Assembly: GCA_025351485.1 (NCBI GenBank)
Contig: JANXVU010000077.1
Location: 1-51,208, forward strand
DNA length: 51,208 nt
DNA from: Candidatus Eiseniibacteriota bacterium
GTDB lineage: Bacteria > Eisenbacteria > RBG-16-71-46 > JACRLI01
Reading direction: 5' to 3'
A model generated the notes under the pieces. That model did no database searches. It was not told where the DNA came from and saw only the letters and a list, made by a program, of their open reading frames with translations. The position numbers were made by a program, and so were the translations under genes. The first letter of the stretch is position 1. Every line of letters begins with the position of its first letter. Shown piece by piece: positions 1 through 51,208 of this stretch.

Positions 1-1
1 C

Positions 2-429
<428 letters not shown>

Positions 430-433
<4 letters not shown>

Positions 434-1332
434 GCGCCGCTGCCGACATGGTGGCCGCGGCGGCGGGACTCGAGCCCCGCCGGGGCTACAGCCCGTGGGA
501 GGACGCCTGGCGAAGGCTGAAGCGCAACCGCATGGCGCTCGGGGCCGGCGTGGCGCTGCTCGTGATCGCACTGGCCAGCGTAGCCGCTCCCATGCTCCCC
601 GGACTGGCCGCCCCCAATGCGCAGGATCTGGCCCTGGGCCCCACGCCCCCTTCCCCGGCGCATCCGCTGGGCACCGACATCCTGGGGCGCGACCTGCTGG
701 CGCGGGTCCTGTTTGGAGGCCGGATCTCGCTCCTGGTGGGCCTGATGGGGATGTTCGTGAGCATCGGCGTGGGGGTGACCTACGGCGCGATCGCGGGATA
801 CGCCGGGGGCCGGGTGGACGAAGGCATGATGCGGTTCGTGGACGTGCTGTACTCGCTCCCCTACCTGTTCCTGGTGATCCTGCTCCTGGTCTTCTTCAGC
901 AAGAGCCTGCTGATGCTGTTCGTGGCGCTGGGGCTGGTGCAGTGGCTGACCATGGCCCGCATCGTCCGCGGGCAGGTGCTATCTCTCCGCAGCCAGAACT
1001 TCGTGGAAGCGGCCCGGGCCCTGGGCGCGGGGGACGCCAGCATTCTGTTCCGCCATCTGGTCCCGAATACCCTGGGGCCGGTGATCGTCTACGCCACGCT
1101 CACCATCCCCGCGGTGATGCTGCAGGAGGCGTTCCTGTCTTTCCTGGGGCTGGGCGTCCAGCCGCCCGCGGCCTCCTGGGGAACCCTGGTCGCTGAAGGC
1201 GCGGAGGTGATGTCGCTGTTCCCGTGGCTGGTCCTCTTCCCGGGGCTGATGCTGTCCGTGACCCTGTTCTGCCTGAACTTCCTGGGGGACGGCCTGCGGG
1301 ACGCCCTGGACCCCAGGGACGCCCGGAACTGA
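430..1332 (+). CDS. ABC transporter permease, OppC/DppC type
   Basis: Second inner-membrane permease of a peptide-type ABC importer, about 300 residues, the usual length. A cytoplasmic N-terminus is followed by a first membrane helix (MALGAGVALLVIALASVAAP), the family-typical periplasmic sequence HPLGTDILGRDLLARVLFGG, four or five more helices, and the EAA loop NFVEAARALGAGDASILFRH. The chosen start is the GTG that overlaps the upstream stop as GTGA; an in-frame ATG lies 18 bases further on. No ATPase or binding-protein gene follows; the next gene is a secreted M3 peptidase, so these components must lie upstream or elsewhere. Confidence 0.95.
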
Positions 1333-1337
1333 GGCCC

Positions 1338-1356
1338 GCGCCCGCCTTCCGGGCGC
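1338..1356 (+). terminator. Hairpin after the permease genes
   Basis: GCGCCCG and CGGGCGC form a 7-bp perfect stem with a 5-base loop six bases after the oppC-type stop codon. It is followed by ATTGAAAATC rather than a proper U tract, so termination would be weak or Rho-assisted. Confidence 0.4.
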
Positions 1357-1357
1357 A

Positions 1358-1386
1358 TTGAAAATCCCGGCGATCTTTGCTTAACT
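1358..1386 (+). promoter_or_regulatory. Possible sigma70-like promoter for the M3 peptidase
   Basis: TTGAAA (1358-1363), a 17-base spacer and TTAACT (1381-1386) resemble -35 and -10 boxes. They lie between the hairpin after the permease genes and the peptidase, and would give a leader of about 55 bases containing the AGGAAGGA ribosome binding site at 1433-1440. The -10 match is only moderate. Confidence 0.35.
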
Positions 1387-1446
1387 TACGCATCTGCGCT
1401 CTTTTCGACCCTCCCCGGCCTTACCCGTGAACAGGAAGGAAACACC

Positions 1447-3465
1447 GTGAAACACAATCGTCTGATGGCGGCGGCCACGTTGCTGGCCGTGCTCGGCGCC
1501 GCCCTGCCCGCGTCCGCTGCCCGCAAGGTCCCTGCCGCAAGGAAGGCCGCTGCCGGCTCGCCCGCCTCGCGGGCCTACCGCACCGAGGCTTCCGGCGAGC
1601 TGAAAGCCGCGCGCGCATCGATCGCCAGGCTCAAAGCCGTGCAGGGACCCCGCACCGTGGCCAATACCCTGGATGTCTGGAACGAGTTCGGCATCCACAT
1701 GGACCGTTTGATCAACCGCGCGGGCCTGTTCCAGGAGGTCCATCCCGACTCCATGGTGCGCGACGCGGCCCAGAAGATGGTCCAGGAGGGATCCAAGCTG
1801 GTCTCCGAGGTATCCACCGATCCGGCCGTCTATGCGGCGCTCAAGGCCGTGGATGTGAGCGGCCAGGACGCGGGGACCAAGTTCATGGCCTTCAAGGCCC
1901 TGAGGGACTTCCGGCGCTCCGGAGTGGACAAGGACGACTCGACCCGCTTCCGCCTGCGCCGGCTGAACGATGACCTGGTGTTGTACTCCCAGAAGTTCGA
2001 CCTGAACATCAGCGCCGACAAGAGCACGATCGAGATGGATCCCAGGGACCTGGAAGGCATGCCCGAGGACTACATCAAGGGCCACCCGGCCGGCTCGAAC
2101 GGCAAGGTCACGCTGACCACCGCCTACCCGGACATCTATCCCTTCCTGACCTACGCCCGCAGCAACAACGCCCGGCGGGACTTCCAGAAGATCTTCCAGA
2201 ACCGGGCCTACCCGGCGAACATCGGGGTGCTGGACACCCTGCTGCAAAAACGCCAGGAATACGCCGCCACGCTGGGCTATCCGAACTGGGCCGCCTATAC
2301 CATCGAGACCAACATGATCGGTTCCGACACCGCCGTGGCCACCTTCCTGGACCGCCTGGCCGCCGTTTCCAAGGCCCGCGAGGACAAGGACCTGGCCTCG
2401 TTGCTGGAACGCAAGAAGAAGGACGACCCCACCGCCACCCGGGTGAACTACTGGGAAGGTTCGTACTATTCGGAGCTGGTCAAGCGCGAGCAGTACAAGT
2501 TCGACGCCCAGGAAGTGCGTCCGTACTTCGAGTACAACCGGGTCAAAAAGGGTATCCTCGGCATCAGCGCCCGGATGTTCGGCGTGGAGTTCCGCCAGGT
2601 CAAGATGGCGCTGTGGCACCCCAGCGTGGAGACTTACGACGTGTTCGAGGGCGGCAAGAAGATCGGGCGCTTCCACCTCGACATGCACCCGCGCGCCAAC
2701 AAGTTCTCGCACGCGGCCAATTTCCAGATGGTCACCGGGATCAAGGGCCGCCAGTATCCGGAAGCCTGCCTGGTGTGTAATTTCCCGGACGCCCACGGCA
2801 AAGATCCGGCGCTGATGGAGCATGACGACGTGGAGACCTTTTTCCACGAGTTCGGGCACCTGCTGCACCACATTTTCGGGGGCCAGCAGCGCTGGATTTC
2901 CAATTCAGGCGTGGCCACCGAACAGGATTTCGTGGAGGCTCCCTCCCAGATGCTGGAGGAGTGGGTGTGGGACACCGCGGTGTTGCAGACATTCGCCCGC
3001 CACTACAAGACGGGCCAGCCGATTCCCGCCGAGATGGTGCAGCGCATGCGCGAAGCCCGCGACTTTGGCAAGGGCATCACGGTGCGCCAGCAGCTCTACT
3101 ACGCCGGGCTGTCGCTCAACCTGCACAACCGGGAGGCCCGGGGCCTGAGCTCGGACGGAGTGATGCAGGAGCAGGCCGCCCGCTACAGCCCGTGGGGGTA
3201 CGTGCCGGAGACGCACATGCAGTGCAGCTTCGGGCACCTGACCGGCTATTCGGCGGTGTACTACACTTACCAGTGGTCGCTCGCGATCGCCAAGGACATG
3301 TTCTCGGCCTTCAAGGGCCACGACCTCCTGTCCCCCGAGACGGCCACCCGGTACCGCAAGACGGTGCTGGCGGCGGGCGGTTCCGCCCCCGCCGCGGAAC
3401 TGGTGCACCAGTTCCTGGGCCGTGATTTCGGGGTGAAGGCGTACGAGGACTACCTGAACAACTAG
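1447..3465 (+). CDS. Secreted M3-family metallopeptidase (thimet oligopeptidase-like)
   Basis: Zinc metallopeptidase of family M3, 672 residues, close to the family's usual 650-700. Residues 1-25 form a signal peptide (MKHNRLMAAATLLAVLGAAL, then PASA), so it acts in the periplasm or outside. The zinc site is the HEFGH motif at about residues 467-471, and the downstream glutamate lies in DFVEAPSQ (about E497), as the family requires. Closely related enzymes cleave short peptides. The start is a GTG 7 bases after AGGAAGGA. It follows two peptide-type permease genes, which fits a peptide degradation and uptake role, but a hairpin and its own promoter separate them. Substrate is not predictable from sequence. 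Confidence 0.93.
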   Translation: MKHNRLMAAATLLAVLGAALPASAARKVPAARKAAAGSPASRAYRTEASGELKAARASIARLKAVQGPRTVANTLDVWNEFGIHMDRLINRAGLFQEVHPDSMVRDAAQKMVQEGSKLVSEVSTDPAVYAALKAVDVSGQDAGTKFMAFKALRDFRRSGVDKDDSTRFRLRRLNDDLVLYSQKFDLNISADKSTIEMDPRDLEGMPEDYIKGHPAGSNGKVTLTTAYPDIYPFLTYARSNNARRDFQKIFQNRAYPANIGVLDTLLQKRQEYAATLGYPNWAAYTIETNMIGSDTAVATFLDRLAAVSKAREDKDLASLLERKKKDDPTATRVNYWEGSYYSELVKREQYKFDAQEVRPYFEYNRVKKGILGISARMFGVEFRQVKMALWHPSVETYDVFEGGKKIGRFHLDMHPRANKFSHAANFQMVTGIKGRQYPEACLVCNFPDAHGKDPALMEHDDVETFFHEFGHLLHHIFGGQQRWISNSGVATEQDFVEAPSQMLEEWVWDTAVLQTFARHYKTGQPIPAEMVQRMREARDFGKGITVRQQLYYAGLSLNLHNREARGLSSDGVMQEQAARYSPWGYVPETHMQCSFGHLTGYSAVYYTYQWSLAIAKDMFSAFKGHDLLSPETATRYRKTVLAAGGSAPAAELVHQFLGRDFGVKAYEDYLNN

Positions 3466-3501
3466 CTCCGCGGCCTATCCGGCCGTTGGTGAAAAAAAGG
3501 A

Positions 3502-3531
3502 AAGCCCGCGGTATTGGAATCCCGCGGGCTT
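3502..3531. terminator. Bidirectional intrinsic terminator
   Basis: AAGCCCGCGG (3502-3511) and CCGCGGGCTT (3522-3531) form a 10-bp stem with a 10-base loop. An A-rich stretch precedes it and TTTTCCTTG follows it, so it can stop both the plus-strand peptidase transcript and the convergent S1-protein transcript. Confidence 0.85.
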
Positions 3532-3558
3532 TTCCTTGTCTGGCCTCGAGCCTATGCG

Positions 3559-5196
3559 CTACTTGTCCTTCTGCTGCTCCTCGGCGCGGCGCATGGCGTC
3601 GGCAAAGGCGTTGTTCGGGGTGTGGGTCTGGGCCGGCATGGGGCCGCCGAAGTCGCGGTCCCGGTCGCCCCCACGGCCGCCGCGGTCGCGTCCGCCGCCG
3701 TCGCGTCCGCCCGATTCGCGTCCGCCGCCGGTGCGCCCACCGCCCTCACGCCCGCCGTCCTGGCGGGGTGCCGCGGGACGGGCCGGACGAGCCGCCGCAG
3801 CCTGGTACTCGGCCACGTTCTGCATCTCGGCGCGCTCCTCGGCCGTCTTGGTGCTGAGCCGGATCTTGCCGTCGGCCTCCAGCGAGAGCACGCCCACCTG
3901 CAGTGTGTCACCTTCCTTGAAGAACTTGGCCAGGTCCGCGCCGCGCGGGACGCTCATTTCGATCCGTGGCAGCAGGCCGGTCTGCCCGGACGGAAGATCC
4001 ACGAACACGCCGTAGGGCTTGATGCCCGCTACGATCCCTTCGTACACCTGGCCGGCCTCCACCGGGGGCGCATCGACCACGCCGGCATCGGCGTCGCGAA
4101 TGCTGAGCGAGAGGCGTTTGGCCGCCGGGTCGATCTTGAGCACCTTCACCGCCACCTGCTGCCCGACGGTCAAGGCGTCGCGCGGATGCGCCACACGCCG
4201 CCGCGAGACCTGCGAGACGTGCACCAGGCCGTCGATGCCGGGCAGCACCTCGACGAAGGCCCCGAAATCCGCCAGCCGGACCACCGTGCCCTGCAACACG
4301 TCGCCCTCGTGCACGCGCTCGGGCAGCGTGGCCCAGGGGCTCTCCTGAAGCGCCTTCATGGATAGCGAGATGCGCTCGCCGCTTTGCCCGACCTTTTCCA
4401 GCTTGACCACCCGCACTCGCACCTTCTGGCCGGGGTGGACGGCTTCCGACACTTCCTTGACCCGGGCGTTGCTCAACTGCGAGATGTGGACCAGGCCCTC
4501 GACCCCGCCCAGCTCCACGAACGCGCCAAAGGGCGCGAGGCGCGTGACCGTGCCGTCGAGCTCCTGTCCCACCGCCAGCGAATCGCGAAGGCCCTGCGCC
4601 TGGCCGCGGCGCTCGGCTTCGATCAGCGCGCGGCGCGAGAGCACGATGCGCTTGCCGCCCTCGCCGATCTCGATGACCTTGAACGGCAGGGTCTTGTTCA
4701 CCCACGCCGCGCCGTCTCCCACCGGGTGGAGGTCCATCTGCGAAAATGGGCAGAACCCCCGCAGGGCGCCGACGCGCACCTCGAAGCCTCCCGCGTTGAC
4801 CGACTTGACGTGGCCTTCCACGGGCAGGCCGGCGTCCATGGCCTGGCGCAGGGCATCGGTGTTTACCTTGTCCTTGCGGAGCGCCATGGTGAGCGTCACC
4901 GCTCCATCGACGGAAGCCACCGCCGCCTCGATGGTGTCGCCCACCTGGTGCTTGACGGCGCCGGCGTCATCTCGGATCTCCGAGAGCGATAGCACGCCCT
5001 CGCTGCGGCCGCCGATGTCCACGAACGCCTCGTCGGCGGAGATCATCACGATCTTGCCGCGGACCTTGTCGCCGGGCTTCAGGGATGGCTCGGCGGAAGG
5101 CTGGAGCGACTGCTCCAGCATCTGGGCGAATTCCCCGGATTCGGCCGCGGCCGGAGTGGTCTCAGTTTCGAATTCGGGTTCCATGGGTTCGTGCAT
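3559..5196 (-). CDS. S1-repeat RNA-binding protein, ribosomal protein S1 homologue with RGG-like tail
   Basis: Protein of 545 residues with five S1 (OB-fold) repeats, starting near LKPGDKVRGKI, LPVEGHVKSV, VGQELDGTVTRL, EGDVLQGTVVRL and AGQVYEGIVAGI. The third and fourth repeats have the classical GAFVEL and GLVHISQLS / GLVHVSQVS signatures, as in ribosomal protein S1, which helps mRNA bind the 30S subunit. After repeat five comes a disordered tail of about 90 residues, rich in Gly, Arg and Asp (GGREGGGRTGGGRESGG), ending in AMRRAEEQQKDK. The ATG at 5196 is preferred because GGAG lies 5 bases upstream; an in-frame TTG at 5214 has no such site. It could be the S1 protein itself or an accessory S1 protein. 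Confidence 0.9.
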   Translation of the reverse strand: MHEPMEPEFETETTPAAAESGEFAQMLEQSLQPSAEPSLKPGDKVRGKIVMISADEAFVDIGGRSEGVLSLSEIRDDAGAVKHQVGDTIEAAVASVDGAVTLTMALRKDKVNTDALRQAMDAGLPVEGHVKSVNAGGFEVRVGALRGFCPFSQMDLHPVGDGAAWVNKTLPFKVIEIGEGGKRIVLSRRALIEAERRGQAQGLRDSLAVGQELDGTVTRLAPFGAFVELGGVEGLVHISQLSNARVKEVSEAVHPGQKVRVRVVKLEKVGQSGERISLSMKALQESPWATLPERVHEGDVLQGTVVRLADFGAFVEVLPGIDGLVHVSQVSRRRVAHPRDALTVGQQVAVKVLKIDPAAKRLSLSIRDADAGVVDAPPVEAGQVYEGIVAGIKPYGVFVDLPSGQTGLLPRIEMSVPRGADLAKFFKEGDTLQVGVLSLEADGKIRLSTKTAEERAEMQNVAEYQAAAARPARPAAPRQDGGREGGGRTGGGRESGGRDGGGRDRGGRGGDRDRDFGGPMPAQTHTPNNAFADAMRRAEEQQKDK

Positions 5197-5254
5197 AACT
5201 ACTCCGCGATGCAAGGGTTGAGTGGTACCAGAGTCCGGAGCCCCCGTTTGGTGC

Positions 5255-6262
5255 CTAGGGTTTCCGGCCGAGCAAATCCATGAGTGTTGGCGGGCCTATG
5301 TTTCCCCCGCTCAGGATAACAGCGATGTTGCGGCCCTGCGAATCCGGGATCCTTCCCGACAGCAGCGCCGCCAGGGCCGCGGCCCCCGCGGGCTCCACCA
5401 GGAGCTTGGTGCGCTCCAGGAGGAGCCGCATGGTCGACACGATCTCCGAGTCGGTCACGCGGACGACGCCGTCGAGGTACCGCCGGCACAGGACCAGGTT
5501 CAACTCGCCCGCGAAGGGCGCCGCCAGCCCGTCGGCGATCGTATCGAGTCGCTCCAGCCGAACCACGCGTCCGGCCTCGAGGGCGCGGGTGAGTCCGTCC
5601 GCCCCTTCGGGCTCCACCCCGTAGACCCGCGCAGCGGAGCGCAGTTCCTTGATCGCCAGCGCAAGCCCCGAGAGCAGGCCACCGCCGCCCACGCCGGCGA
5701 TCACGATGTCCACGTCGGGCAGATCTTCCACCACTTCCAGTCCGACCGTGCCGGTCCCCGCCACGGTCCACGGATGATCGAACGGGTGGATGAAATACGA
5801 ACCATGTTCGGCTTCATGCCTGCGCGCGCACGCAAAGCCCGTCACCGCATCGGGCACGATTTCGACCTCGGCGCCATAGGCGCGGGTCGCTTCCAGCTTG
5901 GCCGGTGACGCGCCCTGCATCATCACCACGTGGGCGGGCATGCCCGCGCTGGCCGCCGCAAAAGCCACTGCCGCGGCGTGATTGCCGGCGGAAACGGTCA
6001 CCACCCCGCCGCTCGCGCGCTCCGGAGCGAGCTGCAGGACGTGCTGCAGCGCCCCTCGCACCTTGAACGAACCCGTCTTCTGGAGATTCTCGGCCTTGAG
6101 GTGCACCCGGGCCGAAGCCAGGCTGGAAAACGTACTGGAACCCAGAAGCGGCGTCCGGTGGATTCTTCCCTGTAGCCGGGTTGCGGCCTCACGAACGTCC
6201 TGGAGGCTCACCGGGGTGGCCTCCCCGGAACCCGGAGAGGCGGCGGAAGAAGGATCGGGCAT
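5255..6262 (-). CDS. Threonine/serine dehydratase, PLP-dependent
   Basis: PLP enzyme of the tryptophan-synthase-beta fold that deaminates L-threonine (and/or L-serine) to 2-oxobutanoate (or pyruvate). The 335-residue protein has the PLP lysine in NLQKTGSFKVRGA (about K67), the cofactor-contacting SAGNHAAAVA, and the phosphate-binding loop GVGGGGLLSGLA. There is no C-terminal ACT domain, which fits the catabolic or housekeeping type (IlvA/TdcB-like without allosteric domain). The ATG at 6262 has no Shine-Dalgarno sequence; instead a TACAAT box lies exactly 8 bases upstream, predicting a leaderless mRNA. An in-frame upstream extension to 6367 looks non-coding. Serine racemase-like activity cannot be excluded. 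Confidence 0.92.
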   Translation of the reverse strand: MPDPSSAASPGSGEATPVSLQDVREAATRLQGRIHRTPLLGSSTFSSLASARVHLKAENLQKTGSFKVRGALQHVLQLAPERASGGVVTVSAGNHAAAVAFAAASAGMPAHVVMMQGASPAKLEATRAYGAEVEIVPDAVTGFACARRHEAEHGSYFIHPFDHPWTVAGTGTVGLEVVEDLPDVDIVIAGVGGGGLLSGLALAIKELRSAARVYGVEPEGADGLTRALEAGRVVRLERLDTIADGLAAPFAGELNLVLCRRYLDGVVRVTDSEIVSTMRLLLERTKLLVEPAGAAALAALLSGRIPDSQGRNIAVILSGGNIGPPTLMDLLGRKP

Positions 6263-6270
6263 GGACGCCC

Positions 6271-6336
6271 ATTGTACGTTCCTGAGGCGATTTGGGCAAC
6301 GCCGGTGTTGCCCCTGCCCCCCGGGTGCCCCAAAAT
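6271..6336. promoter_or_regulatory. Divergent promoter pair with symmetrical -35 boxes
   Basis: Towards the dehydratase (minus strand): TTGCCC (complement of 6294-6299), 17-base spacer, TACAAT (complement of 6271-6276), then 8 bases to the ATG. Towards the acetyltransferase (plus strand): TTGCCC (6308-6313), 17-base spacer, CAAAAT (6331-6336). The two -35 boxes lie inside one inverted repeat, GGGCAAC-N6-GTTGCCC (6294-6313), so one bound protein could affect both promoters. Confidence 0.55.
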
Positions 6337-6389
6337 GGGTCTGTTGCCCCGGATAGCCCTGATCCACCCGATTGGCCCCTGGAGGCCCC

Positions 6390-6917
6390 GTGATCCCTGG
6401 CGAATCGATCTACCTCCGTGCGCTGGAAGTGTCCGATCAGGACCGCTATCACCGCTGGTTCAACGATCCGGAAGTCACGGTTACGCTGGTGCGCCACGAG
6501 CCGATCACGCTCCTGGCGGAGCGGGAGTGGCTGGAACAGGGCCGGGGGCGACGCAGCCCGTCCGACTTGTCGCTCGCGATCTGCCTGAAGGCCGACGACC
6601 GACACATCGGCTCGGTGGGGTTTCACCGGATCCATGCAGTCAACCGCACAGCCAGCCTTGGAGTCGTGATCGGGGAAAGGGATCTCTGGGGTCGGGGGTA
6701 CGGTTCCGACGCGGTCCGGACCCTGTGCCGGTACGGGTTCGACTCCATGAATCTGGGCAAGATTCGCCTGGATGTCTACGATTTCAACCCGCGAGCCGCG
6801 GGGGTGTATGAAAGGCTGGGGTTCAAGCGGGAAGGGTTGTTCCGCAAAGAGGTGTATCGAAACGGAGAATACCGGGACGTGATCCGGATGGGGCTCCTCC
6901 CGGAGGATCTACCGTAG
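6390..6917 (+). CDS. GNAT-family N-acetyltransferase (RimJ/RimL type)
   Basis: Acetyl-CoA-dependent N-acetyltransferase of 175 residues. The N-terminal sequence IYLRALEVSDQDRYHRWFND is typical of the RimJ/RimL/SpeG-like acetyltransferase_3 group. The acetyl-CoA loop is in the section GVVIGERDLWGRGYGSDAVR, followed by LGKIRLDVYDFNPRAAGVYE and GFKREGLFRKE, also typical. Start GTG at 6390 is supported by GGAGG at 6381-6385. The acceptor (protein N-terminus, polyamine, antibiotic or other small molecule) is not predictable. It shares a divergent promoter region with the threonine dehydratase. Confidence 0.9.
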   Translation: MIPGESIYLRALEVSDQDRYHRWFNDPEVTVTLVRHEPITLLAEREWLEQGRGRRSPSDLSLAICLKADDRHIGSVGFHRIHAVNRTASLGVVIGERDLWGRGYGSDAVRTLCRYGFDSMNLGKIRLDVYDFNPRAAGVYERLGFKREGLFRKEVYRNGEYRDVIRMGLLPEDLP

Positions 6918-6936
6918 GTTTGCCGATTAAATTTAA

Positions 6937-7000
6937 CACATTTCCACAATGTGCCTCAGAAGTCACTTGACAATAACGTCACAAGGCGTTATAGTTATTG
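6937..7000 (+). promoter_or_regulatory. Near-consensus promoter overlapped by inverted repeats, no obvious gene downstream
   Basis: TTGACA (6967-6972), a 17-base spacer and TATAGT (6990-6995) form the best sigma70-like promoter seen in the window. It is overlapped by ATAACG-N8-CGTTAT (6973-6992) and by CAATAAC...GTTATTG (6971-7000), and preceded by CACAT-N7-ATGTG (6937-6953). The stretch is AT-rich in a GC-rich window. It points into the 3' end of the convergent GH113-like gene, so its product would be a small RNA or antisense transcript. Confidence 0.6.
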
Positions 7001-7089
7001 TGATTTGGAAGGCTTTGCCCCGCGGCCGGATTTCAGCAACCGCGAATAGAACGCGCCAGTTTGACGAAATCTGGCCCGGTGGCAATATT

Positions 7090-8106
7090 TCAGGGCTCCC
7101 GGACGCACGGGAATCCCCTGCCAAACCAGCTCCGGACGGTCTCCTCGGCGGGCCTGTCCCTGATCGAGTAGCTGGTCCCCTCCCCCTTCTCCGCGCACGA
7201 CCACCAATAGATGATCACGCCCCTCACCTGCGGGCGGTCTTTCCACGTCCTGAAGAACGCCTCCATGCAGTCCCGCTGAAGCTCCGGAGTGTCCTGCGAC
7301 TGACCTACATAATCCCATGGTTTGGCTGCGGCGCTTGCAGAGCTTGGATATCCGACTTCCGTGAAAATCCATGCAGTCCGCCCGGCAAGGAGGCGCTGGG
7401 CGATCCTGGCCCAGGCTTGCTCCAGGGCCTCCTCTGCGGGCCGGGGCTCCGGGGTGAGTTCGAAGTATGCATTCATCCCCATCCGGTCCAGCCGGCCGGC
7501 GAAACCGGGACGAGCCAGGTGATCCCAGTTCTGGGAATAGAAGAGCTTTCCCGGGAAGACGCTTCTCACCCGCCGGATCACCCGGTTCCAGCTTCTGGCG
7601 TGGCGCTCCGAAGTGACGAGTTCCGCCCCGACGCACAACCAGTCCGCCCGCGCCAGGGCGGCCAGCCGACCGCAGGACTCGATGCAGTTCCCGTAGGCCT
7701 TGAACCAGCGGCTCCAGGAACGGGGGGCCAGCGCACCTCGCCATCTGCCGGGGCCCGTGTCCTCGAGGTGCAGCAGCGGAAATAGGATCACGCCAAGGCC
7801 CAGGGATCGGGCCCGGGAGGCGACCGACAGCACCAGGCTGTCCGGCGGCGTCAACCCGGGGTCGATTCCAGGGGAGTCCGAATGAACGTCATGTTGCCCG
7901 ATCGTGTACAGCAGGCAGACGTGGGTGGCATGCAGGGCCGCGATCCGCGCCAGGCTGGAGTCCACCCCGGCCCTGTCCCCGGGGTGGAAAAGGCTCAGGG
8001 TTACCCCGCGGATGCATCCGGTGTCAGGGACGGCCGGAGTGGCGCCGGCCCGGGCCGAAATGGTCAGGGCGAGCAGGATCGGAAGGATTTGGCGAACGGC
8101 TCTCAT
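7090..8106 (-). CDS. Secreted glycoside hydrolase, GH113-like (beta-mannanase-type TIM barrel)
   Basis: Predicted secreted TIM-barrel hydrolase of 338 residues. The N-terminus MRAVRQILPILLALTISARA is a signal peptide. The sequence DWLCVGAELVTSERH and, near the C-terminus, WIFTEVGYPSS match the positions of the acid/base and nucleophile glutamates in GH113 beta-mannanases, and GKLFYSQNWDH resembles their GKLTYAANW section. The ATG at 8106 is chosen because the signal peptide starts there; the in-frame extension to 8343 runs through a repeat element. There is no clear ribosome binding site, but TATCCT lies 9 bases upstream. Substrate is inferred only from the family: a mannan or other beta-linked glycan. 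Confidence 0.75.
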   Translation of the reverse strand: MRAVRQILPILLALTISARAGATPAVPDTGCIRGVTLSLFHPGDRAGVDSSLARIAALHATHVCLLYTIGQHDVHSDSPGIDPGLTPPDSLVLSVASRARSLGLGVILFPLLHLEDTGPGRWRGALAPRSWSRWFKAYGNCIESCGRLAALARADWLCVGAELVTSERHARSWNRVIRRVRSVFPGKLFYSQNWDHLARPGFAGRLDRMGMNAYFELTPEPRPAEEALEQAWARIAQRLLAGRTAWIFTEVGYPSSASAAAKPWDYVGQSQDTPELQRDCMEAFFRTWKDRPQVRGVIIYWWSCAEKGEGTSYSIRDRPAEETVRSWFGRGFPCVREP

Positions 8107-8152
8107 GGAAGACGAAGGATACGGACCTCGCGGCCCCGCATGGAAGAAAAAG

Positions 8153-8346
8153 GTTGTGGTTCGAAGAATGTGTCCGGCAGAAATGGGGGGCCCTCGCCTG
8201 GCCGCTGGCACACGAGTTCCCTCCCTCGACTCATGCAGAGATCGCCTATCAGCCTCAGATTTCCGACGTCCGGAGCCGTAACGCACAGTGGAATAATGGT
8301 TTCTGCCAAGCCAAATTCTTCCGAGACACACTCTTCGAACCACAAC
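8153..8346. repeat. 194-bp element bounded by 22-bp inverted repeats
   Basis: Arm 1 (8153-8174) begins GTTGTGGTTCGAAGAATGTG; arm 2 is its reverse complement at 8325-8346 with one mismatch (21 of 22 positions). Similarity continues weakly inward (CGGCAGAA against CGGAAGAA). The flanks share GAAGAAAA / GAAGGAAAA, a possible imperfect target duplication. It contains no gene and lies between the GH113-like start and the terminator of the next gene. It may be a MITE-like element or a large regulatory inverted repeat. Confidence 0.6.
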
Positions 8347-8352
8347 TGAAGG

Positions 8353-8384
8353 AAAAAAACGCCCCCGGCGTCGGATCGGGGGCG
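8353..8384 (-). terminator. Intrinsic terminator of the LTXXQ protein gene
   Basis: On the minus strand CGCCCCCG and CGGGGGCG (8377-8384 and 8360-8367) form an 8-bp stem with a 9-base loop, followed directly by seven T residues (8353-8359). It lies 19 bases after the stop codon at 8403. Confidence 0.9.
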
Positions 8385-8402
8385 CTGGCGGGCAGGCTGT
8401 GG

Positions 8403-9071
8403 CTACTGAAGCTCGTCCTCCCCCGGCGAGTCGGGGTCGAAATCCAGGAAGTCGATGTCGTCTTCTTCACCCATGCCGGGGCTGCTCGGATCCGAGCCCG
8501 TGGTCCCGGGCGCGTGCATCCCGGGGGCCGTGCCCTGGATGCCGCCGAACACTTCCATCGGCGGTCCGTCCTGTGAGTCCATCTCCCCCATGCCCGGTCC
8601 GCCGTGGCGGCGATGCATGCGCATCCTCATGAGGGGTGCGCCGCCCCAACCGCCCCGGTGCATGCTGTCGCGGGCCAGTTTGCGCTGTTCGGGAGTGAGG
8701 ACCGAGAGCATGTCCAGACGTCGATCGATGCCCTCGCGCACCGCCTGGCCCTGCAAATCGCCAACCACGCGCGCCTGCGCGCGCACCGCCGCCTCGTCCA
8801 GCTTTTCGGCGGACATGAGTTCATGCATGGTGATGCGCGCCTCGGCCAGCTTGGACCGGGTCTGCACCGCCCGGTGCGCCGCCGCGAACGCGCGTTCGCG
8901 GAACTGCGCGCGCTGGGCGTCGGTCAGCTTCAGTTGCCCCGCAAGCCCGGCCATGCCTCCGGGACGGCCCATTCGGGCGGGGCCCGCGGTCTGGTTCGAT
9001 TCTTCCGCGTGCGCCGGAACGGCCGCCAGTGCGATAGAGGTGGCCAGGACCAGCAAGGTTGGGATCTTCAT
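8403..9071 (-). CDS. Periplasmic LTXXQ-motif (Spy/CpxP-like) protein with acidic tail
   Basis: Exported protein of 222 residues. MKIPTLLVLATSIALAAVPA is a signal peptide cleaved near AHAEE. The motif LKLTDAQRAQFRERAF and the later LSVLTPEQRKLARDSM are the paired LTxxQ signatures of Spy/CpxP-type alpha-helical periplasmic proteins, which in Enterobacteria act as chaperones or stress sensors. Residues about 60-140 are helical and charged. After this comes a Met/His/Gly-rich stretch (MRMRMHRRHGG) that could bind metal, and a very acidic end (EEDDIDFLDFDPDSPGEDEL), unusual for the family. AAAGGAG lies 11 bases before the ATG. A terminator follows, so it is probably transcribed alone. Function beyond the fold is inference. 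Confidence 0.82.
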   Translation of the reverse strand: MKIPTLLVLATSIALAAVPAHAEESNQTAGPARMGRPGGMAGLAGQLKLTDAQRAQFRERAFAAAHRAVQTRSKLAEARITMHELMSAEKLDEAAVRAQARVVGDLQGQAVREGIDRRLDMLSVLTPEQRKLARDSMHRGGWGGAPLMRMRMHRRHGGPGMGEMDSQDGPPMEVFGGIQGTAPGMHAPGTTGSDPSSPGMGEEDDIDFLDFDPDSPGEDELQ

Positions 9072-9360
9072 GGTGACCGGAGCTCCTTTCGTGGAAATGA
9101 CGAGTGGCCGGCCCGTGGGCCGGGGCACTCGAACGGCGTGCTGGAGGCAAGGACCTGGGATCGGATCGGCCGACAACTCATCGATGGACCGGATCCCGTT
9201 CCCCCGCCTCCAATCCCTAGACGCTCGAAGGGGCCGCGGCGTTTCCGGGAACTCGAAGTCCACGGCATGGCAAGGATCGCCGGCTAGCCACGGGAGCCTC
9301 GATCGGCGATAATAGCAGGGCACCCCATATTTCCCCAGAACGCGCCCTTTGGAGGAGTTC
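9072..9360. promoter_or_regulatory. Divergent intergenic region with a plus-strand promoter candidate
   Basis: This gap separates the divergent LTXXQ gene and the dimethylformamidase-like gene. TAGCCA (9285-9290), a 17-base spacer and GATAAT (9308-9313) form a plausible promoter towards the latter. No clear promoter for the minus-strand gene, small ORF or RNA fold was recognised. Confidence 0.4.
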
Positions 9361-11325
9361 TTGGCCCACTTTCGCCCCTGTCGGTTGGCTGGGCTGTGTT
9401 TGCTCCTGACGCTCTTCCTGGGCGCGCATCCGGCCGGTTCGGCCAACACGGCCCTCGCCTACCTGGACGCCACCAGTTACGCCGCCGGAGAGACCCTCGT
9501 GGTGCGCGCCAGCAGTTCGATCCCGTTCCTCAGCGTTCGGATCAACCGGCTGGGGGGTTCCACCGATTCCATGGCCACCTTCACCGATCTGCCGGCGGAG
9601 AGCCACCCGGTGCCCGACAGCGCCTGGATCAAGGGCTGCGACTGGCCGGTGCTGCTGTCCACGCCGGTGCCCGATTCCTGGAAGTCCGGGCTCTATGAAG
9701 TCCGGGTGATGAATCCGGGCGGCACGCTTCTTACCCGGGCGACCTTCCTGGTGCGGGGGCTGAATACCGGGGCCGAACTCCTGGTGATTTCGGCGGTCAA
9801 CACCTGGCAGGCCTACAACGCGTTCGGCGGCAAGAGCCTGTATGACTACAATTCCTTCGGCGGGCGGGCGCCCCGCGTGACGTTCAACCGGCCCTACGAT
9901 TCCAACGGCGGTCTGGGCCAACTCACCAAGTACGAGCTGCCGTTTGCCCGCTGGATCGACCAGAGCGGGCTCCGGGCCGACTACGCGACCGACGTGGACC
10001 TGGCAACCCGTCCCTCCATCCTGGACGGTCACCGGGCGCTGGTGGTGGTGGGCCACGACGAATACTGGTCCGCCGGCATGTACGCCGCGGCCCGCGCCTT
10101 CGCCGACACGGCAGGCAACGTCGCCGTGCTCGGAGCCAACACCTGCATGTGGGCCGTGAGGTACGAAGAGAACGCCCGCACCTTGGTCTGCTACAAATCC
10201 TATTCCGATCCCATGAAGCCCGATTACCCCGAGTCCACCACCGTGCAGTGGCGTGACCCGCTGCTGCTGCTGCCCGAGTGCGGCTTTTTTGGCGGGCTCA
10301 CGCCGAGCTGCGAAAGCACGGTTTCGCTGCCGGTGCGCTTCAACCGCCTGTACTCATGGATCACCGACGGGCTCGAGGCCGAGGTGGGCCATTCGTTCGG
10401 CGAGAACGTCCTGGGTTACGAGTTCGACGTCTACCTTCCGGGTTTTTCGCCGGTCCACGCGCTGCCGCTGTTCCAGACTCCGGTGGGCGGACCGTGTCCG
10501 CAAACCCACAGCGGGACGTACTATGAACTCCAGCCGGGCTTCGGGCTCCCCGGCTCCGGTGGGGGCATCTTCAATGCCGGAACGATCCAATGGAGTTGGG
10601 GACTTTCGAGCACCTCGGAGGGAGCGCCCGATCCCAGGATTCAACTTTTCACCCGGAACCTGCTTTCGGGAATGACTCACCGCCTGGCGGCCCCCGCCGA
10701 TGCTGCTGTCCTCTTCCACGCGGTCCTCCTCGATAGCGCCGCAGGCCCTGGAGGGCCAGTTCAGGCTCGCATCAGCAGCGCCGAGGACACCACGTCGGCG
10801 GTCTTCATCGACATGCTGGACGACGGGATCTGGCCGGACACCTTGGCCGGCGACCGGGTCTACACCGGGCGCCTGGCCGTCCGTTCCGGGGACCGTTTCC
10901 CGCGCGTCGTGGACTACGAAATCGGCGGGCTGCAGACGTGCTTCGCGGGGGGGCACTACTTGTGGCTGGAGGAGGCGACCCGGCTGGACAGCCTTTATTC
11001 CAGGCAAATGGACACGCTCTTCTCGTGCGGTGAAGTGGTGGCAGCCGGGGCAGCCCCGAAGGCGCGGCTGCGCCTGGTGGTGGGCCCGAACCCCGGGGTG
11101 GGCCTGCAGCGGGTTCGCTGGAGTGGAGCGCACGCCGTGTCGGAACTCGCGCTCTTTTCGGCCGACGGTCGCCGGCTCCGCCTGCTCCGGCCGGCGCCGG
11201 GCAACTCGTTCGTAGACTGGGACGGGAGCTTGCAGGACGGATCCCGGGCCTCTTCCGGCATCTACTGGGCGAGGGCGAAGGGTCCGTCGGGGACATCGGC
11301 CGTGAGGTTGGTCCGGCTTCGCTGA
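9361..11325 (+). CDS. Secreted N,N-dimethylformamidase-beta-like protein with FlgD-Ig C-terminal domain
   Basis: Exported protein of 654 residues with three parts. A signal peptide (LAGLCLLLTLFLGAHPAGSA) leads into a beta-rich N-terminal domain to about residue 130. Residues about 140-440 match the N,N-dimethylformamidase beta-subunit-like domain (LLVISAVNTWQAYNAFGGKS, VGHDEYWS, NTCMWAVRYE). The last 80 residues form a FlgD-Ig-like domain (VGPNPG, FSADGRRLRLL, GIYWARAKG) of the kind used as a sorting or anchoring tag. The TTG start at 9361 is chosen because GGAGGA precedes it by 4 bases; the TTG at 9349 would overlap that site. Enzymatic activity on amides is not established: the domain occurs widely in secreted proteins of unknown role. 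A bidirectional terminator follows. Confidence 0.82.
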   Translation: MAHFRPCRLAGLCLLLTLFLGAHPAGSANTALAYLDATSYAAGETLVVRASSSIPFLSVRINRLGGSTDSMATFTDLPAESHPVPDSAWIKGCDWPVLLSTPVPDSWKSGLYEVRVMNPGGTLLTRATFLVRGLNTGAELLVISAVNTWQAYNAFGGKSLYDYNSFGGRAPRVTFNRPYDSNGGLGQLTKYELPFARWIDQSGLRADYATDVDLATRPSILDGHRALVVVGHDEYWSAGMYAAARAFADTAGNVAVLGANTCMWAVRYEENARTLVCYKSYSDPMKPDYPESTTVQWRDPLLLLPECGFFGGLTPSCESTVSLPVRFNRLYSWITDGLEAEVGHSFGENVLGYEFDVYLPGFSPVHALPLFQTPVGGPCPQTHSGTYYELQPGFGLPGSGGGIFNAGTIQWSWGLSSTSEGAPDPRIQLFTRNLLSGMTHRLAAPADAAVLFHAVLLDSAAGPGGPVQARISSAEDTTSAVFIDMLDDGIWPDTLAGDRVYTGRLAVRSGDRFPRVVDYEIGGLQTCFAGGHYLWLEEATRLDSLYSRQMDTLFSCGEVVAAGAAPKARLRLVVGPNPGVGLQRVRWSGAHAVSELALFSADGRRLRLLRPAPGNSFVDWDGSLQDGSRASSGIYWARAKGPSGTSAVRLVRLR

Positions 11326-11352
11326 CCGCCGCCGGGTGCTGCGCGCGACCAC

Positions 11353-11386
11353 GAAAACGGGGCAACCTCTCGGCTGCCCCGTTTTC
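11353..11386. terminator. Bidirectional intrinsic terminator
   Basis: GAAAACGGGGCA (11353-11364) and TGCCCCGTTTTC (11375-11386) form a 12-bp perfect stem with a 10-base loop. The A and T runs at its base let it serve both convergent genes, the dimethylformamidase-like gene and the DUF4412 gene. Confidence 0.88.
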
Positions 11387-11406
11387 ACCTCGTCCGCGCG
11401 GGAGCG

Positions 11407-12204
11407 CTACTTTCCGTACTTTTTCTTCATCTCCTCGATCATCTTCTTCGGATCCATCTGCTTGGGGTCACCGTCCATCCCGGGCATTCCGCGCTTTCCG
11501 CGCTTTCCGCCGGTCATGCCCCCGGGACCGCCAAGTCCTTCGGTCTTGGTATAGCCCTCGGGGATCTTGAACAATGATGCGTCCACCGGCCCGAGCTTTA
11601 CGTCCTGGTAGTTCATCGTGTACTGATGCTCGGCCCCGGACGCAGACTGCACCTGGACCGGGAAGCCGCGCAGGTCCTTGGCCAGCCACATCACGGCCGA
11701 GCCCGCTTCACGATCTTTGGTCTTGTCCCATTCGCACAGGGCCTTGCGACACGGGTGGCCGTCGATCTTATCCGAGCCGAGTTCGGTGAGCTTGAATTCC
11801 TCATTGCCCCACCAATCCTGCCTTGAGTTCTTGTTGGAGGGATCGGACAGGTCGATCTCGGTGTAGGTCTTCCGGCCGGACATCAGCATGTAGGCGACTT
11901 TCTTGTCCATGTCGGTCAGTATGATCATCTTGCCCATTTCGGCCATCATTTCCCTGGCTTGCTTCGACATCTTTTCGGAACCGGCGTCGCTGCTCTCCAT
12001 TTCCATCCGGGACTTCTTGCCCATGCCCCACATCTGCCCTTTCATCCCGCCGATCGGCTTGCCGGTCTTGGAGTCCATGGTGGTCATGTGGATCCTGGCC
12101 GTGTAGCCGCCCTCGGCCAGTTTCATGAACGACATGGGGGCGGCGCAGGCGGAAGCCGCGCAGGCAAGACCCAGCGCGGCCGCAATGGCAAAAGTACGTC
12201 TCAT
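11407..12204 (-). CDS. Exported DUF4412-type protein
   Basis: Exported protein of 265 residues; the N-terminus MRRTFAIAAALGLACAASAC looks like a signal peptide, with a cysteine at residue 20 that could be lipidated (SACAA is a poor lipobox). The body resembles the DUF4412 group: a Met/Lys-rich section (GQMWGMGKKSRMEME), a beta section with SGRKTYTEIDLSD, and a pair of cysteines around GHPCRKALCEW. The C-terminus is basic and Met/Gly-rich and ends in MIEEMKKKYGK. AAGGAGG lies 6 bases before the ATG. It is 26 bases downstream of fbp and the last gene before a terminator, so it is likely co-transcribed with the aldolase and FBPase, though its function is unknown. Confidence 0.75.
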   Translation of the reverse strand: MRRTFAIAAALGLACAASACAAPMSFMKLAEGGYTARIHMTTMDSKTGKPIGGMKGQMWGMGKKSRMEMESSDAGSEKMSKQAREMMAEMGKMIILTDMDKKVAYMLMSGRKTYTEIDLSDPSNKNSRQDWWGNEEFKLTELGSDKIDGHPCRKALCEWDKTKDREAGSAVMWLAKDLRGFPVQVQSASGAEHQYTMNYQDVKLGPVDASLFKIPEGYTKTEGLGGPGGMTGGKRGKRGMPGMDGDPKQMDPKKMIEEMKKKYGK

Positions 12205-12230
12205 GCTTCCCTCCTTGGGTGGATTGCGGA

Positions 12231-13250
12231 TCAGTTTTCCTGGATGAAGCGGACGGCCTCTTCCACATCCAGGCGGCTGCCCACGATGAGCGGCACGCGC
12301 TGGTGCAGCGAGGTGGGTTGAAGGTCGAGGATCCGGGTGTGGCCGTCGCTCGCCGCTCCCCCCGCCTGCTCGACGATCATCGAGAGCGGGTTGGCCTCGT
12401 AGAGAAGGCGGAGCTTGCCGTTGGGATTGCGGGTGTCCCCGGGGTAGAGGTAGATCCCGCCGTAGAGCAGGTTGCGATGCACGTCGGCGCACAGGGAGCC
12501 GATGTAGCGCGCGGTGTAGGGACGGCCGTTGGCCGGGTCCTCCGATTTCAGGTGGTCGATGTAGCGCCGCAGCCCCGGGGTCCAGCGGTTGTAGTTGCCT
12601 TCGTTGGTGCTGTAGATCGCCCCGCGTTCGGGGGTGCGGATGTTCTCGTGCGAAAGCAGGAATTCCCCCACGCTGGAATCGTAAGTGAACCCGTGCACGC
12701 CCTGGCCGGTGCTGAAGACCAGCATCACGCTGGACCCCCACAGGATGTAGCCGGCCGCGACCTGCCGGTTGCCCGGTTGCAGCACGTCCGGCTCGCTGCC
12801 CCGCCCCTCCGGGGTCACCCTTCGGTGGATGGAGAAAATGGATCCGATCGAGCCGTTCGAGTCGATGTTGGAGGATCCATCCAGCGGGTCGTAGTTCAGG
12901 ACGTACTTGCCGCATGGATAGCGCGAGGGAATGTGGAGGATCATCTCCTCCTCCTCGCTGGTCATCACGCACAGCTGCCCGGTGTGGTCCAGGGCCTTGT
13001 AGATCGTCTCGTGGGCAAAGACGTCCAGCTTCTGGACCTTTTCTCCGTGGACGTTTTCGCTGCCAGTGACGCCCAGGATGTTCACCAGCCCGGCTTTGCT
13101 CACCTCCCGGGTGATGATCTTGGCGGCCAGCGTGAAGTCCAGGAGCAGGGACGAAAACTCTCCGGTCGCGGCCGGATAGTTCCTCTCCTGCTCCATGATG
13201 AACCGGCCCAAGGTGTAGGTCTTGGGCTTCTCGATGGTCTCAGGGTTCAT
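12231..13250 (-). CDS. fbp: Fructose-1,6-bisphosphatase, class I
   Basis: Cytoplasmic gluconeogenic enzyme that hydrolyses fructose 1,6-bisphosphate to fructose 6-phosphate with Mg2+. The 339-residue length is usual. The metal- and phosphate-binding signature is complete (EEEEMILHIPS, YDPLDGSSNIDSNGSIG), and the C-terminal section has LYGGIYLYPGDTRNPNGKLR, LLYEANPLSMIVEQAGGAAS and GSRLDVEEAVRFIQ, all typical for class I. The start ATG overlaps the stop of the upstream aldolase-type gene as ATGA, so the two enzymes of consecutive steps are translationally coupled. DUF4412 follows after 26 bases. Confidence 0.97.
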   Translation of the reverse strand: MNPETIEKPKTYTLGRFIMEQERNYPAATGEFSSLLLDFTLAAKIITREVSKAGLVNILGVTGSENVHGEKVQKLDVFAHETIYKALDHTGQLCVMTSEEEEMILHIPSRYPCGKYVLNYDPLDGSSNIDSNGSIGSIFSIHRRVTPEGRGSEPDVLQPGNRQVAAGYILWGSSVMLVFSTGQGVHGFTYDSSVGEFLLSHENIRTPERGAIYSTNEGNYNRWTPGLRRYIDHLKSEDPANGRPYTARYIGSLCADVHRNLLYGGIYLYPGDTRNPNGKLRLLYEANPLSMIVEQAGGAASDGHTRILDLQPTSLHQRVPLIVGSRLDVEEAVRFIQEN

Positions 13251-14674
13251 TCCCCCTCCAGGTCATCCTCGGCCTGGGTCCAGCCGCCAGCGAGCGCGGC
13301 CTCGGCCGCCGAGGAGCCCTCCGGCAGCCGGACGTACTTGTCCACGAACGCGGCGGTACCGCCGATCGCGAGCTGGGTGAAGAGGTACTCGAACTTCTTC
13401 TCCAGCGAGGCGGCGATGGCCGCGCGGGTCGCGTCCGGCAGGTCCCACATGCGGCGCTTGAAGGGCCCCAGCGCCTTCTTGCGGCTCTTGTAGAAGAACT
13501 GCACGTCGGAGTCCGCCGGCTTGCGCTCGTCGGCCGCGTTTGCCTTCAGCCACTCGTAGATTTCCGCCTTGAGCGCGGCCGGAAAATCGGGGTTGTCGTA
13601 CACCATGTTCTGGAACTCTGTGGCCAGGTGGATCTCCACCGTCTCCAGCTCCGGGAACCGGTTGAAAACTTCCGCCGGCAGGGTGCTGGCGCCGTGCTGG
13701 ACCGCCCCTCCCATTCCGTACACTTCGCGGGCCACCTTGGACAGCCGGCCCAGCGTGTCGAAATCCAGGGCCACGTCGGCCACCGTGCCGTCGGGAAGTG
13801 GCACGCCCCCATGCGAGGTGCCGGTCTGGATGGAGATCTTGCTGATGCCCACCGGGGAGCCGTGGCGCTTGAGGGCCTCGAGGTATTCGTCCATGAAGGC
13901 CCGCAGTTCCTCCTCGTTGCTGTTCTTCATTCCCACTTCGCCGATCTCTCCACCGACCGAGATGGTGGTCCCCCTGGGCTCCAGCGACCGGATGTGCGCG
14001 GTGATCTCGGCGCACCTCTCGCCGTTGACCCGCTGCTGCTCGCGAACCGTGGGCCTGGACAAGTCCACGAGCGTGGACGTGTCCACGTCGATGTTGTAGA
14101 AGCCTGCCGCGATGCCTTCCGTGGCCAGTTTCTTGACTTCGGCCACTTCTCCCTCGGGGTTGGCGGCGAACTTCTTCGCGTTCACCTGGAAGTGGTCCCC
14201 CTGGATAAAGACCGGGCCGTGGTGTCCCTCGTGGAGGGCGGCGCACAGCAGGGTGCACACATACTCCGCCGGCCGCTGCTCGGTGTAGGCGATCTCGGAG
14301 CGGGCGATTTCAAAGATGAACGCCTTGGCGTCCATGCGACGGGCGGCCCTGAAAGCGGCCGATGCCAGGTCAAACGTGAGCGCCCGGATGTTCATGGCCG
14401 GAACGGTGAAGGGGCGGATTTCCCCGCGACCGCGGGCCATGTAGAGATCGTGGATACTGGCCGGGCGGACCCCGACGGAGGCGGCGGCCAGGCGGGCCAG
14501 CTGGCGGGCCCGGTTGCGAACGTCTTCGACCTCGGCCAGCGCCCCGGCGCGGGCCAGGATCACCGAGCCCCTCGAGCGCAGCGCGGCTTCGTCGGTGACC
14601 CGGACGCGGTGTCCCTCGATTTCGAGGATTCCCTGGAGTTGGCGTTCAAGATCCTGCACGGTGCGGGCTTCCAC
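13247..14674 (-). CDS. Class II fructose-bisphosphate aldolase family protein, long type
   Basis: Zinc-type aldolase-family TIM barrel of 475 residues, longer than the usual 300-360 because of an N-terminal section of about 100 residues and a C-terminal section. Metal-site candidates are visible: FIQGDHFQVNAKKF, IDVDTSTLVDL, SVGGEIGEVG, SIQTGTSHGGVPLPDG and VQHGASTLP. Together they fit the class II layout of histidines plus a glutamate, and phosphate binding around GTSHGG. It ends in ATGA overlap with fbp, so condensation of triose phosphates followed by dephosphorylation (gluconeogenic direction) is the simplest role; tagatose-bisphosphate or another ketose phosphate is possible. The GTG start has AGGGAGG 7 bases upstream. 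Confidence 0.85.
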   Translation of the reverse strand: MEARTVQDLERQLQGILEIEGHRVRVTDEAALRSRGSVILARAGALAEVEDVRNRARQLARLAAASVGVRPASIHDLYMARGRGEIRPFTVPAMNIRALTFDLASAAFRAARRMDAKAFIFEIARSEIAYTEQRPAEYVCTLLCAALHEGHHGPVFIQGDHFQVNAKKFAANPEGEVAEVKKLATEGIAAGFYNIDVDTSTLVDLSRPTVREQQRVNGERCAEITAHIRSLEPRGTTISVGGEIGEVGMKNSNEEELRAFMDEYLEALKRHGSPVGISKISIQTGTSHGGVPLPDGTVADVALDFDTLGRLSKVAREVYGMGGAVQHGASTLPAEVFNRFPELETVEIHLATEFQNMVYDNPDFPAALKAEIYEWLKANAADERKPADSDVQFFYKSRKKALGPFKRRMWDLPDATRAAIAASLEKKFEYLFTQLAIGGTAAFVDKYVRLPEGSSAAEAALAGGWTQAEDDLEGE

Positions 14675-14961
14675 GAAGGGCCTCCCTGGAGTGGATGAGG
14701 GGTCGGGGCGGCCGCCGGAATCGGTAGGCCACTTGCCGAACGCTGGTCAAAGCCTGAAAACTTTATCAAAGCGACGGTGGATTCACAACCGATGCCCGCG
14801 CGGATCCTCTGCCACCGCCGGGTCCGGCCGGGTCCGGCTCCAGCAATCCGGACGGGAATGGCCTTCCGCGCCCGAAGTTGCCGTGTTATCCGCATTCACT
14901 CATTCTGAGGCTCGGCCTGCACGCCGCGATGCCATCCCCCACATTGCCAAAGGGGTAAGTC
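14675..14961. other. Intergenic region between divergent genes
   Basis: This 287-base gap separates the aldolase gene and the decayed beta-helix gene. It holds AGGGAGG for the aldolase start and AAAGGGG (14950-14956) for the plus-strand gene. TTGACC occurs on the minus strand (complement of 14747-14752), but its -10 partner is poor. A short direct repeat GGGTCCGGC is seen near 14820-14840. Nothing else was recognised. Confidence 0.4.
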
Positions 14962-15938
14962 ATGCCCCTTCATGGGATTTGGCAGCGCCTCGTCTTCCTG
15001 TGCCTGCTGCTGCCGGCCGCCCAGACCTCCGCCCTGACCTACACCGCCGTCAACACGAATGACTCCGGCCCTGGATCGCTTCGCGAATGCATCGATGCCG
15101 CCAACGGCCATCCAGGCTACGACGTGGTCGGATTCAATTTACCCGGAAAGGGATTACCCTGGGCGGCAGTCCCAAGACGGTGGGCGGCGCGGGCGCCGGC
15201 AACACCATCGAATACAACGGGGGCCGCGGCGTCCAGGTGCTCTCGGGCATACAGCACGTGCTTTCCGCCAACCGGATTTACAAGAACGACGGGATCGGAA
15301 TCGATCTTGGAACCGACGGGGTCACGCCGAACGAAGCCCTTGGGGATGCCGACGCCGGGCCCAACGGGCTCACGAACTTTCCCACGATGGCGTCGGCCAT
15401 CCTGAGCGCGGGCCATCCCCTGGTGCTGGCCATCCAGGGCAACCTCAAGAGCGCCGCATCCCGGAACTTCACCCTCGAGTTCTTCTGGAACGACGTGTGT
15501 GATCCTTCGGACAACGGCGAGGGGCACGTCTACCTGGGAAAGACCACGGTGAACACGGGGATCCTCAAGACCGGGGTGGACTTCACCGTGCAGTTCAATC
15601 CGACGGGTTCCACCGGTCACTACGTGACGGCCACGGCGACCAGCGTCGAAGAAGGGACTTCCGAGTTCTCGGCCTGCAGGCTCGTGACCGGCAGCCCGAT
15701 CGTCGGGACTCCGGAGGGTGGTCCGATGGCGTTCTCGCTCCACTCCCCCGCTCCGAATCCGTTCCGGGAATCGACGCGCCTGAGCTACAGCCTGCCGCGG
15801 GCGGGGATGGTGAGCCTCTCGGTATTCGATCTCGGAGGCCGGGTGGTTTCCAGGGTGGTGAACGCGCACAAAGAGGCGGGGTCGCACTCGGCGGACTGGG
15901 CGGCCAAGGGACTTGCCCGTGGTGGGGTTTCCCTCTAG
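14962..15938 (+). pseudogene. Decayed secreted beta-helix (CSLREA-type) gene with FlgD-Ig end
   Basis: The start is intact: AAAGGGG, an ATG, a signal peptide (RLVFLCLLLPAAQTSA) and the CSLREA-like opening NDSGPGSLRECIDAAN. Near 15140-15165 the frame breaks: the homologous sequence resumes in the third frame as GITLGGSPKTVGGAGAGNTI, and the section normally between these motifs in this family (roughly a hundred residues or more) is missing, so a frameshift and an internal deletion coincide. The remainder keeps DGIGIDLGTDGVTPNEALGD, a domain of about 100 residues and a FlgD-Ig section (NPFRESTRLSYSLPRAG), but stops at GLARGGVSL, before the last strand of that domain. lysA starts 10 bases later. 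A sequencing error could explain the frameshift but not both truncations. Confidence 0.7.
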
Positions 15939-15948
15939 GGTGGCGGCT

Positions 15949-17226
15949 ATGAAACCATACTCCATGCAAACGGAGCCCTTTTCCAATCGGGAGGGCGTGC
16001 TTCACGCCGAGGAAATCCCTCTCCCCCGCCTGTACCGGGCGGTGGGGCCCTGCTATGTCTACAGCCGTGCGGCCCTGGACCGCCGGGTGGACGCGGTGCT
16101 GGGTTCCTTTGGACACCGCGCCCAGTTGATCGCCTACGCCGTCAAGGCCAACACCAACGCCCACCTGCTGCGGCACTTCCAGGAAAGGGGCCTGGGGGCC
16201 GAAGTGGTCTCGGCCACCGAGATCCGCGAGGCCATGCGCGCCGGGTTTGCGGGCGTGCGCATGGTATGCAACGGAAACGGCAAGAGCCTTGAGGACCTGC
16301 GCGCTGCCATCGCCGCCGATGCCGCCTGGATCAACCTGGACGGGGCCTGGGAGCTCCCCCGGCTCGAGGCCGAGGCCGCCCGGGCGGACTGTGTATTTCA
16401 TGTCCTGCTCCGCGTGAATCCCGATCTGGACGCCTCCACCCATCCCTACATCTCCACCGGCCTCAAGACTTCCAAGTTCGGAATGGACTTCGAGGAGGCC
16501 CACCGGGTGGTGGGGGACGCGCACCACTATCCGCATCTCCGCCTTGAAGGGCTCCACGTTCACCTGGGTTCCCAGATCCACGAGCCGGGACCCATCCGCG
16601 AGGCCTTCACCCGCGTGCGCGATTTCGGGCTGTCCCTGGAGGGACCCGGATTTCATTTCGCGGCCCTCAACCTGGGTGGCGGTTTCGGCGTGGACTACCG
16701 CGGGGAGATCGGCGACCTGGACCTGGAGTCGCTCGCCGCGAGCCTCGAAGATCCCGGTTTCTGGAAGGGCCGGACCTGGATCCTGGAGCCGGGGCGCTAC
16801 CTGGTGGCGGATGGCGGCATCCTGCTCGGAGAGGTGCTGGGCGTGAAGCGCTCGCACGGACGCCGGTTCGTGATCTGCGAACTGGGCATGAACGACCTGA
16901 TCCGGCCTGCCCTGTACGAGGCCTATCATTCCATCTCGCCGGTCTCGCCCCGCGAGGGGGCCGCTTCCCCGGCGGACGTGGTGGGGCCCATCTGCGAGAG
17001 TGGCGACTTCCTGGCCCAGGATCGCGAACTGGGACCGGTCGAGGCCGGCGACCTGCTGGCGGTGCGCCACGCGGGAGCCTACGGCTCGGCCATGGCCTCC
17101 AACTACAACGGGCGCCTTCGGCTTCCCGAGGTGTGGGTCGAGGGCGACCGGGCGTTCATCACCCGCCGGCGGGAAACTCCGGAGGACCTGGAGCGCCTGG
17201 AGGGATTCGAGGAAGTATCGTGGTGA
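15949..17226 (+). CDS. lysA: Diaminopimelate decarboxylase
   Basis: PLP enzyme of the alanine-racemase-like fold III that converts meso-diaminopimelate to L-lysine. The 425-residue protein has the PLP lysine in IAYAVKANTN (about K66), HVHLGSQI, the phosphate-binding glycine loop LNLGGGFGVDY, LEPGRYLVADGG, and the C-terminal partner-site motif GPICESGDFLA followed by GAYGSAMASNYNGR. The ATG at 15949 is preferred; it has only a weak GGTGG upstream, and an in-frame extension into the decayed gene looks non-coding. Its stop overlaps the next gene. The family also contains carboxynorspermidine and other decarboxylases, but motif order and length fit LysA best. Confidence 0.93.
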   Translation: MKPYSMQTEPFSNREGVLHAEEIPLPRLYRAVGPCYVYSRAALDRRVDAVLGSFGHRAQLIAYAVKANTNAHLLRHFQERGLGAEVVSATEIREAMRAGFAGVRMVCNGNGKSLEDLRAAIAADAAWINLDGAWELPRLEAEAARADCVFHVLLRVNPDLDASTHPYISTGLKTSKFGMDFEEAHRVVGDAHHYPHLRLEGLHVHLGSQIHEPGPIREAFTRVRDFGLSLEGPGFHFAALNLGGGFGVDYRGEIGDLDLESLAASLEDPGFWKGRTWILEPGRYLVADGGILLGEVLGVKRSHGRRFVICELGMNDLIRPALYEAYHSISPVSPREGAASPADVVGPICESGDFLAQDRELGPVEAGDLLAVRHAGAYGSAMASNYNGRLRLPEVWVEGDRAFITRRRETPEDLERLEGFEEVSW

Positions 17227-18125
17227 GCGATTTCTTCGACTCGCCCACGGTGAAGGCCTGGAGGGCCGACCGGATCCACGGCGCGGGCGTGCTCACGCGG
17301 GATGCGGCTGCGCTTCTCTCCGCCGAAGTGGAGCGGCTGGGCGAGGGGGCCGGAGCTGCCCTGCCCGGGATGTGCCAGGAAATCGGGCGGGCGCACCCCG
17401 CGTTCGGGGCATTGTGGCGGCTCCTGGACCGCGCGCTGCGCGTGGCGGACACCGCCGCATCCGAAGGCCGGAGCACCGGGAAGCCGGTGGCTGAATCGTT
17501 GCGGGCTTTTGCCGCGGACCTGGACGAATCGGAAACGCAGGCCGGCCGAAAGGGAGCCGAGCTGATCGAAGAAGGCGCGCTGGTGGCCACCTACAGCCGC
17601 AGCGGGACCGTGGAGCGCGCGATCCGGGAAGCCGCTGCTCGCGGGAAACGCTTCCGGGTGCTGCTCTCGGAGGCCCGCCCGGAGCGCGAGGGCGCCATGC
17701 TGGCCGCGGAGATGGGATCGCTGGGGATCCCGTGCGTGCTCACCGCGGATGCGAGCCTGGCCATGCTGCTCAGCCGGGCCTCGGTGCTGCTGCTCGGGGC
17801 CGATGCCGTCACCCCCCGGGGGTTCCTCAACAAGTCCGGAAGTTATCCCCTGCTCCTGGCCGCGCGCGAACTGAACGTGCCGGCGTACGTGCTCGCCGCT
17901 CGGGCCAAGTTCCTGGACCCGCAGCCCGGTACGCTGGGCCTGCCCCTTCACCCCGGCGAGAGCGTGGCGGAAATGGCCCCTCCGGTGGAAGTCGTCAACG
18001 CCCCGTTCGAGGAAGTTCCCCACTCGCTGGTGCGGGGATACGTGACGGAGAGCGTGTTCCTGAATGCCGGCGAGGCCGCCGACGCCGCCCGCATGGCGGA
18101 GCTTCACCCGGCGCTGGCGCGCTGA
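17220..18125 (+). CDS. eIF-2B alpha/beta/delta-family protein
   Basis: Protein of about 301 residues with the eIF-2B alpha/beta/delta (MtnA/ribose-bisphosphate isomerase) Rossmann-like domain. Typical sections are ATYSRSGTVERAI, VLLSEARPEREG, GIPCVLTADASLAMLLS and LLLGADAVTPRGFLNKSGSY, followed by ELNVPAYVLAARAKF. In bacteria and archaea such proteins include sugar-phosphate isomerases (methylthioribose-1-phosphate or ribose-1,5-bisphosphate), but this one cannot be assigned to a substrate. It overlaps the end of lysA; GAGGAAG at 17209-17215 supports GTG at 17220, and the GTG at 17223 is equally in frame. Convergent with the next gene with only 12 bases between. Confidence 0.82.
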   Translation: MVSDFFDSPTVKAWRADRIHGAGVLTRDAAALLSAEVERLGEGAGAALPGMCQEIGRAHPAFGALWRLLDRALRVADTAASEGRSTGKPVAESLRAFAADLDESETQAGRKGAELIEEGALVATYSRSGTVERAIREAAARGKRFRVLLSEARPEREGAMLAAEMGSLGIPCVLTADASLAMLLSRASVLLLGADAVTPRGFLNKSGSYPLLLAARELNVPAYVLAARAKFLDPQPGTLGLPLHPGESVAEMAPPVEVVNAPFEEVPHSLVRGYVTESVFLNAGEAADAARMAELHPALAR

Positions 18126-18137
18126 GGCGAGCCGCGA

Positions 18138-19268
18138 TCAGGACGTGAGCAAGGAAAACATGTCCCGGATATGAGTGACGGATTCGGGGAGCTTCTCCGG
18201 GGTGAGCAGCGCTCCCGGGGAATCCTTGTCCGCGGGATGAAACCCGTGCATCGCCCGGGGCGCTCCGTGCCCCATGTAGCTGGGCGCGATCAGCTGGCCG
18301 GGATTCATCAGGAAGACCAGGTCCCCGTAGCGGCGGTCCGAAAACTTCAATCCGTGGCCGGCGAGATCGGATTCCTCCAGCAGCGTGCCGTAGTCCAGGG
18401 CGCGCAGCATCGGCACCAGGGCCTCGCGCGAGGCGGGTGTTTCCAGCCAGAACCGGGCCATCGTGGAGTCGTAGAACGCCAGGTAGTCCCGGCCCTCCTT
18501 GAGCGAAAGCGAAGCCACCGACTTCATGAGTTCGTGGCTGCCCAGGGTGTCCGTCATCCCATGGTCTGAAAAAATCCACAACTCCGGGTCCCGGCCGTCC
18601 ACCCGGCGCATCGACTCCAGCAGCCGCGCCAGCCGATCCTCGTAGCGCCGCAGCAGCGCCCCCACCTCCGGATCGTGCGTACCCACGCGATGCATGAGCG
18701 CGTCCAACTCGGTCCCGTAGATGAACAGAGTGTTCACCGCCCCATCCGTGGCCGCCTCCATGGCCCGGTCGAACTTGTCCTCGTCGGGCCCCTCCCAGCC
18801 GGAGCAGAAGTAGCGCCGGCCCTCCTTCTTCCAACGGTCGAAGACGCCGAGCAGCGGCGCCAGGCCTCCGGGCGACCACAGATCGACCCGCTCCGTGTAG
18901 TCCATGCGCGGCAGGAGCCACAGCGGGACGTCGTAGATCTGGAAGTAGCCGGTGATGCGCTCGCGCCGGCGGGTGGTCTCGCGGATCAGGCGACGAACCC
19001 GGTAGCGATGCTGCCAAGAGCGAGGCAGGACCCTCAGGATCCAGGTCCAGGCGAAGGGCGATTTGCCGGAGATTGCCCGGGGAAAGAGCGCCCAGTGACC
19101 GTGCTGCTCGGGCAGGCGGCCCGAGAGGATGGTGGGAATGGCCCCGGAACTGTAGCCCAGGACCGTCTCCAGGGGCTTGCGATTGGGGGCAAGGGTCTCG
19201 AAAGCGTGGTGACGCCGCACCACCTCCCATCCCATGGCATCGATCAACAAGAAGACCTTCCGCCTCAC
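18138..19268 (-). CDS. Alkaline-phosphatase-superfamily protein (type I phosphodiesterase-like)
   Basis: Cytoplasmic-looking protein of 376 residues (no signal peptide) of the alkaline phosphatase superfamily. The opening VFLLIDAMGWEVVRRH gives the first metal aspartate, and YSSGAIPTILSGRLPEQHG contains the serine/threonine region of the nucleophile and the family's LTGRxPxxHG-like motif. FIYGTELDALMHRVGTHD supplies the D...H pair, LWIFSDHGMTDT the SDHGM motif, and GHGAPRAMHGFHP the last histidine. The family hydrolyses phosphodiesters or phosphomonoesters, or transfers phospho groups. The GTG start overlaps the nucleotidyltransferase stop as GTGA. Last gene of a five-gene cassette; substrate unknown. 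Confidence 0.82.
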   Translation of the reverse strand: MRRKVFLLIDAMGWEVVRRHHAFETLAPNRKPLETVLGYSSGAIPTILSGRLPEQHGHWALFPRAISGKSPFAWTWILRVLPRSWQHRYRVRRLIRETTRRRERITGYFQIYDVPLWLLPRMDYTERVDLWSPGGLAPLLGVFDRWKKEGRRYFCSGWEGPDEDKFDRAMEAATDGAVNTLFIYGTELDALMHRVGTHDPEVGALLRRYEDRLARLLESMRRVDGRDPELWIFSDHGMTDTLGSHELMKSVASLSLKEGRDYLAFYDSTMARFWLETPASREALVPMLRALDYGTLLEESDLAGHGLKFSDRRYGDLVFLMNPGQLIAPSYMGHGAPRAMHGFHPADKDSPGALLTPEKLPESVTHIRDMFSLLTS

Positions 19269-20332
19269 TTGCCTTCCTTCCACTCGTAGGTCAGGGCGGA
19301 GGCGCAGGCTTCCCACTCCGATTCGTTGGAGAGGCGGTCCGGCCAAAGCGAGACCAGCGGCCCCGGGCGCCACTGCCGCCGCTCGCACAGGCCTTCCAGG
19401 AGGAGCGGCAAGGATGCATCCAGCTTGAGCCGGGGATCCAGTCCCGCTCCCGTTCCCGAGAGGCGGTTCTTCAGGCGGCGGCGCCAGCTGCCCAGTTCGT
19501 GGGCGACGAACCCGGGGTACTCTTCCGAGGTGCGGCCGGTGAGAGCGAGAGGCCCGTGGTCCAGCCACCGCCGGGCGGCGGCGTAGATCTCGGAGGCGCT
19601 GTCGCGGGGCCTCTGGGCCCACTCCTCGGTGGGACGAAGCTTGTTCTCCACGGCCTCGGCGTGGCGCGTGCGGAGCTCGGACGGCCCGTCGGAGTCGCGG
19701 AACGACGCCGGGCGGTCCGAGTAGTGCACCGGCAGCCGGCCGGCCTGCAGCAGGCGGGCATCGCCCAGGGCCATGTCCAGTTTGACCAGGATGTTCAGGC
19801 GAAAACTCAGGCGCTCGTCGGACTCCCCCACCTGGGGATGAAGGGCCCACAGCAGCAGCGCGTAGCCGCGGTTGGCCAGCAGGCGGTGCGTCTCGGCCAC
19901 CCGGGCGGCCTTGCCCAGTTCGAGCGGCAGGGAATCGGCCGCCGCGCCGTCCCCCCACAGGACGCGATGGCCGCGGGCCACCTCGGCGTGGAAAAGGCTT
20001 TGCGGCTCCCCCCGCCACTCTTCCTGCGAGGCCCACGCGATGTCCACGGAGTCGAGGCCGAGTTCCACCGCCCAGGTGAGCGCGGGCAGGTCGAAGTCGG
20101 CGGGAACCGGCGCGCCCGGCTTGCGGATCAGCACCAGGTCCACGTCGTTCCAGGGGCGAAATGTTCCCTCGATGGTCCGCAGCACGCTGCCCTCGCCGCG
20201 TCCAAAGCCGCCCACCACCAGGATTCCCTGCAGCAGTCCGCCCCAGCGATCCAGGATGTTGGCGCGCAGGCGTGCGAGCATTTCCACGGCCCAGGCCTCC
20301 GCCCGGGGCTCGCCCCAGCCCGTCCACTTCAT
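19265..20332 (-). CDS. Nucleotidyltransferase (Pol beta-like fold)
   Basis: Protein of 355 residues with the minimal Pol beta nucleotidyltransferase signature: GILVVGGFGRGEGSVL, a gap, then WNDVDLVLIRK, which supply the helix-turn glycines and the DxD metal pair. A third acidic residue may lie in LDSVDIAWASQ. The remaining 230 residues are mostly helical and unrecognised, with a conserved-looking stretch RHAEAVENKLRPTEEWAQRP. There is no signal peptide. Such enzymes transfer nucleotides to small molecules, proteins or RNA. Both ends overlap neighbours (ATGA upstream, GTGA downstream), so it is made together with the GT2 and phosphatase-like proteins. Target unknown. Confidence 0.75.
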   Translation of the reverse strand: MKWTGWGEPRAEAWAVEMLARLRANILDRWGGLLQGILVVGGFGRGEGSVLRTIEGTFRPWNDVDLVLIRKPGAPVPADFDLPALTWAVELGLDSVDIAWASQEEWRGEPQSLFHAEVARGHRVLWGDGAAADSLPLELGKAARVAETHRLLANRGYALLLWALHPQVGESDERLSFRLNILVKLDMALGDARLLQAGRLPVHYSDRPASFRDSDGPSELRTRHAEAVENKLRPTEEWAQRPRDSASEIYAAARRWLDHGPLALTGRTSEEYPGFVAHELGSWRRRLKNRLSGTGAGLDPRLKLDASLPLLLEGLCERRQWRPGPLVSLWPDRLSNESEWEACASALTYEWKEGK

Positions 20333-21165
20333 CGGGATCCTCCGGTTTCCGCGGCGCGCGCGCCGCGTTCGAGCGAACGGAACATGTCCAGGTGGTAGAG
20401 GAATGCCCGCGGGAATTCCGACCATCGCCCGGACCTGGCGACCGCCGCGAGGTCCCCGGGAAGCCCGCGCAGCCAGGCTCGGACCGCCCGGCCCTCCCCC
20501 GGTACGGGCAGCGACAGCAGGCGGAGCGCGCGGCCCTCGTTCTCGTAACGGCGCGACAGGGAGGCTGCATCGTAACTGTGACCGTGCTCGACGAGAGCCC
20601 CGGGCACATAGCCGATCTTGAACCCGGCAGCCACGGCCCACAAGCCCCACTCCAGGTCCTCGGCGAGCGGAAGCCTTTCCTCGAATGGGTGACGTTCCCA
20701 CAGTTCCCGGCGCAGCGCCGAAGCGGCGTTCGAGAGCACCACCGGAGATCTACCCGACTCCGGGTAGGCGCGGGCCAGGTCGCGGGCCTCCAGCGCCGGC
20801 GTTCCAGGAGAGGGAACCTGCCGCGCGAAAGTTGCGGCCACCGCGGAGTCCGCCAACGGCGCGGCCAGCAGGGCCAGAAAGTTGTCGTCGAGGGGCAGCG
20901 CGTCCTGGGACAGGAACACCAGCACCGGGGCGGAAGCGAGGCGCGCGACGTCGTTGGAGCTGGCAGGATGGGTGAAGGGGCGCTCGATCGGGACGACGCG
21001 CATGCGCGCGGGCGGGGAATCAAGCGAAGCATCCCGGGTGCCGGAATCCAGCACGATGCCGTCGAAGTCCACGCCGCGCTGGCGTTCCAGCGCCGCGAAG
21101 AGTTTCTTCAGCCGGGCCCCGCCGTCGCGGGCCCGGATGAGAACGCTGACCCGTGGTTCAGCGAT
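20329..21165 (-). CDS. Family 2 glycosyltransferase, apparent AUC start
   Basis: GT-A-fold glycosyltransferase of about 278 residues. It opens with VSVLIRARDGGARLKKLFAA, has FDGIVLDSGTRDAS (DSGS/DGS-like section), VLVFLSQDALPLDDNFL (the DxD-like position), and the late acidic motif LPLAEDLEWGLWAVAAGFKI followed by GALVEHGHSY, as in rhamnosyltransferase-like GT2 proteins. No ATG, GTG or TTG occurs in frame near the domain start. A perfect AGGAGG (21180-21175) stands 9 bases before an ATC at 21165, which overlaps the upstream TolB-like stop; AUC initiation is therefore the best reading, with a sequence error or frameshift as the alternative. Stop overlaps the nucleotidyltransferase start as ATGA. 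Confidence 0.8.
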   Translation of the reverse strand: MAEPRVSVLIRARDGGARLKKLFAALERQRGVDFDGIVLDSGTRDASLDSPPARMRVVPIERPFTHPASSNDVARLASAPVLVFLSQDALPLDDNFLALLAAPLADSAVAATFARQVPSPGTPALEARDLARAYPESGRSPVVLSNAASALRRELWERHPFEERLPLAEDLEWGLWAVAAGFKIGYVPGALVEHGHSYDAASLSRRYENEGRALRLLSLPVPGEGRAVRAWLRGLPGDLAAVARSGRWSEFPRAFLYHLDMFRSLERGARAAETGGSR

Positions 21166-22066
21166 TCGGAAGATCCTCCTCGCGCCATGGCGAGACGTAC
21201 AGGTCCACTCCGCCGGTCTCGTCCTTGGAGCAGAAGACCAGCCACTTTCCGTCCGGCGAAAAGGCCGGGTAGTAGGCGCTGGGACGGCCGGTGTCCAGCC
21301 GGATCGCGGCGCGCCCGGAATCCGCCGGGGCCACCCACAGCTCGTACAGGCCCTGCTCGTTGCCCTTGGCAAACATCACGTGCCGGCCGTCCGGGGTGAA
21401 GATGGGCCGCATCTTGTGCCCGGGGAAATCGTTCCACAGCTGGGCCGTGCCTCCCTCGACCGGGATGCGATACATGTCGTATTGGATTCCGGAAAGCCCG
21501 ACCGAGAAATACACGGTTCTCTCTGCGGGATCCAGGGTCGGGAAGTAGATCGGGCTGTGGGATTCGTAGATGCTGCGTTCCTCGCCCGTCGGTAGGTCGC
21601 GGATGCACAGGTGGGCCAGGCTGTCGTACACCGACACGTAGACGATGTGGCGGCCGTCCTTGAACCAGTGGGGAAAAGAATTGATCCTGGAGACATCGGT
21701 GACGCCCAGGGTCGTGTCCAGGTCCAGCGGGCGCAGGTAAAGACTGAAATCGCCGGCGCGGGTGCTCATGAACAGCAGCGATTTTCCATCGGGGCTCAGC
21801 TGCGAGAATCCGTCGTTCCAGTCTCCCCAGCTGATCTGACAGGCCGTGTCCGTGTCGGCGGAGGTCGTCCACAGGGTGAAGCCGCCCATGAGCGTGTTGC
21901 GCCCGGATGAAAACACCAGGTGACGGCTGTCCGCGAGCCAGGTCGGGTACAGGTTTGCGCCCTTGTGGACCGTGAGCTGGCGGGGCTGGATCGCCGCCGG
22001 CGCCGGTGCGGCCGCCAGGATCAGTGCCAGCGCGAACAGAATCCGAAAATACAGGCTGCGGTTCAT
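21158..22066 (-). CDS. Exported TolB-like beta-propeller protein
   Basis: Exported protein of 302 residues. MNRSLYFRILFALALILAAA is a signal peptide ending around APAAI. The body is built of PD40/TolB-type propeller blades: YPTWLADSRHLVFSSG, FSQLSPDGKSLLFMST, FPHWFKDGRHIVYVSV, YFPTLDPAERTVYFSV, RPIFTPDGRHVMFAKG and YPAFSPDGKWLVFCSK, six repeats, so the propeller is probably six-bladed. AAGGAGG stands 3 bases before the ATG. The ATG overlaps the upstream CMD-like stop as ATGA, and the stop overlaps the GT2 gene. Unlike Tol-Pal TolB it has no TolB N-terminal domain, and no tol genes are nearby. Periplasmic scaffold or sensor is an inference. Confidence 0.85.
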   Translation of the reverse strand: MNRSLYFRILFALALILAAAPAPAAIQPRQLTVHKGANLYPTWLADSRHLVFSSGRNTLMGGFTLWTTSADTDTACQISWGDWNDGFSQLSPDGKSLLFMSTRAGDFSLYLRPLDLDTTLGVTDVSRINSFPHWFKDGRHIVYVSVYDSLAHLCIRDLPTGEERSIYESHSPIYFPTLDPAERTVYFSVGLSGIQYDMYRIPVEGGTAQLWNDFPGHKMRPIFTPDGRHVMFAKGNEQGLYELWVAPADSGRAAIRLDTGRPSAYYPAFSPDGKWLVFCSKDETGGVDLYVSPWREEDLPNR

Positions 22067-22752
22067 CGGCCTCCTTGGCGGGACACGGTTTGGGCCGCGC
22101 CCGCGAGCTCCCGTTGGAATTCGCGCCTGGCCGGGGCCCCCGCCCCGCCCAGCGCACGAAGCACTTCGTGAAGTTCCATTTCCGTCACGCCCACCCGGAG
22201 ACAGCCCTCGAGGTGCGCGCGAAGCTGGCGGGGCCGGTCCGCCCCTGCCAGTGCGGCCGCGGTCACCACCTCCCGGGTCGCCAGCGAAAGACCGGGTCGG
22301 GCGAGGACGCGGCCGTAGCCCACCTCGGTCATCAGTGCGTCCAACTCGGGCGACAGTCCTCTCATGAAACGGCGCAGTTCGGAGTATCGGTCACCGTAGA
22401 TCCGCAAACACAGACTTTCCCCAGCTATCCTCGCCCTCCGGGGTGCCCGGGCGCCGGCCGGACTTCGAGAAGGGCCTTGGCGGACCCGCGCCCACACCCG
22501 AAATGCCTCGATAGCGGTCGGATATCCGGAAAAGAGAACCAGCTGCAAGAGCGTCTCTTCGATCGCACGGACGCCGCACGCCGGCTGGGCAAGTTCCAGG
22601 GCCTTGCCCAGCGCGCCCCACTTGCCGCGCGAACCGAGGAAGGCTACCCTCGCGAGCCGGAGCCGTGCGCCCGCTCCCGCGGACTGGCGCGGCGAAGCCT
22701 TGCCCCCAACCCTCACCCCCTGGACGGCCTTGCGAACCCTGGTCTTTGCCAT
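22063..22752 (-). CDS. Carboxymuconolactone decarboxylase-like (CMD) family protein
   Basis: All-helical protein of about 229 residues with two CMD-like halves. The first half includes GVRAIEETLLQLVLFSGYPTAIEAF, the second GLSLATREVVTAAALAGA and LRAHLEGCLRVGVTEMELHEVL. The family includes gamma-carboxymuconolactone decarboxylase and AhpD-type disulfide reductases; the CxxC motif of AhpD is absent, so a redox role of that kind is unlikely. The start is uncertain: ATG at 22752 (GAGG only 3 bases upstream) or GTG at 22716; the first 30 residues are basic and may be non-coding. First gene of the five-gene overlapping cassette and divergent to the GT39-like gene. Confidence 0.7.
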   Translation of the reverse strand: MAKTRVRKAVQGVRVGGKASPRQSAGAGARLRLARVAFLGSRGKWGALGKALELAQPACGVRAIEETLLQLVLFSGYPTAIEAFRVWARVRQGPSRSPAGARAPRRARIAGESLCLRIYGDRYSELRRFMRGLSPELDALMTEVGYGRVLARPGLSLATREVVTAAALAGADRPRQLRAHLEGCLRVGVTEMELHEVLRALGGAGAPARREFQRELAGAAQTVSRQGGR

Positions 22753-24448
22753 ATTCCTCGCCGCAGCGGCGCTGCTGATCCTGAATCTGGGCCGGGCGGA
22801 CATCCGCGGCGGCGAAGAAGGGGCGCATGCGGTGATGGCTCGCAACGCCGCGGATCGGGCGGTCAATCCCCTGAATCCTTCCCCGGAACCCTCGGGCTCG
22901 CCCGGAGCCACGCCATTCCCATACCCGCTCGCGCTCGGCTGGATCGTGCGCCTGTGCGGCCGATCCGAACTCGCGATGCGCCTCCCGTCGGCGCTGGCGG
23001 TGCTGCTCTCGGGCATCCTGCTCGCCCGGCTCGGGGGCCGCAACTCGCCGCTCGCCGGCGCGGCGGCGGCGGGAATCTTTCTGTTGAGCCCGGTGGCCAT
23101 CGCCGCCGGCCGGCTGGCCACGCCCGAGGCGCTGGCCACCCTGGCAGCCGTCGCCGCCTACAGTTGCGCCCATCGCGGCGCGGAGAAAGATGAGCAAGGA
23201 ACCCTGGGCCTTGCGGGAGTGCTGTTCGGGATGTCGCTGCTCCTGCGTCCCTGGTGCGCGCTGGGACCGCTCGCGGGCGCGGTGGTCACGCTGGAGTGGA
23301 GCGAGATGCGTCGCCGCACCCGGTCCCCCCGGCCCTACGTGCTGCTCCTGGGCCTCGCGCTGCTGGTGGGTGCCTCCCAGATCGTTCTGGTATCCCTGTT
23401 CACGCCCAGCCGAACCCAGCATTGGCTCTCCGCCACGCTGCACGCCTTTCCCGGGCCGGCAACCGACACGGCTTGGGGGCGCTTCCCCAGGCCCGGATTG
23501 ATCCGTTCACTCTTGCCCGTGCTGCCCCTGGTGGCGCTGGGGGCATTGGGGCTCGCCTCCCAGGGCGCGGGAAAGGTGGATCCCGGCCTCGTTACCTGGT
23601 GGCTGGCGGCCGTGGTCCTCCGGCTCTCCGGCACGCCGGAGGGCACGCGCGGCCTGCTTCCGCTCGCCTCCTGGGCCCTGATGGGCAGCTATGGCGCCGG
23701 GGCGTTGACCCTTTGGAGCCGGGACGCACAGTGGCGCTTTCCCGGGCTTGCCCGGACCCTTGCACTCGCCCTGGTCGTGGCGATCGGGCTGGCGGTGCTT
23801 CCGGCCCTGGAGGGACTGGTTCGGCCCCTGGGTGGATTCCCTGGCGTGGCCATCCCGTGCGCCTTCTGGGCACTGCTGGTGTTCGTCGTGGCGGGCCGGA
23901 TTTCCACTCCCCAGCTCAAGATCGTGCTGAGCAGCGTGGCGCTCGCCCTGGCGCTGGCCGTTGGCGCGTGGTCGGCATGGGGCGTGACCCGCGCCATGGA
24001 CCTGCGAAACTACTATCGCGACCTCGAGCCGGTGTTGCGCGCGGATCTCCAGCGGGCCGCGCTCGATGCCACCGCATTCATCGCCCCGCAGCCGGAGGCG
24101 CTGTCGTTCTATTCGTTTCGACGCGGCATCGCATGGGCTTCCCTGGAGCAGGACTGGCCGCGCTTTCTGCAGTTGGCCGACGGGCGTCACGCCCGGGCCT
24201 ACGTGGTCCCCGACACGCTGGAATCCCCGGGAACCGCCCCGGCACGCGCGCTTCCGTGGCTCGAGCAGCGCCGCCTGGAAGTGACCGAGGAACTGGGTCG
24301 CCGCCTGGCCGTGGCTCCGGGCACCCGGGTGTTTCTCAACGGCGCCCCGCGACTGCCGGCCCTGGGACCGGCCCGTCCGCCCGGGGTCCCGGAGAAGAAG
24401 GCCATCATCCACCCTCCCCAGCCGGAACGCCGCTATCGCCGCCTGTGA
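22730..24448 (+). CDS. GT39-like membrane glycosyltransferase (ArnT/PMT family)
   Basis: Integral membrane protein of about 572 residues in the dolichyl-phosphate-mannose mannosyltransferase/ArnT-type (PMT_2) family. After a first membrane helix (LVFAIFLAAAALLILNLG) comes the acidic motif RADIRGGEEGAHAVMARNAA, corresponding to the catalytic D/E loop, then about ten more helices and a soluble C-terminal domain of about 130 residues (from about DLRNYYRDLEPVLR). Such enzymes move a sugar from a polyprenyl-phosphate donor to lipid or protein outside the membrane. The start is uncertain: TTG at 22730 is used; TTG at 22700 or 22604 is possible, and the 5' end overlaps the divergent CMD-like gene. 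The 3' end overlaps the convergent neighbour by 16 bases. Confidence 0.82.
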   Translation: MRTLVFAIFLAAAALLILNLGRADIRGGEEGAHAVMARNAADRAVNPLNPSPEPSGSPGATPFPYPLALGWIVRLCGRSELAMRLPSALAVLLSGILLARLGGRNSPLAGAAAAGIFLLSPVAIAAGRLATPEALATLAAVAAYSCAHRGAEKDEQGTLGLAGVLFGMSLLLRPWCALGPLAGAVVTLEWSEMRRRTRSPRPYVLLLGLALLVGASQIVLVSLFTPSRTQHWLSATLHAFPGPATDTAWGRFPRPGLIRSLLPVLPLVALGALGLASQGAGKVDPGLVTWWLAAVVLRLSGTPEGTRGLLPLASWALMGSYGAGALTLWSRDAQWRFPGLARTLALALVVAIGLAVLPALEGLVRPLGGFPGVAIPCAFWALLVFVVAGRISTPQLKIVLSSVALALALAVGAWSAWGVTRAMDLRNYYRDLEPVLRADLQRAALDATAFIAPQPEALSFYSFRRGIAWASLEQDWPRFLQLADGRHARAYVVPDTLESPGTAPARALPWLEQRRLEVTEELGRRLAVAPGTRVFLNGAPRLPALGPARPPGVPEKKAIIHPPQPERRYRRL

Positions 24449-26544
24449 CCCGATCCCTTCGGGACCGGCTTCGCCGCCCGGGGCTCAAGGTCGCGAATCC
24501 AGGTGGCCAGGTCGCGCCCGGCGGGGGATCCGCTCCACTCCAGGGTGATGCGCCCTGCCGACAGGTTCGTCTCTGCGAAATTGCCGCCGCTCTTCAGGCG
24601 GGTCCCGTAGGGCGCGTACGCGCGCACCTTCGCCTCACCCGTCCCGCCTGTCCAGGTCCATTCGACTCTTCCGGAGCCGAAGTGGGCGCGCACGTGGAGG
24701 ACTCCGAACCGCGTGGCCAGCGGCCCCACCGAAATCGTGTCGCCACGCTCGGGCAGGGGCATCCCCCGGCCCAGGAACAGGCAGGCTCCGGAATCTTCCA
24801 CCACCCGGTTGAGGATTTCCTCCACCACCCGGCTCCCCAGCCACGCATTGGGCGGGGTCATGTCGTGAAAATCCCGGGCGGCAAGATCGATGCCCGCCGG
24901 CAGACCTCCCTGCAGGGTGGCGTGTGCGGCCACCGCAAGGAGCGTCTGGGTGGCATCGGAAGAGCCGGGCGCCATCGACTGCATTCGTGCAAGGCTGGCG
25001 GAGACGAGTGCAGTATCGTTGGGCGCGGTCACCAGGCCCTCCTGGAGCCTCCAGCCGGGCCCGGGCTTGAGCAGATCCAGGAGATCCGCCGGCAGCGGCT
25101 GCGCCTCGGCCATCCAGGGGAGCGCCTCGATGTCGGGCCTCAGCATCACCGACGGCCCGATGGCTAGAAGCTTGCGGCGCCCCGCTTCAAACGCTTCGCG
25201 GGACTGGCGATGGCGCTTCTCCGCCTCCGCTCCCCTCCCTGTAATCCCGAGCAGATCTCCGTAGGCGCGGAGCGCCCATGCCCCCGCACCGCATTCCAGG
25301 GCGGTGGAACGGGCCACCTGGTCGGGTTGCATCCAGGCGGCCAGGCTGTCGGCGCGCAGGGCCAGCGTGTCTCCCGGAACTCCACTTTCCGGATGCGCAG
25401 AGTCCAGCGCCCGCTCACATACCAATCCCAGGACTCCCGCGGTGCTGGCCCGCCCTTCGCTCCGGGAGGCCAGGATCAGCGTCGGCCGTTCGATGCCCCG
25501 GAGCCCCTCCATGGCGCCCGCTTCCCACGCGGCCATCCCGAGCCGGTGCCACGCGCGCACCAGGCTCGAGTATTCCAGGAGTTCCGGGAAAGGATGGGTG
25601 TTCTTGTTGTTGAGGGCGTAGATGAGCCTGTCGCCCCAAAACGTGGTCTGGAGTATCGACAGCACGACCTCCTGCCGGACAAATGCGGTGAGCGTGGAAT
25701 CGCCCATCTGCAGATCGGGGAGCCGGGAGAAGATTCCATCCCACACCCGGTCGAAGCGCCGACGGAGGGTCGGATAGTCCTGGGAGTTGAGGAGCGCCGC
25801 ATAGGACGGCGGGCCGGGTTCGGACGGATAGAGGAACACCAGCGACGTGTCCTGTCCGGGGCGCAGCAGGAAATCATATCTCGCGATACCGTGGGCAGAA
25901 CCCTGCTTGTAGAAGCGCGGATTCAGCCCGTAGCGACCATCGTAGACGTGGCCCGGCCAGCTGAACCGTTCGGTGTACCCGAGCGGATAGGCGGCCACCA
26001 CCCCCAGTTCCTTGGCCACCACGTTGCGCCGGAAATCATAGAGCCAACCCCAGTGCAGGTACTCCTCCGGGTGGTGGCAGCGGCCTTCCGCGTCCGCGGC
26101 CCGCATTCCCGCCCAGAAACGGGCCACCTTGGTCCGCTTGTCCATATTCCGGATCACGACGCGCACCACGTCCACCTGCGGCGGCACCCTGGGGCCGTCG
26201 ATGAGCGGGGCGGCGAAATACTCGAAATCATATCGCAGCCCTTCCCGCTCGCTTCGGCCCCGGAGCAGCGGGCGGCCGTCGGCGGAGGGCGTGATCGCGA
26301 TGTCGTCGAGAAGCGACATCTCGGTCCCGGTGAGATAGAGGAATTCCACCGCTCCGTTGTTCACCCACCCCTCGGACGTCACCTGCGTGAGGAACGGACG
26401 TCCCGGGAGGCCGATGTGATAGAGGGGGTGCCCGTAGTAGTCGCGCGCAGCCGAGGAAACCGGAAGCGCCGCCAGCAGGAAGAGCGTCGAGGAGAAGGCC
26501 ACCGAGTTCCGGGTGTACCTGTAAAGACATGCCGAAAGATTCAT
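24433..26544 (-). CDS. Unrecognised large secreted protein, glycosidase-like layout
   Basis: Exported protein of 703 residues; residues 1-35 (MNLSACLYRYTRN, then VAFSSTLFLLAALP) form a signal peptide. No family was recognised with certainty. A beta-rich N-terminal third (YLTGTEMSLLDDIAITPSAD, VDVVRVVIRNMD) is followed by a helical middle part with aromatic motifs (FWGDRLIYALNNKNTHPFPE, YSSLVRAWHRLGMAAWEAG) and a beta-rich end (VEWTWTGGTGEAKVRAYAPY). Beta-sandwich, alpha/alpha toroid and C-terminal beta domain is the layout of several (alpha/alpha)6 glycoside hydrolases, so this is a guess at fold only. The ATG at 26544 lacks a clear ribosome binding site. Its 3' end overlaps the convergent GT39-like gene by 16 bases. 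Confidence 0.7.
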   Translation of the reverse strand: MNLSACLYRYTRNSVAFSSTLFLLAALPVSSAARDYYGHPLYHIGLPGRPFLTQVTSEGWVNNGAVEFLYLTGTEMSLLDDIAITPSADGRPLLRGRSEREGLRYDFEYFAAPLIDGPRVPPQVDVVRVVIRNMDKRTKVARFWAGMRAADAEGRCHHPEEYLHWGWLYDFRRNVVAKELGVVAAYPLGYTERFSWPGHVYDGRYGLNPRFYKQGSAHGIARYDFLLRPGQDTSLVFLYPSEPGPPSYAALLNSQDYPTLRRRFDRVWDGIFSRLPDLQMGDSTLTAFVRQEVVLSILQTTFWGDRLIYALNNKNTHPFPELLEYSSLVRAWHRLGMAAWEAGAMEGLRGIERPTLILASRSEGRASTAGVLGLVCERALDSAHPESGVPGDTLALRADSLAAWMQPDQVARSTALECGAGAWALRAYGDLLGITGRGAEAEKRHRQSREAFEAGRRKLLAIGPSVMLRPDIEALPWMAEAQPLPADLLDLLKPGPGWRLQEGLVTAPNDTALVSASLARMQSMAPGSSDATQTLLAVAAHATLQGGLPAGIDLAARDFHDMTPPNAWLGSRVVEEILNRVVEDSGACLFLGRGMPLPERGDTISVGPLATRFGVLHVRAHFGSGRVEWTWTGGTGEAKVRAYAPYGTRLKSGGNFAETNLSAGRITLEWSGSPAGRDLATWIRDLEPRAAKPVPKGSGHRRR

Positions 26545-26607
26545 TCGGTCCCGTTCTGGAGAGAGCAACCTGACATGAAGCGATTCACGCGCAAGACTTT
26601 AGCAGAT

Positions 26608-29379
26608 TTACGGGGCACCGGCAACGGAGCCGGGGTTGAGCTCCACTCCCAGCGCCCACCGCCACGCAAAGGGGCGATCTCCGGGCTCGGGCCGCCCCAG
26701 CCATGCCGGAACCTCCAGGCGCACCGAAGTGTTCCAGGGCAGTGCCCGCAGCCGCACGCCCAGGCCGCCATCCGCGTAGGCGCCCTCGTCTCCCGGGCCC
26801 GCCGCCGATCCGCCAAGACGGGCCAGGTCGCCGAACACATACGGCTCGATGAGGGCCCGGGCGATGGTGTTTCCAAGGGACAGCTGGAGCGACTTCCCCA
26901 GAGGTAGTTCGACCGATGCGGAGGCGTAGCGGTTGCCTGAGATGCCGCGCCCCGCATAGCCCCGTGCGCCCACCCCTCCCGGGACGGAGATTCTCGAGGT
27001 CTCGCCGAAGGGGCCATGCGAACGAAACGGAGCGACCTCTTGTTCAGCCAGGGGGCCGCCGCCCGCGAGCTGGAACAATTCCTGGGGAGCAGGACCTTCC
27101 CCGGGCGCCTCCCGGCCGGAGCGCTCGGCGAGTCGCGGAAAGGTTCCGGCCGAAAGGCGTACCGTCACCCGGCCCGCCACGACTCTCCGCAGGCCCCCGT
27201 CGATCCGCAGGAAGCCCGCGGCTCCGGCGGGACCCGAGCCCCGGACCCGCAGATCGAAGCTCGCCTCGACGGCCCCCGGGCCGCGGCTGGCCAGCGACAG
27301 CAGCCATGCGTCCTGCGTGCCCGGGCGCCACGCGAGCGGGTCGCGAAGATAGCCCGGTCGAAAAAGGTTGCGCCGTTCCACCACCGCGCGCCATGCGGTT
27401 CCGCCTTCGAAGGCGCCGGCGAGGCCCAGCTCCAGGAGCTCCCGCCCCTCGCCCCGCCGGGCCCGGAATTGCACGCGCGCTTCCCGGCCCGGGCCGCGGA
27501 TCCGGCGCTCCATCGAGAAAGCGATCTGGGGCAACCAACCCTCCGCGGGCTTCCGGCGTGGCAGCCGGACATCGATCTCGGCGCTGGATTTTCCGGATGG
27601 AACTTCCAGGCGCGCGTGAGCTCCCAGCGCCCACCCATCCAGATCGTTGAACTGCGCCGAGGGGCGCGCGAAGACCGTGGGGCCGTCCGCCCGGCGGCGC
27701 GTGTAGCGCGCCATGGTGTTGTCGAAGCGCACGTGACCCGCAGGGACGGTGTCCCCCGGCGCGGGCCGGAATGCCGGAACGGGCGCAGCCGCCCGGAGCC
27801 AGCGATCGAAGAAGGGCTGCGCGTCCGTGCCGAGCGAGGAGTGGAACTCCGATTCCAGGTCCCGCCCGCGGGGATGGGCCCAGGCCCACCGGGCGGCATA
27901 CGCCCGAAGATGCTTCTCCATGGAATCGGGTCCGAATCGGTGCTCCAGTTCCAGGAACAACAACGAGGCCCTCCCGTAGACGGCGCGGCGATAGGAATCG
28001 GAACTGCGGAACGAGTCCGAGGGCTGGGCCACGATTTCCGCCTCTCCCGTCCCCTCGTGCTCCAGGGCTTCGCGATAGAGTTCGCTGCGAAAATCGTCCT
28101 CGCCCAGGAGCAGGCTGCGCGCCGGGCCGCCCCGGTCATAGCAGTTTCCGCGGCTGCCGAACCTGCGCTCCGCGGCCCGGAGCGCCACGTAGCTGGCCAC
28201 TCCCTCGTCCATCCAGGCTTCGCGCGCTTCGTCGTTGGCGACCATTCCGTAGAACCATTGATGTGCAATTTCGTGCGCCAGCGTGAGGAAGCCGCGCCGC
28301 GACCGGTCCTCGGTGGAGCGCTCCCGAACGAGCCAGGCCATTTGCGGCTTTTCCACGCTGGATGTCACCGTCGAGGTCAGGACCACATCGAAGCGAGAGT
28401 AGGGATATTCGCCGAAACGGCGGGAGAACTCCGCCAGCAGGTCGCGGGCGTTGGCGCACAGGGAATCGGCGCGGCCCGCCTCTCGCGACGGGGCGTAAAC
28501 CGAGACCCTCGCTCCTCCGCTGCGGCAGGCGCTCCAGGTCCAGTCGGCGGAACCGGCCAGCGCAAAATCGTGAACCCGCTCGGCCCGCAGCCGCCAGGTG
28601 CGATCCAGGTCCGGGCCGTCGGCCCCGGACGGCCCGGCGACCCGTACCACGCGCTCGCCCAGGCCCGCGAGCCGAACGCGCTCCTCGGCCCCCAGCACCT
28701 CCTCCTCGTTCAGCACCACCCCCGTGTGCGCGAGCCGGTAGCGCGCGGGAAGCGTGAACTCGACGGAGTAGGAGCCGAAGTCCGAATAGAACTCGCCACG
28801 GAGCAGCCACGGCTCCAGGTGCCATCCTGATTCGTCCAGCACGCAAGCCTTGGGATACCATTCGCCCAGCGTGAACTCCGAGGATGTGTAGCCCGAATGG
28901 GCGGGAATGCCCGGCTGGCGGTCGAAAAAGGCCAGGGCAATCCGGACGGAATCGCCCGTTCCCAGCGGGCGCGGCAGCCCCAGGCGGGCCATGCCCTCGT
29001 GCACCTCGGGCTCGACCGCGATGCCGTCCGCGGTGACCGAATCGATCCGGCAAACTCCCAGGCGCCCGGGGTCAAGTGTGAGGAGGCCCGGGGCGCCCTC
29101 GGCCTGGCGGGCGAGGTCCAGGCGTGTGCCGGGGCGGACCGACTGGTGTCGAAGATGCAGCCAGATTTCCCGGAGCGTGTCGGGACCCTGGTGATGATAG
29201 TCGAGGATCTCCGTGCCCGAGACCGAGTGGGTCGATGGATCGTAGCGCACCCGGAAGGCGTAGTCGGCCCTCTGCTGCCACGCTCCGGCATCGACGGAGG
29301 GCGTCCGAAGGAGCAGGGCCAGGATCACCAGCGCCCCGGTGCGGGCGGTGCGCCGGAATGATTCGGACGACCCGTTCAA
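26608..29379 (-). CDS. M1-family metallopeptidase fused to a beta-barrel-like C-terminal domain
   Basis: Exported protein of 923 residues. After a signal peptide (TARTGALVILALLLRTPSVDA) comes an M1 aminopeptidase module: an N-terminal beta domain (ILDYHHQGPDTLREIWLHLR), and the zinc site HEIAHQWF (H369, E370, H373) with the third ligand in AWMDEG (about E392), giving HExxH-x18-E. Residues from about 560 on have alternating beta strands (RLEVPSGKSSAEIDVRLPRR, FDLRVRGSGPAGAAGFLRID) and finish with SVPGGVGARGYAGRGISGNR and YVFGDLARLGGS, as in surface-antigen-type outer-membrane barrels. The TTG start overlaps the BatE stop as TTGA. It closes the Bat operon. Peptidase activity is well supported; a membrane-inserted barrel is an inference. 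Confidence 0.85.
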   Translation of the reverse strand: MNGSSESFRRTARTGALVILALLLRTPSVDAGAWQQRADYAFRVRYDPSTHSVSGTEILDYHHQGPDTLREIWLHLRHQSVRPGTRLDLARQAEGAPGLLTLDPGRLGVCRIDSVTADGIAVEPEVHEGMARLGLPRPLGTGDSVRIALAFFDRQPGIPAHSGYTSSEFTLGEWYPKACVLDESGWHLEPWLLRGEFYSDFGSYSVEFTLPARYRLAHTGVVLNEEEVLGAEERVRLAGLGERVVRVAGPSGADGPDLDRTWRLRAERVHDFALAGSADWTWSACRSGGARVSVYAPSREAGRADSLCANARDLLAEFSRRFGEYPYSRFDVVLTSTVTSSVEKPQMAWLVRERSTEDRSRRGFLTLAHEIAHQWFYGMVANDEAREAWMDEGVASYVALRAAERRFGSRGNCYDRGGPARSLLLGEDDFRSELYREALEHEGTGEAEIVAQPSDSFRSSDSYRRAVYGRASLLFLELEHRFGPDSMEKHLRAYAARWAWAHPRGRDLESEFHSSLGTDAQPFFDRWLRAAAPVPAFRPAPGDTVPAGHVRFDNTMARYTRRRADGPTVFARPSAQFNDLDGWALGAHARLEVPSGKSSAEIDVRLPRRKPAEGWLPQIAFSMERRIRGPGREARVQFRARRGEGRELLELGLAGAFEGGTAWRAVVERRNLFRPGYLRDPLAWRPGTQDAWLLSLASRGPGAVEASFDLRVRGSGPAGAAGFLRIDGGLRRVVAGRVTVRLSAGTFPRLAERSGREAPGEGPAPQELFQLAGGGPLAEQEVAPFRSHGPFGETSRISVPGGVGARGYAGRGISGNRYASASVELPLGKSLQLSLGNTIARALIEPYVFGDLARLGGSAAGPGDEGAYADGGLGVRLRALPWNTSVRLEVPAWLGRPEPGDRPFAWRWALGVELNPGSVAGAP

Positions 29380-30146
29380 ATCGGTTCGAGGGAAGCGGTG
29401 GGCAGCCAGCCGGTGACGTCGGCGGAGTATTCGATTTCCGTCCACGGTCCGGCCGTGCTGCGGGTTCGAACCCTGGCGCCCTCGTGCAGCGCAAAAGGAG
29501 CCGGGAAGTCGATGCCCGGGCCGCTCCGGACCGGCACTTCGGCCCCCAGCACGACCGCTCCGGCGTGGGTGTCCAGGAAGAACTGCCGACCCAGGGCGAC
29601 CGCCTGGAAGAGCAACCCGGAGACCAGCGCCATTGCCGCCAGGCCGGCCAGGAAGCTGCGGCCTCCCGCCCGGCGCAGGATTGCCAGCAGGGCGGCCGCG
29701 GACAGCAGGATCAGCCCGACCCGGAAGAGCGATCTCGGGTGGAGTCCCGCCAGAAATCTTCCCAGGAGCCGGTCCAGCCGGGACTCCTGCTCGGGAGCCC
29801 TCGGATCGCGGGTCAGGGAGCGCGCGTAGCGAAGGCTGGCCAGGACGTCCGGATCTTCCAGCCCCATGCGGCGTGCCCGTTCGTATCCCGCGATGGCGCG
29901 GCCCAACTGGCCGCTCTTCAAGCGGGCATTGGCCAGGTTGAACTCCAGCTCGGGCGCGACCAGCCCGGTGGCACGGGCCTGCTCGTAAGAGGCCACCGCC
30001 TCGCGAAAGTGACTCGACCGGTAGCTCAGGTTGCCTTGCTGGTAGGCGCGCTCGGCGCGCCGGCGGGCGTCCTGGGCCGTGGCCGGAGCGGCGGCGCCGG
30101 CAAGGGCGACCAGGAGCAGCAGCGGGACCGCGAATCGGGCCTTCAT
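29376..30146 (-). CDS. batE: BatE-like TPR/SH3 protein
   Basis: Exported membrane protein of 256 residues. Signal peptide (MKARFAVPLLLLVALAGAAA), then two or three TPR-like repeats (RAYQQGNLSYRSSHFREAVA, LEFNLANARLKSGQLGRAIA), two membrane helices (LFRVGLILLSAAALLAIL and FLAGLAAMALVSGLLFQAV) and a C-terminal bacterial SH3 domain (GAEVPVRSGPGIDF, GWLPTASL). This TPR - two helices - SH3 order is the BatE architecture. The ATG overlaps the BatD stop as ATGA, with AAGGAG/GAAGG inside the batD end. Bat proteins are linked to aerotolerance and cell-envelope functions in Bacteroides and Leptospira, with mechanism unsettled. Confidence 0.85.
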   Translation of the reverse strand: MKARFAVPLLLLVALAGAAAPATAQDARRRAERAYQQGNLSYRSSHFREAVASYEQARATGLVAPELEFNLANARLKSGQLGRAIAGYERARRMGLEDPDVLASLRYARSLTRDPRAPEQESRLDRLLGRFLAGLHPRSLFRVGLILLSAAALLAILRRAGGRSFLAGLAAMALVSGLLFQAVALGRQFFLDTHAGAVVLGAEVPVRSGPGIDFPAPFALHEGARVRTRSTAGPWTEIEYSADVTGWLPTASLEPI

Positions 30147-31948
30147 CGGCGGGCCCTTCTTCTCTCCTTTTCCAGCGTCTCCAGGAGGCGTTCCGCCGAC
30201 GCGAGCCGCGACTTGCGCCCGGACTCGTCCATGCCACCCGGAGCGAAACGGGCCCCATCGAGGTGCTCCAGTTCCTGCCGGGCCAGCTCCACCGTGGCGG
30301 AAGCATATCCGCGCCTGGTCATCTCGCCCAGGATGGCTTCCTGGGTCGCTCCCGCGGGCAGCGCGAGGACTTCGATGAAGTAATCCCCCAAAGCCTTTTG
30401 CACCTGGCCCACGAAGTCCTGGGCGGACGCTGGAGCCGCTCCACCCAGGCGCCGAAGCGCCTGGCGGGCTCGCCCGGCGCTCTTGCCCGGAGAGCTCCTT
30501 CCCGCACTCTGGCCGCGCCTGTCCAGGAGCAGGAACCCGGCCAGGAGCCCGGCCAGCGGAAGCACGTCCAGAAGCCACACCCTGGAGTCCTCGAGGATTC
30601 CGGCATCGGGCGTGCGCCAGTTCGCCGCGCCTGTCCGGATGAAGCGCACGTCCCCGGGGCCGGAAGCCACCGGCGCGGCGCCGGCCGGTGGCGGCGCCTG
30701 CGCCTCCGCGGTGCCCGCGCGCACCCGGACCGGGATAGCCGAGGTGTGCACGATGTGGAACTGCCGGAGCTCCGGATCGAAGTAGGTGAGCGAAAGCGAC
30801 GGAAGCGTGTACTCACCCACCACCTGCGGAATGAGGATGGTCTGGACGGTCTTCTCCCCGCGCACTTCGGTTTCGCTCTTGGTGAGATTGGTGGAACTCT
30901 CCCCCGGATACTGCTTGAAGTTGTTCAGCACCGGGGGGACCGGGTCCGGGACGGTCTTGATGTTCCCGGTGCCGCGGATGCGCACGGTCAGGGTGATGGG
31001 CTCGTTCTGGCGCACTTCCTGGCGGTCCACGGATCCCTCCAGCGAGAACCGCCCCACGGCGCCCCGAAAATCGGCGGGCGCGGCCGGCAAGTCCACCGCT
31101 TCGATGGGAATGGGGTCGGTGCTCAGGGACACCTTGCGGAGTTGCCCGCCGGCCAGGGCGCTGAAGGGATCGTTCGGGTCCGGGTCCGGCAAGTCCTGGA
31201 CCACGCAACGCAGGGAGGCTGCGCCCACCAGGTGGCGTCCCGGCGTGGTCGGGAAGAGCGCCATCCTGAGTTCGGTCACGTAGTACTCCACCCCGTTCAC
31301 GGTCTCGTAGTAGTTGCGCTGCGGCGGGAGCTCCTCCGACCAGAAGCCGCTGACCGGCGGGCCGGTGTACTCCAGGCTTCCGGCAGTCCGCACCGCCTGG
31401 TAGAACTTGAACGTCCACAGCACCTGCTGATTGACGAACGGCCGTAACTTGTCCGCGGATGCCTTGACGAACAGAGCCCTGGCGCCGCTGCGGCGCAGCC
31501 GCATGGCGTTCGCCCCGGGTCCGGGCCCCCCCGGGCTTCCGGGAGGCGCGGCCCGCGGCGCCGGACTGTTGCGCACCTCGATTTCAAGGGAGTTGGAGCG
31601 GTAGACCTTGCCGTTCACTTCGATCTCGGCCGGGCCCAGCGTGAACTTGCCGGACGCGCGCGGCACCAGCACGTAGGAATACGTCGCGCTGGCCGAAAAG
31701 CTTCCGTTCACGAAACTGACGCTGCGGGCGGTGCCCAGCGACTGCGCCATGAAATTAGGCATGGGCGGCAGCTTGGGATTCGGCGATCCGTTGACGCCGC
31801 GCAGGATGAGCTGGTAGGTGACCTGCTCGCCCGTGCCCGCCACGTTGCGGTCCAGCGAGGCCTGCAGACTGACGTCCTCGGCCCGGGCGGAGTCCGCGCA
31901 CGGAATCAACAGGAGCGCGGCCAGCGCCGCGAACTGCAGTGTTCTCAC
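30143..31948 (-). CDS. batD: BatD-family membrane protein (oxygen tolerance)
   Basis: Exported protein of 601 residues, usual BatD size. Signal peptide (TLQFAALAALLLIPCADSA), then the family opening VSLQASLDRNVAGTGEQVTY, three or four Ig-like beta domains with repeated family patterns (LPPMPNFMAQSLGTARSVSF, FTLGPAEIEVNGKVYRSNSL, QNEPITLTVRIRGTGNIKTV), a membrane helix (VWLLDVLPLAGLLAGFLLL) and a cytoplasmic helical tail (ALGDYFIEVLALPAGATQEA) that resembles the C-terminus of batch genes of this operon. GTG start at 31948 overlaps the BatC stop as GTGA; GGAGAAGGA precedes it. Co-translated with batE. Confidence 0.9.
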   Translation of the reverse strand: MRTLQFAALAALLLIPCADSARAEDVSLQASLDRNVAGTGEQVTYQLILRGVNGSPNPKLPPMPNFMAQSLGTARSVSFVNGSFSASATYSYVLVPRASGKFTLGPAEIEVNGKVYRSNSLEIEVRNSPAPRAAPPGSPGGPGPGANAMRLRRSGARALFVKASADKLRPFVNQQVLWTFKFYQAVRTAGSLEYTGPPVSGFWSEELPPQRNYYETVNGVEYYVTELRMALFPTTPGRHLVGAASLRCVVQDLPDPDPNDPFSALAGGQLRKVSLSTDPIPIEAVDLPAAPADFRGAVGRFSLEGSVDRQEVRQNEPITLTVRIRGTGNIKTVPDPVPPVLNNFKQYPGESSTNLTKSETEVRGEKTVQTILIPQVVGEYTLPSLSLTYFDPELRQFHIVHTSAIPVRVRAGTAEAQAPPPAGAAPVASGPGDVRFIRTGAANWRTPDAGILEDSRVWLLDVLPLAGLLAGFLLLDRRGQSAGRSSPGKSAGRARQALRRLGGAAPASAQDFVGQVQKALGDYFIEVLALPAGATQEAILGEMTRRGYASATVELARQELEHLDGARFAPGGMDESGRKSRLASAERLLETLEKERRRARR

Positions 31949-32634
31949 CAATCCTTCTCCGGTTTGCGCTGGGTCGCGCGCGCCTTCAGGCGCTCGCCCT
32001 GCACGCGCTGCTCGTCGCTGGCCAGCGCCTTGAGAATCTGCTCCGCCTGGTCCTTGTTGAGTTCCTGGGGATCCTTCATGGATTTCTTTTCCTGCTTCTT
32101 GCCGTCGCCCCCGCCCTGCTGCTGCTTCTGCTTGTCGCCGCCCTTGGTCGGGTCGGGCTTGGGGGACTGCTTCCCACCACCCTTGTCCTGGTTCTGGTTC
32201 TTGCTCTCCTGGAGCCGTCCCCGGATGAGCTCGAGGTTGTACTTGGCGTCCGGGTCTTCGGGATGCTCACGGAGCGACTGCTTGAAGTTTTCCAGCGACG
32301 GCTCCAGCTGGTTTTGCCGGACCTGGGCGTCGCCCTGGTTGTACCGGCTTTCCGGCGAGTGGCCGCTGCGGCCGGCTTCGGCGAATTCCTTTTCCGCATC
32401 AGGGTAGCGCTTGAGCCGGTACAGGGCATTTCCCGCCCCGTGGTGGAGTTCGGTCACCCCGGGGTACTTGAGCAATCCTTCGCGGTAGGCGGCCAGCGCC
32501 TCGTCGTAACGGCCCTTGGAATAGAGCGCGTTTCCCTTTTCCAGGATCTCACGGGAACCGTCCGCGCGGCCGGCGCGGGGGCCGGCGCACAGGATCGCGA
32601 GAACCAGGACGAGGGCCAGGTCAGGCCGTCGCAC
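31945..32634 (-). CDS. batC: BatC-like TPR protein
   Basis: Exported protein of 229 residues. A signal peptide (MRRPDLALVLVLAILCAGPR) is followed by three or four TPR repeats (EKGNALYSKGRYDEALAAYR, HGAGNALYRLKRYPDAEKEF, YNQGDAQVRQNQLEPSLENF) and then a charged, Gln/Lys/Gly-rich low-complexity tail (NQNQDKGGGKQ, KQKQQQGGGDGKKQEKK) ending in LNKDQAEQILKALASDEQR. The latter motif is common in BatC proteins. The GTG start lies inside the batB 3' end (14-base overlap) and the stop overlaps batD. The periplasmic TPR domain probably contacts the BatA/BatB membrane proteins; this is an inference. Confidence 0.85.
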   Translation of the reverse strand: MRRPDLALVLVLAILCAGPRAGRADGSREILEKGNALYSKGRYDEALAAYREGLLKYPGVTELHHGAGNALYRLKRYPDAEKEFAEAGRSGHSPESRYNQGDAQVRQNQLEPSLENFKQSLREHPEDPDAKYNLELIRGRLQESKNQNQDKGGGKQSPKPDPTKGGDKQKQQQGGGDGKKQEKKSMKDPQELNKDQAEQILKALASDEQRVQGERLKARATQRKPEKDW

Positions 32635-33640
32635 GCGCGCCCCCCCTTCGCCGCTCGCCCAGCAGCCATTCCAGCAACAGCAGCGCCATCGCGGCCGCCG
32701 CGAACCAGTGAAACTGGTCCTGGTACTGGCTCATCACCCCGGATTCCAGGTCCTTCTTTTCCTGGGCGTCGATGGCCGAGGCCACCCGCTCCAGTTCCAG
32801 GCTCGCCTGGCCGGCGCGAAAATACTGGCCGCCGGTGGCCCTGGCCAGCCGGATCAGCGGCTCTTCGTCCAGCCGGGACAGCACCATCTGCCCCGACGGA
32901 TCCTTCTTGTATCCAACCAGGCGCCCCTGCGGATCCAGGACGGGGACCGGTTCCCCCACATTGCCGCCGATCCCGACGGCGTAGATGCGAACGCCCGCCT
33001 TGCGGGCCTCCTGCGCCGCCGCGTCCAGGTCGCCCTCGTGGTCCTCGCCGTCCGTGAGCACCAGCAGGGCCTTGTACTTGGTCTCCTTCTGCACGTAGGA
33101 GCCGAGCGCAACCCGGATGGCGTCCGCGATCGACGTGCCCTGTTCCGGCGCGGTCTCGGTCGAGACGGCGTTCAGCAGAAGGTTCACCGCGTCGTAGTCC
33201 AGGGTGAGCGGGCACACCGGCACGGCCTTGCCCGCGAACGCCACCAGTCCAAGGCGGTCGCCCTTGAGCTTGCCCATCAATTCCACCAGCTCCCGCTTGG
33301 CGCGCTGGAGGCGGCTGGGCTTGAAGTCCTGCGCGAGCATGCTGTTGGAAACGTCCAGGGCCACCACCAGGTCGATCCCGCGGCGCTTGACGTTTCGAAG
33401 GCGTGCACCGAACTGCGGCCGCGCCGCGGCCAGCGTCAGGGCCGAGACCGCGGCCAGGAGCAGAATCGCCGCGGCCAGGCGACGGCCGTGGGAAACTTCG
33501 CGGGTGAGGCGGGGCACCAGCCCGGCATCGGCCAGGCGCTTCAGGGCCGAGTGCCGGCGCGACCGGGCCCACAGCGCGAGGAGCGCCAGTGCGGGCACGA
33601 GCCACAGGGCCATCAGCCATCCGCGATCGGCGAACTGCAT
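32621..33640 (-). CDS. batB: BatB VWA-domain membrane protein
   Basis: Membrane-anchored von Willebrand A protein of 339 residues. Two N-terminal helices (LMALWLVPALALLALWARS and LAAAILLLAAVSALTLAAA) precede the VWA domain, whose metal site DxSxS is DVSNSM (in LVVALDVSNSMLAQDF), with a later threonine in EQGTSIADAIRVAL and aspartate in LLVLTDGEDHEGD. A third helix (FHWFAAAAMALLLLEWLL) closes the protein. The ATG overlaps the batA stop (TGATG). The MIDAS residues are intact, so metal-dependent ligand binding is likely. An in-frame upstream extension to 33712 is not used. Confidence 0.92.
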   Translation of the reverse strand: MQFADRGWLMALWLVPALALLALWARSRRHSALKRLADAGLVPRLTREVSHGRRLAAAILLLAAVSALTLAAARPQFGARLRNVKRRGIDLVVALDVSNSMLAQDFKPSRLQRAKRELVELMGKLKGDRLGLVAFAGKAVPVCPLTLDYDAVNLLLNAVSTETAPEQGTSIADAIRVALGSYVQKETKYKALLVLTDGEDHEGDLDAAAQEARKAGVRIYAVGIGGNVGEPVPVLDPQGRLVGYKKDPSGQMVLSRLDEEPLIRLARATGGQYFRAGQASLELERVASAIDAQEKKDLESGVMSQYQDQFHWFAAAAMALLLLEWLLGERRRGGARATA

Positions 33641-34620
33641 CACGGCACCTTGACGCCGAGGGTCAGGCGAAGCAGTTGTTCCAGCCCGACCAGGCACAGG
33701 GCAGCCGCACACAGGACGCTGCCGAGGTCGTTGTACTCGATGGTCATCTTCTCGTCGATCTTGCTCTTTTCGAGCCGGTTGATTTCATCGTAGATGGCCG
33801 TGAGCGCCTTGCCCGAAGTGGCGCGGTAGTACTTCCCTCCGGTGATGGCGGCGATCTTCTTCAGCGTGACCTCGTCCACGTCCGATTCGATGCGCTCGTA
33901 TCTCCGCCCAAAGACCGGATCATCGATAGGATAGAGGGCCATTCCCTCCACCCCCACGCCCACGGTGTACACCTTGATCTTGAACGTCTCCGCGACCCGG
34001 GCCGCGGTGAGCGGATCGATGGAGCCCATGTTGTTGCGCCCGTCGGTCAACAGCACGGCCACGCGGCTCTTGGCCGGACTTTCCTTGAGCCGGCTGACGG
34101 CGTTGGCCAGCCCTACGCCGATGGCCGTCCCGTCGTCCACCATCCCGAAGTGAACGGCATCGATCAGGGCGATCAGCACGCCGTGGTCCAGGGTCAGCGG
34201 GCACTGGGTGAAACTCTGCGAGGCGAACACCACGAGTCCGGTCCGATCGAACGGCCGGTTTTCCACGAATCGCTTGGCCACCATCCTGGCCGCCATCAAC
34301 CGGTTGCCGGGCTGGATGTCCTCCGCCTGCATGCTGGTGGAGGTGTCCAGCACCAGCATCACGTCCACTCCCTCGGACGAGCGGATGATATCGCGGTGCC
34401 CGCTCTGGGGACGGGCCAGGGCCACCACCAGCGCGAGCAGGGCCAGCACCCGGAGCGCGTCCATGACCATGAAACGCACGCCCCGGTGTCCCCGGCCCAG
34501 GAGGTCCAGCGACGAGAAGAGCGCCGCGGCCCGGCCTCCCAGGTTGCCCCGGGCGGCCAGCACGACTCCAAGGAGCACCGGGATCGTGAGAAGCAGCATG
34601 TACGGTTGGGCGAAGCGCAT
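33640..34620 (-). CDS. batA: BatA VWA-domain membrane protein
   Basis: Membrane-anchored VWA protein of 326 residues, paralogous to the next gene. N-terminal helices (MLLLTIPVLLGVVLAARG and VLALLALVVALARPQSG), the VWA domain with intact MIDAS DTSTSM (in VMLVLDTSTSMQAEDIQPGN), DDGTAIGVGLANAVSRL and VAVLLTDGRNNMG, and a C-terminal helix (LGSVLCAAALCLVGLEQLL). The family's RPQ box (ARPQSGHRD) precedes the VWA domain. Start and stop both overlap neighbours by one base (TGATG), so the whole Bat block is translated as a coupled unit. Confidence 0.92.
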   Translation of the reverse strand: MRFAQPYMLLLTIPVLLGVVLAARGNLGGRAAALFSSLDLLGRGHRGVRFMVMDALRVLALLALVVALARPQSGHRDIIRSSEGVDVMLVLDTSTSMQAEDIQPGNRLMAARMVAKRFVENRPFDRTGLVVFASQSFTQCPLTLDHGVLIALIDAVHFGMVDDGTAIGVGLANAVSRLKESPAKSRVAVLLTDGRNNMGSIDPLTAARVAETFKIKVYTVGVGVEGMALYPIDDPVFGRRYERIESDVDEVTLKKIAAITGGKYYRATSGKALTAIYDEINRLEKSKIDEKMTIEYNDLGSVLCAAALCLVGLEQLLRLTLGVKVP

Positions 34621-35558
34621 CAGGCGGCCGCCTGTTCCACGGGGCGGGTGCGCTCCACGATCTTCACGGCCAGGTCCAGGAACTCCTCGGACAGCGACAC
34701 CGGTGGCGTGTACCGGGCGAACTTCACCAGGTCGGAGCCTTCCAGGATGCGCCGCAGCGGATCGAGCTCATCGGGGACGCGCTCCATGGCCCGCTCCAGC
34801 AACTCGGACGTGGTCAAATCCAGCGCCTCGAAGCCGCCGTGCTCTCCCAGGTAGCGTCGCAGGATATCGGTGAGGCGGACATGGAACTCCTTCTGGCGGC
34901 CCGAACGCAGCAGATCGCCCTTGCGCAGCAGCGACAGATCGCGGAGCGCTCGCACCGGGTAGGGAATGCGGGCCTCCGCTTCGCGCCTCGCGCGGATCAG
35001 GCGGAAGATCGCCCAGCCGGCCAGGACCAGCACCAGGAGACCCAGCGCAGCCAGCGCGGCCACCCGCACCCACGGCGGCAGTGGGCGAATCCAGCGGGCC
35101 GGGCCCTTGATGTCGCGGATGTCGGCGGTCTTCGTATTCGGGCCCAGGACGGTTCTCACCACCAGTCCCGCGGGGGGCAACTGGAAGCGCAGGCTGTCCC
35201 GGCCGCTCAACGCGACGCGCGGACCGGGCAGGGCCAGGGCACCCACCTCGAAGGTGGACAGCACCGCGCGCAGGCTCTCGCGGACCCGGCCCTTGCCCAC
35301 GTCCCGGCGCTCGGGCGGGAAGACCCGGCGAACCTCGAAGATCCCCGGGGGCAGGGCATGCGGCCATTGGACCTGGTCTTCCCGGGGGATCTCCACCCAC
35401 CATGTGACCGGGATCAGCGAACCCACCGTAAGCGCGCGATTGTCCACTTCCACCTGTCCCACCACCCCCCGGGGCGCAACGGGATCGGCGGAGCCAACCC
35501 CGGCCCGGAGCAGCGGCCACAGGGCGGCAAGCACCAGGGAGACCCGGCGGAGCCGCAT
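34620..35558 (-). CDS. DUF4381-like single-span membrane protein of the Bat operon
   Basis: Protein of 312 residues with a signal peptide (RLRRVSLVLAALWPLLRAGV), an Ig-like beta domain (IPVTWWVEIPREDQVQWPHA) facing the periplasm, one membrane helix (RVAALAALGLLVLVLAGWAI) and a cytoplasmic helical part with EFHVRLTDILRRYLGEHGGF, DLTTSELLERAMERVPDEL and DLVKFARYTP. The last three motifs are typical of the DUF4381/BatD-C-terminal-like proteins encoded between DUF58 and BatA genes. Starts one base after the DUF58 stop codon. Function unknown; position suggests it is a fixed member of the Bat membrane assembly. Confidence 0.82.
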   Translation of the reverse strand: MRLRRVSLVLAALWPLLRAGVGSADPVAPRGVVGQVEVDNRALTVGSLIPVTWWVEIPREDQVQWPHALPPGIFEVRRVFPPERRDVGKGRVRESLRAVLSTFEVGALALPGPRVALSGRDSLRFQLPPAGLVVRTVLGPNTKTADIRDIKGPARWIRPLPPWVRVAALAALGLLVLVLAGWAIFRLIRARREAEARIPYPVRALRDLSLLRKGDLLRSGRQKEFHVRLTDILRRYLGEHGGFEALDLTTSELLERAMERVPDELDPLRRILEGSDLVKFARYTPPVSLSEEFLDLAVKIVERTRPVEQAAA

Positions 35559-35559
35559 C

Positions 35560-36486
35560 TCAGCGGGCCCGGCGTTCGAAGAAGTCCATGAGCGGGCGAA
35601 CGAAACTTTCGCCGGTATGAAGCGTGACCGTGTCCACCCGGGCTCGCGCCAGGTCCCGGCGGGTTTCTTCGATACGCTGCTGCTGGCGCGCCGCGTGTCG
35701 CTTCATCTCGGCCGCGTTGCCGGTGTCCACGGTGCGCCGGGCGCCGGTCTCGGGATCGATGACCTCGAGCACGCCCACGTTGGGCAGCTGCTCCTCGGCG
35801 CGATCGCGCACCCACAGCGCCACCACTTCGTGGCGCCGGTTCAAGAGCGACAGCTGTCGGACCGGCACCGGCTCGAGGAAGTCCGAAACCAGGAAGATCA
35901 CCGCGCGTCTCTTCACCAGGCGCCGCAACTGCTCCAGCGGGTCCTCCAGCCGGGTGGAATGCCCGGTGGCCCTTCCGGCCAGCACCTCGCGGATCATGCG
36001 GAGCGCGTGGTGGCGCCCCTTGCGCGGACGCAGGAACTTTTCCACGTGATCGCTGAACAACATGAGCCCGAGCTTGTCCTTGTTCTGCAGGGCCGAGAGC
36101 GACAGCACCGCGCACAACTCGGCCGCCAGGTCGGCCTTGAAACTGCCGTGGGTGCCGAAGCCCATGGAACCCGACACGTCCACCGCGAACAGCACGGTAA
36201 GCTCGCGCTCCTCCTGGTATTGCTTCACGAACGGCTTGCCGGCCCGGGCCGTCACGTTCCAGTCGATGCTCCGGACGTCGTCCCCCGGCATGTACTCGCG
36301 GACCTCGGCAAATTCGATGCCCCGTCCGCGGAACACGCTGTGGTATTCGCCCGAAAAGACCTCGTTCACCAGGCGGCGGGTGCGGATCTCCAGGCGCCGG
36401 ACCCGCCGGAAATTCTCCAGCGCAAGCAGTCCGGGGTCCGGCGGAGGCGGTCCGAAGACCAGGCGGCGGAAGAAACCTCCGATCAC
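35560..36486 (-). CDS. DUF58/VWA-type protein
   Basis: Cytoplasmic protein of 308 residues of the DUF58 family, always found next to MoxR ATPases. The signature is complete: RTRRLVNEVFSGEYHSVFRG, FAEVREYMPGDDVRSIDWNV, and a VWA-like core with DVSGSMGFGTHG and VIFLVSDFLEPV. The DxSxS metal site is present. The GTG start overlaps the moxR stop (GTGA). It ends one base before the next gene. The family is believed to be a substrate or partner for the MoxR ATPase in assembling metal-containing or membrane complexes; the precise role is unsettled. Confidence 0.92.
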   Translation of the reverse strand: MIGGFFRRLVFGPPPPDPGLLALENFRRVRRLEIRTRRLVNEVFSGEYHSVFRGRGIEFAEVREYMPGDDVRSIDWNVTARAGKPFVKQYQEERELTVLFAVDVSGSMGFGTHGSFKADLAAELCAVLSLSALQNKDKLGLMLFSDHVEKFLRPRKGRHHALRMIREVLAGRATGHSTRLEDPLEQLRRLVKRRAVIFLVSDFLEPVPVRQLSLLNRRHEVVALWVRDRAEEQLPNVGVLEVIDPETGARRTVDTGNAAEMKRHAARQQQRIEETRRDLARARVDTVTLHTGESFVRPLMDFFERRAR

Positions 36487-37466
36487 GGCACCTCGACCTG
36501 GTTCAGGATGCGCTGCGCCACTTCCTCGGAGGTCACCTCTTCGGCCTCCGCCTCGTAGGTCACGATGATGCGGTGGCGCAGGACGTCCAGGGCGATCGAC
36601 TTGACGTCTTCGGGGGTCACGTAGCCGCGGCCCCGCAGGAACGCATGGGCCCGCGAGGCCTGGGTCAGGCAAAGCGTGGCCCGGGGCGAGGCCCCGTAGG
36701 CGATCATGCCGGTCAGTTTCAGCCCGAACGCGGCCGGATCGCGGGTCGCCATGACCAGGTGCACGATGTACTCCTTGATCTTCTCATCCATGTAGATCCC
36801 GCGGACCACGCCCCGCGCCCGCAGGATGTCGTCGGTCCCCACCACCGTCTGCACCTTGGGGGCCAGGGTTCCGTGGCGCTCCAGGATCTGGTGCTCCTCT
36901 TCACGGGTCGGATAGCCCACCTTGAGCTTGAGCATGAAGCGGTCCACCTGGGCCTCGGGAAGCGCGTACGTTCCCTCCTGCTCGATGGGGTTCTGGGTGG
37001 CCAGCACCAGGAACGGGTCGGGCAGCGCGTAGGTCTCGTCGCCGATGGTGACCTGGTGCTCCTGCATGGCTTCCAGCAGGGCGCTCTGGACCTTGGCCGG
37101 GGCGCGGTTGATTTCGTCGGCCAGCACGAAGTTGGCGAACACCGGCCCGCGCTTGGCCGTGAAGGCGCCATCCCGGGGATTGTAGATCAGCGTTCCGGTG
37201 AGGTCCGCGGGCAGCAGGTCGGGCGTGAACTGAATTCGCTTGAAACTGCCCCTGACGGCCCCGGCCAGGGTCTTGACCGCCAGCGTCTTGGCCAGGCCCG
37301 GCACGCCTTCCAGCAGGATGTGGCCGTCGGCCAGCAGGCCGATGAGCAGCCGGTCCACCATGTACTTCTGGCCGACGATCACTTCGCCGATCGCGGCGGT
37401 GAGCTGACGAGCGAACTCGCTCTCCGCCTTCACCCGTTCGTTCAGCTCCTGGACCTGCTCCTGCAT
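36483..37466 (-). CDS. MoxR-family AAA+ ATPase
   Basis: AAA+ ATPase of 327 residues, family-typical length. Walker A is in LLEGVPGLAKTLAVKTLAGA (GxxGxAKT type), Walker B in NFVLADEINRAPAKVQSALL, and sensor 1 in VLATQNPIEQEGTYALPEAQ; the lid domain follows (GASPRATLCLTQASRAHAFL). MoxR proteins act as chaperones with VWA partners; here two such partners plus the DUF58 protein follow in the operon. AAAGGAG lies 8 bases before the ATG. It is the second gene of the operon, 27 bases after the first. Confidence 0.96.
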   Translation of the reverse strand: MQEQVQELNERVKAESEFARQLTAAIGEVIVGQKYMVDRLLIGLLADGHILLEGVPGLAKTLAVKTLAGAVRGSFKRIQFTPDLLPADLTGTLIYNPRDGAFTAKRGPVFANFVLADEINRAPAKVQSALLEAMQEHQVTIGDETYALPDPFLVLATQNPIEQEGTYALPEAQVDRFMLKLKVGYPTREEEHQILERHGTLAPKVQTVVGTDDILRARGVVRGIYMDEKIKEYIVHLVMATRDPAAFGLKLTGMIAYGASPRATLCLTQASRAHAFLRGRGYVTPEDVKSIALDVLRHRIIVTYEAEAEEVTSEEVAQRILNQVEVP

Positions 37467-37493
37467 TCGCTGCGCTCCTTTCGAGCCCCGCGG

Positions 37494-38408
37494 CTAAGGC
37501 CCTTGGGGGGCCGGTGGAACGATCTGTTCATCGGCGTCCCACAGACGCCGGGTTTCTGACATCCATTGCTGCCAGGTGGCGGAGTCCGGCTCCTGGGGCA
37601 GGTAGCGGCGCGCCTCCAGGTGGCTGATCAGCGCTCCCACGCGCGCCCGGACGGCCTCGGACGCGTCCGAGGAGGCGCCCCACGCCTGGAAAGCCGCCTC
37701 TCCCGTGCGGGTCCACGCGCCTCCGTGCCGGCGGGTTGATTCCAGTCGAATGTGCTCGATAAGCCGGTCCACGTTGATCTTGGTGGGCGGGGACAATTCC
37801 AGGACCCGAAGCCGCTGGTCCGCGACCTCCCCCGGGGAGGCGGGCGCCGCCCGGACGCCCTTGCGCGGCCGGGCCCGGCGGGACAGGAAGATCCCGATTC
37901 CCAGGGCCGCCAAGCCGGATCCAAAAGCCAGCAGGTTCCAGGTCCTGGGCCACAGGGAAACCGGCTGCAGGACCCGGATGGCCGTGGGGGCAAACACCAC
38001 GACCCGGCGGAGGCCGCCGCGCACCAGAGCCACCCGCAGTGTATCGATCGGGACAAGTCCTTCGCGCGTGGCCACCAGGCGCAGCAGCAGCCTTGCGTGC
38101 ATGGCGTAGCGGCCCCCGGGCTGGTCCCGGGTGGTCCTGCATTCATAACCCGTCTCGAGCAACAAAAGGTCTTTCTGGTCCTTCCACAGGGGCAGCGCCA
38201 CCTCTTCCCCCCCGGGGCTGCCCCATACCAGATGGATGTGGAGCTCGAAGGGTTGTCCACGGTGGGCGACTTCCGGCTGACTGTGGAGGGTTGTTTCCCA
38301 GAGCTGGACCTGGAGGCTGTCGGCCGGGGACGCCACCGGGCCGGCCGCAAGGGCGGTCGGGGCAGCCAGCAACAGCAGGCCGATCAGGGCAAAACGGGAC
38401 ACGGACAT
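37494..38408 (-). CDS. Exported single-span protein, first gene of the Bat operon
   Basis: Protein of 304 residues: signal peptide (SVSRFALIGLLLLAAPTALA), a beta domain of about 130 residues (PEVAHRGQPFELHIHLVWGS, RDQPGGRYAMHARLLLRLVA), a membrane helix (WNLLAFGSGLAALGIGIFLS) and a cytoplasmic helical tail of about 110 residues (KINVDRLIEHIRLESTRRHG, ATWQQWMSETRRLW). This is the same plan as the DUF4381-like and BatD proteins: periplasmic Ig-like part, helix, small cytoplasmic domain. No family was recognised. The ATG at 38408 has no Shine-Dalgarno sequence; a TATACT box lies 8 bases upstream, so the operon transcript is probably leaderless. Confidence 0.78.
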   Translation of the reverse strand: MSVSRFALIGLLLLAAPTALAAGPVASPADSLQVQLWETTLHSQPEVAHRGQPFELHIHLVWGSPGGEEVALPLWKDQKDLLLLETGYECRTTRDQPGGRYAMHARLLLRLVATREGLVPIDTLRVALVRGGLRRVVVFAPTAIRVLQPVSLWPRTWNLLAFGSGLAALGIGIFLSRRARPRKGVRAAPASPGEVADQRLRVLELSPPTKINVDRLIEHIRLESTRRHGGAWTRTGEAAFQAWGASSDASEAVRARVGALISHLEARRYLPQEPDSATWQQWMSETRRLWDADEQIVPPAPQGP

Positions 38409-38416
38409 GACTTGGC

Positions 38417-38444
38417 AGTATAGCGGCTGCGGCGGGCCGCGCAA
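38417..38444 (-). promoter_or_regulatory. Promoter of the Bat operon, leaderless arrangement
   Basis: On the minus strand TTGCGC (complement of 38439-38444), a 16-base spacer and TATACT (complement of 38417-38422) precede the ATG at 38408 by exactly 8 bases. Transcription would begin at or within one base of the start codon. Confidence 0.6.
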
Positions 38445-38468
38445 GGCGGCGATGACTCGAAATGAAAT

Positions 38469-38499
38469 GCGCCCCGCCGGGAGGGGCCCGGCAGGGCGC
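38469..38499 (-). terminator. Hairpin after the small hypothetical gene
   Basis: GCGCCCCGCCGGG (38469-38481) and CCCGGCAGGGCGC (38487-38499) pair over 13 positions with one mismatch and a 5-base loop. On the minus strand it is followed by ATTTCATTTCG, a moderate T-rich end. It lies 19 bases past the stop at 38519. Confidence 0.6.
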
Positions 38500-38518
38500 G
38501 GACGCGGGCCAGGGGCTG

Positions 38519-38950
38519 TCAGCCCGCGAGTTCGTCCGGGACAGGTTCCTCTTCCAGCGCCAGGACCAGGAATTCCGGCTGGGAAATGTCACGCCACAGG
38601 GTCTCGGCCATGCGGGACCCGGAGACCATGCCGAAGGGCGGCCGGTAGTCCTCCAGGCGCCCCACGCCCTGCAACCGGGTGGCCAGGCGGGTGGTCCGGC
38701 GGAAACGGCGTTCGGCATTGGAATCGGATCGGCAGTCCAGGAGTTCACGGTGCAGGGCGGCGCGGCCCAGCAACTCCTCTTCCCCCCTTTGGCGGAATCT
38801 CTCGATGGCGGCGTCCAGCTGCTCCCGGGCCTGCTCGAGCTCGCGGTTCCATGCCAGGGCCAATCCGCGGCCGTACTGCCACTCTCCGCTCTTCACGCGC
38901 TCCCACATGTCCAGCGTGGGGGTTTTCCGCTGCTCCTTGCGCTTCAGCAT
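38519..38950 (-). CDS. Small hypothetical protein, helical
   Basis: Protein of 143 residues that I do not recognise. It is strongly helical and charged (LEQAREQLDAAIERFRQRGE, ELLGRAALHRELLDCRSDSN), with basic N-terminus MLKRKEQRKTPTLDMWERVK and acidic end LALEEEPVPDELAG. There is no signal peptide or membrane helix. GGAGG lies 8 bases before the ATG and a hairpin terminator follows, so it is probably a real, separately transcribed gene. It sits between the copper radical oxidase gene and the Bat operon without evident link to either. Confidence 0.65.
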   Translation of the reverse strand: MLKRKEQRKTPTLDMWERVKSGEWQYGRGLALAWNRELEQAREQLDAAIERFRQRGEEELLGRAALHRELLDCRSDSNAERRFRRTTRLATRLQGVGRLEDYRPPFGMVSGSRMAETLWRDISQPEFLVLALEEEPVPDELAG

Positions 38951-39143
38951 CGCTCGATCCTCCGGCGTGAGGCTTGCGCGACCTGGGCCGCGCGTTCCGT
39001 CCCCGGGCGGTCCTCTGCTCGTCCGTCCGGATCGGGGATTTCCATCAGCTGGGACTGCCAGAGGGATTTGCAGTTTCCGTACCATGCACGGATCTTGCGG
39101 ATTGCACCCTCCAAGGGGCCGCTGGACGCGCTTGAGTGCATAC

Positions 39144-39182
39144 TGCAAGGCGCCTCGGGAACCGGCCCCACGGCGCCTTGCA
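39144..39182 (-). terminator. Hairpin after the copper radical oxidase gene
   Basis: TGCAAGGCGCC (39144-39154) and GGCGCCTTGCA (39172-39182) form an 11-bp perfect stem 23 bases after the oxidase stop. An alternative outer pairing is possible between GAGTGCA (39134-39140) and TGCACTC (39179-39185). No T tract follows, so it is either Rho-linked or an mRNA-stabilising structure. The rest of the 38951-39204 gap holds GGAGG for the small hypothetical gene and nothing else recognised. Confidence 0.5.
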
Positions 39183-39204
39183 CTCAGGATTGCGGAATGG
39201 AAGG

Positions 39205-42200
39205 TTAGCGCAGGATTATGAGCTTGCGTTCGCCCAGATAGGGCCCGGCGCTGAGGCGGCAGAAATATACCCCCGCCGGCGCCAATGAACCGTTGGAGCT
39301 CCGCCGGTCCCACTCGACCGAGTGCGCGCCGGGAGTCTTTGGCCCTTCCTCCAGCCGGCGCACCAGCTGTCCGCTCACGTCGTAGATGCGGACCGAAACG
39401 AGCTCGCGGGAAGGCAGGGTGTAGGCGATGCGCGTATGGCTCGTGAAGGGGTTGGGACGGTTGGGCCCCATCTCAAAGCGGAGTCCGGCATGGCCCGGAG
39501 CGGGCGCAATTCCGGTCACGTCGTCGCACGGCAGCGCAGCCGGGTTCCTGGAGGGCGTCAATCCGACGCTCACCCACCGGGCGCGTGCCGGCACCCCGGC
39601 CGAGTCGACCACGAACAGCATGTAGTTGCCCGGCGGCGCAATGTTGGAATCCGCCGGGGCATCCGCCAGGATCACGCCGCTCGAGCAGAAGCGGGTCTTG
39701 AGCGGGATGTACTGCTGCTCCTCGTTGAATCCGTGGGTGGTCGAGGCGGGCCGGATCAGGCACACGTTCGACCTGGGGCCGACGATGCGCCAGTTGTCGG
39801 TGAAGATGGGGAAGTGCTCCCCGTAGGCCACGGTCGTCTTGACGCTGTCGACGCGCGGGACCGGCGCGAGCCCGTTGCCCTTGAAAAGGTAGGGCGGCTC
39901 ATAGATCGTCGCCGTGTTGAGGTCCGGCCACGTGCTCCCTCCCGCCGAAAGCACGCGCCCATCGGGCAGCAGCACCGCCGTGGAGTGATACGTTCGGGCC
40001 ATCGGTTCCGCCGCCAGCGGAGGTGTCCACAGGTGGGTTTTCGGGTCCCAGATCTGCGCGGCCCTGCGGGCCAGGGCCGGATCGTTGTTCACGCCCTCCC
40101 CTCCCGTCACCAGCACCTGTCCGTTGGGCAGCACCGTGAGGTTGTGCTGGTTGCGCGACAGCACCCTTTGCCCGGGCGCGGAAGAGCAGGCCACCCATCC
40201 CGTGGTGGAATCGTTGGGTCCGAACTCGATGTAAGCCGAGGAGTCGATGGCCGTGCCGCCGGAACTGGTGTTCCCGGCCACTTTGAGGATCTTGCCCGGG
40301 GCATACTCCACGGACGTCCCCAGCGGGAAGTGGCTCACCCACGGAGTGTAGCCCCACTGCCCGGTGCGCATGTTCAGCATCGGGCTCGGGGACTCATCCG
40401 CGTTCCAGCGGGTGGCGAAAAACAAGTTGCCCGAGGGCAGCAGGTGCATCGCGGGGTAGTTCTGCATCTGGATGGAAGTGTTCATCATGGTCCAGCGATT
40501 GGAGGCCGGGTTGTACATCTCGGGGGTGATGGCGATCACGCTCAGGAAGTGATAGTCGGCCGTGTGCCCGGACAGCGGACCGGGAGTATTGATCGTGGGC
40601 TGATGGTTCCAGCCGGTGTAGCCGGTGAACTGGGCGCTCCAGAGGTCGTTCGTGCCCCGGCCCTCGGTGACCAGGCTGGTGTCGCCCCCGAAGATGACCA
40701 GGCGGTCCCACTCGTCGTCGGCCACCATCGAATAGCCGAAGCGGGGCGGAGGCGGCGATGGGAAGGCAAAGTTCTGCCACCGGTAGGTGGTGTCCCCGCG
40801 GTCGTCGTCTCCCCGGATCAGCGCCCACAGATCGTTCTGCAGCCCTCCCGGACTGTTCCCGCCAAAGAAGAAGGACCGGCGCTCGTGCACCACGTTGGAG
40901 TAGACCTCCACGCTGCGCTGGATCTTGTCGTACGCGCCGCAGATCCACGCGCGAGGCGTAGGCCCGGAAAGCGTGTCGGCCACCTGGACCCACCGCAGCG
41001 GGCCGGAGAGCGAAAGCGCCCAGGCGGTGCGATCGGTGAAGGTGGCGTTGTCGGAGAGGCCGCCAAAGAGCAGCATGCGCTTATTGGGGCCCACCAGGTT
41101 GGGGCTGGGCTCAAGGATGCGGTGCTCCTTGGCGTGGTTCAGAAAGAAGGCGTTGGCCTCCAGGGCCTGCAGCGGATAAGTGGATTCCACATCCGGAGGA
41201 CCGGGATCGTAAACGGCCGCGTGGCCGAACCGCGGACCGGGGCCCGTTCCGAGCGGGTAGACCCTCTCCCAGCGCACCGGGTTCTCCCACAGGATCAGGC
41301 GCCAGGTGTCGGAGAGCGCGCTCCCGTCGGCCGACTGGCCCCCGTAGACGTACATGGTGTCCCCGGAGGGCAACACCACCGCGCTGTGCCCGCTTCGCGG
41401 GGCCGGGTAGCCCGCCACCGGGTCCGGGAGAGCGGAGATCAGGTTGATACGCCAGTGTTCCCCGGTGTCCAGGCCGTCGCGGGTCACCACCCGCACATCC
41501 CCCAGGGTGGTCCCATCGGGCGCCTTGCCGCCGAACACCACGGTCCTCTGGCGCCCCGCGTCGTAAACCGCGGAGTGGCGGTACCGGGCCGCGTCGTCGT
41601 CGTTGGCCCCGGGATCGAAGCGCAGGGTGCGGTCCAGGGCGAGCGGGGCCACCGTTCCGACCGGCGCTCTTGAACTTCCCCCGCGGCCTCCGAACACGCA
41701 CATGTGGTAGTAGATGTTCCCGGCCGTCGCCACCAGGTTTCCATTGCCGAGCATGGTGAGGGTGGGATAGTAGCGGCCCACGTTCATCGGGCGGGCGGCA
41801 GTCCATCGCTTGGTGACGGGATCAAAGATATCCGCGTGGTCCGTGCCCAGGTCAGAGAGTTTGGGGCCATCCATTCCGCCCGCGACCAGCAACCTGCCGT
41901 CGGCCAAGGTATGCTGGCCGGCGCAGAAGATCTGCGTGAGCGTGTCGGGCACGTGGATGTGATTGAACTTGAGATAGCCGGGGAGCGCGTAGTCTGCGGG
42001 GTCCCAGGCGTAGAGTTGCGCCGAAGCGCCGGAGGCCCACCACAGGACGAAGGTCGAGTCGCTTTTGCCGCGCAGCAGCGCCATGTGCACCGCGTTCTGC
42101 CTCGGATTGGCGCTGGAAGTGCTGTCCCCCCACCCCACCGGGCCCAGCCAGCGGCCGGTGGTGCTCAACTGGGCCGAGGAGACCGCAGTGCAGGTGAGAA

Positions 42201-42288
42201 GAGCGCATGCGGCGAGGAGAATGCCTGCGAATGCTCGGCCGTCGGGGGGCAAAAGGCCCCGCAGGCCGCCCTGGGGGGGGACGGACAT
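39205..42288 (-). CDS. Secreted copper radical oxidase (galactose/glyoxal oxidase type) with inserted second kelch propeller and FlgD-Ig tail
   Basis: Exported protein of 1027 residues. Signal peptide (AFAGILLAACALLTCTAVSS). The galactose/glyoxal oxidase propeller carries all copper-radical residues: FCAGQ (Cys about 122) and GRYYPT (Tyr about 174) for the Cys-Tyr cofactor, ARTYHST (Tyr 767, His 768) as axial Tyr and His ligand, and STTHGFNEEQQYIPL (His about 852) in the DUF1929-like C-terminal beta domain. Between VATAGN (about 191) and PEMYNPASNRWT (about 590) lies an extra block of about 390 residues with its own kelch repeats (HSAVYDAGRQRTVVFGG, HSAVVLPSGDTMYVYGG, FGYSMVADDEWDRLVIFGG). 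The last 85 residues are a FlgD-Ig sorting-type domain (NRPNPFTSHTRIAYTLPSRE). AAAGGAG precedes the ATG by 7 bases. Family members oxidise alcohols or aldehydes to give H2O2; the substrate here is unknown. Confidence 0.88.
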   Translation of the reverse strand: MSVPPQGGLRGLLPPDGRAFAGILLAACALLTCTAVSSAQLSTTGRWLGPVGWGDSTSSANPRQNAVHMALLRGKSDSTFVLWWASGASAQLYAWDPADYALPGYLKFNHIHVPDTLTQIFCAGQHTLADGRLLVAGGMDGPKLSDLGTDHADIFDPVTKRWTAARPMNVGRYYPTLTMLGNGNLVATAGNIYYHMCVFGGRGGSSRAPVGTVAPLALDRTLRFDPGANDDDAARYRHSAVYDAGRQRTVVFGGKAPDGTTLGDVRVVTRDGLDTGEHWRINLISALPDPVAGYPAPRSGHSAVVLPSGDTMYVYGGQSADGSALSDTWRLILWENPVRWERVYPLGTGPGPRFGHAAVYDPGPPDVESTYPLQALEANAFFLNHAKEHRILEPSPNLVGPNKRMLLFGGLSDNATFTDRTAWALSLSGPLRWVQVADTLSGPTPRAWICGAYDKIQRSVEVYSNVVHERRSFFFGGNSPGGLQNDLWALIRGDDDRGDTTYRWQNFAFPSPPPPRFGYSMVADDEWDRLVIFGGDTSLVTEGRGTNDLWSAQFTGYTGWNHQPTINTPGPLSGHTADYHFLSVIAITPEMYNPASNRWTMMNTSIQMQNYPAMHLLPSGNLFFATRWNADESPSPMLNMRTGQWGYTPWVSHFPLGTSVEYAPGKILKVAGNTSSGGTAIDSSAYIEFGPNDSTTGWVACSSAPGQRVLSRNQHNLTVLPNGQVLVTGGEGVNNDPALARRAAQIWDPKTHLWTPPLAAEPMARTYHSTAVLLPDGRVLSAGGSTWPDLNTATIYEPPYLFKGNGLAPVPRVDSVKTTVAYGEHFPIFTDNWRIVGPRSNVCLIRPASTTHGFNEEQQYIPLKTRFCSSGVILADAPADSNIAPPGNYMLFVVDSAGVPARARWVSVGLTPSRNPAALPCDDVTGIAPAPGHAGLRFEMGPNRPNPFTSHTRIAYTLPSRELVSVRIYDVSGQLVRRLEEGPKTPGAHSVEWDRRSSNGSLAPAGVYFCRLSAGPYLGERKLIILR

Positions 42289-42430
42289 CGGCTTGCTCCT
42301 TTCGAGGTGCGATCTCAAGGGGGCTCGGCAACCGGGGCCTGGAATCGGGTTCCCGTTCGAAGGAACTTTCCCCGCTCTCAGGCGGAATTGGCCCGCGGCC
42401 GCCGACGGCCGCTGGGCCCACAGACCATAA

Positions 42431-42460
42431 AGTATAAGAAGGACCTCGCGGGAAGGTCAA
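42431..42460 (-). promoter_or_regulatory. Promoter for the copper radical oxidase gene
   Basis: On the minus strand TTGACC (complement of 42455-42460) is followed after 18 bases by TATACT (complement of 42431-42436), or after 17 by TTATAC. It would give a leader of about 135 bases before the ATG at 42288. A 12-base palindrome, ACCCGGCCGGGT (42463-42474), lies just upstream, directly after the glyA stop. Confidence 0.6.
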
Positions 42461-42475
42461 GCACCCGGCCGGGTC

Positions 42476-43738
42476 TCAGGCCCGCAGGCCGGCCTCGGCG
42501 CGTCCCGGGTAGATCGGAAATCCGGCGGCCATCTCCATCATCTGTGCCTTCACCTCGGCGCCGACCTGGGGATCTCCCTTGGAGTCCACGGCCCGGGCGA
42601 TGACATCCCCGATCCGGTCCATCTCGCCCTCCGCCATGCCCCGGGTGGTGAGCGCGGGAGTTCCGATCCGGACGCCGCTGGTGATGTAGGGCGGCTGCGG
42701 GTCCATGGGGATGGTGCTCCGGCTCACGGTGATGCCGGCCTGGTCCAGGAAGCGCTCCGTCTCCCGACCGGTCACCGCCTTGTTGCGCAGGTCCACCACC
42801 ATCAAATGGTTGTCGGTTCCGCCGGAGAGCAGAGTGAATCCGTGGCCCACGAGGCGGGCGGACAGGCGCTGGGCATTCTTCACTACCTGCAACTGGTAGG
42901 TCTTGAACGAAGGCTGCAGCGCCTCCAGGAAACACACCGCCTTGGCGGCGATGATGTGCATGAGCGGTCCGCCCTGCATTCCCGGGAATACGCACTTGTC
43001 CATCGGCACCGCCAGTTCGGGAGTGCACAGGATCATCCCGCCGCGCGGGCCGCGAAGGGTCTTGTGGGTGGTGCTGGTGACGATGTCGGCGTGCGGGACG
43101 GGCGAAGGATGCACTCCGGCGGCGACGAGCCCGGCGATGTGGGCCATGTCCACCAGCAGCTTGGCTCCGCACCGGTCGGCCGCTTCCCGGAACCGGGCGA
43201 AGTCGATCACCCGGGGATAGGCGCTGGCCCCGGCGATGATGATGTCCGGCTTGACCTCCTCGGCCTGCCGGATGAGCGCGTCGTAATCGATCCGGCCGTC
43301 TTCCGGCCGGACGCCGTAGGCGTCGATGTGGAAGAAGCGTCCCGAGAAATTGACCGGCGATCCGTGAGTGAGATGCCCACCGTGGGAAAGGTTCATGCCG
43401 AGCAACTTCGCGCCCGGCTCGGCAATGGCGAAGTAGGCGGCCAGGTTGGCCGAGGCTCCCGAGTGGGGCTGTACATTGGCGTGGCCTGCTCCGAAGAGTT
43501 CCCTGGCGCGGTCGATGGCCAGAGTCTCGGCCTCGTCCACCACGTGGCAACCGCCATAGTAGCGCTTCCTGGGATAGCCTTCGGCGTACTTGTTGGTGAG
43601 CACCGAGCCCATGGCCTCGAGCACCGCCTCGCTGGTGAAATTTTCGGAGGCGATCATTTCGAGGTTGGTGCCCTGGCGCTCCGCCTCGCGCCGGAGCACT
43701 CCGGCAATGGCGGGATCCACCGACTCCAGCGAGCCCAT
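42476..43738 (-). CDS. glyA: Serine hydroxymethyltransferase
   Basis: Cytoplasmic PLP enzyme that interconverts serine and glycine and loads one-carbon units onto tetrahydrofolate. The 420-residue length is standard. Sequence marks: [68 protein letters not shown] and the PLP lysine in [15 protein letters not shown] (about K226). It follows rpiB after 7 bases with AAGGAAGG inside the rpiB end. It is the last gene of the gatB-to-glyA run; the copper radical oxidase promoter lies just past its stop. Confidence 0.98.
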
Positions 43739-43745
43739 TCGAAGC

Positions 43746-44201
43746 CTAGCCTTCCTTGTCGTGGGTGAGTTCGTACTGGTGGATCTTGTCGAGGCGCCGG
43801 TCGTGCCGTCCCCCTTCGTAGGGGGACAGCAGGAAGGCTTCCAGGATGGGCCCCACCGCGTCCGGAGCGGTCCGGACGGCGGCCAGCACCAGGACGTTGG
43901 TGTTGTTGTGCGTGCGGGTCACCCGGGCAAGCTCCGGCCCGTCCACCACGGCGGCTCGGACGTTCTCCACCTTGTTGGCCGCGATGGCCATGCCGATTCC
44001 CGTGTCGCACACCAGCACGCCGCGGTCCAGCGCCCCGCTGCCCACGCCTTCGGCCACCGGGAAGGCGAAGTCGGGGTAGTCCACCGACGCGTCGCCGTTC
44101 GTGCCGAAGTCCGTTACCTCGTGGCCGTGCTCCGTGAGCCAGCGGACCGCGGCGTCTTTCTGTTCGCGGCCCCGGTGGTCACTCCCCAACCCGACTTTCA
44201 A
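43746..44201 (-). CDS. rpiB: Ribose-5-phosphate isomerase B
   Basis: Cytoplasmic isomerase of ribose 5-phosphate and ribulose 5-phosphate in the pentose phosphate pathway; 151 residues, standard for RpiB/LacA/LacB. The opening [17 protein letters not shown] supplies the phosphate-contact residues, [16 protein letters not shown] is typical, and the catalytic base cysteine is in [16 protein letters not shown] (Cys about 65). [12 protein letters not shown] also fits. The ATG lies inside the ilvE 3' end (23-base overlap). The C-terminal tail, [19 protein letters not shown], is usual for bacterial RpiB. Confidence 0.96.
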
Positions 44202-45135
44202 CGGGGGCTCCCTCGTACACCGGCGTGAGCCAGCGGTAGGTGTCCGGCTTGCGGCACTCCAGGATGTCGAAGAAGGCCTGCTGCAGCTGCCGGGTCACGG
44301 GACCGCGCGCTCCGCTGCCCACCGGGATGCGGTCCACCGAGGAGATCGGAGTGATCTCGGCGGCACTTCCGGTGAAGAATACTTCGTCAGCCACGTACAG
44401 CATCTCGCGCGGGATGGAGGTCTCGTGCACCTGGAAGCCCATGTCGCGGGCCAGCCGGATCACGCTGTCGCGGGTGATGCCCATGAGGATCGAGCTTTCC
44501 CCGCCGGGCGTGTAGATGACGCCGTCCCGGACCACGAACAGATTCTCGCCGCTGCCCTCGCTGATGTGTCCCGAAGCGTCCAGGGCGATGCCCTCGACGT
44601 AGCCGTCTGCGACCGCCTCCATCTTGATGAGCTGGGAGTTCATGTAGTTCGCGGAGGCCTTGGCCATGGCTGGAAGCGTGTTGGGTGCGAAGCGGGTCCA
44701 GGAGGACACCCGGACCGGCACGCCGCGCTCGAGGGCTTCGGGGCCCAGGTACTTGCCCCACGGGAAGGTCGCGATCGCCACGTCGATCGAGCAGCCGGCC
44801 GGGTTCACCCCGAAGGAGCCGTATCCGCGGAAAACCACCGGGCGCACGTAGCATTCCTGGAGCTTGTTCACCCGGATCGTGTCCAGGATGGCCCCGGACA
44901 CCTGCTCGCGGGTAAACGGCACATCCATGCGGTAGATCTTGGCGGAATCGAAAAGGCGGCGAACATGGTCATCCAGGCGGAAGGCCGCGGTGCCCTTGGG
45001 GGTATTGTAGGCGCGCATGCCCTCGAAGACTCCCGAGCCGTAGTGGATGACGTGGGACATGACGTGCACCTTGGCATCGTCCCAGCGTACGAGCTTACCG
45101 TTCATCCAGATCTTTTCGACCTTTTCGATGGCCAT
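44179..45135 (-). CDS. ilvE: Branched-chain amino acid aminotransferase
   Basis: PLP fold-IV aminotransferase of 318 residues that makes leucine, isoleucine and valine from their 2-oxo acids with glutamate. [18 protein letters not shown] is the classical entry, the PLP lysine is in [16 protein letters not shown] (about K159), and [35 protein letters not shown] and [15 protein letters not shown] complete the IlvE pattern. AGAAAGG precedes the ATG by 9 bases. It sits between the YwlE-type phosphatase and rpiB, an insertion into an otherwise widely conserved gene order. Confidence 0.95.
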
Positions 45136-45188
45136 GGCTGCTGCCTTTCTGTGGTGGAACCACCGCGTCTCGCGGGGCGCGGTCGGAT

Positions 45189-45680
45189 CTACTTCGCCCC
45201 CATCCGGTCCAGAATCTCCGGGAGGGCCCGATTCAAATGCTCGTCAATGCGGCGGCAGGTTTCCTCGTAGATTTCGAGGGACCCGCCCACCGGGTCATGG
45301 ATTCCGCTGCGATCGCCGCGCTCCGGTCCAACGGCAAAATCGCTCAGCACCTGCACCTTGCCCGAGGCGGAGGGATCCATCGACAGGACTCCCCTCCGGT
45401 GGTCGTCCTCCAAGGCCAGGATCAGATCGGCCTGCTCCACCATTTCCCGGGTGAGGCGCCGGGAGCGGTGCCCTCGCAGATCGATGCCGCGCTTCTCCAT
45501 CACCCGGACGCTGAAGCTGGTCGGCGGCATGCCCTCCCCGGCCATGATGCCGGCAGAGGACACGCGGATGCCGTCCCGGAGCTCGGGTGGCAGCTTCGCG
45601 CGCATCAGGGCCTCCGCCATGGGACTGCGGCAAGTGTTCCCGGTGCACACGAAAAGAATGGAGAAGGGCCTTTCGCTCAT
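45189..45680 (-). CDS. Low-molecular-weight phosphatase, YwlE (protein-arginine phosphatase) type
   Basis: Phosphatase of 163 residues with the P-loop CTGNTCRS at residues 12-19 (nucleophile Cys 12, Arg 18) and the general acid in GIHDPVGGS (about Asp 129). The threonine at position 15 of the loop is the residue that favours phosphoarginine over phosphotyrosine in Bacillus YwlE, where tyrosine phosphatases usually have isoleucine or another bulky residue. Its place next to a Sua5-type gene and rpiB/glyA also matches ywlE. No McsB arginine kinase gene is in the window, so the substrate is an inference. The ATG lacks a ribosome binding site, but TACACT lies 8 bases upstream. Confidence 0.88.
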
Positions 45681-45688
45681 TTCGCGTA

Positions 45689-45718
45689 AGTGTATCGCAT
45701 GGAAGGAGCTTGGGTCAA
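45689..45718 (-). promoter_or_regulatory. Internal promoter for the YwlE-type gene, leaderless arrangement
   Basis: On the minus strand TTGACC (complement of 45713-45718), an 18-base spacer and TACACT (complement of 45689-45694) stand 8 bases before the ATG at 45680. The -35 box lies at the very end of the upstream tsaC/sua5-type gene. Confidence 0.5.
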
Positions 45719-46368
45719 GATTGCGACACGGATTGCCCCCCGGATCCGCGGGAACGCAGCCAGGCGTCCACCTGCCCCCCGCCGGGACGGATCACGAGCG
45801 CCTCGTCTCCGCGCAGGTCCACCAGGGCCGAGGCTGGCGCGTCGGCGGGCACCACTCCCCCGTCCACCACCAGGCTCACCGCGAACCCCAGGCCTTCCGC
45901 GGCCTCGGCTGCGCCGCGGGCCGGCGGAGATCCGGGGAGGTTGGCGCTGCTGGAAGGAATCACACCTCCGAGCGCGGCGGCGAGCGCGCGGCACCATGCG
46001 GCACGCGGAACGCGAACCGCCCACGAGCCGTCGTCCTGCCGGCATCCTTCGGGAAGCGTCTCGGAGGCCCGCAGAATCAACGTGACCGGGCCGGGCCAGA
46101 AATGGGCGGCCAGATCACGGGCCCCGTCGGGGAATCCGGCGCTGAACTGCAGGGCGCGCTCGAAGCTGTCTGCCAGGCTGACGAAACCCCTGCCGGCGTC
46201 GCGCCCCTTCAAGTCCCGCAGGCGGGCCATGGCGGTGGGATTTCGCGCATCCGCCGACACCCCGTAGAGCGTGTCGGTGCGGAACGCCACCAGCTGCCCA
46301 TCCATCAGGGCGCGCCGGGAACGCGCCAGGGATGCCTCGGACGGATCCAGGGGAATGACCTCCGCCAT
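45715..46368 (-). CDS. L-threonylcarbamoyladenylate synthase (Sua5/YrdC/TsaC family)
   Basis: Enzyme of 217 residues that makes threonylcarbamoyl-AMP from threonine, bicarbonate and ATP for the t6A modification of tRNAs reading ANN codons. The family marks are LVAFRTDTLYGVSADARN (nucleotide-binding entry), LKGRDAGRGF (the KxR section, here without the usual PxxPL), FWPGPVTLIL and the signature IPSSSANLPGSPP. There is no C-terminal Sua5 domain, so it is of the short TsaC type. ATG at 46368 is preferred; GTG at 46377 is possible. It begins 15 bases after purD. Its 3' end holds a promoter for the next gene. Confidence 0.9.
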   Translation of the reverse strand: MAEVIPLDPSEASLARSRRALMDGQLVAFRTDTLYGVSADARNPTAMARLRDLKGRDAGRGFVSLADSFERALQFSAGFPDGARDLAAHFWPGPVTLILRASETLPEGCRQDDGSWAVRVPRAAWCRALAAALGGVIPSSSANLPGSPPARGAAEAAEGLGFAVSLVVDGGVVPADAPASALVDLRGDEALVIRPGGGQVDAWLRSRGSGGQSVSQS

Positions 46369-46383
46369 TGGTCCCACGCCGAC

Positions 46384-48570
46384 TCAGCGCCCGCGGTGCG
46401 GCGCAGGCTTCCTTGCAGGGGGGCGTCGGGCCTTGCCGCCAGGGCCGGCCTTGGGCCCCGAGCGTGGGGGTCCGGTGCGAGGCGCTCCTGCCGGCCGGGG
46501 TGGGCGTGGCAAAACGCCGGAGCGGGGGCCCCGCTCAGCAGAAGAAGAACCATGGGACCGGGTCGGCCGGTCGCCCGGACCGCGCCGCTCGGGACCTCCG
46601 GCAGGCCTGGGGCCGGAAGGCCTGGGCCGGCTGCCCGGAAAGGCCGCCCGGTCCGTCGGGCCACCGGGCCGCCTGGGACCGCCCGTACGGGGCGCTGAGC
46701 CCGAGGGCCGATCCGGGCGCCTGGGACCGCCGGCGCGGGGCGCTGATCCTGAGGGCCGATCTGGGCGCCTCGGGCCGCCGGCGCGGGGCGGGCCGCCGGG
46801 ACGTCCGCCGGGCTGTCTTGGGCCGCCACGGGAATCCCCTGGACGAGGAGGCCTGCCGGCGGCGGATGTAGGACGTCTCGGGCCCATGCCGCTTCGGGGG
46901 GCGCGGCTTTCGGAAAACGGTCTTGCGGGGCGATCCGGCCTGCCCGCGGCGCCGCTCCGTTCCGGTCTGCCGGTGGTCCGTGGTCCCGCGGGACGGGGCC
47001 GGGCGCCTGGACGCGGGCCGGAGCCGGTCCTTGAGCCCGTAACGGGTGGGGCGCCGGGCCGCCTTGGAGCGCCTCCACGGGAATCTCCCGGACGCGCGGG
47101 CCTCGGGCGGCCGGGCCCTGCGCTTCGAGCATCACGCGGGCCGGCAGGGCGGAAACCCTGCGATCGGGGGCCGGAAGGACGTGCTCCCACAGGCCTGGGC
47201 CCGCCGGATCGCGCGCCCACGGGACGGGGCCGGACCCCCCGGACCGGAGGCCGGACTTCCAAGGTGCGTGAAACTCGTGTCTCGACGCGCCGCGAGGGCT
47301 CGGGTTCACCGAGACGCTCCGCGAGATCCGTGCGCCATTGCGCTCCCTCGATGGCCAGACGCGCGGTCGCCACATCCAGCCGGGCGGATGCCTCCGCCAC
47401 GTCCCGGCCGGTGGCGCAAACGCTCAGCATGCGCCCGGGCCCGCCCCAGATCTCGCGTTCCAGCGCCTTGGTGCCCGCATGAAAGATCTCGACACCCTCC
47501 ACGTTTGAGGCCGACTCCAGGCCCTCGATCCGCACCATTTTTCCGCCGCCCTCGGGATACGTGGCGCCCGCGATCACCCGGCAGAGGGCCACGCCGGGGC
47601 CCGGCTCGGGCAGGTCGAACGACTCGCCGTTGGCGGCCGCGGACAGGGCTTCGAACCACGAACCTCCGCACAGCAGGGACAGCGGCTGGGTCTCCGGATC
47701 GCCGAACCGGCAATTGAATTCCAGCACCTGGGGCCCCTGCTCGGTCAGCATCAGCCCCACGTAGAGCAGCCCACGGTAGTCGATCCGCGCTTCAGAAAAC
47801 GCTTCGAGCAACGGCTCGATGATCTTGGACTGGATGCGATTACGCACCGCTGGGGTGGCCAGTGGATGGGGCACGCACGCCCCCATCCCTCCGGTGTTGG
47901 GTCCCAGGTCCCCATCCTTGAGGCGCTTGAAATCCTGCGCCAGCGGGAAAGCGGCGGCGGTGGAGCCGTTCATCACCAGGAAGAGCGAGGCTTCCCGGCC
48001 CTCCAGCCGCTCCTCGACCACCACTCGCAGCCCCGCCTCCCCCTGCGTTCGCTCGACCATCAGCACGTGTAGCGCCTTCTCCCCTTCGCGGGCGGAGTCG
48101 ACCACGTAGACGCCCTTGCCGGCGGCCAGGCCGTCGGCCTTGACCACGCAGGGCCCGCGGGACTGGATCACGTAGCTCAGGGCGTGCGGATAGGTCTCGA
48201 ACACGCGGTAATCGGCGGTCGGAATCTTGTGGCGGCGCAGGAAGTCCTTGGCGTAGGCCTTGCTGCCCTCGAGGCGCGCGCCCGCCGCTCCGGGGCCGAA
48301 GCACGCGATGCCGCGGGCCCGAAGCACGTCGGCCGCCCCTTCCACCAGCGGGCCTTCGGGGCCGACCACCACAAGGTCCACCTTGCGGGATTCGGCCAGG
48401 TCCGCGATCTCCGCGGGGCCCGCGACGGGCAGCGGCAGATTCTCCGCGATGTTGGCGGTTCCCGCATTCCCCGGCGCGCAGTAGAGCTTCACCCGGCCCG
48501 CACCGCGCACCAGCGTGGTGGCCAGCGCGTGCTCCCGCGCGCCGCTGCCGATCAACAGCACTCGTTTCAA
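46384..48570 (-). CDS. purD: Phosphoribosylamine-glycine ligase with long Arg/Pro/Gly-rich C-terminal tail
   Basis: GAR synthetase joins phosphoribosylamine and glycine with ATP in purine synthesis. Residues 1 to about 420 are a complete PurD of normal length: VLLIGSGAREHALATTL, APGNAGTANIAEN, VVVGPEGPLVEGAADVL, the ATP-grasp section CVVKADGLAAGKGVYVV, DFKRLKDGDLGPNTGGMGA and EFNCRFGDPETQPL. From about 421 to 728 follows an extension of about 308 residues made almost wholly of Arg, Pro, Gly, Ser and Ala, with little predicted structure, including a 16-residue repeat GGPRRPDRPSGSAPRA. The reading frame is uninterrupted. TTG at 48570 is the start (GGGGAG upstream); a longer frame to 48615 lacks family similarity. 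The tail could bind RNA or aid condensation. Confidence 0.92.
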   Translation of the reverse strand: MKRVLLIGSGAREHALATTLVRGAGRVKLYCAPGNAGTANIAENLPLPVAGPAEIADLAESRKVDLVVVGPEGPLVEGAADVLRARGIACFGPGAAGARLEGSKAYAKDFLRRHKIPTADYRVFETYPHALSYVIQSRGPCVVKADGLAAGKGVYVVDSAREGEKALHVLMVERTQGEAGLRVVVEERLEGREASLFLVMNGSTAAAFPLAQDFKRLKDGDLGPNTGGMGACVPHPLATPAVRNRIQSKIIEPLLEAFSEARIDYRGLLYVGLMLTEQGPQVLEFNCRFGDPETQPLSLLCGGSWFEALSAAANGESFDLPEPGPGVALCRVIAGATYPEGGGKMVRIEGLESASNVEGVEIFHAGTKALEREIWGGPGRMLSVCATGRDVAEASARLDVATARLAIEGAQWRTDLAERLGEPEPSRRVETRVSRTLEVRPPVRGVRPRPVGARSGGPRPVGARPSGPRSQGFRPAGPRDARSAGPGRPRPARPGDSRGGAPRRPGAPPVTGSRTGSGPRPGARPRPAGPRTTGRPERSGAAGRPDRPARPFSESRAPRSGMGPRRPTSAAGRPPRPGDSRGGPRQPGGRPGGPPRAGGPRRPDRPSGSAPRAGGPRRPDRPSGSAPRTGGPRRPGGPTDRAAFPGSRPRPSGPRPAGGPERRGPGDRPTRSHGSSSAERGPRSGVLPRPPRPAGAPRTGPPRSGPKAGPGGKARRPPARKPAPHRGR
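46671..46796. repeat. Tandem 48-bp repeat inside the purD tail
   Basis: Units start at 46671, 46719 and 46767 (the third is partial), each beginning GCCTGGGACCGCC or a near copy. The unit is exactly 48 bases, so it encodes a 16-residue repeat in frame. Growth or shrinkage by slippage would change tail length without shifting the frame. Confidence 0.8.
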
Positions 48571-48651
48571 GCAAGTCTCCCCGTTGAAAAAGCAAGGGCC
48601 GGATGCCGCCCGCATGGGACGATCACCCGGCCGTCGTGGCGCTCGCCCCGA

Positions 48652-49125
48652 TCAGGACAGCGAATGCAGGACCCGCAGTGCCTCGTCCAGCGCCGGCACC
48701 TCGCGGATGTCGTGAACATGGCGATAACGCAGGATACCCTTCTGGTCCACGATGAACAGCGCCCGCTCCGAGTTGCCTTCCGACTCCCGCAACACCCCGT
48801 AGGCCCGGGCGGCCACCCGGTGCACGTCCGCGAGCAGCGGAAAGGAGATCCCGAGTTGCTTTGCAAATGCTTCGTGGGCCCACCGGCTGTCCACCGAAAT
48901 CCCCAGGACCTGGGTCTGCAATTGATCCAGATCGGCCTTCTGCTCCTCGATCGCAGGCAGTTGGTTGCTGCACACCGGGGAAAAATCCGCCGGGTAGAAG
49001 ACCAGCAGCACGTTCTTCCGGCCCTTGAAGTCGGACAGGCGCAGCGTTCCGCCGCCGGTCGCGGCCAGTTCGATCTCCGGGGCCGGGCTGCCGACTTCCG
49101 CGATTTGCGCCAATCGAGTCTCCAT
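48652..49125 (-). CDS. Peroxiredoxin, AhpC/TSA family (AhpE/BCP-like)
   Basis: Thiol peroxidase of 157 residues. The peroxidatic cysteine lies in VFYPADFSPVCSNQL (about Cys 52), in the PxxxSxxC form, and an arginine suited to activating it lies in LRESEGNSERALFI. Other family marks are VLGISVDSRWAHEAFA and SFPLLADVH. No second conserved cysteine is obvious, which fits a 1-Cys AhpE-like enzyme that needs a cytosolic thiol for recycling. GGAGG stands 6 bases before the ATG. It lies between the LarA-like gene (27-base gap) and purD (81-base gap). Confidence 0.93.
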   Translation of the reverse strand: METRLAQIAEVGSPAPEIELAATGGGTLRLSDFKGRKNVLLVFYPADFSPVCSNQLPAIEEQKADLDQLQTQVLGISVDSRWAHEAFAKQLGISFPLLADVHRVAARAYGVLRESEGNSERALFIVDQKGILRYRHVHDIREVPALDEALRVLHSLS

Positions 49126-49152
49126 TCGGCCCTCCCCCGGGGTTCCGTCCGG

Positions 49153-50472
49153 CTAGCCGCCCGGGCGTTCTTCCAGCAGCACTTCGCGCCGCACCGGCGT
49201 CACGGGCAGGAAAAAGTCCGGGTGCGGAACGATGTAGCCAACACCGCCATCGGGATGAGCCGCCGCCACGACCTTCCATGCATCGTCCAGCGTGGCGTGC
49301 GAGATGAAGCCTGCCGCCTTGATCGCGGCGGCCGGGAGCGGGCTGACCAGGTGGACCTTGATCCGCTGCGCGATGCGCCGGAGCGCGATGGCGGCCCGGC
49401 CCTCCAGGTCGAAGGAGGCGCGGGCGGCCTTCTCCAGGGAGTCCAGGTCCGGATGGCTCATCCACTTCTCGAAGGCGTCCGAACCGAAACCGTTCGGACA
49501 GGCGGCCATGAACACCAGGTGGCCGCCGTTCCTCACGCAGGTGTTGCTCTCGATGAGCAGTCGGTGGGCCTGGAACAACGACGCGTCCGAGCCGGCATGA
49601 CCGCCGGCCGAGGCCACCGCCCATGCCCGTTCCTCGTGCACCGTCACCTTCAGCTTGCCACGCAACCAGTCACAGCCCGACTCGAATGCTTTGCGCCACT
49701 CTCCGGCCACCACCTTGACCAGGCGGCCGCCCTCGTCCACCACCGTGTGGACCAGGAAGTCCGCGTCCACCTTGTCGGCGCCCTCGAGCGAATCTTCGTA
49801 AACAATATTGCCGTCCAGTTCGCCCGGGCGGCAGCCTTCGTACACGCCGGTGTCCGGAAGGTTGTTCAAGGCCAGGCGGGAGTGCGACATTCCGGAAACA
49901 CGCGAAGCCAGGCCCGGCAGCACCAGCTGCGGACCGCCCTCGAATCCACAGTACGGATCGGGAGCGATGGCTCCGGCAAGGATCAGCAACTGGCCCGACT
50001 CCACCGCCTTGCGGTTCAGGATGAGGGGCGTCCCGCGCTCGCTCTCGCCCAGGTCGGTCATGTTGGCGTCATCGAGCGGATCATGCTGGCGGACCACCAC
50101 CCGGTTCCAGACCTCGGAGCCGACGATGGATTCCATCTCGTCCGCCTCGAGGCGGCCGCGCATTCCCGTCGCCACCAGGATCTCCACCTGCCTCAAACCC
50201 ACGCCACTGTCCTGCAGCACATCCAACACCTGTGGCAGCACCACCGCAAGCCCGGTGCCCGCGTGGTCCGGGACCACGATGAGCACGTGCCGCGCGCCGG
50301 CCGCAAGATCGCGAAGGCGCGGCGATCCCGAGGGAGAATCCAGGGCGTCCCTGACCGCTTGCACCGGGTCCAGGAGCGGTGTGATCGGCGCGGGAGCGAG
50401 CGCCTTCGCCGGAAATTCCTCCGGCAGATCCAGGCTCACCCACTCGTCGCCGTGCCTAAGCTTCCAAGCCAT
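49153..50472 (-). CDS. LarA-family protein (lactate racemase-like), cofactor lysine not conserved
   Basis: Protein of 439 residues with the DUF2088/LarA layout: HVLIVVPDHAGTG, EILVATGMRGRLEADEM, GFEGGPQLVLPGLAS, GEWRKAFESGCDWLRGKLKV and ASAGGHAGSDASLFQAHRLL. LarA proteins are nickel enzymes that carry a pincer cofactor on a lysine and interconvert 2-hydroxy acids. Here the lysine place in the GGxK section is Gln 182, the catalytic-histidine place in ATGxHR is Met-Arg-Gly, and the PHxxAGF place is PDPYCGF; only His 197 in SHSR appears kept. The classical cofactor is therefore doubtful. AAGGAGA precedes the ATG by 7 bases. No larB, larC or larE is nearby. Function unknown. Confidence 0.78.
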   Translation of the reverse strand: MAWKLRHGDEWVSLDLPEEFPAKALAPAPITPLLDPVQAVRDALDSPSGSPRLRDLAAGARHVLIVVPDHAGTGLAVVLPQVLDVLQDSGVGLRQVEILVATGMRGRLEADEMESIVGSEVWNRVVVRQHDPLDDANMTDLGESERGTPLILNRKAVESGQLLILAGAIAPDPYCGFEGGPQLVLPGLASRVSGMSHSRLALNNLPDTGVYEGCRPGELDGNIVYEDSLEGADKVDADFLVHTVVDEGGRLVKVVAGEWRKAFESGCDWLRGKLKVTVHEERAWAVASAGGHAGSDASLFQAHRLLIESNTCVRNGGHLVFMAACPNGFGSDAFEKWMSHPDLDSLEKAARASFDLEGRAAIALRRIAQRIKVHLVSPLPAAAIKAAGFISHATLDDAWKVVAAAHPDGGVGYIVPHPDFFLPVTPVRREVLLEERPGG

Positions 50473-50488
50473 TCCGCTCTCCTTGGTT

Positions 50489-51208
50489 CTATGGTGATGC
50501 CTTGAGGGCCTCGAGGGCCCGCGTCAATTCTTCTCTTACCATGGCGGGATTGGCCCGGCCCTGGGTTTCCTTCATGGCCATTCCGACCAGGAAGGTGAAC
50601 GATTTATCCTTGCCTGCCAGATAGGATGCCACGACCTCGGGGTGTTGCGCCAGCACGACTTGCACGGCCCCTTTCAGGGCACCCGGGTCGCTCACCTGCC
50701 GTAGCCCCTCGGCTTCCACGATCTGGGCGGCCGACCGGCCGCTTTCGACCATTCTGCTGAACACATCCTTGGCCATCTTCCCTGAAAGGGTCCCGTCCTT
50801 GACCAGCAGGAGCAAGCCGGAAATGCCCTCCGGACCAACCGGGAAGCCGGCCAATTCCTTCTTTTGCTGTGCCAGCATGCCCAGCACCTCCGTCTGGATC
50901 CAGCTCGAAACGGCCTTGGGGTCGGCGCCCCCCGCGGCGGCCCTCTCAAAATAATCCGCTAGTTCGGGGGTGGCCGAGAGGACGGCGGCGTCGTAGGGCC
51001 GGATTCCGAAAGACCTGGCGAACCGCTCGCGACGGACCCACGGCAGTTCGGGGAGCGCACGGCGAACCGCCTCCAGCTCCTCCTCGCTCACCACCAGCGG
51101 CGGCAGATCGGGCTCCGGGAAGTAACGGTAGTCGTGGGCCTCTTCCTTGCTTCGCATGATGGTCAGGCGGTCGGCCGCCGGGTCGTACCCAAGCGTGTGG
51201 GACCCGCG
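50489..51208 (-). CDS. gatB: Aspartyl/glutamyl-tRNA amidotransferase subunit B (3' part)
   Basis: The C-terminal 239 residues of GatB, which transamidates Glu-tRNA(Gln) and Asp-tRNA(Asn) with GatA and GatC. The frame is open to the window edge; the ATG at 51157 is an internal Met within the conserved sequence TIMRSKEEAHDYRYFPEPDL, not the start. The following linker, the GatB/YqeY helical domains (DYFERAAAGGADPKAVSSWI, TLSGKMAKDVFSRMVESG) and the tail domain (VGMAMKETQGRANPAMVREE) are all present. The LarA-like gene follows after 16 bases, so both may be co-transcribed. Confidence 0.96.
   Translation of the reverse strand, partial: RGSHTLGYDPAADRLTIMRSKEEAHDYRYFPEPDLPPLVVSEEELEAVRRALPELPWVRRERFARSFGIRPYDAAVLSATPELADYFERAAAGGADPKAVSSWIQTEVLGMLAQQKKELAGFPVGPEGISGLLLLVKDGTLSGKMAKDVFSRMVESGRSAAQIVEAEGLRQVSDPGALKGAVQVVLAQHPEVVASYLAGKDKSFTFLVGMAMKETQGRANPAMVREELTRALEALKASP

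Follow-up and report, generated by a model that had tools for sequence, protein, structure and literature searches.

The nested-propeller oxidase of Candidatus Eisenbacteria, a mostly uncultured and seldom studied phylum, is a real and conserved architecture that is new within a known kind of enzyme and, as far as the literature searched shows, unremarked: a literature search for published accounts of nested propellers in copper radical oxidases found none. The reading that we favour, and hold to be rather probable when taken as a whole, is that of an active, T9SS-secreted GlxA-like oxidase whose kelch core gained, on one occasion, a six-bladed propeller that would act as a lid or docking module over or beside the copper. 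The anatomy of the protein, its residues, their conservation, the single origin of the insertion and the accompanying T9SS genes are established at the level of sequence comparison. The chemistry of copper radical oxidases is known to be set by a few residues around the copper, and a family in which a whole propeller stands beside that copper, and which is both diverse and expanded, would be a natural example of an insertion that possibly retunes an oxidase. It would also be a clean case of a single event by which one propeller came to lie inside a blade of another, and it would connect oxidative enzymes secreted by the T9SS, which are possible biocatalysts on polymers, with an uncultured phylum.

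The oxidase, its copper site and its probable secretion

On the minus strand, the gene occupies 39205..42318 of the window (the whole 51,208-nucleotide stretch of DNA that was analysed), where the open reading frame, its translation and Pfam matches define an insert-bearing copper radical oxidase of 1037 residues; all features described below are on the same strand. The start codon is TTG at 42318, and an in-frame ATG at base 42288, residue 11, corresponds to a protein of 1027 residues. Residues are numbered here from the TTG, and the sequence-only reading made earlier counted from the ATG (10 lower). A predicted signal peptide, judged by eye, runs from the ATG to about ...SSAQ (MSVPPQ...AFAGILLAACALLTCTAVSSAQ; 42170..42288). 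The first part of the host propeller (approximately residues 61-201; 41716..42138) contains Cys132, the second-shell Tyr183 and Tyr184, and was delimited from a family alignment and from the aligned sequences of GlxA and a bacterial galactose oxidase, whilst the second part, together with the E-set domain (residues 596-921; 39556..40533), was placed by Pfam and by sequence and fold matches in the PDB. The Pfam matches above cut-off comprise several kelch families, GO-like_E_set (PF09118) at residues 821-918 (72.0 bits against a cut-off of 25) and FlgD_ig at residues 964-1023 (36.1 bits against 27). The scores of FlgD_ig and TIGR04183 define a FlgD-Ig or T9SS type A sorting-like tail at approximately residues 952-1037 (39208..39465).

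In an alignment with GlxA and galactose oxidase (GalOx), the first-shell set is complete at the canonical positions. Cys132 (41923..41925), the thioether partner, corresponds to GlxA Cys121 and GalOx Cys228; Tyr184, the cross-linked tyrosine, corresponds to GalOx Tyr272 and is preceded by Tyr183 in the place of GlxA Trp288 (41767..41772 for the pair, aligned with RWYPT of GlxA); the axial Tyr777 and His778, both copper ligands (39985..39990), lie in the motif RTYHS; and the copper ligand His862 (39733..39735) lies in the motif STTHGFN of the E-set domain. Counted from the ATG, these are exactly the residues Cys122, Tyr174, Tyr767, His768 and His852 that had been picked out, in part approximately, from the sequence. 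The copper-site residues, Cys132 included, are kept in 14 of the 16 insert-bearing genes that have the N-terminal part, and position 183 is aromatic in all 16 carriers that show this part; conservation of the site in 14 of 16 carriers at approximately 34% host identity argues for active enzymes. The two remaining carriers keep the insert and are likely to be non-oxidising: in one (L014 313-3402) the cysteine is replaced and the axial tyrosine is changed to Phe, and in the other (L046 4859-7765) the cysteine and the cross-linked tyrosine are both changed to Glu. The insert can thus persist without oxidase chemistry.

In the PDB, GlxA and the galactose oxidases come closest, whether sequences or folds are compared. 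GlxA (Streptomyces lividans/coelicolor; PDB 4UNM), the best fold match, also combines a kelch propeller with an E-set domain, a Cys-Tyr pair and Tyr/His/His ligands, and in both proteins a second-shell aromatic residue stands before the cross-linked tyrosine (Trp288 in GlxA, Tyr183 in the window protein); GlxA is without the nested propeller, and the window protein adds a T9SS-type tail. The galactose oxidases (CAZy AA5_2, fungal and bacterial; PDB 1GOF and 9G8H) share the copper ligands, appear to match the core fold and give the strongest PDB sequence match, but their strand 2-3 loop bears Trp290 at the place where the window protein has the entry to its 390-residue propeller. Since the window protein scores 161.7 bits with the GlxA equivalog model NF052501, far under the cut-off of 800, it is classed as GlxA-like and not as GlxA; the glyoxal oxidase N-terminus (PF07250, AA5_1), at 21.0 bits, fell under its Pfam cut-off of 37.5. 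Counting along the sequence alignment places GlxA Trp288 directly before the cross-linked tyrosine (RWYPT), a W288A mutant of GlxA is named in PDB titles, and the second-shell aromatic role of this tryptophan has been described (PMC13094651). We infer that a GlxA-type second shell may leave the Trp290 loop free to take an insertion.

The C-terminal tail matches Por_Secre_tail (TIGR04183, T9SS type A sorting) with 27.6 bits against a cut-off of 23, and the genome of the window encodes both the PorU sortase (439 bits, cut-off 420) and SprA (498 bits, cut-off 200). A sorting tail above cut-off alongside PorU and SprA makes export of the oxidase through the T9SS most likely. The sequence-only reading had proposed a secreted, FlgD-Ig-tagged oxidase: the FlgD_ig domain is indeed present, and in the light of PorU and SprA the tag is most reasonably taken for a sorting tail of the T9SS type. 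The window protein has 95 matches in its own genome, most of them within the C-terminal tail. PorU and SprA are found on contigs C69 and C161 of this genome, which also encodes dozens of proteins with a FlgD-Ig/T9SS-like tail.

The insert: junctions and predicted fold

The insert (residues 203-595; 40534..41712) is recognised as a nested six-repeat kelch propeller by its GG...W repeats, AlphaFold2 models, Foldseek matches and a profile search of the PDB. It interrupts one host blade with approximately 390 residues between strand 2 and strand 3, and this blade is the one that carries the cross-linked tyrosine. The block (bases 40530-41712, residues 203-596) had already been noted for kelch repeats of its own, which are now accounted for by six kelch GG motifs at residues 210, 263, 326, 419, 486 and 544. 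At the entry junction (41686..41721), defined by alignment and by the spacing in relatives, host strand 2 leads into the first insert strand through G200, nine residues and GG210, and none of the 17 insert-bearing genes in which this spacing of Gly, nine residues and Gly-Gly can be seen departs from it. At the exit junction (40519..40569), which has similar spacing in relatives, the last insert strand, predicted at GHTADYHF (584-591), is followed by the host strand ITPEMY. A sequence match aligns the host strand NLVATAGNIYY with EVFTLGGSWSG of the bacterial galactose oxidase 9G8H and residue 202 with Trp290 of galactose oxidase (the Trp of GGSW); the insert therefore starts where galactose oxidase has this second-shell residue. 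Position 203 (41710-41712), at the start of the insert, is aromatic in 14 of 18 insert carriers, and this aromatic may belong to the second shell or may anchor a hinge.

When modelled alone with AlphaFold2 (7 aligned rows), the insert gave a mean pLDDT of 67.1 and a pTM of 0.73, with the first blade largely below 50. The model has approximately 22 strands in six blades (assigned from the strand list), and its last strand is placed for closing the ring. Foldseek matched it to KLHDC2, LZTR1 and the designed six-bladed SAKe6 (TM-score normalised by target mostly 0.61-0.72), and the insert profile matched 28 kelch-type chains in the PDB and no copper oxidase. Because of these kelch-ring matches, and with no copper oxidase in the profile search, the insert is taken to be a foreign kelch ring and not a set of extra host blades; duplication of host blades as its source was ruled out on the same PDB search. 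A separate six-bladed kelch propeller is thus supported by the predicted structure, at moderate model confidence. The KLHDC2/LZTR1-type and SAKe6 propellers share repeat type, blade number and fold with the insert; none of them is known to be a loop insertion within another propeller, unlike the insert of the window protein. The architecture would have a precedent in the triple-propeller protein DDB1, a eukaryotic scaffold without an enzyme site, in whose single chain propellers are interrupted by further propellers.

The full-length AlphaFold2 model (37 aligned rows) had a mean pLDDT of 75.5 and a pTM of 0.72. Foldseek ranked GlxA (approximately 920 columns) and galactose oxidases first for this model, and the six-bladed kelch protein KLHDC2 was also matched lower in the list (TM-score by target 0.65-0.73, approximately 400 columns). 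In the Foldseek superposition on GlxA the rmsd was approximately 17 Å, with a TM-score (target) of approximately 0.56, and over the GlxA and galactose oxidase matches together it was approximately 17 Å or more, so that neither a normal host ring nor the location of the insert over the copper is established by the model. Possible reasons are confusion of the structural alignment by the repeated blades or poor modelling of the host ring. The earlier proposal of one propeller inserted into a loop of another is supported for the insert, which alone and within the full model matches a separate, closed six-bladed kelch ring; a normally closed seven-bladed host ring around it is a possibility.

Distribution and single origin of the insertion

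Relatives were sought in 47 genomes of the phylum and their full regions were then fetched. The insert, roughly 355-450 residues long, was found at the same point in approximately 18 genes, all of them from the order of Candidatus Eisenbacteria to which the window belongs. A chimera of assembly was ruled out, the same insertion being present in approximately 18 genes from separate genomes. GTDB contigs were also scanned with two short patterns, and 80 of 215 loci were kept: the insert carriers were named Candidatus Eisenbacteria, with 374-417 residues at the point in readable genes, whereas the insert was absent from the 72 proteins at 68 loci outside Eisenbacteria among the 80 kept, which have 0-33 residues there. 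These 68 loci belong to Acidobacteriota, Myxococcota, Gemmatimonadota, Actinomycetota, Pseudomonadota and others. The flanks of the block had been said to be adjacent in ordinary family members, which were held to be without the block, and these 72 proteins, read through the junction, agree in being without the block and in having the flanks nearly adjacent. A profile search of the relatives and three other phyla (approximately 750 genomes) found the full-length architecture in Eisenbacteria only; the non-Eisenbacteria matches all begin at profile position 516 or later, that is, in the C-terminal half of the host. The contig scan and the profile searches each cover a sample of genomes. The architecture had been called unusual, which is right in that ordinary members are without the block; it is no one-off, being a clade-wide feature of Eisenbacteria.

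When a maximum-likelihood tree was built from the host part alone (49 rows, 443 columns), a branch with 100/100 support set the 16 full-length insert carriers apart, which amounts to a single change on the tree, and insert-less paralogues of the same order and class (L061 and L062) fall outside this clade. One clade at 100/100 and an entry linker of the same length in 17 of 17 genes point to a single, ancient domain insertion. In 104 of 105 pairs the insert shows lower identity than the host (mean 25.9 versus 33.5%), as expected for a recognition part. Stand-alone kelch proteins, which are common in Eisenbacteria genomes, are a plausible source of the insert.

Several further observations were made on the family and its surroundings. 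Long kelch proteins outside the oxidase family are abundant in the phylum and are possible donors, and one of them (L051 8503-11193) adjoins an insert-bearing oxidase. One genome (G022; L033, L044, L047, L050 and L054-L060) shows a strong expansion of the family: approximately eight of its insert-bearing paralogues are near-complete and three are partial. TAG-interrupted or frame-split insert-bearing genes occur at L066/L042 (G028 contig 62) and L052 (G019 contig 52), and are either decaying copies or sequencing errors.

Proposed function and alternatives

In the proposed scheme, the ancestor of one order of Candidatus Eisenbacteria would have received, once, a complete six-bladed kelch propeller in an AA5-like core. 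The core would form the Cys132-Tyr184 cofactor, hold one copper through Tyr184, Tyr777, His778 and His862, and oxidise a primary alcohol or hydrated aldehyde with O2, yielding H2O2; an active alcohol or aldehyde oxidase is most likely, with the catalysis drawn from knowledge of the family. Its short linkers, the entry being of fixed length, attach the insert to the Trp290-equivalent loop, so that it would stand over or beside the copper face. Geometry and conservation suggest that, as a lid or docking module, the insert would select or hold a substrate that is probably a glycan or surface polymer, and that it probably helps to decide what reaches the copper; the built-in binding or gating domain of the sequence-only reading is thus kept as a hypothesis. 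Against the scheme as a whole stand the poor superposition of the full model on GlxA, the weak first blade of the insert model, the two carriers that have lost cofactor residues, the Tyr of the window protein in place of GlxA Trp288, and the absence of any substrate hint from the neighbouring genes. A more specific version, which we put forward tentatively as a possibility, is a ligand-responsive lid, in which polymer bound by the inserted ring would open or shape the copper site via the short junction at the Trp290-equivalent loop. If this version were true, the family would be the first among copper radical oxidases to have a propeller as an integral gate.

The insert might instead be a surface-adhesion or partner-binding module that is tolerated in its loop and has no effect on copper catalysis. 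Such a module would fit the abundance of kelch proteins from outside the oxidase family in the genomes, the faster divergence of the insert compared with the host, and the two relatives that have kept the insert after losing cofactor residues; the reading is nevertheless doubtful, as the junction falls at the second-shell Trp position of galactose oxidase and the entry linker has one length in 17 of 17 genes, which together suggest a constrained geometry near the active site. Loss of copper chemistry altogether, leaving a purely structural protein at the surface, would fit the same two relatives without cofactor residues, a further relative that is TAG-interrupted, another that is split over several frames, and the change of GlxA Trp288 to Tyr in the window protein. 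We consider it improbable, given that, at only approximately 34% host identity, most relatives have, like the window protein, the five first-shell residues and an aromatic residue in the second shell.

Least probable is that the extra repeats widen the host ring into one continuous larger propeller with no separate domain. All the repeats are kelch-like and the full model superposes poorly on GlxA (rmsd approximately 17 Å), as such a ring would allow, but the insert enters and leaves within a single host blade, has its own closing strand, matches six-bladed rings and has a profile unlike the host blades.

The oxidase has mostly housekeeping genes as neighbours (SHMT, RpiB, aminotransferase, phosphatase, Sua5/YrdC and MoxR), and no hint of the substrate was found among these neighbouring genes. 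No Pfam family matched the gene at 37494-38444; putative DUF58-type and BatD-like genes were recognised by eye beside MoxR on the minus strand (35560-38444). The MoxR-type ATPase itself, downstream of the oxidase at 36483-37466 on the minus strand, is the one gene of this group whose identity was confirmed.
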